This document shows positions 1 through 60,298 of a stretch of 60,298 bases of DNA, in pieces. The DNA lies in the NCBI GenBank assembly GCA_027013815.1, contig JALWFY010000021.1, positions 1 through 60,298 of the forward strand, read 5' to 3'. Within the stretch, counting starts at the first letter, position 1, and each line of letters opens with the position of its first letter. Under the pieces are notes generated by a model, which saw only the letters and a list, made by a program, of their open reading frames with translations, searched no databases and was not told the DNA's origin. Source of the DNA: Desulfohalobiaceae bacterium (lineage in GTDB: Bacteria > Desulfobacterota > Desulfovibrionia > Desulfovibrionales > Desulfothermaceae). The translations under genes and the position numbers were made by a program.

Positions 1-1383
1 CCAAGACAAGGGAGGATGAGGGTCCCTGCTAGATTATTTGGGACCAAATCCCTTATATCCCAGCTTGAACCACAGGTATTTGAACAAATATCTAATGTTG
101 CCACCTTGCCTGGGATTGTTGATGCATCCTATGCAATGCCTGATGCGCATTGGGGTTATGGTTTTCCCATTGGAGGGGTGGCAGCATTTGACCCAAACAA
201 AGGGGGTATAATCTGTGTAGGGGGAATTGGATATGATATATCCTGTGGGGTTAGGACAGTGTTAACTGGCTTACACAGAGAAGAAGTAGCAGGGGATTTA
301 AAAAAATTGGCTGCCCTTCTTTTTAGACGTATACCTTGTGGGATTGGGTCAGAAGGGCTTATAAAACTCTCAGAAACAAAATTAGATGAGGTATTAGTCA
401 AGGGTGCTAGATGGGCAGTTGAAAGGGGTTATGGCACGTCTGAAGACTTAGAATATATTGAAGATAGGGGCATGATCAAGGGGGCAGCCCCAGACAAGGT
501 ATCGTCTACTGCAAAAAAAAGACAAAAAAAGCAAATGGGCACCCTTGGATCAGGGAATCATTATTTAGAAATCCAGTATGTTTCCAAAATATATGACCAA
601 CACACTGCACAGGTCTTTGGCCTAAAAAAAGACCTTGTGGTTATAACGGTTCATTGTGGCTCCAGAGCACTAGGTCACCAGATAGGGACAGATTATATAC
701 ACATCCTTGCCAAGGCATCAGAGAAATATGGGATTCATCTGCCAGAGAGGGAACTCGTTTGTGCGCCTATTTACTCAAAAGAAGGGCAGGATTTTTATGG
801 GGCCATGGTGTGTGGAATAAATTGTGCTTTGGCCAATAGGCAGGTGCTCACCCATTTAATCAGGGAATGTTTTGAAGAGATATATCCTAGATCGTGTCTA
901 ACCCTAATGTACGATGTGAGCCACAACACGTGCAAGATAGAAACACATGAGGTAAATGGAGAAAAACTGAAATTATATGTGCATAGAAAAGGTGCCACAC
1001 GGGCATTTCCCTCAGGCTCCCCTGAAATTCCTCATAAATATCAGCCAGTTGGTCAACCTGTTATTGTTGGGGGCACAATGGGCACTAGCTCTTACATACT
1101 TGCTGGAAATACTGGAGACAAGGGAAATGGATTTTATTCTGCATGTCATGGTGCAGGCAGGGCCATGAGCAGAAGACAGGCCCAAAAAAAATGGAAGGGT
1201 AAGGACATAATTAAATCCCTTGCATCTAAAGGAATAATCATAATGGCTGCTAGCAAGAGGGGGGCTGCAGAAGAGGCGCCTATGGCATATAAGGACGTAG
1301 ATGAGGTAGTCCTAGCTACCCATAAGGCAGACCTTGCGAGAATGGTTGCCAAATTAAAACCAATGGCGTGTATCAAGGGCTAG
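1..1383 (+). CDS. rtcB: RNA-splicing ligase RtcB, 5'-truncated by window edge
   Basis: GTP- and Mn2+-dependent RNA ligase that joins 2',3'-cyclic phosphate or 3'-phosphate ends to 5'-OH ends, used in RNA repair. Family signatures are visible: GGIGYDISCGVR (metal-binding Asp and Cys), HCGSRALGHQIG, MYDVSHNTCK and the C-terminal CHGAGRAMSR with the histidine that takes the GMP. The reading frame is open to base 1 (PRQGR then MRVPARLF), and the family normally has about 20 to 25 residues before this point. The ATG at 16 is therefore probably internal and the true start lies outside the window, although GGGAGG just before it could be read as a ribosome-binding site. The stop overlaps the stop of the convergent downstream gene by 3 bases. 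Confidence 0.93.
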   Translation, partial: PRQGRMRVPARLFGTKSLISQLEPQVFEQISNVATLPGIVDASYAMPDAHWGYGFPIGGVAAFDPNKGGIICVGGIGYDISCGVRTVLTGLHREEVAGDLKKLAALLFRRIPCGIGSEGLIKLSETKLDEVLVKGARWAVERGYGTSEDLEYIEDRGMIKGAAPDKVSSTAKKRQKKQMGTLGSGNHYLEIQYVSKIYDQHTAQVFGLKKDLVVITVHCGSRALGHQIGTDYIHILAKASEKYGIHLPERELVCAPIYSKEGQDFYGAMVCGINCALANRQVLTHLIRECFEEIYPRSCLTLMYDVSHNTCKIETHEVNGEKLKLYVHRKGATRAFPSGSPEIPHKYQPVGQPVIVGGTMGTSSYILAGNTGDKGNGFYSACHGAGRAMSRRQAQKKWKGKDIIKSLASKGIIIMAASKRGAAEEAPMAYKDVDEVVLATHKADLARMVAKLKPMACIKG

Positions 1384-1841
1384 GAAATCAGGACTAAACC
1401 ATATAATACAGTCTCTTTAAAAGAAATTTCTGTTATAGAGGTTAGCTCAATACCAAGGGCATCCACCGAAGGTCTTACCTTCTTAGGATGTATACACACA
1501 CCTTTTTTCTCAAAGGAGCAACTATAACATAAATTACAACTCCCAGGAAAAAGAGAGAACGCAAAGGGATTAGACTGGTTAAAGAAAAAACGCTCCTTGT
1601 CTAAGAGATAATATATAACATCCCTTTTTTCCTCATCAAACCTATCCATGGATATATCAAATTTTATAAGGAGTGCTTTTTTATAAAAAGATAACCACTC
1701 CTTGGCTTCCTTCCACAAAGGGGTGTAGGGAGGACAAGATGGTCTTTTATTATACATAAAACAAGTCCTACACTTCCATATGGGGCGGGGAGATATTACT
1801 ATCCTTTTTGTATCAATGTCTTTTTCAAAAATAATATCCAT
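1380..1841 (-). CDS. DUF2284-type cysteine-rich metal-binding protein
   Basis: A 153-residue cytoplasmic protein with two cysteine groups. The N-terminal group is CRTC followed nine residues later by CPPYTP, and the C-terminal group is CNLCYSC then C. This is the pattern of the DUF2284 family, predicted metal-binding or FeS proteins common in anaerobes, whose function is unknown. It is convergent with rtcB and shares stop-codon bases with it. A 384-base spacer separates its start from the next gene, so it is probably transcribed alone. Family assignment rests on the Cys pattern and the length, which is slightly short for the family. Confidence 0.65.
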   Translation of the reverse strand: MDIIFEKDIDTKRIVISPRPIWKCRTCFMYNKRPSCPPYTPLWKEAKEWLSFYKKALLIKFDISMDRFDEEKRDVIYYLLDKERFFFNQSNPFAFSLFPGSCNLCYSCSFEKKGVCIHPKKVRPSVDALGIELTSITEISFKETVLYGLVLIS

Positions 1842-2225
1842 AATTATCCCTTATCTAGTGTTTAGAGATTGAGATAATTCAATTATTAAAAACATGCAAC
1901 TTAATCACGAAAAATCCATTAGGACTACGTCAAAGTCTTAAGAATACTCATTGGGAAATTGAGATGATCAAAGTGAAAGGGAATATGATTTTGAATGTTG
2001 AATTTTAGATTTTGGATTAATTTTTGGCCCAACAGGATTTTATTCCTAATTTAATTTAAAATTCAAAATTTATAATCCAAAATTTAGTGGGAGTAGCTGC
2101 TTTAAAATTTTGAAAAATTCCCTCTTTGATAGAGGCCTGTATAATTAGCTCAAGAATATTGACACCATCACTAAAATCCTATATATTACCATATATTCAT
2201 ATATTGACATACCAGGAGGAACTTT
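1842..2225. other. AT-rich intergenic region with inverted repeat
   Basis: No coding region is supported here. The two outward promoters must lie within it. An 11-base inverted repeat, ATTTTGGATTA at 2009-2019 and TAATCCAAAAT at 2073-2083, sits in a longer AT-rich near-palindrome. A short direct repeat, CATATATT twice at 2190-2205, lies just ahead of the arsenite exporter start. It could be a metal-responsive operator but is not a recognised consensus. Confidence 0.4.
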
Positions 2226-3317
2226 ATGTCTAGTTCTAATATAAAAAAGTTAAGTTTTTTAGATAGATATCTTACTATATGGATATTTCTTGCAATGTTT
2301 TTAGGGGTAATTGGTGGGAACTTATATCCGGGGATTAAAGATTTCATCAACCAGTTTTCCGTTGGGACAACAAACATCCCCATTGCCATTGGGTTGATAT
2401 TAATGATGTATCCCCCCCTTGCAAAGGTAAAGTATGAAAAATTTGGATATGTGTTCAAGGACATAAAAGTATTAACTCTATCCTTGATTCAAAACTGGAT
2501 AATAGGACCTGTGTTGATGTTTTTCTTGGCTATCTTGTTCTTGTCAAACCATCTTGAATATATGGTGGGATTAATTTTGATTGGATTGGCCCGCTGTATT
2601 GCAATGGTAATAGTGTGGAACGACCTGGCAAATGGGGATAGGGAATATTGTGCAGGACTGGTTGCCTTTAATTCTGTATTCCAGGTCCTTTTTTATTCTA
2701 TATATGCCTATATCTTTATAACCCTATTACCTAAATGGATTGGGTTCCAAGGAATGGTTGTAAATATTTCTATAATCCAAATTGCAAAGAGTGTATTTAT
2801 CTATCTTGGAATCCCGTTTATAGCAGGACTACTTTCTCGTATTATAGGACTTAAGGTTGTTGGTATTGAGACCTATGAAAAAAAGTTTATTCCAAAGATA
2901 AGTCCCATAACCTTAATTGCCCTACTATTTACAATAGTTGTGATGTTCTCGCTTAAGGGAGAATACATCGTCCAGCTCCCCATGGACGTAGTTAGGATTG
3001 CTATTCCCTTATGTATCTATTTTGTGATAATGTTTTTTATCTCCTTCTGGTTATCAATGAAAATAAATGCCAATTATGAACAGGCAACCTCCCTTTCTTT
3101 TACAGCGGCTTCAAACAATTTCGAGCTTGCAATTGCAGTGGCAGTGGCTGTTTTTGGTATTGATTCTGGACAGGCTTTTGCCGCAGTGATCGGACCATTG
3201 GTTGAAGTGCCGGTTTTAATATCTTTAGTAAATGCAGCATTGTGGTTTAAAAAGAAATACTATCCATATAAGATAAAAACGCCCACTGGGATACGTCATG
3301 TGAGAAATATTGCTTAA
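2226..3317 (+). CDS. acr3: Arsenite efflux permease, Acr3 family
   Basis: Inner-membrane exporter that removes arsenite, and in some members antimonite, driven by the membrane potential. The 363-residue protein has about ten hydrophobic segments. It contains the Acr3 signature around residue 120-135, [16 protein letters not shown], with the single conserved cysteine needed for transport, and the helix region [18 protein letters not shown], both typical of Acr3 of the BASS superfamily. The start is set by a strong AGGAGGA ribosome-binding site. No arsR or arsC homologue is adjacent. It is the first gene of the metal-stress island but on the opposite strand to the copper-type genes, so it has its own promoter. 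Confidence 0.92.
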
Positions 3318-3380
3318 CTATAAGGGCTAATCAATTTTATTATAGAAATTGTAAGTCAGTATTAAACTCAGCTGACCTTT

Positions 3381-3641
3381 TTATCCCTTTTTAACCCTTA
3401 AAAGCCTTGCGTTTATGGCAACTATTACTGTACTAAGAGACATGAATGCTGCCCCTACAGATGGAGATATTAATATACCATAATTTATCAATACCCCAGC
3501 AGCCAGGGGTATTGCAATTGCATTGTATCCTGTTGCCCAAAACAGATTTTGCACCATTTTTTTTAATTGCCTTTTCAAAATTATGCATGTTCCAGGCCTA
3601 TTATATTCCATGCCACATTTGGGACATTTATATCTCTTCAT
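3381..3641 (-). pseudogene. Cu/heavy-metal P-type ATPase remnant with large internal deletion
   Basis: Eighty-six codons in one open frame, but made from the two ends of a P1B-type ATPase. Residues 1-19 ([16 protein letters not shown]) are the heavy-metal-binding start typical of CopB-like pumps. From about residue 20 the sequence is the extreme C-terminus: [22 protein letters not shown], then the last two membrane helices ending NARLLR. The transmembrane copper site (CPC/CPH), the DKTGT phosphorylation loop and the ATP-binding domain, several hundred residues, are absent. The junction is in frame, so a short membrane peptide could still be made, but pumping is impossible. It lies at the distal end of the minus-strand metal operon behind the multicopper oxidase. 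Confidence 0.8.
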
Positions 3642-3661
3642 CTCGCCCTCCCTGGATTTAT

Positions 3662-3686
3662 AAAGAAGGGGTTATACCCCTTCTTT
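3662..3686 (-). terminator. Hairpin after the multicopper oxidase gene
   Basis: A 10-bp perfect stem with a 5-base loop (AAAGAAGGGG / CCCCTTCTTT) lies just past the stop of the multicopper oxidase, between it and the ATPase remnant. The minus-strand tail is AT-rich but has no long T run, so it may terminate partially or protect the mRNA end. Confidence 0.5.
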
Positions 3687-3698
3687 TATATTTGATTT

Positions 3699-4745
3699 TT
3701 ACTGGGTTAAGCTAATTTTGGGTTTATATTTTGAGATAAAACCATTTTTGTCTGCAACACCAATCAAAAACATTGCACCACCAGGAAAATGTCCATTATT
3801 AGTGGAGCCCCATTCTGCATGGTCGTGAACTGCCCACCACCCCCTGATCTCTGGTTTCATGATCACATCAATGGCCTGTCCTGGAAAACTTGGAATTGTA
3901 TTTAAATAATAGGGTTGTTTTAGGGTGTTCCCATCTTTTGCCACAACTAGAAGTTGCATCCCATGAAAATGAAAATAATGTGGAATATTGCCTGCATTTA
4001 TTATCCTAATTCTAACTGCTTCACCAATTTTTGTAATTATTGGCTTGACCAAGGGATATGGATGCCCATTGATAAGGTGATATGTGTATTTTGGCTTTGG
4101 CATGGGTTTTAGATAAGGACTTTTGTATCCCTTTTCCACTGCCTTTTTATATTGTTCCACAGATGAAAAGACCTTTTCTTCTTTTCCTTCCATTGCATGC
4201 ATCTTCTCCATCATTGTGAGCATCTTGCTTTGCCACTTGGGATCAATGCTATCTACTATTAGGGTAATATCTTTTTTTACATGGTATTTGTTATTTATAG
4301 AATTCTTTTTGTCCTTTGAATGTATTATAAGTGGCCCATACATACCACCGCTAATATGTAGCAGTGTGCTCCAATGACAATGCCAAAAATGCGTTCCAGC
4401 AGGTCTTGCCACAAACCTATAGATAAAAGACTCTCCCCCTTCTATTGGATCTTGTGTTACATATGGCACACCATCTTGAGAGTTTTCTATCTCAAGTCCA
4501 TGCCAGTGAATGGTATGTGGCAATTTGGTCTTGTTTATTACCTTGACCTCAACTATATCTCCTTCATTTACTTCAATGGTTGGCCCAGGAATCTTATTGT
4601 TTATCATTAGAGACTTTACCTTAACATCTGGGAGAATATTCCAATAACCAATACTTATTACAAAGGTATATTTGTGTGTTTTTGCATACAAACTGGATGA
4701 TACAAAAAAACAGCATAACATAATAAAAAATATTATTTTTTTCAT
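3699..4745 (-). CDS. Two-domain multicopper oxidase, exported
   Basis: Periplasmic oxidase of 348 residues. The start is the ATG at 4743-4745, because AAAGGAGT lies correctly upstream and the protein then begins with a clean Sec signal (MKKIIFFIMLCCFF...SLYA). An upstream in-frame start at 4781 would run into copZ. Copper ligands are visible: HWHG near residue 85, HFWHCHW followed by H and M (the type-1 plus trinuclear motif HCHx5Hx4M) near residue 125, HFHG near residue 260, and HDH near residue 310. With the type-1 site in the first domain and only two cupredoxin domains, it resembles two-domain laccase-like or copper-oxidising enzymes. Its position with CopZ and copper pumps suggests Cu(I) detoxification. 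How an anaerobe would use the O2-reducing site is unclear. Confidence 0.85.
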   Translation of the reverse strand: MKKIIFFIMLCCFFVSSSLYAKTHKYTFVISIGYWNILPDVKVKSLMINNKIPGPTIEVNEGDIVEVKVINKTKLPHTIHWHGLEIENSQDGVPYVTQDPIEGGESFIYRFVARPAGTHFWHCHWSTLLHISGGMYGPLIIHSKDKKNSINNKYHVKKDITLIVDSIDPKWQSKMLTMMEKMHAMEGKEEKVFSSVEQYKKAVEKGYKSPYLKPMPKPKYTYHLINGHPYPLVKPIITKIGEAVRIRIINAGNIPHYFHFHGMQLLVVAKDGNTLKQPYYLNTIPSFPGQAIDVIMKPEIRGWWAVHDHAEWGSTNNGHFPGGAMFLIGVADKNGFISKYKPKISLTQ

Positions 4746-4758
4746 AAAATACTCCTTT

Positions 4759-4965
4759 TTATACAGGTGTATATCCAGCATCTTTTATAGCCTGTCTTAA
4801 TTTTTCTATATCCACCATATTTTCATCATATTCAATCTCTGCATTTTTGCTTTCCAAACTCACAACTGCATCTTTTACCCCTTGTAATGATTTTAATTCC
4901 TTCTCCACTGCCATTTTGCAGTGATTACAACTCATTCCTTCAACTCCTATAATTACCTTTGCCAT
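4759..4965 (-). CDS. copZ: Copper chaperone, heavy-metal-associated (HMA) domain
   Basis: A 68-residue single HMA domain with the metal-binding motif GMSCNHCK at residues 10-17 and a betaalphabetabetaalphabeta-type pattern ending in DAGYTPV. Such proteins carry Cu(I) in the cytoplasm to P1B ATPases or regulators. A GGAGG ribosome-binding site precedes the ATG. The gene lies 13 bases upstream of the multicopper oxidase start and about 30 bases downstream of the broken copA, as expected for a copper operon. The chaperone itself looks intact although its usual partner pump is not. Confidence 0.9.
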   Translation of the reverse strand: MAKVIIGVEGMSCNHCKMAVEKELKSLQGVKDAVVSLESKNAEIEYDENMVDIEKLRQAIKDAGYTPV

Positions 4966-4993
4966 ACTACACCTCCTTAATTATTTTTTTTAA

Positions 4994-5681
4994 TTAATTT
5001 TTAAACTTGGATTTCCATCTCTTTAATCTAAGAGCATTTGTTACAACAGATACAGAACTAAATGCCATTGCAGAACCAGCAACAATTGGATTTAAATATC
5101 CAAATGCAGCAATTGGGATACCTGTGATATTATATATCAATGCCCAAAATAGATTTTGTTTTATGTTTCGCATAGTAGCCTTGCTAAGTAAAAGCGCATC
5201 AACTATGTTCCTTAGATCATCTTTTATTAAAATAACATCAGCGGTTTCTATTGCAACATCTGTACCTGAGCTAATGGCAATACCAATATCCGCAGAGGCC
5301 AAGGCTGGTGCATCATTAATACCATCACCAACCATGGACACTACTTTTGCTTTATCCTTTAGTTCTTTTACTTTAGATGCCTTCACATCAGGCAACACGT
5401 CAGCAAAGACATTGTCAATTCCAAGTTCAGATGCAATGGCCTTGGCAGTTGTCTTGTTGTCACCAGTTAAAAGATAAACAGAGATGTCCATATTTTTCTA
5501 CAAGATCTTTGATATCTAAAATGCTTATCTTCTCAGGGTCAAACTCTACACTTGCCTTTTCCATGGCAAAGTTCACATTGGCAGAAGATATGCCCTGGCT
5601 CTTTTTTAGATTTTTTTCAATCCTCATTGCACAAGCAGCACAGGTCATACCCTTTATTTTCAATATCGCTCTTTGTTTCAT
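4994..5681 (-). pseudogene. copA: CopA-type P1B ATPase, central part deleted and frame broken
   Basis: Two out-of-frame pieces of one copper ATPase. Reading down the minus strand, 5681-5508 encodes an N-terminal HMA domain (GMTCAACAMRIEK) up to VEKYG. The frame then shifts, and 5491-4994 encodes the C-terminal part of the catalytic domain ([17 protein letters not shown]) plus the last two membrane helices ending NALRLKRWK. The first six helices, the CPC site, the actuator domain and the DKTGT phosphorylation site are missing, about 450 residues. The break is a frameshift at the deletion junction, not a recoded stop. It cannot be an active pump. Confidence 0.85.
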
Positions 5682-5723
5682 TATTTTGCACCTAACAGGT
5701 TAAAATAATATATGGTTATGTTA

Positions 5724-5758
5724 AAAAAGGGGGAGACAAGGACTGTGTCTATCTCCCC
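5724..5758 (-). terminator. Intrinsic terminator after the proximal ZraP-like gene
   Basis: On the minus strand GGGGAGA (from 5758) pairs with TCTCCCC and is followed by a T run, TTTTTT. It begins 11 bases past the stop of the gene ending at 5769. It should reduce read-through from the abundant periplasmic-protein genes into copA, copZ and the oxidase. Confidence 0.65.
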
Positions 5759-5768
5759 AAACAGATGT

Positions 5769-6224
5769 TTACCACCAATTTCCTCTCATCATCATGCCAC
5801 CGCCCCTCCACATCCATGGACATGGATCAGGTAAGTTGTATTTAAATGCTGTGTCTTGGAGTTTCTCCTCTAACCTAGTAATCTCTTTGGCGATTTTAGC
5901 TACTTTATTTAGATCAGGTCTTTTTGTTTGATAAAGTGCCCTAAGTTCTGCCCTTTTTGCATTCAATTCCTCTATAATTGGCCTTCCCTGTTTTAAAAAC
6001 TTCTGATAATTTTGAAAACCTGGATGTCCTGGTATCATATACCCATTCATCATCATTCTCCTGGACATGCCACGCCTCATCATTCCTGGTCCCATCATCC
6101 CCCTGTTCATCATACCATAACCAGGATAATAAGCATTTGGGTTCTGGGTATTTTGCCCAGATATAGCTATACCAGCAAATCCCAATAACAAGCCACATAC
6201 TCCTATTAAAATCAATTTTTTCAT
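5769..6224 (-). CDS. ZraP/Spy-like periplasmic metal-binding protein, Met-rich
   Basis: A 151-residue protein with an N-terminal signal (MKKLILIGVCGLLLGFAGIAISG). A Met/Gly/Arg-rich stretch follows at residues 38-65, with many methionines suited to Cu(I) binding. A helical hairpin region with ELNAKRAELRALYQTKRPD comes next, and a second Met-rich end contains PCPWMWRGGGMMMRG. The helical core with its LxxLY/KxPD turn is that of the CpxP/Spy/ZraP family of periplasmic chaperones and metal-stress accessory proteins. In the family ZraP binds zinc and dampens its sensor kinase; here the methionines point to copper. GGAGGAG precedes the start. A second open frame on the same strand across this gene is a shadow. 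Confidence 0.78.
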   Translation of the reverse strand: MKKLILIGVCGLLLGFAGIAISGQNTQNPNAYYPGYGMMNRGMMGPGMMRRGMSRRMMMNGYMIPGHPGFQNYQKFLKQGRPIIEELNAKRAELRALYQTKRPDLNKVAKIAKEITRLEEKLQDTAFKYNLPDPCPWMWRGGGMMMRGNWW

Positions 6225-6286
6225 AACACTCCTCCATTTTTAAAGTTTAATTGTTGCTAAAAATATTTTTTTGTTCTTTGCTTCCT

Positions 6287-6313
6287 GCTAAAGGGGAGTC
6301 CCTCCCCCTTAGC
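6287..6313. repeat. Intergenic hairpin between two ZraP-like genes
   Basis: A near-perfect 10-bp inverted repeat (GCTAAAGGGG / CCCCCTTAGC, one mismatch) with a 7-base loop. There is no T run on the minus strand, so it is more likely an mRNA-processing or stability element than a strong terminator. Confidence 0.4.
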
Positions 6314-6338
6314 AAGATGGCAAAACTACTACCAATTA

Positions 6339-6692
6339 CTACCACCCCCATGCGCAGCCATAATATGGATGTGGTCCCATGTGTGGATAAGCATAGCCTT
6401 GAGTATTTAAGTTTGCAGTATTTAGCCTTGCATAAAGATCGTTGAGTTCCTGCTGAAGTTTGGCTATTTTCTGGACATCTGGATTTTTTTGGGCAAATAA
6501 CACATTTAACTCTGCCTGTTTTTCACTTATCTGTTTTCTAAGTCCATCTAAATTGATGTTCTGTGCCTGGGGAAACACATATCCATTATATCCTGTACCA
6601 TATGATGGATAAAACGGACACCAACCAAATGCCAAAGATCCTACTAACAAAACCCCTACTAGTCCTAAAATAATTACTGTTAATCTTTTCAT
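6339..6692 (-). CDS. ZraP/Spy-like periplasmic protein
   Basis: A 117-residue exported protein. After the signal peptide (MKRLTVIILGLVGVLLVGSLAFG) there is a Tyr/Pro-rich segment. A helix-turn-helix core then follows with LRKQISEKQAELNVLFAQ and a second helix KIAKLQQELNDLYARL, and a His/Tyr/Pro tail with HMGPHPYYG. The core aligns in pattern with the neighbouring 151-residue protein and with ZraP, so both are likely periplasmic metal or envelope-stress accessory proteins. It is the first gene of the minus-strand metal operon, with AGGAGG ahead of the start and a sigma-54 promoter about 30 bases upstream. Confidence 0.75.
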   Translation of the reverse strand: MKRLTVIILGLVGVLLVGSLAFGWCPFYPSYGTGYNGYVFPQAQNINLDGLRKQISEKQAELNVLFAQKNPDVQKIAKLQQELNDLYARLNTANLNTQGYAYPHMGPHPYYGCAWGW

Positions 6693-6721
6693 GACAAAAC
6701 CTCCTTTTTTATCCCTTTATA

Positions 6722-6737
6722 AGCAACAGTTGTGCCA
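6722..6737 (-). promoter_or_regulatory. Sigma-54 (-24/-12) promoter for the metal operon
   Basis: On the minus strand the sequence TGGCAC-AACTG-TTGCT matches the sigma-54 consensus TGGCAC-N5-TTGCW at every core base, with correct spacing. Transcription would start near 6710, placing the first start codon (6692) close downstream. A sigma-54 activator of NtrC type is encoded divergently at 8776-10146. Confidence 0.85.
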
Positions 6738-6810
6738 CAATAATATCTATTTGAATTTATTTGAATTATCCGTATATATCTCAGAAAAATTTAAAGAATG
6801 TGAAAGAGTT

Positions 6811-6847
6811 GTATAAGTTTTATACATACGGTGAGTATTTTTTATAC
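6811..6847. promoter_or_regulatory. Candidate activator-binding dyads upstream of the sigma-54 promoter
   Basis: Two inverted repeats with the same half-site: GTATAA-GTT-TTATAC at 6811-6825 and GTAT-TTTTT-ATAC at 6835-6847. They lie about 75 to 110 bases upstream of the -24 element, where NtrC-type activators usually bind. The spacing between half-sites differs between the two, so the assignment to the adjacent ZraR-like regulator is only inferred. Confidence 0.5.
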
Positions 6848-6960
6848 AGTTTTTGAATTTTATTTTCTGGATACTGGATTTATGTATGTTGAATTGTTTT
6901 AAAATAATTTATACAAATAATAGAGTGATTGGAAAAAATCTATATTGGGAATGGGCTTAA

Positions 6961-8745
6961 ATGAATAAAACAAAAAGATTAGGATATGTTGAAAAAATTG
7001 GCACGAGAATTTCTTGGTCTATTGTAATTAGTTCCATTGTGCTTTTGATTGTTGTGATAATATTCTTTTTAGACAATCTTAATAGAGAAAAAAAATTTAT
7101 GAAAAAACTGCTTTTAGAAAAGGGGATCACCATAATAAAGGCATTTGAAGCAAGCACTAGGACAGGGCTCCTTCAAATGGGATGGGAATCCTTTCATATA
7201 CAAAAGATGATCTCTGCAATGGGCAATCAAAATGACGTGGTATATATCTTTATTTGCAATAAACAGGGAAGGGCACTGGCCCACACTGACCCTAACATGG
7301 TGGGAAAGATTGTCATCTCTCCACAGGTCATAAAGAGATTACGTCCAGGTATTAAGGAAAAATATCGCATAACTTATAGTAAAGACAATAAGAAGATATT
7401 TGAGGTATATAAGGTGTTTAAACCCATACATGTCCAAAGGGCCATGTGTCCACAATTTGAATACAGATTTAGAGGAGGAGACCTGAGGAAAAGGCTTGGT
7501 CGAAATGGCACATGGTGCAGTCCATATTTTTTATCCCGTTCAAGGTTTTTTGTGTTTGTTGGGTTGGACATATCCCCTTTTAAAAAGGCACAAGATGTGG
7601 ATACCAGGAATGCTGTGGTTATCTCAATAGTTATAGTCTTACTTGGTATGGGAGGTATATATCTATCAAATCTTGTTGTTCAATATCAAAGGGCAAGGGG
7701 TAAACTCAGCTATACCAGTGCCGTTGCTGATACTGTAATATCAAATTTACCAGTTGGTTTGATGGTCTTATCAAGAGATGGCAGGATTATATTCATCAAT
7801 AGGGAAGCAGCCAAGATAATAGACCAGAAAGCTGATTCAATTTTAGGAAAAAGATTAGATGAAAAGTTCACAAAGGGATTTGTGCACGCTGTATCGGCTT
7901 TAAATTCAAATATGGATTTTGTTGAAAAAGAAGTAGATATCATAACAAAGGGTGGTAGTTATCAACCAGCTACTATTATTGCTAGTAAGATAATTAGTGA
8001 ATATGGAGACCACATAGGGGATATAGTGATAATAAAGGACTTAAAGGAGATAAAAAAACTTCAAGAAGAGATCCAGAGAAAAGAAAGACTGGCATCTTTA
8101 GGTAGATTGGCTGCAGGCATAGCCCATGAGATAAGAAATCCTTTAAGTTCAATAAAGGGCATGGCCACATATTATATTCAAAAATTTTCAGACCAAACAG
8201 AAGAGGGAAAGATTGGAAAGATTCTAGTTCAAGAGGTAAATAGGCTAAACAGGGTAATTAGTGAACTCCTTGATTTTGCCAAACCTGTAAATTTAAATCT
8301 AAGAGAAACTAGATTAAAGGATTTGGTAAACCACGCCCTTCGACTGATAAGTGAAGATGCAAGAGAAAAAAATATAAATATTCATGTGGGAATTGAGCCT
8401 GATGAATTGAGTGTGGTTGTTGATCCAGATCGGTTTATCCAATGTCTTTTAAATTTATTTATAAATTCTTTAGAATCAATGGACAAAGATGGTGTTTTAA
8501 GTATTGTGGGTAGGGCGGTAGATGAAAAACAGGTGTTAATCCAAGTAATTGATTCAGGTAAAGGGATAGATAAAAAGGATCTAACAAGGATTTTTGACCC
8601 TTATTTTACCACAAAACCATTTGGTACAGGGCTTGGCCTTGCTATTGTGCACAAGATTGTAGAGGCACATGGAGGAAAGATTGAAGTTATATCAAACAAA
8701 GGACAAGGCACTGTGTTTAGTATTTTCTTGAAAGCAAAAGTATGA
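6961..8745 (+). CDS. ZraS-like membrane sensor histidine kinase
   Basis: A 594-residue kinase. One membrane helix lies at about residues 18-38, an extracytoplasmic sensor region at about 40-215 and a second helix at about 220-240. A PAS domain then spans about 255-370. The dimerisation/phosphorylation helix contains GRLAAGIAHEIRNPLSSIKG, with the His at about residue 389. The ATPase domain has N-, G1- (DSGKGI) and G2- (GTGLGLAI) boxes. The sensor region and its pairing with an NtrC-type regulator resemble ZraS. The target genes across the intergenic region are ZraP-like, so periplasmic metal is the probable signal. The regulator starts 30 bases downstream. Confidence 0.88.
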   Translation: MNKTKRLGYVEKIGTRISWSIVISSIVLLIVVIIFFLDNLNREKKFMKKLLLEKGITIIKAFEASTRTGLLQMGWESFHIQKMISAMGNQNDVVYIFICNKQGRALAHTDPNMVGKIVISPQVIKRLRPGIKEKYRITYSKDNKKIFEVYKVFKPIHVQRAMCPQFEYRFRGGDLRKRLGRNGTWCSPYFLSRSRFFVFVGLDISPFKKAQDVDTRNAVVISIVIVLLGMGGIYLSNLVVQYQRARGKLSYTSAVADTVISNLPVGLMVLSRDGRIIFINREAAKIIDQKADSILGKRLDEKFTKGFVHAVSALNSNMDFVEKEVDIITKGGSYQPATIIASKIISEYGDHIGDIVIIKDLKEIKKLQEEIQRKERLASLGRLAAGIAHEIRNPLSSIKGMATYYIQKFSDQTEEGKIGKILVQEVNRLNRVISELLDFAKPVNLNLRETRLKDLVNHALRLISEDAREKNINIHVGIEPDELSVVVDPDRFIQCLLNLFINSLESMDKDGVLSIVGRAVDEKQVLIQVIDSGKGIDKKDLTRIFDPYFTTKPFGTGLGLAIVHKIVEAHGGKIEVISNKGQGTVFSIFLKAKV

Positions 8746-8775
8746 ATACAACATAAAAAGGACTTAGGATAAGAT

Positions 8776-10146
8776 ATGGGTAATACAATCGGTAGGATAT
8801 TAGTTGTTGACGATGACCTAGCACATTCAACTACCTTAAAGACCCTACTCAGTATATGGGGATACGATGTTATATGTGTTGAAGATGGTGAAGATGCAGT
8901 GTATTTTGTAAAAAAAACTCCCTTTGATCTTATTTTAATGGATATTAAGATGATCAAAATAGATGGAATTGAGGCATTAAAAAGGATAAAAGGATATAAT
9001 CCTGCTATACCAATAATCATGATGACTGCATATTCTTCTGTGGAATCAGCAGTTGAGGCATTAAAGGCCGGTGCATATGACTATTTAATAAAACCCTTGG
9101 ACTTTGATGCCCTGAGATTAAATATCCAAAGGGCGTTAGAGCACCTTGAACTAAAAAAAGAAAATAAGAGACTTAAACAGAGCTTAGGCGAAAACTTTGA
9201 TTTTAATAATATTATTGGAAAAAGTGAGTCCATTAAAAAGCTACTGGAAAAAGTGGCAATGGTGGCTCCATCTGATGCAAATGTACTAATAACTGGTGAA
9301 TCTGGGACAGGAAAGGAATTAATCGCAAGGGCAATACATTTAAATAGCAATAGAAAGCAGGGTCCATTTATAACTGTTAATTGTGCAGCCCTTACAGAGA
9401 CCCTACTTGAATCTGAGCTATTTGGACATGAGAAGGGGGCATTTACTGGTGCTGACAAGAGACGTGAGGGTAGATTTGTAGGGGCAAATAATGGTACTAT
9501 TTTTTTGGATGAGATCGGCGAGATGCCAATGTCTATGCAACCCAAGTTACTGAGGGTCATACAAGAAAAAGAGGTTCAGCCCCTAGGGAGCGATAAGACA
9601 GTAAAGGTAGATGTGAGGATTATTGCGGCCACCAATAGGGACTTAGAAGATGAAGTGATAAAGGGGAATTTTAGGGAGGACCTGTTTTATCGCTTAAATG
9701 TTGTAAATCTCCACATGCCAAGTTTAAGGGATAGAAGGGACGATATTCCAATTTTGGCAAATTATTTTCTAAAACTCTATGCTGAAAAGAACAAAAAACA
9801 AATAAAAGGCATAACCCCACGGGCAATGGACCTTTTACTAAAACACAACTGGCCAGGGAACGTAAGGGAGCTTGAAAATGCAATGGAACATGCAGTTGTA
9901 TTGTCCACTGGTGAATATATAAGTGAAAAGGAATTACCCCTTAGAATCAGAAAAAATTTACAGCCCAATATAATTGAGGAAGATGCAAAAACTGCAAGAG
10001 ATCAAGCCATATCTTTGGATGAAATAGAAAAACAAGCCATTATAAGGGCACTAAAGATTGCAGGGGGGAATAAGAGCGAGGCAGCTAGGATACTTAAGAT
10101 AAATAGAAGGACCTTGTATTTAAAGATGGGGAAATATGGGATTTGA
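8776..10146 (+). CDS. ZraR/NtrC-type sigma-54 response regulator
   Basis: A 456-residue regulator with three domains. The receiver is at residues 1-125 (acidic pair DDD, phospho-acceptor in LILMDIKM, conserved Lys in YLIKPLD). The AAA+ sigma-54-interaction domain is at about 145-385, with Walker A GESGTGKE, the sigma-54-contacting GAFTGA loop, Walker B-type IFLDEIGEMP and the arginine finger region. A Fis-type helix-turn-helix closes the protein (GGNKSEAARILKINRRTLYLK). It is co-transcribed with the kinase upstream. The sigma-54 promoter at 6722-6737 is the obvious target. Confidence 0.92.
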   Translation: MGNTIGRILVVDDDLAHSTTLKTLLSIWGYDVICVEDGEDAVYFVKKTPFDLILMDIKMIKIDGIEALKRIKGYNPAIPIIMMTAYSSVESAVEALKAGAYDYLIKPLDFDALRLNIQRALEHLELKKENKRLKQSLGENFDFNNIIGKSESIKKLLEKVAMVAPSDANVLITGESGTGKELIARAIHLNSNRKQGPFITVNCAALTETLLESELFGHEKGAFTGADKRREGRFVGANNGTIFLDEIGEMPMSMQPKLLRVIQEKEVQPLGSDKTVKVDVRIIAATNRDLEDEVIKGNFREDLFYRLNVVNLHMPSLRDRRDDIPILANYFLKLYAEKNKKQIKGITPRAMDLLLKHNWPGNVRELENAMEHAVVLSTGEYISEKELPLRIRKNLQPNIIEEDAKTARDQAISLDEIEKQAIIRALKIAGGNKSEAARILKINRRTLYLKMGKYGI

Positions 10147-10194
10147 GTGTTTATTTCCTTAAAAGAGGATCTAAAAGCTAGGAAAGTTTCATTT

Positions 10195-11096
10195 AGGTGG
10201 ACTCCAAAGTTGCTCAACAAATAAAGGTTAAGGTATTATTTGTTATAAGGTATTCAACAAAAGAGAAGGAGGGCCCAATGAAAGGTAGAAGGAATTATAC
10301 TGCAGGGTTTAAGACCAAGGTAGCATTAGAGGGGCCATTAAAGAAGAGAAGACTACCTCTGAAATAGCCTCTTTAGTTTGGTATTCATCCTACAATGGTA
10401 ACCAGGTGGAAAAAGGAATTTCTAGAGAATTCTCATAAGGTTTTTAGAACAAATGACAATAAAGAGAAGGAACTATAAAAGATTATAGAGTAACTATATA
10501 AACAAATTGGGAAATTAAAGGTGGAAAAGGATTTTTTTCCAGAAAATTAGGAGTAATACAAGTAGGAAACAGAGGCTACTGATGGTAGAAAAAAGTGGTA
10601 AATTGAGTATAAAAATACAGTGTGAGTTTCTATGTGCATCAAGGAGAAGTTATTATAAGCCAAAAGGAGAAAATGATTTTAATAAGGAATTAATGAAGTT
10701 GCTAGAAGAACAATATATGAAAGACCCTACATGTGGTATTATGGTTATCCTGAGATAATTCATTTAGATAAGGGTGAACAGTTTTTGAGCAAGGATTTTT
10801 TAGATGTATTTAATGACAAAGAGGAAAAGATCACATGTAGATTTTCTTTTGGAGAAAGAGGTTACATAGACAACATCTATATAGAAAGATTCTGGAGGAT
10901 CTATAAATACGAATCTTTAAATCTTCACGATATATCAACATTAAGAGATGTCAAAGAGATTAGCCAAAAATGGTTGGACTATTATAACAAACAAAGACCG
11001 CATCAAAGCCTTAAGTATAAAACACCCGATGAGATCTATTATGAAAATCGAGATTTACCTAAAAATAGAAGAAATGTTGTGCCATATATGAATTAA
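10195..11096 (+). mobile_element. Decayed IS3-family insertion sequence, right end missing
   Basis: The left end begins AGGTGGACTCC at 10195, and the first about 80 bases are duplicated in the 85-bp element at 14477-14561. Remains of orfA and orfB follow. The element ends without a recognisable right inverted repeat. The stop of the orfB remnant at 11096 overlaps the stop of the ABC transporter gene on the other strand, so the right end was lost or replaced when the foreign ABC block was joined here. Confidence 0.75.
10278..11096 (+). pseudogene. IS3-family transposase remnants (orfA and orfB)
   Basis: Starting at the ATG at 10278 (ribosome-binding site GAAGGAGGG), the orfA product begins MKGRRNYTAGFKTKVALEG. 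It then changes frame several times: IKEEKTTSEIAS in one frame and GIHPTMVTRWKKEFLENSHK in another, both typical of IS3 orfA. The orfB portion shows its N-terminal region (SRRSYYKPK), loses the middle, and from about 10735 keeps the C-terminal catalytic part in one frame with HLDKGEQFLSKDFLDVF (second Asp), NIYIERFWR (Glu) and the usual YYNKQRPHQSL ending. Frameshifts and a central deletion make it inactive. Confidence 0.85.
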
Positions 11097-12364
11097 ACCT
11101 TTAATTCTATATCCGGGTTTAAAGAAATCTCATTCTCTCTTGAATCGTAATCCAAAATCTCGGCATACAGACAAAAATTTAAAGTGGTTTTAAGAACAAT
11201 CACAGATCTTTCTTTTGGTAAAAGCCCTTTTAAAAACGCCTTCGCTTCATTAAAGCTAACCTCACCATTGTTTTCCTGTACAAACTTCAGAAATTCTTTG
11301 ACAATAGGCAACTTTAAGAGTTGTATCCTAAATATCTCTTTTCTTAAATTTACATCTGCATCCAAAAATTTCCTGCCCATCTTGGTTAAGGCAACCCATT
11401 TAAGAGGCGTTTCAACCAATCCTAAAAATTCTGCTGCCGTTGAAACAAGCATAACCGATGTAAATCTTCTGTGTATTTTTTCAGAAAGCTCAAACATATC
11501 TATTTTGCCATTATTGTCTTCCAATATCTCAAGCAAACCTATGACCTCACTAACGGTGGTAGGAGGAATGGGTAAAATCTGTTTAAAAATTTTTTTCTGC
11601 GGTTCATCCGGGACTATGTGTTTTGTTAAATAACCCCTGATGGTCTCAACAACTTTTAAAAACTGGGGGCTGTTTTGGATTCTCGGATGTGGAAGATTGT
11701 TGTCGTAAACAAGCTCTATTTTGCCAGGCTTGGTTGACATTATCACAATCTTATCTGCCATATAAACAGCCTCGGTAACGTTATGGGTAATTATGACAAT
11801 GTTTTTTAGTGTGGTATCACCGGAAAACCAAAGGTCCATAACTTCTTCTCTTAGGTTTTCAGCTGTTAATACATCTAAAGCACTAAACGGCTCATCCATA
11901 CAAAGTACCTCAGGTTCAGACACTAAAGCCCTTGCGATACCGACTCTCTGTTTCATTCCGCCTGACAAGTTTTTGGGGTAACTTTCTTCAAATCCTTCCA
12001 AACCAACCATATCAATTGCATGTTTTATCTCATCATCGATATTCTGAGTTGAGTTTTTAGTACCTATCTCTATATTTTCCCAGACAGTTTTCCATGGAAA
12101 CAGGGCAAAATTTTGAAACACCATCGCCATACTGTCATTAACTCCCAACTGTTTACTGCCCTTATAGTAAACCTCGCCTTCCGTGGGCTTGAGCAATCCC
12201 GTGATTATCCTCAAAAAAGTCGATTTTCCGCATCCTGATGGACCAAGAATCGACACTATCTCACCTTCATCAATCGATAAAGTTATATTTTCAAGGACTT
12301 TTAACTCCTCCGTCTTCGACATAGAAAAAACCATATTGATGTTTTTCGCCTCAATTAAAGCCAT
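11093..12364 (-). CDS. ABC transporter ATPase, NitT/TauT type with C-terminal AAA-associated domain
   Basis: A 423-residue ATPase. Residues 1-235 form the nucleotide-binding domain, with Walker A GPSGCGKS, signature NLSGGMKQR and Walker [13 protein letters not shown], closest in pattern to nitrate/sulfonate/taurine importers. Residues about 265-420 are an extra winged-helix-like domain of the type found fused to such ATPases in archaea and thermophilic bacteria (AAA-associated C-terminal domain). It lies 2 bases downstream of the permease gene, so the two are translationally coupled. No solute-binding protein is present, so the substrate is unknown. The block has fewer A/T runs than its surroundings and sits between IS debris and a toxin remnant, which suggests transfer. 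Confidence 0.85.
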
Positions 12365-12366
12365 AA

Positions 12367-14043
12367 CTACTCCAAAGAAAATCTTTCTGCTGTAAACCTC
12401 TGAAGAGGTCTCCAGATAAGTCTATTTATCAAAACAACGCTTAAAGACATAACGATAACACTTACAGATAAGAGATGTAGTTTGCCCAAGTCTGCAAAAT
12501 TATTAATCATAGCACCCAAACCAAAAGCCTCTATTATTTTACCCTTAATACTCATATACTCAGCCACAATGCTTGCATTCCACGCTCCGCCGGCGGCCGT
12601 TATGATGCCAGTAATCAAGTAGGGAAATATCACGGGAAGATAAAGCGTAAACATTTTTTTTAAGCCTTTGAGACCAAAAATTCTTGTTGCTTCTTCCAAC
12701 TGTTTCGGCACTGTCGATGCACCGGCTATTACATTGAACAGGATATACCATTGAGTTCCAAGCATCATTAAGAGAACGGACGAATAATTTAAATTTGGAA
12801 ACAGTATAACAAACCAAGGATAGATTAAGGGAGCGGGAAAAGAAGCAAGTACCTGGACAATAGGTTGCAGCTTTGATGAAAGCTTTGAACTTCTACCTAT
12901 CAAAATACCTACAGGAACAGCCCAGGCAATAGACAGCACAACGCTCAAATACACCCTCAAACCGGTAACACCATCACCCAAAAGAATTTTATAAAAGTCG
13001 CTCATATTCACATATTTAACAAATACGTAAATCTTATAAATAACAAGCATTGCAAGAATATAAATCAAAACTGTAAAAATTATATCTTTAAATCTTTTCG
13101 TTTCCTCTTTATAAAGGCTTTTGGTTGCCTTTGAACGGGTAAGGGTTATATGCTTTAATCTATACAGTAAATACTCCCTAAAGAATCTAGTTATATGGGA
13201 ATTTATGAGAATATCCAGAACAAAGGAACCCTTAGCGGTATCATCCTCTTTTTCCGAGAACTTTTTTGCCCACACATTTATAGGCTTCCAGAAGAACACA
13301 TCTATAGTAATTATCATCAATACCGTAGCAGTAATCCCAAGAATTTCACCCGGAAGATAGCCCTTGCTTATTGCCAAGGCCATATAGGAGCTAATGCCGG
13401 GGACAGAGTATGATTTATTTCCCAAGGTGAAAGCTTCACAAACAGTTAAAAAAAACCAGCCACCAGCCATGGACATCATGCTGTTCCAGACAAGACCAGG
13501 TATGGCATAGGGAACCTCAACATTCCAAAAAACAGCCCACTTGGAGAGTTTATAAACAAGCGATGTCTCAATAAGCTCCTTTGGAACGGACTTTAACGAT
13601 TGATAAAAGCTGAAAGTCATATTCCATACCTGCCCTGTGAAAATCATAATTACGGAGACAGTCTCAAGCCCAAATTCCGAATTAGGGAAAAGGGATATCA
13701 AAGCTAACATCAAGCCCGGCAAAAAGCCTAAGACTGGCACGGATTGGAGAATATCAAGTGTGGGTACTATAAGCCTTTCCAAATATCTGTTCTTTGCCGC
13801 AGCATAGCCTACTGCAAGCGTAAAAATTAAGGATATAAAATAGGCTATAAACCCCCTTGTTGCAGAGTATAGCGTATATTTGACAAGATTTATCGGGTTC
13901 AGTGATATGTGAGCGTTCGGAACAAAGGGAGCTTCCCACCTTTTAGCCATCATTTCGATGGCTAAAACAGCGAAGATAAGCAATCCTATAACTATAAAAT
14001 CGTATATGGTGATTTTCCTTTCACTAACTTCGTTCATACCCAA
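12367..14043 (-). CDS. ABC transporter permease, duplicated NitT/TauT-type membrane domain
   Basis: A 558-residue inner-membrane permease with two tandem binding-protein-dependent transport domains. The first is at about residues 60-270 and the second at about 345-545. Each has the EAA-type cytoplasmic loop (for example [21 protein letters not shown] and [21 protein letters not shown]). The first membrane helix is at about residues 12-28. One polypeptide would therefore supply both halves of the channel, working with the ATPase encoded immediately downstream. Substrate is unknown; the family imports anions such as nitrate, sulfonates or bicarbonate. Codon use looks less AT-biased than in neighbouring genes. 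Confidence 0.85.
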
Positions 14044-14049
14044 CTGTTC

Positions 14050-14235
14050 CTACTTACACAAATTATAGAAATAGGTTATGGAAAAAAGAGGGATTATTAA
14101 CAGGCCGTTAAGATTTGACCTCGGAGATTTTTGGGTGGATAATTTTAAAACAAATAATTCAAGTTTTCTTAGAGGGACTATTGCTACTCCCTTAGCCTTT
14201 TTAATCACCAACAAATCTTTATCCCCGCTTACCAA
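14050..14235 (-). pseudogene. C-terminal remnant of a PIN-domain toxin (VapC-like)
   Basis: Sixty-one codons starting VSGDKDLLVIKKAKGVAIVPLRKLELF, which matches the C-terminal third of COG1569-type PIN toxins (SGDKDLL with catalytic Asp, then the ...GVxIVxPREFLE end). A stop codon precedes it in frame and the N-terminal catalytic half is absent, so it is a truncated gene. No antitoxin is seen. It marks the upstream border of the ABC transporter block. Confidence 0.6.
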
Positions 14236-14659
14236 CTAATCGCTATTAATAGAAAGAGTACAAGACAGAATAAAATCATCATGCTTGTCTGTACAAATTT
14301 TTTCACACTATCTAAGGGGTGAATAGTACTTGAAACTTAACATATAATCAGTAAAACATTTTTAATTAAATAATTTTCGGCTTTAATTTTTCTGCTCAGT
14401 ACTTTTTGATTTTTTTAATAACAAAAGAATCTACAATTAACTCAAAATCATCTTTATCTTGTGGTGTTTGTCATTTAGGTGGCCCCCCAAAAATTGCTCA
14501 ATAAATAAAGGTTAAGGTATTATTTGTTATAAGTATTCAACAAGGGAGAAGGGGACCACCTCATTTTTATATATCGTAACCGACCATAGATAACTTCCTT
14601 AAAAAACTAAATCTTATCTTGCTGCTATGCGCAACTAAAATCTTGAGCTAATGCAGGGT
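14236..14659. other. Intergenic region holding a MITE
   Basis: Apart from the 85-bp element at 14477-14561, no gene is supported. A short minus-strand frame just left of the element (peptide DDFELIVDSFVIKKIKKY) might be a decayed gene fragment, but it is too short to assign. Confidence 0.4.
14477..14561. mobile_element. 85-bp MITE derived from the nearby IS3-family element
   Basis: Starts AGGTGGCCCCC and ends GGGGACCACCT, inverted repeats of about 11 bases with one mismatch. It is flanked on both sides by the 5-bp direct repeat CATTT (14472-14476 and 14562-14566). Its interior is almost identical to the left 80 bases of the IS at 10195, including TTAAGGTATTATTTGTTATA, up to the point where orfA begins there. 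It carries no coding sequence, so it would need a transposase supplied in trans. Confidence 0.82.
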
Positions 14660-15505
14660 TTATTTTGCACCCTTTGAAAGTAAGTATTGCACTATATCTG
14701 AATATCCTTGGGCTTTTGCAAGATCAATAGGCGTTTTGCCACTCTTACTCTTCGCATTAACATTGGCTCCCTTGGAAACTAAATACTTAACTATTTTTAA
14801 GTAGCCTAGACCAGCTGCAAAGTGAAGCGGCGTCCAACCATTTTCACTTCTTGCATTAACATTAGCTCCCTTGGAAATTAGATATTTTACTACTTTTAAA
14901 TGTCCAAAATAAGCTCCCGCGTGAAGCGGTGTTATACCATGCGTAGCCTTCGCATTAACATTAGCTCCCTTGGAAATTAGATATTTTACTACTTTTAAGT
15001 GTCCTTCATCAACTGCCCTGTGTAGCGGAGTCTTGCCATCGTTATTTCTTGCATTAACATTAGCTCCCTTGGAAACTAAATATTTTACTACTTCTAACTG
15101 TCCTTCACTGGCTGCCCAGTGGAGCGGGGTCTTACCATCATTATCCCTTGCATTAACATTAGCTCCTTTGGAAACTAAATATTTTACTACTTCTAAGTGT
15201 CCTTCATTGGCTGCCCAGTGGAGCGGGGTCTCTCCATCGTTATCCTTTGCATTAACATTAGCTCCCTTGGAAATTAAATATTTTACTACTTCTAAGTGTC
15301 CTTTCCAAGCTGCCCAGTAAAGTGGTGTTCGACCATTCTCATCCCTCGTGTTAACATCCGCTCCTCTGGAAATTAGCTCTTTAACAGTCTGTAAATTTCC
15401 CTGTTGAGCAGCTTTTATCAGATCCTCGTTTAAGCCCGCAAGTGCCTGAGAGGTAAACATAAAGAGCATCAATGGAACTAATACGTAGATTGCAGATCTC
15501 CTCAT
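14660..15505 (-). CDS. Exported ankyrin-repeat protein
   Basis: A 281-residue protein with a Sec signal peptide (MRRSAIYVLVPLMLFMFTSQALAG). About eight 33-residue ankyrin repeats fill the rest of the chain, each with the core G-x-TPLHxAA-xxGHLxVVKYL-xSKGANVNA. Ankyrin arrays are protein-binding scaffolds; the partner is unknown. Repeats two to seven are very alike at the DNA level, pointing to recent unequal duplication. A GGAGG site precedes the start. It is transcribed alone and lies between mobile-element debris and the fatty-acid genes. Because of the signal peptide it should act in the periplasm or outside the cell. Confidence 0.88.
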   Translation of the reverse strand: MRRSAIYVLVPLMLFMFTSQALAGLNEDLIKAAQQGNLQTVKELISRGADVNTRDENGRTPLYWAAWKGHLEVVKYLISKGANVNAKDNDGETPLHWAANEGHLEVVKYLVSKGANVNARDNDGKTPLHWAASEGQLEVVKYLVSKGANVNARNNDGKTPLHRAVDEGHLKVVKYLISKGANVNAKATHGITPLHAGAYFGHLKVVKYLISKGANVNARSENGWTPLHFAAGLGYLKIVKYLVSKGANVNAKSKSGKTPIDLAKAQGYSDIVQYLLSKGAK

Positions 15506-15902
15506 AGCTACCTCCTAATTAGTTTAAATTTTAAACCTTGCTATACTAGTGTATTTTTTTGACTGCCCAAGCTAAATCGTTTTGACTTTTACTAGTCGTT
15601 TTGTCAGCTTCTGCAGCGTTCACTCTTTATCTTACAAGGAGAAAAAAGTCAAAGCAAAAAGATTATTCCTAACTTGTTGATATAATCTTTACAAAAATAA
15701 AAAAGCCCCTTCGTTTTTGGGTTTACATGATGTGATAAAATATATCATCTAATAGGTGTAAAAATAAAAAAAGAAGAGGTGTATAAAAAGAAAGTGCTCC
15801 ACTACAAAGACCTTGCACTATCTAATGGCATTGTGTTATAGATAAAGGAGCCTAATTTTTATTTTGACAAAAGTTTAAGGTAAAAAAAGGGGGAGATAAG
15901 AG
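15506..15902. other. Intergenic region upstream of the acyl-CoA ligase
   Basis: No gene is supported. It holds the divergent promoters for the ankyrin gene and the acyl-CoA ligase. An imperfect dyad lies at 15727-15747 (GATGTGATA / TATATCATC, two mismatches). The FadR-like palindrome found upstream of fadN was not seen here. Confidence 0.35.
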
Positions 15903-17690
15903 ATGAAAAGAAGTCCTTACTGGCCAGACGGTGTGCCCACAGAGATATCTGGTTATAAAAGACCTGTGTTTGATTTAATAGATCAGTCTGCAAAAGAATT
16001 TTCAAACAAGGTATACACCATTTTTCAAGGGGCCAAGAAGACCTTTAAGCAAGTTAAAGATTATTCAGATAGGATAGCAAATTTTTTAAGACAAAAGGGA
16101 TTAGAAAAGGGTGATAGGGTGGCGATTTTTTTGCCTAATATCCCCCAATATCCATGTATATTTTTTGGGATTTTAAGGGCTAGGGGGATTTGTGTTACAT
16201 GTAATCCCTTATATACCCCTGGGGAACTTAAACACCAGCTACAAGATTCAGGGGCAAAATGGGTCTTTTGCATGGACCATCCGCAGTTTTATAAGACTAC
16301 TTTGGAGGCAATAGAAGATACAGATGTTGGTGATAATAACGTAGTAATTTGTAATATTAAGTCTTGGTTACCTCCATTAAAAGGATTTTTGGGGTCTATT
16401 CTGAATAAGATACCAAAGGCAGAGTCTCATAGGGATTCACACGTATTTTTGGATGATATTTTAAAAAATACACCTCCTATTGATAAAAATGAAGACATTG
16501 ATCCAGAGGTGGATCCAGCTATTATAATTTATACAGGGGGTACTACTGGTCTTCCCAAGGGCGCAGTTTTGACTCATATAAATTTGGTCTTTGACGTAAT
16601 GGCCCTTGAACAATACGTAAGGATCCCACATGAGCCTGGGGCAAAGGCTGAACCGCCTAGGCGTGGGGGTTATCATTGTTATCTTGGGGTCCTCCCCTGG
16701 TATCATAGTTTTGGCATGACTGTGTGTATGCTGGCCTCTTGTGGGAGTGGGTCAAGATTGATCTGTATACCAGATCCAAGGGCAGGAAATCCTCCATTTA
16801 CAGAGGTGTTGAGACAAGTGGAAAAATATAAACCAACATTTGTGGTAGGGGTCCCAACCCTATTTGCTGCCTTTGTGAACCATCCCCTTATAGACAAATT
16901 TGACCTCACTTCTATTATGTGTTGTGCCTCTGGTGGTGCACCCTTGCCAGTGGAGCTTGCAAAGGAATTTGAGAAAAGGACAGGATGTGTAATATATGAA
17001 GGTTATGGACTGAGTGAGACCTCTCCTGTTATATGTGCCAATCCAAGCGACAAAAACAAGAGAAAATTCGGGTCAGTGGGATTTCCTGTACCCAATACTG
17101 AAATAAAGATTGTTGACCTAGAGACAGGTGAAAGGGAATTACCCCAGGGTGAAGACGGAGAAATAGCGGTTTGTGGCCCTCAGGTGATGAAGGGATATTG
17201 GAGAAATCCCCAGGCAAATGAACAAGTGTTTAGGGAAATAGATGGTAAGAGGTTCTTTTTAACTGGAGACATAGGTCATATTGATGAAGAGGGATATTTA
17301 ATAATTACAGACAGAAAAAAGGATTTAATTATTGTTGGAGGATTTAATTGTTATCCAAGGGAAGTAGAAGAAGTCTTATATGCCCATCCCAAAGTGGCCC
17401 AGGCAGCTGTAATTGGTGTGCCTCATCCAAAGAGTGGAGAAGTGGTCAAGGCCTTTATTCAATTAAAGGAAGGAGAGGAGGCCACTGAGGAAGAGATAAT
17501 TGAATTTTGTAAAACCAGATTAGCTGGTTATAAAAGACCAAGATATGTGGAATTTAGAAAAGAACTCCCTACTTCTGCAGTAGGTAAGGTCCTAAGACGG
17601 GTATTAAAAGATGAAGAATTAAAAAAAAATATAACTTATTTTATGAGAAAAAATATTCTCTTAGGGATAAAAAAATATAAAAGGACATAA
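15903..17690 (+). CDS. fadD: Long-chain fatty-acid-CoA ligase
   Basis: Activates fatty acids to acyl-CoA at the expense of ATP, giving AMP and PPi. The 595-residue protein has the adenylate-forming signature YTGGTTGLPKGAVLTH at about residue 210, YEGYGLSETSPV at about 368, the hinge region TGDIGHIDEEGYLIITDRKKD at about 465, and the C-terminal catalytic Lys region VGKVLRR. Length and the long insert around residue 240 fit long-chain (FadD-type) ligases. A GGGGGAG site precedes the start. It would feed the beta-oxidation genes at 22-28 kb. A small membrane protein gene follows after 1 base, so both are one operon. Confidence 0.88.
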   Translation: MKRSPYWPDGVPTEISGYKRPVFDLIDQSAKEFSNKVYTIFQGAKKTFKQVKDYSDRIANFLRQKGLEKGDRVAIFLPNIPQYPCIFFGILRARGICVTCNPLYTPGELKHQLQDSGAKWVFCMDHPQFYKTTLEAIEDTDVGDNNVVICNIKSWLPPLKGFLGSILNKIPKAESHRDSHVFLDDILKNTPPIDKNEDIDPEVDPAIIIYTGGTTGLPKGAVLTHINLVFDVMALEQYVRIPHEPGAKAEPPRRGGYHCYLGVLPWYHSFGMTVCMLASCGSGSRLICIPDPRAGNPPFTEVLRQVEKYKPTFVVGVPTLFAAFVNHPLIDKFDLTSIMCCASGGAPLPVELAKEFEKRTGCVIYEGYGLSETSPVICANPSDKNKRKFGSVGFPVPNTEIKIVDLETGERELPQGEDGEIAVCGPQVMKGYWRNPQANEQVFREIDGKRFFLTGDIGHIDEEGYLIITDRKKDLIIVGGFNCYPREVEEVLYAHPKVAQAAVIGVPHPKSGEVVKAFIQLKEGEEATEEEIIEFCKTRLAGYKRPRYVEFRKELPTSAVGKVLRRVLKDEELKKNITYFMRKNILLGIKKYKRT

Positions 17691-17691
17691 T

Positions 17692-18180
17692 ATGGGATAT
17701 ATCTCAAAAGAGTTGTTAATGACCTTAGATTTTGATGATTTTACACCAGGTAAGATTATTGAGCAATTGAAATTTTTGCCAATAGTATTTGATTTTTTAA
17801 AGTCAAAAGAACTCCAAATGGGGAAGGTAAGACCCCTTGTTACTTATATGATAGGCGTAACAATATGGGCATTTCGCGAGAAAGGTGAGCCAAAAAGGGA
17901 TCTGCCAGAGGATTTTTTTTATACCTTATGGGAGAGGTTTGCAACTCAAAGACACAGGGCAAAACTACTTGGGGGCACAGTTCAACACATGGAGCCAGAA
18001 TTATGGTCTTTGTTCTTAAAGACAATACAAGGGGAATCTATTAGGGATAGAAATCTCCTAGCAGAAGAGATAGGAGTAGGGGCACTGGTGTTTGCTGTTG
18101 TTTTGATAGGCATATTATATATATTTTCAGATAACCAAGGGCTAAGTGAGCTAAATGAATTTATTGGAAATACCAAGTAA
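17692..18180 (+). CDS. Hypothetical protein with C-terminal membrane anchor
   Basis: No family recognised. The 162-residue protein has a soluble, largely helical N-terminal part of about 130 residues, rich in charged residues (FREKGEPKRDLPEDFFYTLWERF). One hydrophobic helix at about 128-146 (GVGALVFAVVLIGILYIF) is followed by a short polar tail, so most of it should face the cytoplasm. It starts 1 base after the acyl-CoA ligase stop and is certainly cotranscribed with it. A role in tethering the ligase or in fatty-acid uptake is possible but only inferred from position. Confidence 0.6.
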   Translation: MGYISKELLMTLDFDDFTPGKIIEQLKFLPIVFDFLKSKELQMGKVRPLVTYMIGVTIWAFREKGEPKRDLPEDFFYTLWERFATQRHRAKLLGGTVQHMEPELWSLFLKTIQGESIRDRNLLAEEIGVGALVFAVVLIGILYIFSDNQGLSELNEFIGNTK

Positions 18181-18262
18181 AATCAGAAAATATATTTTTA
18201 TCTTGTTGATATTTTTTAGTTAGCTCCGTATAATCCCCAGAAAAAACGTGTGAAAGGGTAAA

Positions 18263-19579
18263 ATGACTAAAAATCCAGTACATTTTGATCCAAGACTAGT
18301 TACTTACCGTTTAGAAAAAAAATCTCATGTGAATACCAGGCCGCTATCCATTTGTATTTTGAGCTATAGGAGTAATCCATTTTGCGGGGGGCAGGGGGTT
18401 TACGTAAAATATTTGTCAAAGGCGTTGAGAGACTTGGGACATAGGGTGGAGGTGATAAGTGGGGAACCTTATCCTGATTTAGACAGAGATATAGGTTTTG
18501 TTCCCTTACCAGGTATGAATTTTTATGGGTATAACAGGGTAATAGATGCAATAAAAGAGCGGAAGATAAAGGGATTTATAGACCTATATGAACTCATTTC
18601 ATATAATACTGGAGGTTTCCCTGAACCCCTGACCTTTGGGCTCAGGGCAGCAAGTTTCCTTGGACGTAAGAGAGAAAAGAAATATGATATTATTCACGAC
18701 AATCAAAGTTTGAGTTATGGGCTGCTCAAACTCACATCTAAATATCCCGTTGTGTCCACAATCCACCATCCAATTACTAGGGATTTGAGGCTGGCCTTAA
18801 CGCATGAAAAAGATTTCTTCTTAAGACTACTTATTAAGAGATGGCATAGTTTTTTAAAGATGCAAAAAAGAGTGGCACCTCGTCTGCCATTTATAATCAC
18901 AGTTTCCAAGGCATCAAAAAAAGATATTATTGAAGATTTTAAGGTGCAACCAGACAAAGTACATGTTGTTTATAATGGAGTAGACATTGAAAAATTTAGG
19001 CCCTTAACAGAACTGGAGCCAGTTAAAGATAGTATTATAGCAACTGCTAGTGCAGATGTTCCCCTAAAGGGACTAAATTATTTAATTGAGGCCATATCCT
19101 TGGTCAGGGAAAGATTTCCAAATATAAGTCTTAGGGTGGTAGGAAAACCCAAGAAACAAGGGGATACTGAGAAGTTGATTCAAAAGTTAAGACTGCAAGA
19201 CAGGGTATCTTTTGTATCTGGTATTACAGACGAAGAATTAGTAAGGGAATATGCAAGGGCAACTATTGCAGTTGTCCCGTCTTTGTATGAGGGTTTTGGT
19301 CTTCCAGCTGCCGAGGCCATGGCGTGTGGAAAACCAGTGATTTCAACAACTGGTGGTGCACTCTCAGAGGTAGTGGGGAATGCTGGATTACTTGTTCCAC
19401 CTGGAGATCCAAGGCAACTTGCAAATGGAATTTGTTATCTCCTGTCAAACTCTGGGCTACAAAAAGAGCTAGGCACTAAGGCACGGACCAGGACGGTAGA
19501 GATGTTTAATTGGGAAGCAGCAGCAGAAAATACTGTTGAAGTTTATAAAAAGGCAATAGAACATTATGCTCACAGTTGA
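18263..19579 (+). CDS. Glycosyltransferase, GT4-type
   Basis: A 438-residue GT-B-fold enzyme transferring a sugar from a nucleotide donor with retention. The N-terminal acceptor domain starts with SICILSYRSNPFCGGQGVYVKYL (Gly-rich loop at about residue 40). The C-terminal donor domain has VSKASKKDI, VYNGVDIEKFRP and the E-x7-E signature region PSLYEGFGLPAAEAMACG at about residue 335-352. No membrane helix is visible. It heads a four-gene cassette with methyltransferase and prenyltransferase-like genes. The next gene overlaps its end by 14 bases, so the products probably act in one pathway. The acceptor is unknown. Confidence 0.88.
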   Translation: MTKNPVHFDPRLVTYRLEKKSHVNTRPLSICILSYRSNPFCGGQGVYVKYLSKALRDLGHRVEVISGEPYPDLDRDIGFVPLPGMNFYGYNRVIDAIKERKIKGFIDLYELISYNTGGFPEPLTFGLRAASFLGRKREKKYDIIHDNQSLSYGLLKLTSKYPVVSTIHHPITRDLRLALTHEKDFFLRLLIKRWHSFLKMQKRVAPRLPFIITVSKASKKDIIEDFKVQPDKVHVVYNGVDIEKFRPLTELEPVKDSIIATASADVPLKGLNYLIEAISLVRERFPNISLRVVGKPKKQGDTEKLIQKLRLQDRVSFVSGITDEELVREYARATIAVVPSLYEGFGLPAAEAMACGKPVISTTGGALSEVVGNAGLLVPPGDPRQLANGICYLLSNSGLQKELGTKARTRTVEMFNWEAAAENTVEVYKKAIEHYAHS

Positions 19580-20288
19580 TTTGTCCAGCCTAGACATTGG
19601 TCCAGGGAAAAGGGTATTGGATCTTGGGTGCGGAGAAGGACGGCATATCCATCATATTTATATGCAAAAGGACGTCCTAGTATATGGACTGGATCTAGAC
19701 CTTGATTCAGTTAAAAAGACCCATGATAATTGTAAAAAATATTTTTCCTTAAGCAAAAGCAAGAATGAGAATTGGTTAATTGCTCAGGGAAAATGTGAGT
19801 ATTTGCCTTTTAAAAGAGAATCTTTAGATTGCATTATATGTTGTGAGGTCTTAGAGCATATTGAGAATTATCACAGGGCAATTAAGGAGATATGGTGGAG
19901 TTTAAAGCATGGGGGAATGTTAGTTATAAGTGTTCCCCGTTTTCTCCCTGAGAGGATATGTTGGGCGTTGGCAGATGGGTATAAATATGAAAAGGGTGGA
20001 CATATAAGGATTTTTAAAGAGTCCCCCTTGAAGTTAGAGGTACAAAGACTTGGATTCAAGTTTATAAAAAAACACTATGCCCATGGGATACACTCTCCTT
20101 ATTGGTGGTTAAAATGTATAAAATGGGAAAAAAGGGATACTTGGCTTCCTGTTAGGTTGTATCACAGACTCTTGGTCTGGGATATAATGAAGTCTCCAAG
20201 GTTGACTAGGTCATTAGACAAATTACTTACCCCGATTATTGGTAAAAGTGTTGTTTTATATTTTAAAAAGGTGGACAAAAAGTGGTAA
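19566..20288 (+). CDS. SAM-dependent methyltransferase, class I
   Basis: A 240-residue methyltransferase of the Methyltransf_11 type. Motif I is VLDLGCGEGRH at about residue 17, the acidic end of strand beta2 is GLDLD at about 40, and motif IV region CCEVLEHIENY lies near 95, followed by ISVPRFLPERICW. It overlaps the glycosyltransferase by 14 bases and the following gene by 7 bases, implying tight translational coupling. The substrate is unknown; the layout suggests it modifies the product of the glycosyltransferase or a prenyl-type lipid. Confidence 0.85.
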   Translation: MLTVDLSSLDIGPGKRVLDLGCGEGRHIHHIYMQKDVLVYGLDLDLDSVKKTHDNCKKYFSLSKSKNENWLIAQGKCEYLPFKRESLDCIICCEVLEHIENYHRAIKEIWWSLKHGGMLVISVPRFLPERICWALADGYKYEKGGHIRIFKESPLKLEVQRLGFKFIKKHYAHGIHSPYWWLKCIKWEKRDTWLPVRLYHRLLVWDIMKSPRLTRSLDKLLTPIIGKSVVLYFKKVDKKW

Positions 20289-21379
20289 AAACAGAGATTT
20301 TCCCCTTAAAGTTTATATCAAGAGACGAAATAATAAGCACTGCTCAATATATCAAAGAAAACCAATATCCTTCAGGGGGTATCCCCTGGTTTAAAGGTGG
20401 AGTTTTAGATCCTTGGGACCATGTGGAATCTGCCATGGGACTGACTGTTGCAGGTTTCTATAAGGAGGCCAAAGATGCATACAGATGGATGGCCAGGATG
20501 CAGGAGAGTGATGGAGGGTATTGGCCTGGATATGACGATACTTATCCTTTGGACAAGAGCAGGAAGGAATCCCACCATGCACCATATCTTGCTACAGGGG
20601 TTTTTCACTATTATCTCATTACCCAAGATCAAGAATTTCTATTTGAGATGTGGGAACACGTAGAAGCAGCAATAGAGTTTGCCCTAAGATTACAGAGCAG
20701 AGAAGGAGAAATTTATTGGGCCCTTTTGCCTGAAGATAAGATATATAGGGACGCACTGATCACAGGTTGTTCATCTATTTATAAGAGTTTGGAATGCGGT
20801 ATCTTAATTGCCAGAGAGATTGGCATTAAAAAATATGAATGGATTCACGCCAGGGAAAGATTAAGATATGCATTAATTAAGAAACCCCACCGTTTTGACC
20901 GCACCTGGCCAAAGAAAGACAGATATGCCATGGATTGGTTTTATCCTATCCTATGTGGATTATATGAGGGTAAGGCGGCAAAAAAAAGAATAAATCAGAG
21001 GTGGAATCAATTTATTGAACATGGTCTGGGGTGTAGGTGTGTAAATGATGAGCCATGGATTACAGTTGCTGAGTCCTGTGAATTGGTAATATCCCTATTA
21101 GCAGCTCAAATGAATTTAACTGCCTTTCAACTATTTAGTTGGCTGGGGAAAAATAGAGACAAAGATGGCGCATATTGGACTGGATATCAAAAGGAACTAA
21201 AGATATTTTGGCCTGAGGAAAAGCCTACATGGACGGCTGGGGTGCTTTTGTTGGCAGTGGATGCACTAATGAAATTAAGTCCTGGAGCTGACTTGTTTGT
21301 AAAAGTATTTTTAAAGGGTACCAATCAAGGAGATGTTAGAGGGATACTTGGTGGATCAGAGATGAGAGCGGCGAAGTAA
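20282..21379 (+). CDS. Prenyltransferase/terpene-cyclase-like alpha-toroid protein
   Basis: A 365-residue protein whose start is the GTG at 20282, overlapping the methyltransferase end. It has repeating motifs of the alpha/alpha-toroid fold shared by squalene-hopene cyclases and protein prenyltransferases: a repeat containing QYPSGGIPWFKGG, then ESDGGYWPGYDDTYP and KDGAYWTGYQ (QW-like Gly/Trp repeats). The catalytic DXDD of hopene cyclases is not evident, so a cyclase role is doubtful. Databases usually label such genes prenyltransferase. Its place between two methyltransferases and behind a glycosyltransferase suggests assembly of a modified lipid or glycolipid, which is inference. Confidence 0.7.
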   Translation: MVKTEIFPLKFISRDEIISTAQYIKENQYPSGGIPWFKGGVLDPWDHVESAMGLTVAGFYKEAKDAYRWMARMQESDGGYWPGYDDTYPLDKSRKESHHAPYLATGVFHYYLITQDQEFLFEMWEHVEAAIEFALRLQSREGEIYWALLPEDKIYRDALITGCSSIYKSLECGILIAREIGIKKYEWIHARERLRYALIKKPHRFDRTWPKKDRYAMDWFYPILCGLYEGKAAKKRINQRWNQFIEHGLGCRCVNDEPWITVAESCELVISLLAAQMNLTAFQLFSWLGKNRDKDGAYWTGYQKELKIFWPEEKPTWTAGVLLLAVDALMKLSPGADLFVKVFLKGTNQGDVRGILGGSEMRAAK

Positions 21380-21985
21380 GCCCAGTGTGTTTATAAAGTC
21401 ATATTCCTTAAATATACCTGAATCAAGGGCCATTTCATAAACCCTTCTTGGAGCGTCTCCTCCTTGAGATGGATCAAAAAACACATCGTGTATGGCTAAG
21501 ATTCCCCCTTCAATTAGGTGTGGGGCCCAACAAATATAATCTCGTTTAGCAGCCTCAAAACTATGACTACCATCTATGAATACAAGGGATAGAGGGGTGG
21601 CCCATCCCCTTGCAACTATATGGGACTTGCCTACAATAGGTATAACTGTGTCTATTAGCCCTGCCCTTTCAATGTTTTTTTCAAACTCATAAAAGGTATT
21701 TACCCTTTTTGCCTTATGGTCGTATAGGTCTGGATCAAAATATTCCTCACCAAATTGGTGTTCTTCTGAGCCCCTGTGGTGATCAATGGAGAATAATATA
21801 CCATTTTCTTCTTTGATTCCCATCCCAAGACAGATGGCAGAAAGGCCACAATAGCTCCCTATCTCAACACAGGGGCCTTTGGGTGCACATATCTTGCCGA
21901 TATTATACAATGCATCCATTTCATCTGGGGCCAAAAAACCCTTGATTTCATCCAAAAAAGGAACTTTTTGTTTTAATATACTCAT
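21356..21985 (-). CDS. SAM-dependent methyltransferase, Methyltransf_24 type
   Basis: A 209-residue class I methyltransferase on the opposite strand, overlapping the prenyltransferase-like gene by 24 bases at the 3' ends. Motif I is CVEIGSYCGLSAICLG. The acidic residue of strand beta2 is in FSIDHHRGSEEHQFGEEYF. LVFIDGSHSFEAAKRDY and GGILAIHDVFFD are the beta4/beta5 motifs typical of Methyltransf_24 and CmcI-like enzymes acting on sugars or small molecules. It probably belongs functionally to the glycosyltransferase cassette although transcribed convergently. Confidence 0.8.
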   Translation of the reverse strand: MSILKQKVPFLDEIKGFLAPDEMDALYNIGKICAPKGPCVEIGSYCGLSAICLGMGIKEENGILFSIDHHRGSEEHQFGEEYFDPDLYDHKAKRVNTFYEFEKNIERAGLIDTVIPIVGKSHIVARGWATPLSLVFIDGSHSFEAAKRDYICWAPHLIEGGILAIHDVFFDPSQGGDAPRRVYEMALDSGIFKEYDFINTLGLLRRSHL

Positions 21986-22007
21986 AGTTGTTTGAATTTA
22001 ATAAATT

Positions 22008-22030
22008 TCATGGGGTATCTTACCCCATGA
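22008..22030 (-). terminator. Hairpin after the CoA-transferase gene
   Basis: A perfect 10-bp stem (TCATGGGGTA / TACCCCATGA) with a 3-base loop, 13 bases beyond the stop of the gene ending at 22043. The minus-strand sequence after it is AT-rich (AAATTTATT) without a clean T run. It probably ends the CoA-transferase message and separates it from the methyltransferase. Confidence 0.5.
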
Positions 22031-22042
22031 GTTAAAATCTTA

Positions 22043-24220
22043 TTATTGGATGGCCTTTGCATTTTTTAATGCATAGAGTACAATCTTTTGCATCATGCGT
22101 TCCTTTAAATTTTTGGGACTATCAAGCTCCATCCTTTCTAAATAAGGCATTGCCTCTTGAGAAATTGAATACTTTGAAAACATCCCTTTTACAAGCTTTA
22201 ATTTCCCAAATATATTTTCTTTTGCAATGGCCTTTAGGGCCTTGCCCAGAACCAATTCCTCCTTTGTAAAATCTGTACCAAATGGGAAATCAGTTATTAT
22301 ATTTTTATCTTTGTATTTCTTTAATACTCCCTGTATCTTTTCAGGGGTGTTATATCTGTATCTATCAGGGATCCTATATGATTTTGGAACCTTTTTATAT
22401 TTTTTTGCCTTTTTTAGTAGTTTTTCCTGAAATTTAGAATCTGTAATTTTTAACATCTCTATTATTACCTGTTTATCTGTCTTTCCCCTTAGGTCAGCTA
22501 TGCCATATTCTGTAACTACAATGTCTCTCAAATGCCTTGGAACTGTTATTTCTCCATATTCCCATACAATATTAGAACTTACCTTTCCCCTATCGGTCCT
22601 AGTGCTCCTGACCATTATTAAGAACCTGGCATCAGGGAGTGCATGAGCCATTGATACAAAATTGTATTGTCCTCCTGGTCCGCTCACTACCCTACAATTA
22701 TTCAATGTGTGAGAGATTATTGCCCCGTTTAACATGACCATTAGTGCGGCATTTATAAAACGCCCATCCCTTCTCTGGAGGGTACGTAGTTTTTCATTGC
22801 CATATAATTGATTGATTTCATTAACCCCTCTCATGTTTATTTCTTTTAGCTTATCTTCTGGCATGGATCTCAAATATTCATAGAATTTGTTTGGACCAAA
22901 GAAAAAACTGGTATTTATTAATATACCATTTTTTAGATGAGTCCCAAGGCAATTAGAAGTAATTTCTTTAAAATTCGCTGGATCCCCTAGGTTATTTGAA
23001 AACTCCATTTCACCTAATTTAAGACTACCTCCTTCTAATTGTACCTCTTGTTTGAATATCCCAAATTCCTTTAAAAAATTCACATCTTCTTCAGTAAGTT
23101 GCTGGTGTATTGCTAGGTTTTCCATAAGATGTCTTAGGGTACCAGGACATATCTCCCCATTTATCTTGCCTTCATTTACAAGCCTTTGAATGGTTATATT
23201 GTCATATACCCGTCTTTTTATTATACCCGCCTTATATAGCTCTATCATGGTGTCCACAAACATCTCTGAAGATATATGGAGCCCTTCAATGAATTTTTCT
23301 GTACCACCATAAGTGTCAATCAATTCTTTATTTTCATCTATTACGTTTAGATCATTTAAGATATTTTTGTATTCACTGTTGTTTTCATGTCTTAAAAGTA
23401 GTCCACTAATTACTGCGTCTCCTAAAGAACCAATACCTACTTGAAGGGTACCTCCATCTTTGACCAAGGTGCTTGCTTGAAGTCCAACTGTCCAGTCAGT
23501 AAGAGAGACGGGTTCCTTAGGGACATGAAACATTTCATAGTCATATTTTCTATTATCAATGACAAGGTCATAGAAATCCTCATCAACTAGTGCCTTACCG
23601 TACATAAAAGGTGCCCTTTGATTTGTCTGCCCAACTAATATGCCCTTGACACCTTTTTCCTTGGTCATCTTTCTCATGATTTGACCAGCCTCTAAGTGGG
23701 TATCTGGGTCTGAACTCATACTAAAATATCTCTTGCCATTGATATCTTTCTTTGATATTTGCTGGACAAGCACATTGACTCCCTGGATTACGCCATCTCT
23801 AACTGCATGTGTGTAATTGGAACACAAAAAGTTCTGCTGAGCATGACTACAATTTAGTCTTGCACCTGGTTTGAAAAAGAATTGGATGAGTTCAAAATTT
23901 TCTGGAAGTTTGCCTAGGTCATTTATATATAAGAGGTCTGGATAATCTGGCCACAGTCTCTTGACCATGGGTTCAATTAATCGTCTTTCTAGATCGTTTT
24001 TCCATGTGGGACGATTTAAATTTAAGGCGGTTATTATCTTCAAGTGAAGGGATTTGTCTTTTTTTACCCTGGTGTATAAACTGTTTAATAGGTGATTTGG
24101 TTTTCCTATGCCAAAGGGTGCGGCTACGACCAATTCTTTGCCCACCCTTTTTATTATTTCATCTACACATGCCTCTACCTCATCAAAATATATTGGTTTA
24201 ATATTTGTTGATAGTCCCAA
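22043..24220 (-). CDS. Acetyl-CoA hydrolase/CoA-transferase family protein
   Basis: A 725-residue family I CoA-transferase-like enzyme. It has an N-terminal acetyl-CoA hydrolase/transferase domain (QASTLVKDGGTLQVGIGSLGDA at about residue 250). The C-terminal domain contains GGQYNFVSMAHAL, a catalytic-Glu region GEITVPRHLRDIVVTEYGIADLRGKTDKQ and the usual SGPGG. It moves CoA between carboxylic acids (acetate, butyrate, 4-hydroxybutyrate or similar) or hydrolyses acyl-CoA. It is longer than the usual 430 to 550 residues, with an extra C-terminal segment of about 120 residues. Start is TTG with GGGAGGG seven bases upstream. It follows the beta-oxidation genes but is separated by a terminator. 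Confidence 0.82.
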   Translation of the reverse strand: MGLSTNIKPIYFDEVEACVDEIIKRVGKELVVAAPFGIGKPNHLLNSLYTRVKKDKSLHLKIITALNLNRPTWKNDLERRLIEPMVKRLWPDYPDLLYINDLGKLPENFELIQFFFKPGARLNCSHAQQNFLCSNYTHAVRDGVIQGVNVLVQQISKKDINGKRYFSMSSDPDTHLEAGQIMRKMTKEKGVKGILVGQTNQRAPFMYGKALVDEDFYDLVIDNRKYDYEMFHVPKEPVSLTDWTVGLQASTLVKDGGTLQVGIGSLGDAVISGLLLRHENNSEYKNILNDLNVIDENKELIDTYGGTEKFIEGLHISSEMFVDTMIELYKAGIIKRRVYDNITIQRLVNEGKINGEICPGTLRHLMENLAIHQQLTEEDVNFLKEFGIFKQEVQLEGGSLKLGEMEFSNNLGDPANFKEITSNCLGTHLKNGILINTSFFFGPNKFYEYLRSMPEDKLKEINMRGVNEINQLYGNEKLRTLQRRDGRFINAALMVMLNGAIISHTLNNCRVVSGPGGQYNFVSMAHALPDARFLIMVRSTRTDRGKVSSNIVWEYGEITVPRHLRDIVVTEYGIADLRGKTDKQVIIEMLKITDSKFQEKLLKKAKKYKKVPKSYRIPDRYRYNTPEKIQGVLKKYKDKNIITDFPFGTDFTKEELVLGKALKAIAKENIFGKLKLVKGMFSKYSISQEAMPYLERMELDSPKNLKERMMQKIVLYALKNAKAIQ

Positions 24221-24345
24221 AGCTCAACCCTCCCATTTTGGATTTTAAATTGTACAACTTATGGTAAAATTTGTTTAGTATGTCAAGAAAAGTTTAGGAA
24301 TAAACAATGTTTTTAAATAAAAAGACCAATTATAACATCCCAAAT

Positions 24346-24376
24346 AAAAAGGGCCCCAAAATTTGAGGCCCTTTTT
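24346..24376 (-). terminator. Intrinsic terminator after the fadN-thiolase operon
   Basis: A 10-bp stem (AAAAAGGGCC / GGCCCTTTTT) flanks an 11-base loop, with T-rich sequence on both strands. It is 20 bases past the thiolase stop. Being nearly symmetrical it could work in either direction, but the neighbouring genes on both sides read leftward. Confidence 0.8.
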
Positions 24377-24395
24377 ATTTTAGAGGGGGATGAGT

Positions 24396-25568
24396 TTACA
24401 TTTTTTCATAAATACCTGCAGCACCCATTCCGCCTCCAATACACATGGAGACTATTCCATATTTTACATCTCTTTTGTGCATTTCATGAAGCAGGGTTGC
24501 TGTGAGTTTGGCACCTGTACATCCAAGGGGATGTCCAAGTGCAATAGCACCGCCATTTACATTGACTATTTCAGGATTAATTCCAACCTTTCTAATGCAG
24601 TATATGGCCTGAGATGCAAATGCTTCATTTAACTCAATAAGTCCAATGTCGTCTAATTTCATTCCTGTCTTTTCCAGTACACCGGGAATTGCCAGAGAAG
24701 GCCCTACACCCATAATCTCAGGAGGACATCCCTTTACATCAAATCCAATAAATCTGGCCATGGGGTCTTTACCTATTTTTTTCAAAAAGTCTTCAGATAC
24801 CACCATACACAGTGCAGCACCATCGGTCATCTGAGATGAATTTCCTGCTGTAACGGAGCCACCGAGTTTAAATGGAGATTTTAATTTTGCCATCCTCTCC
24901 ACAGTGGTATCTGCCCTAGGACCATCATCTATGTCTACGATCTCTTCTGTTTTAACCAGTTTGTCGTCTACTATTTTAGTCCTTGTAACCTTAACGGGTA
25001 TAATTTCCTCTTTAAACTTTCCTTCTTTTATTGCCTTTACTGCCTTCATATTGCTTTCATATCCAAACTGGTCCATCTCTTCCCTGGTTATGTTGAATCT
25101 TTCAGCAACTAATTCTGCTGTAATACCCATGGAGGCATAGGCCTCTGGAAGGTCTATTATCATGTCTGGATTGGCCTTGAATATATTGCCCCCCATTGGG
25201 ACCTTGGTCATGGACTCCACACCACCAGCAACAATACAGTCTGCAAATCCAGCCATTACCCGTTCTGCTGCTATGGCAATGCTCTGTAAACCAGAGGAAC
25301 AAAATCTATTTACTGTAACCCCTGGTACAGTATTTGGGAGCCCTGCCCCAAGGGCTATCATCCTCCCTACATTCATACCTTGCTCGGCCTCTGGAAATGA
25401 ACAACCTACAATCACATCTTCTATTAGGTTAGGCTCGATACCTGTCTTTTCTAAAAGACCCTTTAAGCAAACTATACCTAGATAATCAGGCCTTACATTG
25501 GCGAATTTTCCCCGTTTAGCCTTACATCCAGGTGTCCTCACTGCCTTTAATATATATGCTGCTCTCAT
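24396..25568 (-). CDS. fadA: Acetyl-CoA acyltransferase (thiolase)
   Basis: Last step of beta-oxidation: cleaves 3-ketoacyl-CoA with CoA to acetyl-CoA and a shortened acyl-CoA. Thiolase signatures are clear: nucleophilic Cys in VNRFCSSGLQSIAIAAERV at about residue 85, NEAFASQA, GGAIALGHPLGCTGAKL (catalytic His) and CIGGGMGAAGIYE (second Cys). The ATG at 25566-25568 is chosen because the upstream in-frame ATG at 25583 lies inside the GGAGGAG ribosome-binding site. The product is 390 residues, normal length. It is 37 bases downstream of fadN and forms an operon with it. Confidence 0.93.
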   Translation of the reverse strand: MRAAYILKAVRTPGCKAKRGKFANVRPDYLGIVCLKGLLEKTGIEPNLIEDVIVGCSFPEAEQGMNVGRMIALGAGLPNTVPGVTVNRFCSSGLQSIAIAAERVMAGFADCIVAGGVESMTKVPMGGNIFKANPDMIIDLPEAYASMGITAELVAERFNITREEMDQFGYESNMKAVKAIKEGKFKEEIIPVKVTRTKIVDDKLVKTEEIVDIDDGPRADTTVERMAKLKSPFKLGGSVTAGNSSQMTDGAALCMVVSEDFLKKIGKDPMARFIGFDVKGCPPEIMGVGPSLAIPGVLEKTGMKLDDIGLIELNEAFASQAIYCIRKVGINPEIVNVNGGAIALGHPLGCTGAKLTATLLHEMHKRDVKYGIVSMCIGGGMGAAGIYEKM

Positions 25569-25605
25569 AAAGATCTCCTCCATTTTATATTTTTATACGA
25601 GTAAA

Positions 25606-27978
25606 TTAATTTCTTAGAGGTCTATTGGTTGTTAACATATGATTTATTCTTTCAACGGTCTTTTGTTGTTTACACAATTCCACAAAGGTTTCCCTTTCAA
25701 GTGATAAGACATATTCTTCAGTAATGAGTGTACCTGGATCAACATCTCCTCCACAAATAACGTCTGCAATCATTGAAGCCATCTTGTATTCATACTCTGT
25801 GATAAAATTACCCATCTTCATATTCCAGAGCTGACTCTTAATAGTAGCAGCTACATCCCTTCCTGGTGCCTTAAATGGCATAGGAGTCTTAGGCCTATAT
25901 GTCTTTGCAAGGGTGAGGACCATTTGTTTTGCATTTCCAAGTAGGCTGTCAATGTCCATTGTGATCTGATCACCTGGTTTCATGTACCCTAATTTAAATG
26001 CCTCAGCTGCACCCATGGATACCTTTGCCATTGCTATGTTCTGAAAGTATTTAACAATAATATTTTGTACATTCACATTGACCCTTTCAGCCTCTTCAAC
26101 TGCCCTTACACACATCTCCTTGGTACCTCCACCAGCAGGTAGAAGTCCAACACCAACCTCTACTAGTCCCATATAAGTCTCCACATGGGCACATATTGCA
26201 TCTGAATGTAGACAAAATTCGCATCCACCGCCAAGGGTCATTTGAAATGGAGCAGCTACAACTGGGACTGCTGCATATTTAAGGGCCAGGGTAGCATGCT
26301 GGAATTTGCTCACACTTGCTTCGATTTGGTCAAAGGCCTTTTGCTCTATGGCAACTGCCAGCATAAAGAGGTTGGCACCAACAGAGAATCTCTCTCCTTG
26401 ATTACCTACCACTAGACCAACACCTTGGTTTTCTGCAATCTCAATTGCCTTATAAGTCATATCCAGCATATCATCGCTAATGGAATTTTGTGGAGAATGG
26501 AATTCTAGGCAGAATACACCGTCTCCAATATCAATTATTGAAGCATTTTCATTGGAGTCAACTATCTTGTTTGTATCTGTCTTTATAAGGGATAGGTTGA
26601 TAGTACCTTCTCTAACTGGGACTTCTTTGTAGGTATCAGTCAAGAGATCATAATAATATTTTTTACCATTTTCTATTTTGTAAAAGCTCTTAATATTTTT
26701 GAGTTTTTCAGGTACTGAAATACCATCTTTTTCTGCCCTTTCTACAAAATAATCAATCCCAATGGCATCAAAGGTCTCAAATGGTCCAAGTTCCCAATTA
26801 TATCCCCACTTCATGGCATTGTCGACATTGACAACATCGTCTGCAATCTCAGGGATACGATTAAAAGAATAAAGAAGTGTATCCCTTACCATCCTCCATG
26901 CAAATTCCGCTGCCTTGTCCTGACCTTGGATAAGGGCCTTGATCCTTTCTCCAGTAGTCTTGGCCATCTTGGCGAGCTTAATGGAATCAAATTTGGGTTT
27001 TTGAACAGGCTTATACTCTCCTGCTTTGTAATCCCAATAATATTTTTGCCCACCTTCTTTTTTGTAAAATCCCTGTTTGGCCTTTCTTCCAAGTTGTTTG
27101 TTCTCCACCATTTTGATTAAGAATTCTGGGACCTTGAATACGTCTCTCTCTTCATCGTCTGGTAAGAGTTCATAAGAATTGTTTGCAACATGTACCATTG
27201 TGTCTAAACCAACTAGATCAGTTGTACCAAAGGCAGCGCTTTTTGGACGCCCCGTGGGTTTACCTGCAACTGCATCCACTTCTTCAACGGTCATATCCAT
27301 ATCCAGCATGTGATGGATACATTTCATTATAGAATAAACACCAATCCTGTTTCCTATAAAATTAGGGGTATCTTTGCAGAATACCACTCCTTTCCCCAAT
27401 CTCTGGTTTGTAAAGTCCGCCATAAAATCAATTACTTCAGGAACACACTCATTGCAGCCAACGATCTCCATAAGCCTCATGTATCTTGGTGGATTGAAGA
27501 AATGGGTTACTAAAAATCTCTTTTTTACATCCTCAGGTAGTACAGTGGCCATTTCATTTACTGATAGACCACTAGTATTTGTTGAGAGGATAGCGCCTGG
27601 TTTTAAATGGGAGACTATCTTTTTGAAAAGGGACTTTTTGATATCCATATTTTCCACTACCACTTCTATAACCCAGTCGCAGTCTTTTAATTTGTCCAAG
27701 TGGTCTTCAAAATTACCTACTTCAATGAGTTTTGCATAATCCTTTAACAAAAAGGGAGCAGGTTTCATTTTGAGTAAGTTTTGAAGGGCAGAGGCTGCTA
27801 TCTTGTTTCTGAATTCTGGACTCTCCATTGTAAGTCCTTTGGCCTTATCCTGTTCTGAGAGCTCTCTTGGAACAATGTCTAATAGCACTACCTTAATACC
27901 TGCATTGGCTAGGTGGGCAGCAATGGTGGCGCCCATTACACCTGCACCTAAAACACCAGCTCGCTTTATCCTGTTCAT
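25606..27978 (-). CDS. fadN: 3-hydroxyacyl-CoA dehydrogenase/enoyl-CoA hydratase, FadN type
   Basis: Bifunctional beta-oxidation enzyme of 790 residues: NAD-dependent 3-hydroxyacyl-CoA dehydrogenase first, enoyl-CoA hydratase last. This is the order of Bacillus FadN and the reverse of E. coli FadB. The Rossmann motif GAGVMGATIAAHLANAG is at residues 10-26. NTSGLSVNEMA and HFFNPPRYMRLMEIV mark the dehydrogenase core, with two C-terminal dehydrogenase helical domains at about 200-450. The hydratase region at about 485-700 has GERFSVGANLFML and MTLGGGCEFCLHSDAICAH. Its promoter carries a FadR-like operator. No acyl-CoA dehydrogenase or ETF gene is in the window, so the first oxidation step is encoded elsewhere. 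Confidence 0.93.
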   Translation of the reverse strand: MNRIKRAGVLGAGVMGATIAAHLANAGIKVVLLDIVPRELSEQDKAKGLTMESPEFRNKIAASALQNLLKMKPAPFLLKDYAKLIEVGNFEDHLDKLKDCDWVIEVVVENMDIKKSLFKKIVSHLKPGAILSTNTSGLSVNEMATVLPEDVKKRFLVTHFFNPPRYMRLMEIVGCNECVPEVIDFMADFTNQRLGKGVVFCKDTPNFIGNRIGVYSIMKCIHHMLDMDMTVEEVDAVAGKPTGRPKSAAFGTTDLVGLDTMVHVANNSYELLPDDEERDVFKVPEFLIKMVENKQLGRKAKQGFYKKEGGQKYYWDYKAGEYKPVQKPKFDSIKLAKMAKTTGERIKALIQGQDKAAEFAWRMVRDTLLYSFNRIPEIADDVVNVDNAMKWGYNWELGPFETFDAIGIDYFVERAEKDGISVPEKLKNIKSFYKIENGKKYYYDLLTDTYKEVPVREGTINLSLIKTDTNKIVDSNENASIIDIGDGVFCLEFHSPQNSISDDMLDMTYKAIEIAENQGVGLVVGNQGERFSVGANLFMLAVAIEQKAFDQIEASVSKFQHATLALKYAAVPVVAAPFQMTLGGGCEFCLHSDAICAHVETYMGLVEVGVGLLPAGGGTKEMCVRAVEEAERVNVNVQNIIVKYFQNIAMAKVSMGAAEAFKLGYMKPGDQITMDIDSLLGNAKQMVLTLAKTYRPKTPMPFKAPGRDVAATIKSQLWNMKMGNFITEYEYKMASMIADVICGGDVDPGTLITEEYVLSLERETFVELCKQQKTVERINHMLTTNRPLRN

Positions 27979-28046
27979 ACTATACCTCCATTATAATTGA
28001 AAATTACCAAAATAAGTACCTTGGTTACTGACCAGTTAATCATATT

Positions 28047-28064
28047 TGAATGAATATTCATTCA
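28047..28064. promoter_or_regulatory. FadR-like (TetR-family) operator palindrome
   Basis: A perfect 18-bp palindrome, TGAATGAATATTCATTCA. It has the form of operators bound by TetR-family fatty-acid regulators of Bacillus and Thermus FadR type. It overlaps the expected start of transcription of fadN, about 70 bases upstream of its ATG, so repression relieved by acyl-CoA is likely. A second weaker dyad (TTACTG / CAGTTAA, 28025-28039) lies next to it toward fadN. No tetR gene is in the window. Confidence 0.82.
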
Positions 28065-28069
28065 TTGCC

Positions 28070-28098
28070 TACTAGCAGAAATTAAATTTTTATGTCAA
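28070..28098 (-). promoter_or_regulatory. Sigma-70 promoter for fadN-fadA
   Basis: On the minus strand TTGACA (28098-28093), a 17-base spacer and CTAGTA (28075-28070). The -35 is perfect and the -10 is weak. The predicted start near 28063 falls in the FadR-like palindrome, which fits a repressor-controlled promoter. Confidence 0.5.
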
Positions 28099-28319
28099 GG
28101 ATAATTAAAAAAATAAATTATAGGAAAACTTGGGTTTTCTCTTTAAACAACTGTTCATTATATAAATAAAAAATTAATAAAAATAATAGGATATATTATT
28201 TAGTGAGGTTGTGCAATTATAATTTGGTAATTTATTTTGTCATTTATTGAAAATTTGACTATTTAATTTTTTTAAATATCCATTGTTTTAAATTATTCAA
28301 CCACAATTTAACTCCCTAA

Positions 28320-28348
28320 TTGACAAAGCATCGATTACCTTATATAGA
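28320..28348 (+). promoter_or_regulatory. Sigma-70 promoter for the HdrD-like selenoprotein gene
   Basis: TTGACA, 17-base spacer, TATAGA: a strong match. Start would be near 28355, leaving a leader of about 98 bases before the ATG at 28453. It is about 260 bases from the FadR-like operator, so direct repression from that site is uncertain. Confidence 0.65.
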
Positions 28349-28452
28349 TTTCTTCAAAAGACCTTTTATGTATTATCCTATAAATAGTTAAGAATTCAAA
28401 AAGGCTTATATAATTTTAAATAGGTTTTTAACCGAGTTTTAAGGAGGAAAAG

Positions 28453-29757
28453 ATGTCTCAAAATGCCTTAAAGATAGGCAGGGGAGACAAAAAATCTACC
28501 TTTATGGAAAAGGTCATGGAGATCTTGCCTGAAGGTGGAAATTTAAACCTCTGCCTTACATGTGGTGCATGTTCATCGGGCTGTCCTGCCTCTGGAATAG
28601 AAGGGATGGATCCAAGAAAGTTTTTGAGAATGGCAGCTTTAGGATTGGACGAGGAAGTCACCAAGTCTGGATGGGTTTGGTGTTGTACCCAATGTAGGAG
28701 ATGTGTTCATGCATGTCCAATGAACATAGATATCCCAAGGCTTGTATACTATGCCAGACAGAGTTGGCCAAGGGAAGAGAGGCCCAAAGGTATTAGGGGG
28801 TCTTGCGACATGGCACTCAAGACAGAAGGTAATAGTGCAATGGGGGCAAACTCTGAAGACTTTAAGTTCGTGGTAGAAGATGTGCTTGAAGAGGTGAGAG
28901 AAACCCAACCTAAGTTTAAGGATCTTCAGGTTTCCATCAATAGAAAAGGGGCAAAATATTTTTTAAATCAAAATTCGAGGGAACCAGTAACTGAACCAGA
29001 TGAAATGGTGCCCTTATGGAAGATCCTGCACACTGTAGGCGCTGATTGGACCTATAGTACTCAGGGTTGGGCTGCAGAAAATTATTGTATGTTTTTGTCA
29101 GATGATGAGGCATGGGAAAAGATAGTTAGAAACAAAGTGGAGGCAGTGGAAAAGCTGGGCTGTAAGGTCTGGCTCAACACTGAATGAGGACACGAACTTT
29201 TTGCATTCCTGGAAGGAATGCGCAAATTTAATATTACCCCTTCCTTTGAAGTAAAATCTATAATCCAACTCTATGCAAAATGGATAAGAGAGGGGAGGCT
29301 TCCAGTATCCTCTGATTGGAACAAGGATTTAAAGGTCAAATTTACTGTACAGGACCCATGTCAGTTAGTGAGGAAGTCCTTTGGAGATCCTGTGGCAGAT
29401 GACCTCAGATTTGTGATAAAGGCGTGTGTAGGTGAAGAGAATTTTGTGGATATGTATCCAAATAAATCAAATAATTTCTGTTGCGGTGGTGGTGGTGGAT
29501 TTCTACAGGCTACAGGTTTTCAAGAACAGAGGAGGCAGTACGGAAAGGTAAAATTAAATCAGATCTTAGAGACAGGGGCCCAATATTGTATTACCCCTTG
29601 CCATAACTGTCATTCTCAGATCCACGACCTCAGTGAATATTATGAGGGAGGTTTCCACGCAGTGCATCTGTGGACAATTATCTGTCTGTCTATGGGTGTA
29701 TTAGGAGAAAATGAAAGGGAATATCTAGGTGATGATTTAAGGGAAATAGGCCTATAG
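28453..29757 (+). CDS. HdrD/DsrK-like FeS oxidoreductase, selenoprotein (UGA at 29185)
   Basis: A 434-residue heterodisulfide-reductase-type protein if the in-frame UGA at 29185-29187 is read as Sec245. Two [4Fe-4S] motifs open the protein: CLTCGACSSGCP at about residue 34 and CCTQCRRCVHACP at about 76. The context NTE-U-GHELF matches the NTECGH of the first CCG domain, so Sec replaces a conserved Cys. Most other cysteines of that first CCG domain are absent, whereas the second is complete (DPCQLVRK, NNFCCGGGGG, TPCHNCHSQ). Coding potential and frame continue without change past the UGA. AAGGAGG precedes the start. It diverges from fadN, suggesting it handles electrons from beta-oxidation. 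The exact partner is unknown. Confidence 0.88.
29185..29226 (+). promoter_or_regulatory. Selenocysteine UGA with SECIS-like hairpin in the HdrD-like gene
   Basis: UGA at 29185-29187 is followed by a stem-loop. ATTCCT (29205-29210) pairs with AGGAAT (29214-29219) around loop GGA, extended by TTTG/CAAA at 29200-29203 and 29223-29226. The apical Gs lie 24 bases after UGA, in the usual window for bacterial SECIS elements, and GG at the loop start fits the known preference. Confidence 0.75.
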
Positions 29758-29777
29758 TAATCCTTTTTGTCAAGAAT

Positions 29778-29818
29778 AGGGGTTGTCTTGAGTTATAAGA
29801 CAACCCCTTAATTTTTTA
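29778..29818 (+). terminator. Intrinsic terminator after the HdrD-like gene
   Basis: A perfect 11-bp stem (GGGGTTGTCTT / AAGACAACCCC) with a 7-base loop, followed by TTAATTTTTT. It lies 21 bases beyond the stop, showing that the selenoprotein message is monocistronic and that the distal part of the gene is meant to be transcribed. Confidence 0.88.
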
Positions 29819-29842
29819 TGCCCTAAGATAAAGAATCTTTAA

Positions 29843-31609
29843 TTAATCCAAGGGAATCCCTTTTTTATTCCATCCTCTAAGAGAATAGTACTCTTTTAAC
29901 ATGGTATGAAATTCCTCTGGTCTTAAACTACGACCACTATCCCTCAATTTTTTGTAAAAGCCTGGAGGGAGGTGGTCGTGCTCTGGCCTTAATCCTTCTC
30001 TTATATTAAATTTCCTGATTAATGTTGTTATATTAGAGGCAATGGACCTAAGCTCAGGTTTGGTGGCGTTATTACCAGTTGTTTTGTAGATGATTTCTTC
30101 CAATAATTCCCAAGTATATAAATCTCGATAAAAACGACATAAGATTAGAGAGTCAAAAATGGTAAGCCTGTCTTCAAAATCAATAAGCATTTCTGCCTTT
30201 CCCTCAATTTGATCAGGGGCTATCATTCCACTTAATTCTGCCTTGTAAAAGGTGGATCTCAGATGACAGGCCCCACGAGGTGAGGTTGCATAGGCAAGGG
30301 CCATTCCCTTTAACACACGGGGGTCATATCCAGCAGGTTCTAGTCCCTTCACATGGATTGCAATGTCTTCCATCCTCCATATATTGGCTGCATATCTTAT
30401 TCCCTTGGCCAAGATATCGCCAATATCTTCTCTTTTGGCAATTTTATAGAGAAGATCTGCCAGTCCATCTACATCATTGTAGTCGATTTTATAGTCAATT
30501 TTCCCTAGCCTAGCTGCCTCAATGGTAAGACTACAGAGGTTTCCTGCTGAAATAGTATCCATTCCTAGATGGTCGCAGATATCATTTAAATAAGCTATCT
30601 CACAAATATCATCTACAAGACAGAGCCCTCCAAAAGCATATATGGTCTCATATTCAGGTCCAATTAGTTTTAGCCCCTTGCGTGGACCCTGGATAACTTC
30701 TGACATCCTTCCACACGACATAAAACATTTGGGACAAGCATGAGGTTTGATTTTGCATTTTTTGTGTAGAGCTTGTGCATTAATTTTTTCCCAGTGGTTA
30801 ACTCTGCCCTCTGACCAATATTTAGTGGGAAATGCGCCAATCTCGTTTAATATATCAATCATCATAGGGGTGCCAAATGATTTGTATGCTCCTACACCTA
30901 GATTTTCTCTTGCCTCCATGGCCATGGTCTTATAAAGGTCTTTTATCCCATTTTCATCAAACAATTCTCTTTGTTTGTTCCCTTGAAATATTATTGCCTT
31001 GAGCTTTTTTGAGCCCATCACAGCTCCAACCCCAGTCCTGCCAGCAGATCTCCAATGGTCATTTTCTATTACTGAAAAACAGACTAGATTCTCTCCTGCT
31101 GGCCCAATGACCACAGCCCCTATTCTATTTGATCCTGAATAAGATTTAGCAAATTCTTTGATTACAATATCTTCTGTCTCATATGTGCCAATTCCCCAAA
31201 GGTCATTGGCTTGATAAAATTCTACTCTTTCTGGATGAATGGAAACTACTATGGGGATGCTGCTCTTTCCATAAATTATAATGGCGTCAAATCCAGTAGA
31301 ATCTATGGCCTCTGGAGTTTTTCCCCCAGAATATGATTCTGAATAAAAACCTGTTTGAGGAGACTTTGTAAATACCCCATAGCGACTAGAACCCCAAACC
31401 AGGCCATTTGTGATTGGACCTGTTGCAAAAATTAAACAGTTGGCAGGATCAAGGGCAGAAATTTCAGGTGGGTTTAAATTATATAAAAGATATGAACCAA
31501 GTCCCCTTCCGCCTAAATATTTTTTTAGAATATTATATTCAATTTTTTCAATAAAGTATCTTTTTGCACTAAGGTCTATTTTTAAAATTCTTCCATAAAA
31601 TCCATACAT
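29843..31609 (-). CDS. aor: Tungsten-containing aldehyde ferredoxin oxidoreductase
   Basis: Oxidises aldehydes to carboxylic acids with ferredoxin as acceptor, or the reverse, using a W-bispterin cofactor and one [4Fe-4S] cluster. The 588-residue protein starts MYGFYGRILKIDLS with KKYLGGRGLGSYLLY, the standard AOR N-terminus. GRTGVGAVMGSKKLKAI is a pterin-contact region, and the cluster ligands CPKCFMSCGR lie near residue 300, with the last Cys in DSLILCRF near 490. Length is slightly shorter than the usual 600 to 620 residues. It is monocistronic and convergent with the HdrD-like gene. In this setting it could reduce fatty acids to aldehydes or clear aldehydes; both are inferences. Confidence 0.9.
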   Translation of the reverse strand: MYGFYGRILKIDLSAKRYFIEKIEYNILKKYLGGRGLGSYLLYNLNPPEISALDPANCLIFATGPITNGLVWGSSRYGVFTKSPQTGFYSESYSGGKTPEAIDSTGFDAIIIYGKSSIPIVVSIHPERVEFYQANDLWGIGTYETEDIVIKEFAKSYSGSNRIGAVVIGPAGENLVCFSVIENDHWRSAGRTGVGAVMGSKKLKAIIFQGNKQRELFDENGIKDLYKTMAMEARENLGVGAYKSFGTPMMIDILNEIGAFPTKYWSEGRVNHWEKINAQALHKKCKIKPHACPKCFMSCGRMSEVIQGPRKGLKLIGPEYETIYAFGGLCLVDDICEIAYLNDICDHLGMDTISAGNLCSLTIEAARLGKIDYKIDYNDVDGLADLLYKIAKREDIGDILAKGIRYAANIWRMEDIAIHVKGLEPAGYDPRVLKGMALAYATSPRGACHLRSTFYKAELSGMIAPDQIEGKAEMLIDFEDRLTIFDSLILCRFYRDLYTWELLEEIIYKTTGNNATKPELRSIASNITTLIRKFNIREGLRPEHDHLPPGFYKKLRDSGRSLRPEEFHTMLKEYYSLRGWNKKGIPLD

Positions 31610-31699
31610 AATTATGTTCTCCTAAAATGAAAAAAGATTTAATTTTTATTTGAATAAAATATATTCCTCTGCTTTTTTAATAAAAAAATTGATTTTTTG

Positions 31700-31720
31700 G
31701 GTAATTTATGATGAATTACC
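31700..31720. promoter_or_regulatory. Dyad between aor and the hybrid kinase
   Basis: A perfect 7-bp inverted repeat (GGTAATT / AATTACC) with a 7-base spacer, in the divergent promoter region of aor and the hybrid kinase. It is a plausible operator with no recognised consensus. Confidence 0.35.
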
Positions 31721-31781
31721 TCAAATAATTAAGCCCTATTAATTAAAAGATTAATAAAAAATTAAAAATGGTATAAATAAC

Positions 31782-34508
31782 ATGAAAAAGTTATACAAAT
31801 TTTTATTTCTGACTATTATAGTCTTTTTACCGTCATTGTCTATTGCCAATATAACTGTGATTGGAGGAAAGGGTTATGCCCCTTATTACTTTTTGGGCCA
31901 TAATGGCAAGATCAGGGGGATATTGGTAGATATTTGGAAAGTATGGGAAAGACATACAGGGATTAAGGTAAATTTTGAAATAGCAAGATGGTATGATGCG
32001 CAAAAAAAGGTAAAAAAAGGGGAAGCAGATGTTATTATAGGGATGTTTTATAGTGATGAGCGGGCAAAATGGTTTGATTTTTCTATGCCGTTTCTGACCA
32101 TAGATGGGTGTATTTTTTTTCATAAATCAATATCAGGTCTAAAAGGACCTGAAGACCTTGCGGGTTTTCACGTTGGAGTGCTTCAAGGGGATTATGCAGA
32201 GACCTTTTTTAAAAAGAATTATCCCAAGGTGAGATTAGTTCTATATCCTACATATGAGGATATGGTAAAACATGCCATAAAAGGGGAAATTAAGGTCTTT
32301 GTAGGAGATAGACCTGCGCTCCTTTTTTATCTTGCCAAGTTCAAACAAGGAGTAGAGTTTAGATATATAAAAAAGCCTTTGTATTCTTTAGAGGTTAGAG
32401 CTGCAGTTAAAAAAGGCAATAAAAAGTTATTGTCATTAGTAAATAAGGGATTTGAACAAATTAAAGGATCTGAAATAAAAGGGATATTGGACAAATGGAG
32501 CGGGGTTAGTATTTTATCAAGGGCCTATTCTTTTTTTTATGTAATACTAGTTGTATTAGTTATAACTTGTGTTGCTACATTTTTATGGATATATAGTTTG
32601 AGAAAATTAGTTGCCAGGAAAACAAGGGAACTAGAAGAGGCCTATAATATTTTAAACAGTGTCATAAATAATACTAATATTGGTTTTATGGTAAGGGATA
32701 TAAAAGGCAGGATCCTTAAAACTAATAAGATTTATTTAGATATTGTTGGAGAAAACGATCCCCAAGAAATAATAGGAAGACACATAAGAGAATTTATATA
32801 TGATGATATAGATGTTCAGCAAGATGTTTTAAAGGAATTAAAAGAAAAAGGCCATATAAAAGGGATAGAATATACTTATAAAAGGAAAGATGGTGTAGTT
32901 TTTTATTTATTATTAAATGCGGTGTTTTTAAAAAAACAAGGGAAAATTGTTTTTTTGTTACATGATATTACTAAAAGAGTGGAACAGGAATTTACAATAC
33001 AGAGATTGGCCAATCGGTTAGATGTGACCTTGGAATCAATAGGAGACGGGGTTATTTCAACTGATGTTCATGGTAGGATAGAATTCTTTAACAGTGTTGC
33101 AGAAAGACTCACTGGATGGACAAAAAAAGAGGCAATAGGGAAAAAATTAGAACAAGTATTCAATATTATTTCAGAAAAAACAAGAGCACCTGTAGTTAAT
33201 CCACATAAAAGAGTGATGGATACAGGTCAAATTGTAGGGATTGGGAATCATACTTTGCTTGTTAGAAAAAATGGAGAGCACCTTCCTATATTGGATAGTG
33301 GAGCACCTATTAAGGATAAACAAGGAAATATTATAGGGGTTGTCATTGTATTTAGAGATGGTAGCTCTCAAAAACAAAGGGAAGAGGAACTTATTAAACT
33401 TGAACAGTTAAACTCTATAGTGACTTTTTCAGCAGGAATTGCCCATGACTTTAATAATATTTTGGGTTCTATTTTAATGAATTTGTCCATAATAAACATG
33501 AATAAGTCAATCCCAGATAATAATATCAAATACAAACTAAAGTTATTAGAAGATGCTGTACTTCGTGCTAGAGACCTAGTGAAACAATTAGTAATGATAG
33601 CTAAGATAAAAAATCCAGTAAAAGAGTGCTTTAGTTGTAAAGACAGGTTAGAAAAGATTGCTTCATTGGTACTTGCTGGTTCTAATATAGAATTAGAATT
33701 AGATTTGGATAAAGGGCTATGGCCAGTTATAGGAGATAGGGCCCAGTTAGATCAGGTAGTTCAAAATATCTTTATAAATGCAAAGGATGCCATGCCAGGA
33801 GGGGGTAAGATCAAAGTAATAGCTCAAAATACAGAGATAAAAGTACATGAAAAGTTGTCTCCAGGGAGATATGTGAAGATAAAGATTTGTGATCAAGGAG
33901 AGGGAATAAAAAAAGAAAATCTGGAAAAAATATTTGATCCTTATTTTTCCACCAAAAAGGGAGGCACTGGCCTTGGGCTTTTTGTGGTAAAGTCTGTTTT
34001 AGAAAAGCACGATGGTCATGTAGAGGTAGAGAGTGAAGTGCATAAAGGAACTTGCTTTACCCTTTATCTCCCTGCTGGAGAAAGGAAACTCCCGGATGAA
34101 CATAGGGATTTTAAAGGGACAGGAAAAATTAAAGGGAAAAGGATATTGTTTATGGACGATGAAGAGATGTTTAGGTCCCTTATGAAAGAGGTGCTCAAAG
34201 AATTAGGAGCAGAGGTGGTTGTAGTGGAAAATGGAGAACAAGCTGTAGATGAGTATATTCATTCTTTTAAAAATGGAAATAAGTTTCATGTAGTGATCTT
34301 GGACTTGACTGTAGTTGGAGGAATGGGTGGAGATGAGGCAGGTAGAAGAATTATTGAGTTTGATAAGAGTGCCAAGGTCCTAATATCTTCAGGACATAGT
34401 ATTCATCCCTTGATAAAACAATATAAAAAGGCTGGTTTTGCAGGGGCAATTAAAAAACCTTATACCATTCAAGAATTGAGTAGTGTCATAGAGGGTATTT
34501 TGAGTTAA
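31782..34508 (+). CDS. Hybrid sensor histidine kinase with periplasmic solute-binding domain
   Basis: A 908-residue hybrid kinase. It has a signal or membrane segment at residues 4-22 and a family-3 solute-binding domain at about 24-245 (GYAPYYFLGHNGKIRGILVDIW, then IGMFYSDERAKWFDF). A membrane helix lies at about 253-273. Two PAS domains follow at about 290-400 and 410-530. The phosphorylation helix has AGIAHDFNNILGSI (His at about residue 554). The ATPase domain contains DQGEGI and GGTGLGLFVV, and a C-terminal receiver at about 785-905 has MDDEE and VVILDLTV. It probably senses a small organic ligand, such as an amino acid-like compound, in the periplasm. No output regulator is adjacent; the next gene is another kinase. 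Confidence 0.87.
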   Translation: MKKLYKFLFLTIIVFLPSLSIANITVIGGKGYAPYYFLGHNGKIRGILVDIWKVWERHTGIKVNFEIARWYDAQKKVKKGEADVIIGMFYSDERAKWFDFSMPFLTIDGCIFFHKSISGLKGPEDLAGFHVGVLQGDYAETFFKKNYPKVRLVLYPTYEDMVKHAIKGEIKVFVGDRPALLFYLAKFKQGVEFRYIKKPLYSLEVRAAVKKGNKKLLSLVNKGFEQIKGSEIKGILDKWSGVSILSRAYSFFYVILVVLVITCVATFLWIYSLRKLVARKTRELEEAYNILNSVINNTNIGFMVRDIKGRILKTNKIYLDIVGENDPQEIIGRHIREFIYDDIDVQQDVLKELKEKGHIKGIEYTYKRKDGVVFYLLLNAVFLKKQGKIVFLLHDITKRVEQEFTIQRLANRLDVTLESIGDGVISTDVHGRIEFFNSVAERLTGWTKKEAIGKKLEQVFNIISEKTRAPVVNPHKRVMDTGQIVGIGNHTLLVRKNGEHLPILDSGAPIKDKQGNIIGVVIVFRDGSSQKQREEELIKLEQLNSIVTFSAGIAHDFNNILGSILMNLSIINMNKSIPDNNIKYKLKLLEDAVLRARDLVKQLVMIAKIKNPVKECFSCKDRLEKIASLVLAGSNIELELDLDKGLWPVIGDRAQLDQVVQNIFINAKDAMPGGGKIKVIAQNTEIKVHEKLSPGRYVKIKICDQGEGIKKENLEKIFDPYFSTKKGGTGLGLFVVKSVLEKHDGHVEVESEVHKGTCFTLYLPAGERKLPDEHRDFKGTGKIKGKRILFMDDEEMFRSLMKEVLKELGAEVVVVENGEQAVDEYIHSFKNGNKFHVVILDLTVVGGMGGDEAGRRIIEFDKSAKVLISSGHSIHPLIKQYKKAGFAGAIKKPYTIQELSSVIEGILS

Positions 34509-34511
34509 GCT

Positions 34512-34540
34512 ATTAAAGATAGATTATGTGTATCTTTAAT
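34512..34540 (+). terminator. Hairpin after the hybrid kinase
   Basis: A 10-bp perfect stem (ATTAAAGATA / TATCTTTAAT) with a 9-base loop, 3 bases past the stop codon. It is AT-rich and lacks a following T run, so it would be a weak terminator. Confidence 0.45.
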
Positions 34541-34742
34541 ATAGAAATCAAAGAATTCCCCTATGGGTTAATTCATGTAACCAAAAATGATTTCTTTACT
34601 TTTTAAGGGTATTATCTCATATTAAATTATAACTTAAAAGAAATATGTTACTGTAGAAAAATGATGTTAATTGATAGAGAAAAATCTTAACTGGTATATT
34701 ATAAGGAAGATCAAAATGTTTAGGTATTAAGGGGGAAACAGT

Positions 34743-36281
34743 TTGAAAGACAATATCATTCGTATAGGGATAGTGGGAGAGGGAGAATTTGCTGCCCAAG
34801 TCCTAGAGACCACAATAAAATACTATTCCAAGACCAAGGACCTCAATGCAAAGATACATGCAGTTGTGTGTGAAGACAAGGATTCTCCTGCAATGAAGGT
34901 AGCAAAAAAGTTTAATAGAAAGGTCTATACCCAAGTGGAAAGGCTATATGATCCCAAAGAAAAAATAGATGTGATTGTGATACTAGATGAATCTCCTGCA
35001 AGATTTGAAGAAATATTGAAATCAAGACCTATTAATATAAGGATAGTTTCATATAAGGTCTTCCGTTTGTTTTGGGATGCATTGAGTACTGAGACAAAGA
35101 AATACAAGAGGCAATTGGAGCAATTGAAAACCATTATTCAAGGGATAGATGAAAATATACTGATAATTTCCCCTGATATGGAGGTTATGGAGGTGAATGA
35201 TGCATGTCTTAAGAGAATGGGCTACTTAAGGGAAGAGGTCATAGGTCAAAAATGTTATAAGGTCTTTCAAAAATCAAATCGTCAATGTTATTATGATGAG
35301 GCCCTATGTCCTTTGCAAATGGCAAAAGAGAAAAAAAAGAGTTGTAAGAGAATAATGCCAAGGATAAATAGTCAAGGAAAAGTTGTATATCTGGAAATAG
35401 GCATATATCCAGTGTTTGATGAAAATGGAGAATTGGTCTATTTTGTGGAGATCAGCAGAGATGTTAGTGACTATATCCATGAACATGATGAGATTTATAA
35501 TCAATTAGAACAATTATTGGAAAAGACCGAAAAAGAGTTAAAACAAAGGGAACAAGAGCTTAGGCATCAGGATAAAATGGCCTCGTTAGGTAAACTTTCT
35601 GCCTCAGTGGTCCATGAGATAAATAATCCCATCTCAGGGATATTAAATCTAGTCCTGCTCATGAGGAGGATTATTGAAGAAGGTCCTGTGACAGATCAAG
35701 ACATAGAATTTTTTCAAAGGAATTTAAATCTAATGGAAGGAGAGATAAGGCGCATTAGCAGGATTACCTCAAATCTCCTTACTTTTTCTAAGGGTAGAAA
35801 AACAGAGTTTACTAAGGTAAATGTCAATGAAGTAATAAATGAAGTCCTTTTCCTTTGTTCTAATATGTTGAAGATTAATAAGATAAATGTAAAAAAACGA
35901 CTTTCCTCTAACCTCCCAGACATAGTTGCTGATGGGGAGCAACTAAAACAGGTTATTATAAATTTAGTATCAAATGCAATTGAGGCAATGGAGGGTCAGT
36001 CCTATAAAGAGATCAGTATAACTACTGAGGAAAAAGGTCCTTTTGTCAAAATATTACTTAAGGATAATGGGCCAGGGATTGGAGAAGAAGTCAAGGACAG
36101 GATCTTTGAACCATTTTTTACTACAAAAAAGAAGGGCAAAGGGGTTGGACTTGGACTTTCTGTGGTATATGGGATTATAAAAAGGCATTCTGGTTTCATA
36201 GAGGTATCCAGTAAACAAGGAATGGGTACCCAGTTTATAATCACCCTTCCCTTAACTCAGGCAAAGGAGAAGTATGAATAA
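34743..36281 (+). CDS. Cytoplasmic PAS histidine kinase with Rossmann-like N-terminal domain
   Basis: A 512-residue kinase without membrane helices. The N-terminal 105 residues (IRIGIVGEGEFAAQVLE, then DVIVILDE) look like a nucleotide-binding or TrkA-N-type Rossmann fold. A PAS domain at about 125-245 carries a cysteine cluster (GQKCYKVF, RQCYY, ALCPL, KSCKR). A short coiled coil at about 250-280 precedes the phosphorylation helix LGKLSASVVHEINNPISG, and the ATPase domain has DNGPGI and GVGLGLSVVYG. A dinucleotide or redox input is an attractive inference. It overlaps the NtrC-type regulator by 8 bases, making a pair. The start is TTG with GGGGG upstream. Confidence 0.82.
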   Translation: MKDNIIRIGIVGEGEFAAQVLETTIKYYSKTKDLNAKIHAVVCEDKDSPAMKVAKKFNRKVYTQVERLYDPKEKIDVIVILDESPARFEEILKSRPINIRIVSYKVFRLFWDALSTETKKYKRQLEQLKTIIQGIDENILIISPDMEVMEVNDACLKRMGYLREEVIGQKCYKVFQKSNRQCYYDEALCPLQMAKEKKKSCKRIMPRINSQGKVVYLEIGIYPVFDENGELVYFVEISRDVSDYIHEHDEIYNQLEQLLEKTEKELKQREQELRHQDKMASLGKLSASVVHEINNPISGILNLVLLMRRIIEEGPVTDQDIEFFQRNLNLMEGEIRRISRITSNLLTFSKGRKTEFTKVNVNEVINEVLFLCSNMLKINKINVKKRLSSNLPDIVADGEQLKQVIINLVSNAIEAMEGQSYKEISITTEEKGPFVKILLKDNGPGIGEEVKDRIFEPFFTTKKKGKGVGLGLSVVYGIIKRHSGFIEVSSKQGMGTQFIITLPLTQAKEKYE

Positions 36282-37650
36282 AACAATGGAAAATAAAACT
36301 TGTGCTAGGATCTTAATAGTGGATGATGAGCTAATCATAAGGGAGTCTCTCGCTGGTTGGCTCAAAAGGGATGGCTATTCTATAGTTACTGTTGAAAGTG
36401 GAGAAAAGGCCCTAGAGATTATATCTAAGGAGTCATTTGACCTTGTTTTTTTAGACATAAAACTAGAGGGAATAGATGGGATAGAGACCCTTTCAAAGAT
36501 AAGAGAAATAGTGCCTGAAATGCCAGTTGTCATGATAACTGCTTATGGATCAATTAACACTGCTGTAGAAGCCATGAAAAAAGGGGCGGTGGATTATCTC
36601 CTAAAACCCTTTGAGCCTGATGAGCTGAGTCTCCTTATTGAGAAGATCCTTACAAGTAAGGCGCGTGATTTAGAGAACTTGTACTTAAAAGAGACCATCA
36701 AGGACAGGATTAGATTTGATAGATTGATAGCCCAGTCAAAAAACATGCAAGGGGTCTTTGATTTAATAAAAAGGGTTGCTCCCTTAGAGTGTACAGTGCT
36801 TATTACAGGGGAAACAGGGACTGGAAAAGAACTAGTAGCCAGGGCGATCCATTCCCATAGCCAGAGGAGAGAGGGACCATTTGTGGCCATTAACTGTGGA
36901 GCCTTCCCTGAACAACTTATGGAAAGTGAGATATTTGGCCATGAGAGGGGGGCATTTACAGATGCAAAGGAGCAGAGGAGGGGAAAATTAGAACTGGCAA
37001 ATGGCGGTACCATATTTTTGGATGAAGTAGGGGAACTTTCTTTTAAGATGCAGGTCAATTTCCTCAGGGTATTAGAGGAAAAACTGTTTTACAGGGTTGG
37101 GGGCTCTAGACCCATTTCCTTAGATTGTCGTGTAATTGCTGCCACAAATAGGGATTTAAAAAAGGCTATAAGGGAAGGGATTTTTAGGGAAGATCTATTT
37201 TATAGACTAAATGTATTTTCAATACATCTTCCTCCCTTGAGGGAGCGAAAAGAAGATATCCCTCTACTTGCAAGACATTTTTTAATGAAATTTAGTAAAG
37301 AGACCAACAAACACGTAGAGAATATCTCAAGGGATGCCTTAGACCTAATGATGATATATGATTGGCCTGGTAACGTAAGAGAACTCAAGAATGCCATAGA
37401 AAGGGCAGTAGTTATTTGCAGAGGGAGTCAAATAAGACCACAAGACCTTCCAATATCTGTAGGTGAATCTAATAAAAGGGAAGGGCCAGATGGATCAACA
37501 AAACTCTTGCCCCTTAAGGAAATTGAAAAAAGATATATAAAACAGGTCTTAGATGATACCAATTGGAACATATCTCTATCTTCCAAGGTATTAGGTATTG
37601 ATAGATCTACGCTTTATAAAAAAATAAAAAAATATAATTTAAAGCATTAA
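36274..37650 (+). CDS. NtrC-type sigma-54 response regulator
   Basis: A 458-residue regulator with three domains. The receiver (VDDE, LVFLDIKL, YLLKPFE) is at about 12-130. The AAA+ domain at about 155-395 has Walker A GETGTGKE, the sigma-54 loop written GAFTDA rather than GAFTGA, and IFLDEVGELS. A Fis-type helix-turn-helix ends the protein (NISLSSKVLGIDRSTLYKK). The G-to-D change in the GAFTGA loop is a recognised natural variant but is worth noting. It is coupled to the kinase upstream and followed after 3 bases by the archaemetzincin gene. A sigma-54 promoter at 40272-40287 is its likely target. Confidence 0.9.
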   Translation: MNKTMENKTCARILIVDDELIIRESLAGWLKRDGYSIVTVESGEKALEIISKESFDLVFLDIKLEGIDGIETLSKIREIVPEMPVVMITAYGSINTAVEAMKKGAVDYLLKPFEPDELSLLIEKILTSKARDLENLYLKETIKDRIRFDRLIAQSKNMQGVFDLIKRVAPLECTVLITGETGTGKELVARAIHSHSQRREGPFVAINCGAFPEQLMESEIFGHERGAFTDAKEQRRGKLELANGGTIFLDEVGELSFKMQVNFLRVLEEKLFYRVGGSRPISLDCRVIAATNRDLKKAIREGIFREDLFYRLNVFSIHLPPLRERKEDIPLLARHFLMKFSKETNKHVENISRDALDLMMIYDWPGNVRELKNAIERAVVICRGSQIRPQDLPISVGESNKREGPDGSTKLLPLKEIEKRYIKQVLDDTNWNISLSSKVLGIDRSTLYKKIKKYNLKH

Positions 37651-37653
37651 TTA

Positions 37654-38199
37654 ATGGAAAAGATCCCCTCACCATGTATTGGGATAAATCCCATAAAGTT
37701 AAAAGATAGTAGTTTTTTACAAGGCCTTTTAAAAGAGATAAAAAATTCCCTGGGAGTACAGACTAAAATAATAACTGTTTTAAATGACATTGAATTTGCA
37801 TATCACGAGGGTAGGGGACAATATTATTCCACTAGGATTTTAGAAGAACTAAATAGACTTACTCCTGATAAATATCTTAGGGTGTTGGCTATAACTGACA
37901 AAGATCTATTTATTCCGATCCTTACCTATGTGTATGGAGAGGCCCAATTAGATGGGAGGGCAGCTATAATATCTACTAATAGATTAATGCCGCAAAATAG
38001 GTCTCCTAAGGAATTGATGAAGTTTTCCTCCAGGATAATCAAAGAGGCCCTCCATGAGTTAGGTCATACCTTTGGCCTTACCCATTGTAGGGATAAAAGG
38101 TGTATTATGCATTATTGTCGAACCTTAAGAGAAGTTGACGAAAAACAAACTAAATTTTGTTTTTTTTGTGAGACCCTGCTCATGGACAAGTTGAAATAA
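37654..38199 (+). CDS. amzA: Archaemetzincin-like zinc metalloprotease
   Basis: A 181-residue protein with the complete archaemetzincin signature in its last 60 residues: HELGHTFGLTHC (catalytic Glu and three His zinc ligands), then a CxxxCxMHYC run, and CFFC near the end giving the second, structural zinc site. Such proteins are presumed zinc peptidases with unknown substrates. It is translationally linked to the NtrC-type regulator (3-base gap). Sitting between a sigma-54 system and the GcvH-like genes suggests it belongs to that regulon. Convergent with the gene ending at 38205. Confidence 0.9.
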   Translation: MEKIPSPCIGINPIKLKDSSFLQGLLKEIKNSLGVQTKIITVLNDIEFAYHEGRGQYYSTRILEELNRLTPDKYLRVLAITDKDLFIPILTYVYGEAQLDGRAAIISTNRLMPQNRSPKELMKFSSRIIKEALHELGHTFGLTHCRDKRCIMHYCRTLREVDEKQTKFCFFCETLLMDKLK

Positions 38200-38204
38200 A
38201 GAGA

Positions 38205-39131
38205 TCATTTATTCTTTAAAAATTTTTTACAAAAGTGTTTCCAATCAAGCCCTGGAATATTATCAAATATATTTTCTATAATGTCCCCACCATCAGCGCA
38301 AATTGGTCCACATATGTTTTCTATCTCTTGAAATAAAGAATCCATTTCCAAGGAAATAAAACTTGAGACTTGCTCATCTATCATGAGATTTTTTAGGTCT
38401 TGAACTATATTTTCTGTCTGGGCCTTGACTATCCATCCATCTGAATATGGGTCCTTTTGATTATAATTCCCTTCCCAAATATTGGGATTCACCTCTATAA
38501 CTATGCCATCTACAGGGGATAATATAGTGGCATGTTTGTCATGTTTTTTTAAGACAATATTTCCCTCTCCTTTTTTTATCCTTTTACCTATAACTGGGGG
38601 GATAATTTCATCAAATGGTCCAAAAAATTTGATTACAAAATGGTCTAAGCCTATAAATACAGTAGAATCTTCACCTGGTTTTATCCAGGAGTGATAAGGA
38701 GATAAATAATATCCATATGGAAAATCAATAGATTTAATCTTCATATGTTCCACTGGCTTTATCTGGGTAAATACTGAAAAGACATCTTCAAAATATTGAT
38801 TGAACTCGCACCTCACACAATCATATTTATTTATACAACTCTTAAAGCCAATTTTGTGTTTCATAGAATGGATGCATGGTCTTTTGTTGGGGGGTAATTT
38901 TAAGAGCTTCTCCTTCCAATGAACTATCCTTGCTCGTTTGTTTAGGGGTATCTCTCCCATTTTTTTTAATTTTTTGTTTTCATTTGCAACCTTACTCAAC
39001 ACCTTGTCAAAAGTGCATGTATAACAGTCAAAATTTTTATAACAATACTTTTTTTCTACAACCCCTGCCTGCATCCATATACACCTGGTCTTGTTTTTGC
39101 CTGTCTTTTCCTGGATATTCATGATTTTCAC
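38205..39131 (-). CDS. GcvH-like protein with Cys-rich N-terminal repeats (copy 2)
   Basis: A 308-residue paralogue of the upstream neighbour. The first about 120 residues hold two cysteine repeats of the form C...C-x(4)-DC-x2-C (CIWMQAGVVEKKYC then FDCYTC; CIHSMKHKIGFKSC then YDCVRC), a probable FeS or zinc site. Residues about 150-250 look like a GcvH/lipoyl-type hammerhead (GLDHFVIKFFGPFDEIIPP, then ILSPVDGIVIEVNPNIW, then DPYSDGWI). The lipoyl-lysine motif ESVKA of true GcvH is not present at the expected place. The C-terminal region contains CGPICADGGD. Function is unknown; true glycine cleavage is unlikely because no gcvT or gcvP is present. Confidence 0.75.
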   Translation of the reverse strand: MKIMNIQEKTGKNKTRCIWMQAGVVEKKYCYKNFDCYTCTFDKVLSKVANENKKLKKMGEIPLNKRARIVHWKEKLLKLPPNKRPCIHSMKHKIGFKSCINKYDCVRCEFNQYFEDVFSVFTQIKPVEHMKIKSIDFPYGYYLSPYHSWIKPGEDSTVFIGLDHFVIKFFGPFDEIIPPVIGKRIKKGEGNIVLKKHDKHATILSPVDGIVIEVNPNIWEGNYNQKDPYSDGWIVKAQTENIVQDLKNLMIDEQVSSFISLEMDSLFQEIENICGPICADGGDIIENIFDNIPGLDWKHFCKKFLKNK

Positions 39132-39189
39132 CCTTGGATGTATTTTTTATGAAAAAAAGGGGAGTTATCCCCCCCCTTTATCTATGGCC

Positions 39190-40185
39190 TTATGTTTTTA
39201 AAAATGTCTTGGTGAGGTTGGTCCACCCTAGCTCTGGTAGATTGTCATATATGTTGCCAGCAAATAAACCACCATCTGCAGCCAAAGGACCAGCTACTTG
39301 TTCTACCATGTTCTCAAGTGTTGACACCTCTTGTTTTAACCAGGACATACTCTTGTTGTCGTCCATTAACTTGTTTAAACTAGCACCTATATCATTGGTT
39401 CTGATTAAAAATAGCCATCCATCTTCATATGGACTCCTATTTGCAGTTGTGGGATTTTCCCATATCCTGTGGTTCACCTCTACAATAATCCCCCCTGCTG
39501 GTGAGAGCACATCTGCCTCTCTGCCTTTTTTCTTGATGCCCCAACCAGGTGTCTCAGGGTCTAGTACTTTACCCATTAGTGGTAGTTCAAATTTTTCCAT
39601 TTCCCCAAGGAGTTTTAGGGAGAAATCGTCCATCCCAATCCTGATGAATCCGCCACTCTCAATCCTTGCCCAGGTATGACCGTTGTGAAAATAATATCCC
39701 ATTGGTATGTCAAATCCCTTGATATTATAGACCTCTTCTGCCCTGCTGCTGTACTTTGTGGCTATTATATCTTCAAAATACTGGTCAAAATCACATGTAC
39801 CACAATTATAATTATATGCACATAACCTGTATGGGATCCTCTTTGTCAAGGTATGCCTGCATACTCTATCTTTGTCAGGAAGCCTCCTCATGGCATCCTG
39901 CCAACTCAATATCTTTCCCTGTTTTGCCTTTTTCATCATGGCCTTGTCATAATTACACGTAGTACAATCATAGAAATTAGTGCAACTCTTACGTTTTACA
40001 ACCCCTGCCTGCATCCATATACAAGGATTTTTTAACTTTTCCTCTTTGTCTGGTTTGACCTTCCATATTTGTCCCCCCAAAACTACATCTATACCCCTTT
40101 CTGTTTCACCAGTGAGAGCACTTACTTTTTCAAAAGTAGAACCGTACCCTGTCCAAATATTTTTCTTGTCTGCCCTAATACCCAT
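39190..40185 (-). CDS. GcvH-like protein with Cys-rich N-terminal repeats (copy 1)
   Basis: A 331-residue protein, first gene of a two-gene operon with its paralogue. After about 50 residues come two cysteine repeats (CIWMQAGVVKRKSC then YDCTTC; CRHTLTKRIPYRLC then YNCGTC), a putative metal centre. The GcvH-like domain spans about 170-280, with RIGMDDFSLKLLG, DVLSPAGGIIVEVNHRIW and SPYEDGWLFLI. Lysines in GIKKKGREAD lie near, but not exactly at, the lipoylation position. The C-terminus contains GPLAADGG. The sigma-54 promoter upstream and the neighbouring Hdr operon suggest a redox or carrier role. In sulfur oxidisers lipoate-binding GcvH relatives work with Hdr-like complexes, which is only an analogy here. 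Confidence 0.75.
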   Translation of the reverse strand: MGIRADKKNIWTGYGSTFEKVSALTGETERGIDVVLGGQIWKVKPDKEEKLKNPCIWMQAGVVKRKSCTNFYDCTTCNYDKAMMKKAKQGKILSWQDAMRRLPDKDRVCRHTLTKRIPYRLCAYNYNCGTCDFDQYFEDIIATKYSSRAEEVYNIKGFDIPMGYYFHNGHTWARIESGGFIRIGMDDFSLKLLGEMEKFELPLMGKVLDPETPGWGIKKKGREADVLSPAGGIIVEVNHRIWENPTTANRSPYEDGWLFLIRTNDIGASLNKLMDDNKSMSWLKQEVSTLENMVEQVAGPLAADGGLFAGNIYDNLPELGWTNLTKTFLKT

Positions 40186-40271
40186 AATTCCCTCCTATTT
40201 TTCTTTTTATTATTCTTAATATCTTTAAGAATTTTTTTCTAACTCCTATTTACTCTTTGTACTTAACCTAA

Positions 40272-40287
40272 AGCAAGTGGCGTGCCG
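40272..40287 (-). promoter_or_regulatory. Sigma-54 promoter for the GcvH-like operon
   Basis: On the minus strand CGGCACG-CCAC-TTGCT matches the consensus TGGCACG-N4-TTGCW at all core positions, with correct spacing. Transcription would start near 40260, giving a leader of about 75 bases before the ATG at 40185. The nearest candidate activator is the NtrC-type regulator encoded at 36274-37650. Confidence 0.85.
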
Positions 40288-40322
40288 TTTTTTTATCATT
40301 ATAAAAATATAAATAATTTCAA

Positions 40323-40391
40323 TATGTTCTATTAACATACAATTTTTTATAAAATAAAATTTTGAGTTAGCTATGTTGAGAAAATCAACAT
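40323..40391. promoter_or_regulatory. Two dyads in the hdrA/GcvH divergent control region
   Basis: TATGTT-N5-AACATA at 40323-40339 and ATGTTGA-N5-TCAACAT at 40373-40391 share the ATGTT/AACAT half-site. They lie 35 to 105 bases upstream of the sigma-54 -24 element, a normal enhancer position, and could equally serve hdrA. Which protein binds them is unknown. Confidence 0.45.
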
Positions 40392-40502
40392 TTGTTATTA
40401 AAAAAACATAGTAAATTATAAAAAGTTCTTAAATATTAACGAGATATATAAATAATCTCTTTTCTCTACACCTGTAGTATTTTTCCACAAGGTTTGTTTA
40501 GC

Positions 40503-40534
40503 CTTGGGCATGGATTTCCAGCCCAAGTTTTTCT
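40503..40534 (+). terminator. Intrinsic terminator-like hairpin in the hdrA leader
   Basis: CTTGGGC (40503-40509) pairs with GCCCAAG (40521-40527), with an inner TGGA/TCCA extension, directly followed by TTTTTCT. No gene precedes it on the plus strand, so it would end a short leader transcript about 150 bases before hdrA. This looks like leader attenuation or the end of a small RNA. Confidence 0.65.
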
Positions 40535-40620
40535 AATGCGGTTGACAATAGGTTGTTAATTATTTAGAAGGACTCTATAATTTTAGGAAAATTTATTGGT
40601 TTGATTTAAGGGCAGTTTTT

Positions 40621-40639
40621 TTGTGAAAAAAAATCACAA
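40621..40639. promoter_or_regulatory. TTGTGA-A7-TCACAA dyad ahead of hdrA
   Basis: Half-sites TTGTGA and TCACAA, 7 bases apart, 43 bases before the hdrA start. The half-sites resemble Rex (NADH-sensing) and CRP/FNR operators, but both of those use a 6-base spacer, so the assignment is tentative. Confidence 0.4.
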
Positions 40640-40681
40640 AAAAGCTACAAGAAAAGACGATCAAGGGATAAGGAGAACAAT

Positions 40682-43600
40682 ATGGAAACTAAACTTAGTC
40701 CATCCAGCAAGAATGGTTCTGTTCTGGTGGTTGGAGGGGGTATTGCCGGGATGCAGGCAGCCCTTGATTTGGCTGATTCTGGATTTAAGGTCCATGTGGT
40801 GGAGAAGAGTACTGGTGTTGGTGGTGTCATGTCTGAATTAGACAAGACCTTTCCCACCAATGACTGTGCCATGTGAATTATCTCTCCCAAGCTGGTCGAG
40901 TTCGGCCGCCATCCAAATATCAATATTATTACCAAGGCCAAGGTCCAAGAAATCAATGGTTCTGTAGGTAATTTTAAGGTCAAGGTGGAAAAATCCCCCA
41001 GATACATTGACCTTACCAAATGTACTTCGTGTGGTGAATGTGCAGAGGTTTGTCCAGTAGAGCTCCCAGACGAGTATAATCAAGGGATGTCTTTTAAAAA
41101 GGCCACTTCAAAGAAATATGCCCAGACAGTGCCCAGTGCCTTTGCAATTGAGAAATTAGAACAAAAACCTCCATGTAGGCTCACCTGTCCTGCAGGGATA
41201 AATGTCCAGGGCTATGTGCAGATGGTGAAAAAGGGAAAGTATAAAGAGGCATTGGAAATTATTATGGAGCAGCTTCCCCTACCAGGTGTTTTAGGCAGGA
41301 TCTGCCCTGCTGGGTGTGAAGGTGCCTGTAGGAGAAAGGACTTAGATTCTCCAATTGCAATTAGGGCATTAAAAAGGCTTGCAGCAGACAAGTTTGATCC
41401 ACGGGAAGTAGAGATTGAGTGTGCCCCTGAAAGGAATGAGAAGGTGGCAATAATTGGATCAGGTCCCGCGGGGCTTTCATGTGCATACCATCTGGCCAGA
41501 AAGGGAATAAAGTCCACTATCTTTGAGGCCCTGCCAAAGCCTGGTGGAATGCTAAGGGTTGGAATTCCAGAGCACAGGCTCCCCAGGGATGTATTAGATA
41601 GGGAAATAGAGGTAATCACCAATTTAGGTGTTGAGATCAAGACCAACACTAGATTGGGTAAAGATTTTCAACTAGATGATTTATTTAAAGAGGGTTATAA
41701 AGCAGTATTTTTGGCAATTGGTGCCCATAAGGGAATCACCCTTGGAATCCCAGGAGAAAAGGCCGAGGGCGTAAGGCAAGGCGTAGATTATTTAAGGGAA
41801 GTGAATTTAGAAGGGAAGTCCAAGACAGGCAAGAAAGTGGCAGTTATAGGTGGTGGAAATGTGGCAATAGACGTCGCAAGGGCTGCGATTAGGCTTGGGG
41901 CAGAGGAAGTTACCATTGTATATAGAAGGACTGAGAAAGAGATGCCTGCCTTAGATGAAGAAGTCCATGCTGCCAAGGAAGAGGGTGTGAAATTTGTATT
42001 TTTGGCAGCACCCCAAGAGGTATTAGTAGAAGATGGGAAGGTTGCTGGTCTTCGTTGCATAAAGATGGAACTTGGTGAGCCTGACTCATCAGGTAGGAGG
42101 CGCCCAATACCAGTACCTGAGAGTGAATTTGACATGGATGTAGATCAGGTAATAGCTGCAATAGGACAACGTCCAGATATTTCAGTACTAGAAAATGTAT
42201 CTGGTCTGGAATTTACTAGGTGGTCCACTATAGAGACAAATTCCATTTCTTATGCTACCAATAGAGAAGGTATATTTGCTGGTGGTGATGCCCAGAGCGG
42301 TCCATGGATTGCCATAGGTGCCATAGCTGCTGGAAAGGAAGTAGCAATTTCCATAGAGAGGTATTTAAATGGAGAGGACCTAGAGGCTGGAAGGGAGCCA
42401 AAGAAGGTAGATGAAGATTTTAAGTATAGACCTATCCCAGAAAATGAAAGCAAGAGGGCTAGGGCTAAGGAAAAAGAGCTTCCAGTAGAACAGAGGAAGG
42501 GTAATTTTAAAGAAGTAGAATTAGGTCTAACTGAAGAAGAAGGCAAGGCAGAGGCTGAGAGATGTTTAAATTGTAGTTATTGTTGTGAGTGTTTTCAGTG
42601 TGTTAAGGCATGTGGAGCTGGTGCAGTGACATTGGAGACCCATGCCCAGAAAAAGGAACAGGAAGAATTAGATGTAGGTGCAGTTATTCTGGCACCAGGA
42701 TTTAGCCCATATAGCCCTAAAGGGCTTGATACCTATGGATTTGGTTTGCTTCCCAATGTGGTCACGTCCATGCAGTTTGAGAGGATACTCTCTGCATCAG
42801 GACCAACAGGTGGCCACTTAGTCAGGCCTTCAGACCACAAGGAGCCAAAAAAGATAGCTTGGTTACAATGTGTGGGTTCAAGGGATATCAATAGATGTGA
42901 GCATGGATATTGTTCTTCAGTATGTTGTATGTATGCAATAAAAGAGGCAGTTATAGCAAAAGAACACGCTGGGGAGGACCTTGCCTGTTCAATTTTTTAT
43001 ATGGACATGAGGACCTATGGAAAGGATTTTGATAGATATTATGAACAGGCAAAGGACAAACATGGAGTGAGGTTTGTAAAATCAAGGATACATACCATCT
43101 ATCCTGCCCGTGATCCTGGGGACTTGATCTTGAAATATTTTGATGAATCTGGCGAGCTAAAAGAAGAGCAGTTTGATATGGTGGTTTTGTCTGTTGGCCT
43201 TGAGACCGCAAAAGAGAGCATTGAGCTTGCTTCTACCCTAGGGGTTGACCTGACCCAGGGCAATTTTTGTAAGACCTCTAGTTTTAGGCCTGTATCTACT
43301 TCAAAAGAAGGTATCTATGTATGTGGTGCATTCCAAGGGCCTAAGGATATACCCCAAGCAGTGGTTGATTCCTCTGCAGCTGCTGCAGCTGCTTCAGAGG
43401 TGTTAAGTGATGTGAGGTTTACTCAGACAGTGGAGATCAAGACACCTCCAGAGAGGAACATAATTGGTGAAGAGCCAAGGATAGGTGTATTTGTGTGTAG
43501 GTGTGGTTCAAACATTGCGGGAGTAGTAGATGTACCTTCAGTAAGGGATTATGCAGCAACACTTCCTTATGTAGTCCATGTGGAAGACAATATGTATACT

Positions 43601-45148
43601 TGTTCTCAAGATACACAAGAGAGAATAACTGAAATAATAAAGGAAAAAGGACTAAATAGGGTTATAGTTGCAGCATGTACCCCAAAGACCCACGAACCCC
43701 TATTTCAAGAGACCCTTATTAATGCTGGGTTAAATAAATATGTTTTTGAAATGGTGAATATCAGGAATCAGGATTCTTGGGTCCATAGATATAATCCTGA
43801 CCTTGCCACAGAAAAGGCCAAGGAACTGGTCAGGATGGCAGTGAATAAGGTGGTATATAAAGAACCACTTCAGGAAATAGAATTAAATATTGATCAACGT
43901 GCACTGGTAATAGGTGGCGGAGTTGCAGGACTTAGTGCTGCTATAAATTTGGCAAAACAAGGGTATGAGACCCATATTATAGAGCGCTCAGGAGAGCTTG
44001 GAGGACAGGCCCGGAAATTGTACAGGACCTGGATGGGTGAGATGGTGCAGGAAGGATTGAATAAGCTAATTCAAGAGGTAGATAGGTTAGATAATCTCCA
44101 TGTGCATTTAAACAGTGAGATAGTAGCAGTAGATGGCTTTGTAGGCAATTTTAAGACCACTATTAAAAACCAGGCAGGAGAAGAGGTCTTAGAACATGGT
44201 GTAACTATTATAGCTACAGGAGGAGCTGAATATCAGCCTTCTGAATATCTCTATGGACAAGACAATAGGGTAAAGACTCATCTGGAACTGGACAAGATGT
44301 TTATACAAGACGATCCAGCCCTAAAAAATGTAAACACTGCTGTGTTTATCCAATGCGTAGGTTCTAGAGAAAAAGATCGGCCATATTGTTCCAGGGTATG
44401 TTGTACCCATTCAATAGAGAGTGCGTTGGAGATCAAGAAGAGGAATCCAGATGCAAAGGTATTTATTCTATATCGAGACATCAGAACCTATGGGGAGAGG
44501 GAATATCTATATACCGAGGCCAGACGTGCAGGTATTATATTTATCCGTTATAATGTTGAAGAAAAGCCAGTTGTTACCAAAGATGGGGATAGCTTAGTTG
44601 TAAAGATAAAGGATCCTATTTCAGGGATTATGCTTGAAATAGAGACAGACCTCCTGACCCTGGCTTCTGCAATTGTTCCATATAAGGATGAGAAGTTGGC
44701 TCAATTCTATAAACTTCCTTTAAATGAAGATGGATTCTTTGTTGAAAAGCACGCAAAACTTGGACCTTCTGAATTTGCAATGGATGGTGTATATCTATGT
44801 GGTCTTGCCCATTATCCAAAGTCTATAGATGAATCTGTTGCCCATGGGCTTGCTGCTGCATCAAGGGCAATTACATTGCTTGCCAAGAAAAAGATTTATT
44901 CTAGTGGTGAGATATCTGTTGTTGATCCAAGGAAATGTGTTGGATGTGGTGTTTGTGTCACAGTATGTCCCTATGCTGCGCCTAGGATAGTGGAAGAAGA
45001 AGGACCAAACCAGGGTAAGGCAGAGATCAATCCTGCCCTGTGTAAGGGTTGTGGTCTGTGTATGGCCTCTTGTAGGTCTGGGGCTATTTCTTTAAAGGGT
45101 ATGGACAATGCCCATATATTTGCCATGTTAGAGGCAATTGCAATATAA
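40682..45148 (+). CDS. hdrA: HdrA-NfnB-HdrA fusion flavoprotein, selenoprotein (UGA at 40874)
   Basis: A 1488-residue FAD/FeS protein when the in-frame UGA at 40874-40876 is read as Sec65, in [20 protein letters not shown], where HdrA has Cys. Order: an HdrA FAD domain ([19 protein letters not shown], residues 14-32) and one ferredoxin motif [12 protein letters not shown] near 112. An inserted NfnB/GltD-like module at about 160-620 has [15 protein letters not shown], a second FAD motif [15 protein letters not shown] and the NAD(P) motif [19 protein letters not shown]. The HdrA remainder follows, then a second HdrA unit from about 933 ([28 protein letters not shown]), lacking the Sec/Cys loop. 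Two ferredoxin clusters close it, near 1419 ([12 protein letters not shown]) and 1453. It probably bifurcates electrons between NAD(P)H, ferredoxin and partner subunits. First gene of the MvhD-FlxCBA operon. Confidence 0.9.
40874..40905 (+). promoter_or_regulatory. Selenocysteine UGA with SECIS-like hairpin in hdrA
   Basis: After the UGA, CC-AA-G-CT (40887-40893) pairs imperfectly with AG-TT-C-GG (40899-40905), leaving an apical loop GGTCG. The loop begins 17 bases after the UGA and its GGTC core equals that of the E. coli fdhF SECIS loop. The stem is weaker than in the other two selenoprotein genes. Confidence 0.6.
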
Positions 45149-45156
45149 AATATAAT

Positions 45157-45179
45157 GGGACCAGAAAAAGAGTGGTCCC
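45157..45179 (+). terminator. Hairpin between hdrA and mvhD
   Basis: A 7-bp stem (GGGACCA / TGGTCCC) with a 9-base loop, 9 bases past the hdrA stop, followed only by TTAAATAT. With no T run it more likely sets mRNA processing or stoichiometry inside the operon than full termination. Confidence 0.45.
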
Positions 45180-45232
45180 TTAAATATAAGGACAGAAAAA
45201 GACAATAATATTAAGATGCAGGAGAAATAGTT

Positions 45233-45679
45233 ATGAGTAATTTTGAACCTAAAATAGTTGCCTTTTTGTGTAACTGGTGTAGTTACGGTGCTGCTGATCT
45301 GGCAGGTGTTAGTAGGATGGAATATCCTGCTAATATCAGGATCATCCGTGTCCCCTGTTCAGGTAGCATGAGCCCGAAATTTATTTTAGAGGCATTTAGA
45401 CAGGGTGTAGATGGGGTTTGGGTGTCTGGCTGACATCCAGGCGACTGCCACTATATTAGTGGCAACTTGTTCGCCAGACGGCGGTTCGCTGTCTTGAAGA
45501 ACTTGCTTGAATATATTGGTATTGAGCCAGAGAGGTTGCATTTTACCTGGATATCTTCAGCAGAGGCAGGGAGGTTTCAGGAAAAGGCAAAGCAGATAGT
45601 GGAGACTGTGAGAGGAGTGGGTCCTGCAACAAAGGCCAAAAAGCTCATTAAGGACATAGGACCATTAGTCAAGAATTAG
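45233..45679 (+). CDS. mvhD: MvhD/FlxD-type [2Fe-2S] electron-transfer subunit, selenoprotein (UGA at 45431)
   Basis: A 148-residue protein if UGA at 45431-45433 is read as Sec67. MvhD (FrhD-like) links HdrA to an electron-input module through a [2Fe-2S] cluster. Landmarks are [15 protein letters not shown] at residues 11-25, VPCSGSMSP near 40, [21 protein letters not shown] at 58-78 and the C-terminal helix [15 protein letters not shown]. In ordinary homologues the Sec position is Cys (TGCHPGDCHY), one of the cluster ligands. The frame is uninterrupted on both sides. It lies 84 bases after hdrA and 25 bases before the next gene, with GCAGGAG upstream of the ATG. Confidence 0.92.
45431..45475 (+). 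promoter_or_regulatory. Selenocysteine UGA with strong SECIS-like hairpin in mvhD
   Basis: TGCCACT (45446-45452) pairs perfectly with AGTGGCA (45458-45464) around loop ATATT. The outer arms GGCGA (45440-45444) and TCGCC (45471-45475) extend it. The loop lies about 20 bases from UGA. The apical loop lacks the usual G, so the SelB contact must differ from E. coli. Confidence 0.7.
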
Positions 45680-45704
45680 TAGTGTCCTTATATTAGGAGG
45701 ATAT

Positions 45705-46664
45705 ATGTTAGTTGAATATACAAAACAAATTCAGGAGGCGGCTAAACGCCTTTTAAAAGAAAAAAAAGTAGATTGTGTCTTGGGTTATAGGCAAGGCACT
45801 ATCCCCCTTGTAGACGCCCCATATTTTGCATATACAGAAGAAGAAGTGGATAATCTTATATGGTCCAGTTTTTGTACAAAAAATCTGGCAAATTTTTTGA
45901 TAAAAAGGACAGATAGGGTTGCAGTAATTGCCCAGGGGTGTGTGAGCAGGAGTATTGTTGGGCTCATTAATGAAAATCAGGTAAAAAGGGAAAACGTATA
46001 TATACTTGGGGTATGGTCTCCTGGAATGGTTGATAGATTCAAGGTCATGGAAAGGGTTGGTGGTAGAGAGATCTTAGAGGCAAAGGAAGAAGGAGACAAG
46101 ATAATAGTAATTGGAGAAGGATTTGAAGAGGTAATTCCCAAAAAAGAGGTGCTTAGACAGAACTGCCTTACCTGTGTACACAGGAATGCGGTTTTATACG
46201 ATGAATTCATAGGAGAAAAGGGTGAAGAGACTGGTGGTGGTAATAGGGATATGGTTGCAGCACCTTGGGAAAAGTTGTCCATTGATGAGAGGTGGGAAAA
46301 GTTCACAGAGACCTTTAAGGATTGTATACGTTGTTATGCGTGTAGAAATGCTTGTCCCCTTTGTTATTGCGCAGAATGTTTTGTAGATGAGTCTAAACCA
46401 CAGTGGTGTGGCAAGACACAGGATGAGGCAGATGTATATACATTTCACATATTGAGGGCTTTTCATTGTGCAGGTAGGTGCGTGGATTGTGGTGCATGTG
46501 AGTCTGCTTGTCCAATGGGCATTAAGATGAGGGTGCTTACCTCTAAGATAGAAAAGGATATTAGGCAAATGTATGATGGATATGAACCAGGTATGGAACT
46601 TGGGGCTGTACCTCCTTTAAGTGTGTATAGGCCAAATGATCCTGAAGAATTTATAACCCCATAA
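45705..46664 (+). CDS. flxC: FlxC-like FeS protein with FrhB-type N-terminus
   Basis: A 319-residue iron-sulfur protein. The N-terminal about 175 residues resemble the F420-hydrogenase/dehydrogenase beta-subunit N-terminal domain (VLGYRQGTIPLVDAPYF, with Cys at VIAQGCVSRS and QNCLTCVHRN). The C-terminal part has two ferredoxin-like clusters, CIRCYACRNACPLCYCAEC near 210 and CAGRCVDCGACESACPMG near 263. It should shuttle electrons between the FlxA flavin/NAD(P)H module and MvhD/HdrA. The gene starts with GGAGG upstream and is followed 14 bases later by flxB. The Flx letter is assigned by gene order and clusters, not by a search. Confidence 0.72.
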   Translation: MLVEYTKQIQEAAKRLLKEKKVDCVLGYRQGTIPLVDAPYFAYTEEEVDNLIWSSFCTKNLANFLIKRTDRVAVIAQGCVSRSIVGLINENQVKRENVYILGVWSPGMVDRFKVMERVGGREILEAKEEGDKIIVIGEGFEEVIPKKEVLRQNCLTCVHRNAVLYDEFIGEKGEETGGGNRDMVAAPWEKLSIDERWEKFTETFKDCIRCYACRNACPLCYCAECFVDESKPQWCGKTQDEADVYTFHILRAFHCAGRCVDCGACESACPMGIKMRVLTSKIEKDIRQMYDGYEPGMELGAVPPLSVYRPNDPEEFITP

Positions 46665-46678
46665 AAAGGAAATAAGCT

Positions 46679-47707
46679 ATGGGATATAAATGCTTAGCAA
46701 AAGATAAGTTTTCTGAGTTAGTTGAAAAGTTTACAAAGGAGCAGGATGTATTTGCTCCAATAGCCCAGGGCTTAGAAGTAAAGTGGTCTTTGATAGATGA
46801 CCCATCAAAGATCCTTTTTGACTTTAAAAATACTTCTATGTCCCCCAAGGGATTGTTTTTTCCACAAACAGAATGTTTATTTGAATTTAATAACAATAAA
46901 GATGCAGAGGACGCCTTTATATTAAAGGAGACATCTCCTCTTGTAAAAAAAAGGACCTTACTCAATATAAGGCCGTGTGATGCCAGGGCATTTTCCATAT
47001 TAGACAAGGTGTTTATGAAAGATGAGGATTCCCTGGATGTTTATTGGAAGGACAAGAGGGATAAGACTATATTGATTGGTCTTGCATGTACTAATCCTTG
47101 TTCTACTTGTTTTTGTACCCAGGTAAATTCTTCTCCATTTGGTGAGGATGGGTTAGATGTCCTTATGATAGATCTTGGAGACAAGGTAGTGTTAAAGGAT
47201 GTAACAGATAAAGGGGAAGAGATACTCAAGGGACTTGAAGATGCCTCAGATGAAGATATAAAAAAGGTAGAGGAGTTAAAAAAAGAGGCAGAAAGCAAGA
47301 TAAATGCCAACCTTTCAATGGACAACATCTTGTCTCGTGAGGTCTTAGAAGTATATGAAGATCCTTTTTGGGACAGGTTATATGAGACCTGTTTAAATTG
47401 TGGTGCATGTACTTTTTATTGTCCTACCTGCCATTGTTTTGATATTCAAGACGAGACAAAGGGTGATTATGGACGGAGGGTCAGAAACTGGGATACGTGT
47501 ATGAGTTGGCTTTTTACCCAGCACGCCTCTGGCCATAACCCTAGAGGGACCAAAAAACACAGGGTAAGACAGAGATTTATGCACAAGTTCAAGTATATGC
47601 CAATAAAATTAGATGGAGATATTGGATGTGTTGGATGTGGTAGGTGTATACAGGTCTGTCCTGTGAATATTGATGTTCGGGACGTAATAAAAAATATGAA
47701 CAAATAA
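46679..47707 (+). CDS. flxB: FlxB-like 4Fe-4S dicluster protein (hydrogenase beta-subunit type)
   Basis: A 342-residue protein like the HyhB/HydB beta subunits of soluble NiFe hydrogenases and FlxB. The N-terminal half carries LLNIRPCDARAFSILDKVF and CTNPCSTCFCTQVNSSPFG near 135. The C-terminal half has two ferredoxin clusters, CLNCGACTFYCPTCHC near 240 and CVGCGRCIQVCPVNIDVRDV near 320. Together with the FlxA-like protein downstream it forms an NAD(P)H-oxidising electron-input module. It is 14 bases both after flxC and before flxA, an operon. Confidence 0.8.
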   Translation: MGYKCLAKDKFSELVEKFTKEQDVFAPIAQGLEVKWSLIDDPSKILFDFKNTSMSPKGLFFPQTECLFEFNNNKDAEDAFILKETSPLVKKRTLLNIRPCDARAFSILDKVFMKDEDSLDVYWKDKRDKTILIGLACTNPCSTCFCTQVNSSPFGEDGLDVLMIDLGDKVVLKDVTDKGEEILKGLEDASDEDIKKVEELKKEAESKINANLSMDNILSREVLEVYEDPFWDRLYETCLNCGACTFYCPTCHCFDIQDETKGDYGRRVRNWDTCMSWLFTQHASGHNPRGTKKHRVRQRFMHKFKYMPIKLDGDIGCVGCGRCIQVCPVNIDVRDVIKNMNK

Positions 47708-47721
47708 AAACAAAAAGTGAG

Positions 47722-48567
47722 ATGGCTATGAAGAACCCATATAAACCATATCCAGTAAGGATAAAGAGGATAGAGATAGCCACAGAAGACAAGAGTCTTC
47801 GGACCTTTGAATTTGAATTTATAAACAAAGAAGATGCAAATAAATTTAATTACATGCCAGGACAATTTGCAGAGCTCAGTATCCCTGGTTATGGTGAATC
47901 CCCAATCGGGATTGCGTCTTCTCCCACAGAGGGCGAGAACCTGTTGTTTACTGTATTTAGAATAGGTAAGGTAACTACCAAGCTCCATTCCATGAGAGAA
48001 GGAGAGGTCATGGGTGTGAGAGGTCCTCTTGGGCATCCCTATCCTTTAGGGGAGTTAGAGGGGAAGAATATAGTTATAATTGCTGGTGGTTATGCAGTAA
48101 CTACCCTTCGCTCTACCATGGTGTGGCTGCTTCATCCTGATAATAGGTCAAGATACGGCAAGATAACCTTTATATATGGTGCCAGGACCCCTGGTCTGCT
48201 TTTGTATCATGATCAGTGGAGACAGTGGCAAAAAAGAGATGATGTGGATTGTTACATAACAATAGATAGAGAAGTAGAAGGATGGGATGGGCTTGTTGGC
48301 TTTGTCCCAACTATTACAGAAAAGGTCTCACCGGACCCGGAGAATTCTGTTGCAATAATATGTGGTCCACCTGTGATGATAAAGTTTACACAGCCTGTAC
48401 TGGATAAACTAGGCTGGAAGGGCGAGCAGATAATCATGAGTTTGGAAAACCGCATGAAATGCGGTATAGGTATATGCGGAAGGTGTAATGTAGGACCGTA
48501 TTATGTGTGTAAAGATGGGCCAGTATTTACAAAGGCTGAATTAGATAGATTGCCAAAAGAATATTAA
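47722..48567 (+). CDS. flxA: FlxA-like FAD/NAD(P)-binding oxidoreductase
   Basis: A 281-residue protein of the ferredoxin-NADP reductase superfamily, like HyhG/HydG gamma subunits and FlxA. An FAD-binding barrel at about 1-110 carries MPGQFAELSIPGYGESPIGI, and an NAD(P)-binding domain at about 115-235 has IVIIAGGYAVTTLRSTMV and VAIICGPPVMIKFT. A C-terminal [2Fe-2S]-type motif, RMKCGIGICGRCNVGPYYVC, lies near 250. It is the point where NAD(P)H would enter the HdrA-MvhD-Flx complex. It is the last gene of the operon, followed by a strong hairpin. Confidence 0.85.
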   Translation: MAMKNPYKPYPVRIKRIEIATEDKSLRTFEFEFINKEDANKFNYMPGQFAELSIPGYGESPIGIASSPTEGENLLFTVFRIGKVTTKLHSMREGEVMGVRGPLGHPYPLGELEGKNIVIIAGGYAVTTLRSTMVWLLHPDNRSRYGKITFIYGARTPGLLLYHDQWRQWQKRDDVDCYITIDREVEGWDGLVGFVPTITEKVSPDPENSVAIICGPPVMIKFTQPVLDKLGWKGEQIIMSLENRMKCGIGICGRCNVGPYYVCKDGPVFTKAELDRLPKEY

Positions 48568-48592
48568 TTTCCTTCCCTTCATGAAAAACTGT

Positions 48593-48629
48593 CAATGTGC
48601 CAGTACTTAATTTTAGGGCTGGCACATTG
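48593..48629 (+). terminator. Hairpin after the Hdr-Flx operon
   Basis: A perfect 11-bp stem (CAATGTGCCAG / CTGGCACATTG) with a 15-base loop, 26 bases past flxA. There is no T run after it, so it may act as an mRNA 3'-end stabiliser or a Rho-assisted stop. Confidence 0.55.
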
Positions 48630-48730
48630 CTCTCATATATGATACACTCCTAGTGTATTTATTGTCTCTACAAAAAAAGAAACATAAGTCAGTTTATCAC
48701 TTATTTTCTTAATTTTTTTGGACATTGTTT

Positions 48731-49954
48731 ATGGGAAAAAGATTACATAATACATCAATAAATTCTATACAAGTAGAAACACTCATTCAGAAAATAAAAA
48801 AGAATATTGTGTGTCCATTGAGATTCCCTTTGGATATAGAAAGGGTCTACCAAAGGGAAAGGTTGAAACAAAGGGAAAAGGAATTTTTTCTACTTGGTTT
48901 TATAGCTCTTATACTCTATAACCTATTTAATATAACAGACAGGATAATGCTCCCTGATATATCCAAGATAGCCCTGATCATAAGACTAGGCATTGTCACA
49001 CCTTTGGGAGTGTTGGTTCTCCTAAGTCAAAGGATTTCTATCTTGAGAGAAAAAATAGATTCATTGATTGCTATCCTTGTGGTAATTGTATCTTGGTCAG
49101 TTATATTGTTGCTCTTGATTTCTAATAGTCCAAATGTGCTTCACTATTATTCTGGAATTGTATTGATTGTTTTATGTGGAAATATAGTATTTAGGATGGC
49201 ATTTAAATGTGCATTTTTTTCAAGTTTAATAGTATTTTTTAGCTATTGTATGGCTGCTCCTTTTATTATAAAGGGACGATTTGATGTGTTATTTAACAGT
49301 GTGATTGTATTATTATCTGGGATTGTAATGAGTCTAATTGGTAGCTATTATCTGGAAAAAGAAGACAGAGAAAAGTTTTTACTACGTACTAAATTAGAGT
49401 TAGATAAAAAAAATCTTGAAGAAATTAATGTATTATTGGAGAAAAAGGTCAAAAGGGATCCTCTAACAAAACTATATAATAGAGACTTTTTTGATTATAA
49501 TTTTAATAAGGAATGGAATTTGGCCTTGAGGTATAAATATCCCATTGGAATTATCTTTTTGGATATAGACGATTTTAAGGCATATAATGATAACTATGGC
49601 CACCAGGCTGGGGATTATGTATTAAAGCAGGTCAGTGAGGTCTTGTATAAAAATGCTAACAGATTCCATGAATTGCCAGCAAGGTATGGAGGTGAGGAAT
49701 TTATTTTACTTCTGCCCCATGTAAATTTAGAAGAGGCCTTGAAGCTTGGTGAAAAGATTAGGAGAGAGGTTGAAGATTTACACCTTGTCCATGATTATAC
49801 TACTTATGGCATTGTAACTGTGAGTGTTGGGGTCTGTAGTGTAATTCCTCGTTCTAACTTAAAAAAAGAAGACCTTGTGCTCGCTGCTGATTCTGCCATG
49901 TATCATTCTAAAAAAACAGGCAAGAATAGGGTTACCCCATGCAATTTGAAATAA
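48731..49954 (+). CDS. Membrane diguanylate cyclase (GGDEF)
   Basis: Makes cyclic di-GMP from two GTP. The start is taken as ATG at 48731; a TTG two codons upstream is also possible. The 407-residue protein has about six membrane helices between residues 55 and 215, then a short coiled coil. The GGDEF domain at about 245-405 has DPLTKLYNRDFF, FLDIDDFKAYND and the active-site loop RYGGEEF, so the cyclase should be active. The N-terminal membrane module resembles 6TM sensor regions of unknown ligand. It is monocistronic, convergent with merR. Confidence 0.87.
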   Translation: MGKRLHNTSINSIQVETLIQKIKKNIVCPLRFPLDIERVYQRERLKQREKEFFLLGFIALILYNLFNITDRIMLPDISKIALIIRLGIVTPLGVLVLLSQRISILREKIDSLIAILVVIVSWSVILLLLISNSPNVLHYYSGIVLIVLCGNIVFRMAFKCAFFSSLIVFFSYCMAAPFIIKGRFDVLFNSVIVLLSGIVMSLIGSYYLEKEDREKFLLRTKLELDKKNLEEINVLLEKKVKRDPLTKLYNRDFFDYNFNKEWNLALRYKYPIGIIFLDIDDFKAYNDNYGHQAGDYVLKQVSEVLYKNANRFHELPARYGGEEFILLLPHVNLEEALKLGEKIRREVEDLHLVHDYTTYGIVTVSVGVCSVIPRSNLKKEDLVLAADSAMYHSKKTGKNRVTPCNLK

Positions 49955-49969
49955 TTTTTATTCCATACT

Positions 49970-50275
49970 TTATTTATTGAGCAATTCTTTGATTTGGAGT
50001 AGCTCTTCCTTTATAAACTCCATCTTTTTTATCCAGTTTTGTGTATCTCTTAGTTTTTTTCTCGCACCTTCAATAGTTAGTCCTTGATCATATAGGAGGT
50101 GTTTAATGATTTCAAGGGTCTTAACTGTATCACTGGGGTATAACCTCTGTCCCCCTTTTGTCCTGATTGTCTTTATCTGGGGAAACTGAGTCTCCCAGAA
50201 TCTAAGCACATACGGCTCAACTCCAATTTTTTTGGCCACCTGGCCGATTTTGTAATAACGGCGGCCCTTTGACAT
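49970..50275 (-). CDS. MerR-family transcriptional regulator
   Basis: A 101-residue regulator with the MerR winged helix at the N-terminus (YKIGQVAKKIGVEPYVLRFWE, then RTKGGQRLYPSDTVKTLEII) and a short C-terminal coiled coil for dimerisation. There is no cysteine or effector domain, so it belongs to the minimal MerR group commonly found after pheT in Desulfobacterota. The gap to pheT is 41 bases, and the gene is the last in the thrS-pheT run. Target unknown. Confidence 0.82.
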   Translation of the reverse strand: MSKGRRYYKIGQVAKKIGVEPYVLRFWETQFPQIKTIRTKGGQRLYPSDTVKTLEIIKHLLYDQGLTIEGARKKLRDTQNWIKKMEFIKEELLQIKELLNK

Positions 50276-50316
50276 AACAAACCATATGTACTTTTTTATA
50301 ATATTCTCTATACCTT

Positions 50317-52722
50317 TTAAGGAAATCTTACTGGGAGATGTTCCAATAAGTATTTCCCCAAGTTGCTATGTACCTTGTCTACTTCTCTGTCAGTTAAGGT
50401 CCTTTTGGGATCCCTATATGTCATCCTTAATGTGATCCTTTTTTCCTGTGAATTTTCTGGGATATATAAATCTATGAGATCTACTTCCTCAAGTAATTGG
50501 GATTTGCTAGATTCCAAACAGTGTCTTATCTCTTCATAAGTAAGACCTTCAGGACAAACTATGGTCATGTCTCTGAAGACAGGAGGATATTTGGACCAAG
50601 CTATAAACTGAATCTGTTTGTCTTTATACTCACTATATATTTTATCAATGTCCAGCTCAGCCAAAACCACACCTGTCTTTACATGATATTGTTTGTGATA
50701 TTTTTTCCTTAAAGTTCCTAAGAAACCTATTTCAATATTATTTATAAGAATCTCAGCACCCTTGTCTAAAAAATTGTATTTATTCGTGCTGGTTAATTTT
50801 AATTTGTCATATATACCCAATATCTTAAATAAGTTTTCCACCATGCCTTTCAAGTCATAAAAATCCCAAGACTGCCTGGGCAAGGACCAATTAGTTGGGT
50901 ATCTATTTCCATGCAGGGCCATGGTCAATTTATTGATTTCTCGTACCCCTGTCTCAGAATATAAGTCTTTATAAAATGCCCTGGCTATTTCAAATAACCT
51001 AATGTCTTGATTAAAGTTATGTATATTTGTCTTTAATGCATTTAAAACACCTGTAACAACCAGGGTCCTCATGGTGTCCTGGTCTTTAGAAAGGGGGTTT
51101 GCAACTGGTACAAACTCTGATCCATCTTCACCAAGAAAGATCAACTCATCTTTGTCTACAAAACTATAGGTAACGCATTCCTGTAACCCCAGCCCCCTAG
51201 CCCATTGTTTAATCTTGTATAGAAATTCATAGGGAACTCCATGGGTGCATGTTCTACCTATTGCCGACTTTGTGATCCTTGGAAGTGTTGCAGGGATCTT
51301 TTCAAGGCCATAAAACCTCCCAACTTCTTCAACAAGATCAATTTCTCTTTCAAGATCTAACCTAAAGCTAGGAGGTGTCACCTGATATTTACCATCATCA
51401 GTGGGTAATATTTCACATCCAAGCCTATTTAGGATATTCAGACAATACTCAGACTTAGCATCTATAGAGAGGAGAGAGATCGCCCTTTTGGGTCTAAAGG
51501 GAATATTTTTTAATTTAAATTTTTTTGGTTCATTCTTTGATATTCCCTTTAAGATTTGACCACCACCAAATCTATGAATTAAATATGCTGCACGATTTAT
51601 GACATTTTCTGCACCAAGTTGGTCCACTCCCCTTTCAAATCTATAAGAGGCCTCAGTGGAAATACCTAATCTTCTGGCAGTCCTTCTAATTAGAGGGGGG
51701 GAAAAAATAGCGCATTCAAGGAGCACATTTTTTGTGTTTTCGTTTATTTCACTCTCATACCCACCCATGATACCTGCAAGGGCAATTGGTCTTTCACTGT
51801 CCCAGATAAGTAAGGCATCCTTTGAAAGTCTTCTCTGTTTTCCATCTAAGGTGGTGAATTCTAATTCTTTTTTGGCCCTTTGTACTCTGATTTTATGTCC
51901 TTTTAACAGGTCCATGTCAAACCCATGTAAGGGGTGACCAAGTTCTAGTAACACATAATTTGTGATATCTACTACATTGTTGATAGGACGAACCCCCATG
52001 GCAACTAGTCTATATTTCATCCAATCAGGGGATGGTTTTATTTTTACGTCTTCTAGTATCCTGGCCATGTATAGGGGACAATCATCAGGGTCCTCTATCT
52101 CAATTGGGATCTCACACTTTTTTTCTTGTTCAAATTTTTCTACATCACATGGAGGAATATTTAAGGGTAGATCAAAATAAGCAGCTACTTCTCTGGCAAC
52201 ACCTAGGACACTTAAACAGTCTGCCCTATTTGGTGTCATTCCAATGTCAAAAACACATGTATCTAAATCCAAAGCATCTATTAATTTAGTCCCAGGTTGG
52301 ATATTCCCCTTAATTACCATGATCCCTGAATGGTCATCAGAAAGCCCAAGCTCCATTTCTGAACATATCATCCCATAGGATGTCTGACCTCTGATTTTAG
52401 CCTTTTTTATTTTTATGTTACCTGGGAGTTTAGCTCCTACAGGTGCAAAGGCAATTAATTGCCCCTTTTCTACATTGGGCGCCCCACATACCACATCTAA
52501 TAGTTCCCCTTGGGCGATATCTACCTTACATAATTTTAATTTGTCTGCATTGGGGTGCTTCCCACATTCTACAACGTATCCAACTATAATATCAGATATT
52601 TCTTCAAAAGGATTAAAGATTTCTTCAACCTCTAACCCAAGCATTGTAAGTACATGCGCTAGCTTATTTACCTCTCCTTCATAGGGTGTTATTTCTTTTA
52701 ACCACTTAACACTTAGTAACAT
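50317..52722 (-). CDS. pheT: Phenylalanine-tRNA ligase beta subunit
   Basis: Beta chain of the alpha2beta2 PheRS, 801 residues, normal length. The tRNA-binding EMAP-like domain is at about 40-155 (KLKLCKVDIAQGELLDVVCGAPN) and B3/B4 editing at about 210-380. The B5 domain and catalytic-like core follow (EVGRFYGLEKIPATLP near 470). The C-terminal anticodon-binding FDX-ACB domain begins near 705 (WSKYPPVFRDMTIV) and ends YLLEHLPVRFP. It is transcribed with pheS, 57 bases upstream. Confidence 0.96.
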   Translation of the reverse strand: MLLSVKWLKEITPYEGEVNKLAHVLTMLGLEVEEIFNPFEEISDIIVGYVVECGKHPNADKLKLCKVDIAQGELLDVVCGAPNVEKGQLIAFAPVGAKLPGNIKIKKAKIRGQTSYGMICSEMELGLSDDHSGIMVIKGNIQPGTKLIDALDLDTCVFDIGMTPNRADCLSVLGVAREVAAYFDLPLNIPPCDVEKFEQEKKCEIPIEIEDPDDCPLYMARILEDVKIKPSPDWMKYRLVAMGVRPINNVVDITNYVLLELGHPLHGFDMDLLKGHKIRVQRAKKELEFTTLDGKQRRLSKDALLIWDSERPIALAGIMGGYESEINENTKNVLLECAIFSPPLIRRTARRLGISTEASYRFERGVDQLGAENVINRAAYLIHRFGGGQILKGISKNEPKKFKLKNIPFRPKRAISLLSIDAKSEYCLNILNRLGCEILPTDDGKYQVTPPSFRLDLEREIDLVEEVGRFYGLEKIPATLPRITKSAIGRTCTHGVPYEFLYKIKQWARGLGLQECVTYSFVDKDELIFLGEDGSEFVPVANPLSKDQDTMRTLVVTGVLNALKTNIHNFNQDIRLFEIARAFYKDLYSETGVREINKLTMALHGNRYPTNWSLPRQSWDFYDLKGMVENLFKILGIYDKLKLTSTNKYNFLDKGAEILINNIEIGFLGTLRKKYHKQYHVKTGVVLAELDIDKIYSEYKDKQIQFIAWSKYPPVFRDMTIVCPEGLTYEEIRHCLESSKSQLLEEVDLIDLYIPENSQEKRITLRMTYRDPKRTLTDREVDKVHSNLGKYLLEHLPVRFP

Positions 52723-52779
52723 GGCAATTTCCTATTAAATATCTAAAGATGGAATTTAAAAATTTTTTATAAAGACTTG

Positions 52780-53841
52780 TTATACAGGAAAGTCCAAAAA
52801 CTGATTTAAAAATCTGGTATCGTTTTCAAAAAATAATCTCAGGTCATTTATTCCGTACTTTAACATTGCAACCCTTTCAACACCTAAACCAAAGGCAAAA
52901 CCAGAGTAGGCCTCTGGATCATACCCCACAGATTCAAATACCTTTGGATCAATTAAGCCACATCCCAAAATTTCCACAAAACCTGTTTGTTTACATACCC
53001 TACATGGCTCATTCCCAACAAATCCTGTTCCATTACAAATGACGCAACTTATATCTACCTCTGCACTGGGCTCTGTGAATGGAAAAAAACTTGGCCTAAA
53101 CCTGACCTTTGTATCCTTGGAAAATATGTGCTGTACAAAATATGTAAGGGTACCACGTAGGTCTCCCATGTTTACATCTTTGTCCACTAAAAATCCTTCT
53201 ATTTGATGAAACATAGGAGAATGGGTAAGGTCAGAATCTCGTCTATAGACCTTACCAGGGGCTATAGCTGCAACTGGTGGCTTTGTGTTTAACATAGTCC
53301 TGATCTGCAGAGGGGAAGTATGGGTCCTTAACAATATATTATCAGAAATATATAGAGTGTCCTGCATATCCCTTGCTGGATGATCCTTGGGTATATTTAA
53401 GGCCTCGAAATTATAAAAATCTGTCTCAATCTCTGGTCCAGTGACTATTTCATATCCCAGGGAGACAAATACAGAACATATTTCCTGGATAGTTATAGTT
53501 ATTGGATGCAGAGAACCACTCCAAATTTCCCTACCTGGTAAGGTATGATCAAATGAAGAGGGTTTGGACATCTCTGTCTGTTCTAAGATCTCCTTTTTTT
53601 GAGCCAAGAGGTCCTCTATCCAGTTCTTTGTTTCATTGCCTGCCTTCCCGGCCATTGGCTTGTCTTCTTTTGCCAGGCCAGGAAGGGCTTTCATTATCTT
53701 TGCTAATTCCCCTTTTCTACCAAGGAATTTGACTTTTAATTCTTCTAATTCCTTAATTGAGTTTATTTTTCCAATAGACTCTGAAAATTTGGATTTCAAT
53801 TCTTCTAATTTTTTTAAGAACTCTTTTGCGTTCCTGACCAA
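52780..53841 (-). CDS. pheS: Phenylalanine-tRNA ligase alpha subunit
   Basis: Catalytic alpha chain of PheRS, 353 residues. An N-terminal coiled coil carries [14 protein letters not shown]. Class II motif 1 is in [21 protein letters not shown], motif 2 in [19 protein letters not shown] and motif 3 in [17 protein letters not shown]. An extra zinc-like cluster [18 protein letters not shown], typical of many bacterial PheS, lies near 270. The start is the TTG at 53841, 4 bases after rplT stops, with the ribosome-binding site AAAGGTG inside the last rplT codons, so translation is coupled. Confidence 0.95.
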
Positions 53842-53845
53842 TTTC

Positions 53846-54196
53846 TTACACCTTTGTTTTTGCCATTTCTACGAGTTTTTGAAAACCTGCCTTGTCCTTA
53901 ACAGCCATATCTGCAAGGACCTTTCTATTAAGGCCTATATTTGATTCTTTTAGTCCGTGCATAAATTTGCTGTAAGAAAGTCCATGTTCCCTTACTGCTG
54001 CATTGATCCTCATGATCCACAATCTTCTAAAATCCCTCTTTTTCTTTTTTCTATGGGCATAAGAATTAGACAAGGCCTTGATTACTGCATTTTTAGCAAC
54101 CCTGTATACCTTGCTCCTTGCCCCTCTATATCCCCTGGCCATTTTTAATAATTTTTTGTGTCTTCTCCTAGTGACAAACCCACCTTTTACTCTCAT
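53846..54196 (-). CDS. rplT: 50S ribosomal protein L20
   Basis: A 116-residue basic 23S rRNA-binding protein needed for 50S assembly: [23 protein letters not shown] at the N-terminus and [20 protein letters not shown] in the centre. GGAGG precedes the ATG. It follows rpmI by 27 bases in the conserved infC-rpmI-rplT order. Autoregulation by L20 binding to the leader is known in the family, but no clear leader structure was recognised here. Confidence 0.97.
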
Positions 54197-54223
54197 TTAT
54201 TAAATCCTCCTTAAATTCAAGTC

Positions 54224-54418
54224 TTATATACCAAGGACCCTTTTTATGGCCTTGATGTTGGCTGAGTCAACTAATGCTGGCTTTCTCAAATTCCTTTTTC
54301 TTTTGGGGCTTTTCTTTGTCAAGATATGGCTATGATATGCCTTTCTCCTTCTGATTTTACCAGAACCTGTTAATTTAAATCTCTTTGCTGCCCCTCTATG
54401 TGTCTTTAACTTTGGCAT
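54224..54418 (-). CDS. rpmI: 50S ribosomal protein L35
   Basis: A 64-residue, strongly basic protein: [45 protein letters not shown], ending [15 protein letters not shown]. This is the standard L35 length and layout. GGAGGATGT precedes the ATG. A 100-base spacer without obvious hairpin separates it from infC upstream. Confidence 0.96.
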
Positions 54419-54518
54419 ACATCCTCCACTTAAAATTTATTAGTAACACGGTTTTATTTTTGAAAAAATTAAAATCGCCTTTGACCAAAAAATTAATACC
54501 TGACCTTACACACTTTCC

Positions 54519-55055
54519 CTACTTCTTTTTTGGGGTCTTCTGTGCCTTTGGAGCAAGGATTACAAACATATTTTTCCCTTCAAATTTAGGGCCTTGTTCG
54601 ATCTTTGCTACATCACTTAGTTCTTCAATAATTGTATTTAACATCTCTTCACCTTGATGTTTGTGCAACACCTCCCTGCCCCTGAAAAATATAGAGACCT
54701 TGCATCTATCTCCTTTAGCAAGGAATCTCTTAATATGATTCATCTTAGTGTTTAGGTCATGCTCATCTGTTTTGGGCCTTAATTTGACCTCTTTTAATTG
54801 TACTTGTACTTGTTTCTTCCTGGCCTCTTGTAATTTTTTCTGTTGTTGGTATACATATTTGCCATAATCCATTATCTTACATACAGGTGGCTTGGCCTGG
54901 GGAGCCACTTCAACAAGGTCTAAGCCTTGCTCATATGCAATTTCCAAGGCACGATGAGTATCCATGATACCCAGTTGTCGACCTTCCATGTCAATTACCC
55001 GTACTTGATGGGCCTTAATTTGTTCATTTCGTCTTGCTTTAACAGGAGAAGCTAT
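54519..55055 (-). CDS. infC: Translation initiation factor IF-3, probable AUA start
   Basis: IF-3 controls start-codon selection and subunit separation. The N-domain has [41 protein letters not shown] and the C-domain [41 protein letters not shown]. No ATG, GTG or TTG fits the ribosome-binding site. GGGAGG lies 8 bases upstream of an ATA codon at 55055-55053 ([13 protein letters not shown]), giving 178 residues. Rare AUU, AUC or AUA starts on infC are a known autoregulatory feature. An in-frame TTG at 55085 would add ten residues but has no such site. The start overlaps the thrS end by 17 bases. Confidence 0.93.
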
Positions 55056-56979
55056 AGTCCATCCCTCCCTTTTTAAAAGGTTCAATACAGTCTTTTATTA
55101 TTAATTCCACAGCCTCATTTATCTTTTTTGCTCCAAGGGTCTTTCCTCCCCTGAGCCGTATATTTACTGTATTTTCTTCCATTTCCCTATTTCCAATTAC
55201 AAGTACATAGGGGATCTTTTCCAGTTGCGCTTCTCTGATTTTTAAACTCAATTTTTCGTTCCTAATATCTTTTTCAACTCTAATACCTGCTTGCCTCAGT
55301 TCATTAAATACCTTTTCAGCATATTCTTTTTGTTCATCAGTTATATTTAATACCCTTGCCTGTACTGGTGCAAGCCAGGTGGGAAATGACCCAGCATAAT
55401 GTTCAATTAATACCCCCAAAAATCTCTCTATAGCACCTAAAATTACTCTGTGCAACATTACTGGCCTGTGTTTTTGACCGTCTTCTCCAATATAGGAGAG
55501 GTCAAACCTCTGGGGGAGTGTAAAATCACATTGTATAGTGGCACATTGCCATTTTCTATTCAACGCATCTTTTAGTTTTATATCTATCTTAGGCCCATAA
55601 AATGCACCCTCTCCAGGACAAATATCATACTCTAGACCAAGGGTCTCTAATGCTTGCTTAAGGGCATTGGTAGCCCTATCCCAATCCTCATCGCTCCCTA
55701 TGGATTTTTCTGGTCTAGTAGATATTTCCACCTCATATTCAAATCCAAACAGTCCCATTACGTCCTGTACGAATTTTAAAATATTTGTAATTTCTCCAAG
55801 GAGTTGGTCTGGCCTACATATTATATGGGCGTCGTCTTGAGTGAACTCCCTAACCCTTAAAAGCCCATGTAGCACACCTGATTTTTCGTGTCTATTTACC
55901 TTGCCCAGTTCAAAGTACCTTATTGGCAAGTCTCTATAACTCCTTAACTTCGATTTATAAATAAGCATGTGAGCAAGACAATTCATTGGTTTGATCCCAT
56001 ATTCCTGCTCATCTATTTTGGTGAAATACATATTTTCTCTATAATTGTCATAATGTCCAGACTTTTCCCATAATTTTTTTCTGAGGAGTTGGGGCCCTCT
56101 AACTAGCTGATACCCTCTTTTTAAATGTTCTTTAATTTCAAAGTCTTCAAGTATGGTTCTGATCAGGGCTCCCTTTGGGTGGAATATTGGCATCCCTGGT
56201 CCTACCTCATCACTAAAACTGAATAGGTCTAATTGTATCCCAAGCTTTCTATGATCTCTCCTTTTTGCCTCTTCGAGCATGTTCAAATATTTTTTCAGTT
56301 CCTTTTTTGTGTGCCATGCTGTGCCATAAATTCTCTGAAGCATCTTGTTTTTTTCATTTCCCTTCCAATATGCACCAGCAACAGAGATGAGTTTAAATGC
56401 CTTTATATAAGAAGTAGATGGTACATGTGGTCCTCTACATAGATCGGTAAATTCTCCTTGAGTATATATAGACACATGTTCTTCATTAATTTCGTCTAAA
56501 AGTTCTAATTTATAAGTTTCATTTTGTTCTAAGAAAAGTTTTGCTGCATCTTTTTTGGGGAGCTCTTTCCTCTGTATAGGTAGATCTTCCTTTACTATGG
56601 ACTCCATTTCCTGCTCTATCTTTTCAAGGTCTTCAGGGGTAAAGGTCTTTTGAACATCAAAATCATAGTAAAATCCATTTTCAATGGCTGGTCCTATAGC
56701 TATTTTTGCATGGGGGAACAGCCTTTTTACTGCTTGTGCCATTACATGGGCTGCAGAGTGTCTAAGAATATCAAGTCCTTGATCTGAGTCTATGAATATA
56801 GGCCCTAGGATTGTTCTATCTTTAGATATCGGAGTATCTAGGTCCACAGGCCTCCCATCAAGATTACATGCCACCACGTTTTTAAGCTTATTTTTAGAAA
56901 GTATTTTTGACAAAACATTCAAACAAGTTGTCTGCTTATCAGATATATCAATTTCTTCTTTATCAACAAAAATTTTCAA
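55039..56979 (-). CDS. thrS: Threonine-tRNA ligase
   Basis: A 646-residue class II synthetase. The TGS domain is at 1-62, and the editing domain at about 65-225 has [16 protein letters not shown] (zinc-type HxxxH) and [13 protein letters not shown]. The catalytic core has motif 2 region [15 protein letters not shown] and motif 3 [23 protein letters not shown], and the anticodon-binding domain is at about 545-640. The start is TTG with GGAGG six bases upstream. Gene order thrS-infC-rpmI-rplT-pheST is the ancestral bacterial one. No T-box leader is evident in the short upstream space before the tRNA. Confidence 0.97.
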
Positions 56980-57046
56980 TGTATTACCTCCCCAAGGCTA
57001 ACCATCTTAAATTATATATAATTTTTTTAGTTAGTCTTTCATATAA

Positions 57047-57072
57047 AATAGGGAGGCCTCTGCCTCCCTATT
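57047..57072 (-). terminator. Intrinsic terminator of tRNA-Val
   Basis: A perfect 11-bp stem (AATAGGGAGGC / GCCTCCCTATT) with a 4-base loop, 13 bases past the tRNA 3' end on the minus strand, followed by TTATAT-rich sequence. It separates the tRNA from thrS downstream. Confidence 0.8.
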
Positions 57073-57084
57073 ATTAAAGGCCCA

Positions 57085-57156
57085 TAGGCGCGAGGAGATT
57101 TGAACTCCTGACCCCTTGCGCGTCAAGCAAGTGCTCTCCCCCTGAGCTACGCGCCT
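57085..57156 (-). tRNA. tRNA-Val (GAC anticodon)
   Basis: A full cloverleaf can be drawn on the minus strand: acceptor AGGCGCG / CGCGCCT with discriminator A, D arm with GCTCAG...GAGC, anticodon stem CTTGC / GCAAG around loop TTGACGC (anticodon GAC, decoding GUC and possibly GUU), and T arm GGAG-TTCAAAT-CTCC. It is 72 bases long and the CCA end is not encoded. Confidence 0.95.
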
Positions 57157-57244
57157 ATTTGTCAGTCTTCTTAACAATTAATGGGAACTTGTGTCAAGGG
57201 AAAAGGTTGTGCAGACTTGGTGGGAAAAAAAATGGCAATGGTTA

Positions 57245-57273
57245 TTGACATGTTTTTAGTGTTAAGTTTAGAT
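57245..57273 (+). promoter_or_regulatory. Possible sigma-70 promoter for the PAS-GGDEF gene
   Basis: TTGACA, 17-base spacer, TTAGAT. The -35 is perfect and the -10 weak; it would leave a leader of about 85 bases before the ATG at 57366. Confidence 0.4.
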
Positions 57274-57365
57274 TAGTTAAGTTTGTAGAAAAGATAAGGG
57301 GTTCTATTTGTTATGTCTATTTTAATTTTAGTTATATTTAGTGGTTTTATGGGGAATATAAACAT

Positions 57366-58997
57366 ATGACAACACTAAAACGTATAGACATTGATTTTGA
57401 ATTAGTAGCAGAACATTCTCCTTTGGTTATTTATCTTATTGGTGAGGATGGTTATTTTAAATATGTAAATAAAAGGATGTGTGAATTATCTGGTTATACC
57501 AGAGAGGAACTTTTGAATATGCAATTTGCTCAGGTAGTACATCCTGATTTTAGAGAATTTGTTATAGCTCAGGTGAATAAAAGGTTTAAGAGAAATGGAG
57601 CCATTCCCTCATATGAGTTTAAGGCCATTACAAAATATGGAGAGACCAGGTTTGTCCGTGGTTTTTTTTCCATTGTGAGTATGGGAGAAGGATTGTTCAT
57701 ATTGGGACAGATATTAGATGTGACAGAAAATAAGAAGATGGAGCAAGAACTAAAAAATAAAGAGGCATCTCTTAGAGAAACCTTAGAGGCCTCTAATTTA
57801 GGATATTTTGAGGTAGACCTTGCAGGTAATTTTACATATGTAAATGATGCCCTGGCCAGGACATTGGGGTTTCCAAAAGAAAAACTTCTGGGAATGAATA
57901 ATAGGGACTATGCAGATTTTGAGACGGCCAAGAAGGTGTATCGAGAATTTAATAAGGTCTATAGGGAAGGCAAGCCCAGGACATTTTTTGATTGGAAATT
58001 GAGGACTAGTACAGGGAGGATCGTATATATAGAGACTTCTGTTGATTTGATATATAATAGGAATGGGGAAAAGGTTGGTTTTAAGGGTATAGCCAGGGAC
58101 ATTACAGAAGAGAAAAGGGCAAAGATGGCCTTAGAAGAAAGGGAAAGGTATTACAGGGCCCTCTTTGAGGGGTCAGGTACTGCACTTATGATCATAGGGG
58201 AGGACACTAGTATCATTGAGGTAAATAATACTTTCGAAAAGTTGACAGGATATTTGAAACAAGAGGTGGAGGGCAAGATGAGTTGGACTGAGATTGTAAG
58301 TGACAAGGACCTAAATAGAATGCTGGGATACCATGAAAAAAGGAGAAAAGACCCTGACTCTGTGCCAACTCAATATGAATTTAGGTATAAGAATAAGGCT
58401 GGCAATGAAAGATGGGCAATAATGAATGTAAGTTTGCTGCCTCAAAAAAGGACAGCGGGTTCTTTTATAGACATAACAGAGAGAAAGACTATGGAAGAAA
58501 AATTGAGGTTTATTAGTTTTCATGATCCTTTGACAGGGCTCTATAATAGACTTTATTTTGATGAAGAATTGTCTCGTCTTCAAGATTCTAGATATTTACC
58601 CATTGCCCTGATAATTGCAGATTTGGATGGACTTAAATTTATTAATGATAATTTTGGTCACAAAGTTGGGGACAATTATATTAAAGATGCTGCCAATGTG
58701 CTCAGGTCTAGTGTAAGGGGATCAGACGTAGTTGCCAGGATAGGAGGAGATGAATTTGCCATTGTCTTGCCAAATAGTAGGGCAGAAAATGCAAAAAAAG
58801 TAATAGAGCGTATAAGGGCACGGATTAATCAATTTAATAATACTATTGGCAAGTATCCACTTAGTATTTCAATGGGATTTGCCGTTAGTTCAGAAGATAA
58901 AGTTGACACAGACAGTTTGATAAGTAATGCAGATCAGGCAATGTATATGGAAAAACAAAAAAAGGGAGTAACACGGGAAAGGTTATGCATGAAGTAA
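57366..58997 (+). CDS. Triple-PAS diguanylate cyclase
   Basis: A 543-residue soluble signalling protein. Three PAS domains sit at about 10-130, 135-255 and 262-375 (for example GYTREELLNMQFAQVVHPDF, FPKEKLLGMNNRDYADFE and GYLKQEVEGKMSWTEIV), each followed by a PAC-type end. A GGDEF domain at about 380-540 has DPLTGLYNRLYFDEE, IADLDGLKFINDNFG and the active loop RIGGDEF. It should form cyclic di-GMP in response to redox, gas or small ligands sensed by PAS. No membrane segment. It overlaps the next gene by 13 bases. Confidence 0.9.
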   Translation: MTTLKRIDIDFELVAEHSPLVIYLIGEDGYFKYVNKRMCELSGYTREELLNMQFAQVVHPDFREFVIAQVNKRFKRNGAIPSYEFKAITKYGETRFVRGFFSIVSMGEGLFILGQILDVTENKKMEQELKNKEASLRETLEASNLGYFEVDLAGNFTYVNDALARTLGFPKEKLLGMNNRDYADFETAKKVYREFNKVYREGKPRTFFDWKLRTSTGRIVYIETSVDLIYNRNGEKVGFKGIARDITEEKRAKMALEERERYYRALFEGSGTALMIIGEDTSIIEVNNTFEKLTGYLKQEVEGKMSWTEIVSDKDLNRMLGYHEKRRKDPDSVPTQYEFRYKNKAGNERWAIMNVSLLPQKRTAGSFIDITERKTMEEKLRFISFHDPLTGLYNRLYFDEELSRLQDSRYLPIALIIADLDGLKFINDNFGHKVGDNYIKDAANVLRSSVRGSDVVARIGGDEFAIVLPNSRAENAKKVIERIRARINQFNNTIGKYPLSISMGFAVSSEDKVDTDSLISNADQAMYMEKQKKGVTRERLCMK

Positions 58998-59530
58998 AAT
59001 TGGGTTTTAAGATAAAGGACTATCTGTCAGGCAGTGAAATTGATGCCACTACATACGAAGACCTAAGGCAGGACATTGTACAAATGATGGTAGAAAAAAA
59101 GGGATATCCTAAAGATAAGATCAGATCTAAGGTAGGCATAGAGTTTGAGATTGACAACAAGAAGTTTTTCAGGACTATTGATTTTGTTGTTTATTTTAAA
59201 GATCTACCTGTACTTGTAGTAATATTTTGTGCTGGAGAGATAGAGACGTATGTAAGGGAAACCCTTGCCCTTGCAAGATTAATACAAGGGGGACCTGCTA
59301 GATTTGCATTGGTCACAGATACACAGAATTTTATATTGTGTAGGGCACAAGATGGTGAAATTATTTCTCAAAGGCCTTATGAATCCTTTCCCTCATGGCA
59401 AGAATTATTGAAACTCCTCGAAAAGACTCCCTTGTTTTCTATTGAAAAGCAAAGAAAACAAAAGGAAGAAAGGATCCTTTATGCAATGTCGCAAATAAGC
59501 TGTGAATGTAGGGATTCATGTAATATCTAA
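58985..59530 (+). CDS. HsdR N-terminal-like (HSDR_N_2) nuclease-fold protein
   Basis: A 181-residue stand-alone protein resembling the N-terminal domain of type I restriction HsdR subunits (PF13588-like): YEDLRQDIVQMMVEKKGYPKDKIRSKVGIEFE, then RTIDFVVYFKDLPVLVVIFCAGE, where the PD-(D/E)xK core would be D in TIDFVV and E/K positions in the following strand. The usual final ExK is written IFCAGE, so catalysis is doubtful. No HsdS or HsdM is nearby. It is translationally coupled to the PAS-diguanylate cyclase, so a role outside restriction is likely. The C-terminal tail carries CECRDSC. Confidence 0.72.
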   Translation: MHEVKLGFKIKDYLSGSEIDATTYEDLRQDIVQMMVEKKGYPKDKIRSKVGIEFEIDNKKFFRTIDFVVYFKDLPVLVVIFCAGEIETYVRETLALARLIQGGPARFALVTDTQNFILCRAQDGEIISQRPYESFPSWQELLKLLEKTPLFSIEKQRKQKEERILYAMSQISCECRDSCNI

Positions 59531-59882
59531 AATAGTTTTTGGTTTCTAGGGTTCAAGTAAATGAGATTTTAGATCTTTTTGTAATTTGATATACCTAATA
59601 CTTAGAACCCAACACCTAAAATCTAATGCTCAACACCTAGTACCTTACATAATATTTATACCCCTAAGTTTAGAATTATTTTCCTTATCTAAAAGTTGAT
59701 TCAAAAAAATGTAAGAGATCATTTTTTTAAATGGTGCTATGCGTACACCATTCTCTTTTGACATTTTATATGGTATGGTTTATCTATTCCATTGTTTTTT
59801 TGTGGTGTTGGAAGAAATTTTTTGATAATGGTTATTTTGGACGTTTAATATTAAAAAAATCAAAAACTTAAGAATTATTAAG
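59531..59882. other. Intergenic region upstream of hisS
   Basis: No gene is supported. It contains repetitive text of the type GAACCCAACACCTAAAATC, with a partly inverted copy, at 59545-59645 and a 7-bp hairpin AATGGTG / CACCATT at 59730-59752. A promoter for hisS is listed separately. Confidence 0.4.
59758..59786 (+). promoter_or_regulatory. Possible sigma-70 promoter for hisS
   Basis: TTGACA, a 17-base spacer and TATCTA: perfect -35, moderate -10. Start near 59793 gives a leader of about 90 bases before the ATG at 59883. Confidence 0.5.
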
Positions 59883-60298
59883 ATGATAAAAAAGATTAAA
59901 GGATTTACAGATATTTTCCCTCCATTGGTTGATAAATATCTTTTTATGGAAAAAACTGCTAGGGAAGTCTTTTCTTTATACGGGTTTGAGGAAATCAGGA
60001 TTCCCATCCTAGAGAAAACAGAGCTCTTTGCCCGTTCCATTGGAGATGCCACAGATGTGGTACAAAAGGAGATGTTTAGTTTTTCTGATAAAAAAGGCCG
60101 TATGTTGAGTCTAAGGCCAGAGGCAACAGCAGGCGTGGTTAGAGCCTATATAGAGAACAAGATATATAAAAATAAATCATTGTCAAAATTTTTTACCATA
60201 GGGCCAATGTTTAGGTATGAACGTCCTCAAAAAGGGAGGCAAAGACAATTCCATCAAATAAATGTGGAGACCTTTGGAAGCGATTCTCCATATGTGGA
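59883..60298 (+). CDS. hisS: Histidine-tRNA ligase, 3' part outside window
   Basis: The first 138 codons of HisRS, running off the window edge. The N-terminus MIKKIKGFTDIFPP and class II motif 1 region EEIRIPILEKTELFARSIG are diagnostic. RMLSLRPEATAGVVRAY and the motif 2 region IGPMFRYERPQKGRQRQFHQINVE confirm it. The ATG at 59883 is the first in frame and matches the family start. The ribosome-binding site is weak. Confidence 0.94.
   Translation, partial: MIKKIKGFTDIFPPLVDKYLFMEKTAREVFSLYGFEEIRIPILEKTELFARSIGDATDVVQKEMFSFSDKKGRMLSLRPEATAGVVRAYIENKIYKNKSLSKFFTIGPMFRYERPQKGRQRQFHQINVETFGSDSPYV

Follow-up and report, generated by a model that had tools for sequence, protein, structure and literature searches.

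The 60,298-nt stretch of Desulfohalobiaceae DNA analyzed here (the window) carries two tandem, Cys-rich GcvH-like genes beside an operon of Hdr type, and the question is what role such proteins could have next to an electron-transfer complex when their lipoylation site is missing. The original prediction was a carrier or redox-sensor system for an HdrA-Flx complex. The evidence presented below suggests that the two proteins are most likely lipoate-free docking or regulatory subunits of Hdr/Hmc-type complexes, which would be produced when needed and whose turnover might depend on an archaemetzincin.

Two GcvH-like paralogues and the missing lipoyl lysine

Both predicted genes are real and lie in tandem on the minus strand. 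GcvH-like protein 1 (gcvA-type, 39190..40185, 331 aa) consists of an N-terminal domain with two four-Cys motifs, a GcvH hammerhead and a C-terminal DGG tail; GcvH-like protein 2 (gcvB-type, 38205..39131, 308 aa) has a GTG start and the same architecture. The Pfam GCV_H family (PF01597) was detected in both proteins (E=1.1e-18 and 1.6e-15, respectively). The predicted structures agree with solved H-proteins and show the hammerhead of the original prediction. AlphaFold2 models were built from 31 orthologues of protein 1 (pLDDT 75.8) and 30 of protein 2 (pLDDT 81.0), with uneven confidence across the Cys domain, and were matched by Foldseek to 1onl with E=2.5e-11 and TM 0.91 for protein 1 and with E=3.5e-11 and TM 0.88 for protein 2.

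Each four-Cys motif has the form C-x12-C-x5-C-x2-C. The motifs comprise C55, C68, C74 and C77 (39955..40023) and C109, C122, C128 and C131 (39793..39861) in protein 1, and C17, C30, C36 and C39 (39015..39083) and C86, C99, C105 and C108 (38808..38876) in protein 2, all on the minus strand. All eight cysteines are invariant in the alignments of 31 protein 1 orthologues (A1) and 30 protein 2 orthologues (A2).

The position of the lipoyl lysine, assigned by phmmer alignment to 1onl and a survey of the lysine column in 337 GcvH domains, is occupied by Gly221 in protein 1 (codon 39523..39525, minus strand) and by Asp198 in protein 2. In contrast, the canonical GcvH of the same genome, encoded elsewhere on a gcvT-gcvH-gcvP contig, retains ESVKA (ESVKAVSE). 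Among the 337 surveyed domains, which include some redundancy, members with the Cys motifs or the tag seldom have lysine at the key site, where D, G, E, K, N and S all occur. Canonical GcvH was separated from all lysine-less members as a distinct clade (FastTree support 0.92), and the motif H-x-x-H-x-W marks 122 of 135 non-canonical representatives. The basic residues near the hairpin of the window paralogues could speak for a covalent carrier with its cofactor on another residue, such as a non-standard hairpin lysine (K218-K220 in protein 1). However, no invariant hairpin lysine was found among the 31 protein 1 orthologues of alignment A1, which together with the variability of the site itself makes such a carrier very unlikely.

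Regulators, sigma-54 promoter and operator

Facing the paralogue operon from the plus strand are the sensor histidine kinase (34743..36281), the NtrC-type sigma-54 activator (36274..37650) and the archaemetzincin (37654..38199) of the original prediction, all three with domains confirmed by Pfam. The activator contains Response_reg, Sigma54_activat (E=1e-71) and HTH_8 domains. The kinase has a weak N-terminal Rossmann-like domain (PF01408, E=0.005, below the cut-off), whose GGG motif is partly conserved, and a PAS domain that holds a conserved Cys in an alignment of 38 sequences; these features would fit redox sensing, proving nothing. Just upstream of the kinase/NtrC pair, another sensor kinase, this one a hybrid with SBP_bac_3 as its sensor domain, is encoded at 31782-34508. 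The archaemetzincin (Peptidase_M54; PF07998, E=5.5e-23; NF033823, 154 bits against a cut-off of 145) has the active site HELGHTFGLTHC. Its full pattern, HELGHTFGLTHC-RDKR-CIM-X16-CFFC, agrees with the consensus HEXXHXXGXXHCX4CXMX17CXXC given in PMC3427221, except for a spacing of 16 instead of 17.

The proposed near-perfect sigma-54 promoter, CGGCACGCCACTTGCT (40272..40287, minus strand), has a GG-N10-GC core and departs from the consensus only at its first base. Using a weighted consensus with a cut-off of at least 18 out of 20.5, we detected such sites upstream of 92% of the gcvA-type genes (0.6% in shuffled sequences) and of 55% of the distant single-copy type (1.6% in shuffled sequences), where the controls were mononucleotide shuffles that keep base composition only. 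Among the cluster gene types scored, the sites were restricted to upstream regions of GcvH-like genes, without enrichment upstream of the kinase, NtrC, archaemetzincin, HdrL (11 cases only) or second paralogue genes.

A previously unnoticed operator dyad, TGTWG-N7-CWACA, was found upstream of the sigma-54 promoter. In the window, it occurs as the perfect dyad TGTTG-N7-CAACA (40374..40390), centered 95 bp upstream of the promoter, and as a second copy with one mismatch, TGTGGAAAAATACTACA on the minus strand (40473..40489). With at most one mismatch, the dyad is present at 31 of 34 loci, compared to 3.2% of shuffles; perfect copies are present at 22 of 34, compared to 0.2%. Most operator centers lie 82-121 or 172-222 bp before the promoter. 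The 45 perfect operators in 1.14 Mb of collected loci were placed upstream of GcvH-like genes in 39 assignments and of kinases in 11, where sites between divergent genes may count twice. We propose that the dyad is bound by the cluster's own NtrC. The paralogue operon thus combines a GG-N10-GC promoter, an AAA+ and Fis activator and an upstream operator, in a genome that encodes RpoN, as is characteristic of sigma-54/NtrC-dependent operons. No Rfam match was found within 37500-41500.

The whole genome contains six perfect operators. A wider regulon was rejected, as the other five have no good sigma-54 partner. Control of HdrL, the kinase, NtrC and amzA by the same type of promoter was likewise rejected, given the lack of sigma-54 enrichment upstream of these genes and of any perfect operator in the 450 nt preceding HdrL or amzA. 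Because HdrL has neither the operator nor the sigma-54 site, the window type lacks strict co-regulation of the subunit with the complex. The GcvH-like proteins are therefore the only clear target of the kinase/NtrC pair in the genome, and the pair accompanies them in most loci. Both facts would suit sensor or feedback proteins that report the redox state of Hdr or Hmc to the kinase and are not needed for turnover. This explanation appears rather improbable, since covalent fusions to HdrC, FlpD and NuoG-like proteins, described below, place the domain inside an enzyme.

Linkage to Hdr-type complexes, fusions and the C-terminal tag

The gene that diverges from the paralogues, originally called HdrA, encodes HdrL (40682..45148, plus strand), a 1488-aa fusion of a GltD-like part to HdrA with selenocysteine in the HdrA motif. 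The divergent orientation was correctly predicted, whereas the start at 40985 was not: it missed the in-frame TGA (40874..40876, plus strand) read as selenocysteine (NDCAMU) and would drop 101 residues. Most HdrL genes at related loci share this TGA, with Cys in its place in L119, L120, L121 and L128, and tRNA-Sec is encoded in the genome; the hairpin predicted in a SECIS search for this TGA was no better than shuffles. The HdrL-Flx-like operon further includes, on the plus strand, an Fe-S/FrhB-like subunit (45705..46664) and a 4Fe-4S (Fer4_22) subunit (46679..47707), both identified by Pfam domain search, and an FAD/NAD(P)-binding, FlxA-like subunit (47722..48567).

A scan of genome contigs yielded 46 loci with related genes, nearly all from Desulfobacterota. 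Kinase, NtrC or archaemetzincin matches were found in 37 of them and a second paralogue in about 44, while many contigs end early. Across 395 genomes of this one phylum, mostly MAGs, the Cys domain was found in 71 and an archaemetzincin in 146. The latter was present in 64 of the 71 genomes with the Cys domain, compared to 82 of the 324 without it (odds ratio 27, uncorrected for the kinship that makes related genomes non-independent), and the two genes lie at most 8 kb apart in 40 of 51 genomes checked. HdrA or HdrL was found near 19 of 30 more distant loci, compared to about 4% expected by a rough estimate, in genomes that encode 4-18 HdrA-type proteins each. The predicted linkage to amzA and HdrA is thus conserved in many families. 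Since gene order varies, this linkage was kept or re-made through rearrangement. Many Desulfobacterales loci (L041:6963-7433 and nine others like it) have a rubrerythrin/ferritin-like gene upstream of the gcvA-type gene, in divergent orientation.

The Hdr part of the neighborhood differs between lineages. Co-directional GcvH-like/HdrC/HdrB/HdrL operons were found at L120 and L121. Several other lineages have no HdrL nearby, or have an Hmc-like NrfD complex as the partner instead. More distant members, some of them membrane-anchored, cluster with a TAT-type Fer4_11 protein, an HmcC-like NrfD, small c-type cytochromes, the kinase, NtrC and archaemetzincin. The association with Hdr anticipated for this locus is therefore supported, but the partner is broader than HdrA-Flx and may be HdrL, HdrABC, MetFV-Hdr or an Hmc-like complex, depending on the lineage. 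At L218, L220 and L227, archaemetzincin/GcvH-like/HmcC-like NrfD clusters adjoin genes for multihaem c-type cytochromes and cytochrome-b-like proteins. Three tandem lysine-less GcvH-like genes lie beside a sulfide:quinone-reductase-like flavoprotein at L160:5512-9800 and, together with a Cys member and a DUF1641 protein, at L154:5103-10110.

Several relatives are fused to electron-transfer proteins. A fusion of the GcvH-like domain to HdrC was found in one genome (L124:1123-2217), and an HdrA-like/Fer4/FlpD/Molydop_binding protein of about 980 aa carries the domain in MetF-MetV-MvhD-Hdr operons (L151:7267-10239, L152:4136 and L153:6604). A NuoG-like Fer2/Fer4 protein is fused to a Cys motif and a GcvH-like domain (L165:4809-6092); adjoining this gene and a NuoE-like gene is a protein with two Cys motifs and no GcvH domain (L165:488-1057). 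The fusions to HdrC and to the Fe-S/FlpD protein support a physical partnership with Hdr.

The fusions also bear on the Cys domains. The eight invariant cysteines of both window paralogues, their association with Hdr-type complexes and the functional precedent of LbpA (PMC6067878) would be compatible with a carrier whose N-terminal four-Cys motifs take the place of lipoate, passing electrons or persulfide sulfur from one Hdr subunit to another. We consider this unlikely. The C-x12-C-x5-C-x2-C spacing resembles a structural metal site, and many relatives, including the HdrC and FlpD fusions, lack the motifs or have them in reduced form. Their absence from such members argues against a central place in the function; the Cys domains are probably a metal-binding add-on. 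What stays constant is a GcvH fold without cofactor, with a DGG tail, found fused to Hdr-type subunits, which makes docking, as an adaptor, the best reading of the domain.

The tails themselves suggest a possible role for the archaemetzincin, whose family has been described as largely unknown in its physiological roles (PMC4681839). The window paralogues carry C-terminal GPLAADGG (protein 1; 39268..39291, minus strand; D304, G305 and G306 invariant in A1) and GPICADGG (protein 2), variants of G-x-TM(A/Q)DGG. This tag occurs near the C-terminus of GcvH-like proteins and of unrelated membrane proteins from kinase/NtrC/archaemetzincin/GcvH-like clusters: NrfD at L156 (8831), L162 (4820) and L166 (2390); lactate-type MFS transporters at L157 (8031), L161, L163 (130) and L188; and single-helix proteins of about 75-92 aa at L172, L175-L178, L191, L195 and L197. 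The DNA pattern of the tag gave 48 matches in 36 of the 395 genomes, compared to about 10 for a reversed control. Of 40 matches of the TM(A/Q/P)(D/N)GG type, 28, from 23 genomes, have an archaemetzincin gene no more than 5 kb away; around the tags at L222 and the G432 locus, no archaemetzincin was detected. A general archaemetzincin mark was rejected, as both tag and module are absent from 19 of 20 archaemetzincin genes sampled in other lineages, indicating that the tag goes with the module. We hypothesize that the archaemetzincin reads the DGG tag. A larger and doubtful proposal is a modular system of anaerobes in which GcvH-like subunits and unrelated membrane proteins are marked by the tag, and the archaemetzincin encoded alongside recognizes or cleaves it, controlled by the kinase/NtrC pair. 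If true, the processing of electron-transfer complexes would be regulated, and bacterial archaemetzincin would have a role for the first time. Literature searches found no paper joining the glycine cleavage system with archaemetzincin.

Proposed role and comparison with known systems

Taken jointly, with a probability of roughly 45%, the paralogues would be lipoate-free, GcvH-fold accessory subunits that dock on an HdrL-type complex, have their own kinase/NtrC/sigma-54 circuit and metal-binding four-Cys domains, and are possibly turned over by the archaemetzincin. The kinase/NtrC pair would switch on both proteins via their own operator and sigma-54 promoter. Rather than carrying lipoate, the GcvH fold would act as a docking module on an Fe-S/flavin complex, and the four-Cys domains could bind a metal, as Zn or Fe-S, and make docking depend on the redox or thiol state. 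The archaemetzincin, produced together with the regulators, may cleave the subunit, either to trim it or to turn it over, and the site could be the C-terminal DGG tail.

This module of lysine-less GcvH-like proteins is apparently widespread and undescribed; a literature search for GcvH, NrfD and Desulfo in combination found no paper. The domain occurs across the phylum, and homology searches match it to GcvH despite the absent lipoate site. As a subunit of HdrL, HdrABC, MetFV or Hmc-like complexes, it would be a missing component, with a dedicated control circuit, of enzymes central to energy conservation in sulfate reducers, and the module could reveal how electron-transfer enzymes are controlled in these and related bacteria. 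The archaemetzincin family gains a specific candidate for a partner and another for a recognition motif, and both can be tested directly.

Among known systems, LbpA, which serves sHdr sulfur oxidation, is similar in that GcvH-fold proteins, often two paralogues, are encoded with Hdr-type genes. However, the lipoyl lysine is strictly conserved in all 95 LbpA members, which have single N- and C-terminal cysteines (PMC6067878), whereas the window proteins have lost the lysine and have two four-Cys motifs, a DGG tail, a sigma-54 circuit and an archaemetzincin. Their partners would be HdrL, HdrABC, MetFV or Hmc-like complexes. An LplA-like lipoate ligase, which belongs to the LbpA type of cluster, was not noticed around the window genes. 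Because the lysine strictly kept in LbpA is missing here, an LbpA-like lipoate carrier, as suggested in the original prediction, was rejected. GcvH itself (PF01597, TIGR00527) shares the hammerhead fold, but the window proteins score only 49.8 and 62.7 bits against the NCBIfam equivalog cut-off of 115.85 and, unlike GcvH, have neither the lysine nor linkage to gcvT/gcvP. NF045810 (GcvH_rel_desulf) is also GcvH-related and found in similar Desulfo-bacteria, yet the window proteins reach 21.6 and 26.8 bits against its cut-off of 150. The window HdrL corresponds to that of Desulfobacterium autotrophicum, a GltD-HdrA fusion with selenocysteine from which the name HdrL derives (PMC2702500). The GcvH-like neighbors and the circuit are additional, and that paper mentions neither GcvH, glycine cleavage nor sigma-54. 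Finally, divergent GcvH-like members occur in Fer4/NrfD/cytochrome clusters resembling the Hmc complex with its HmcC-type NrfD, to which they add a GcvH-like subunit and DGG-tagged tails.
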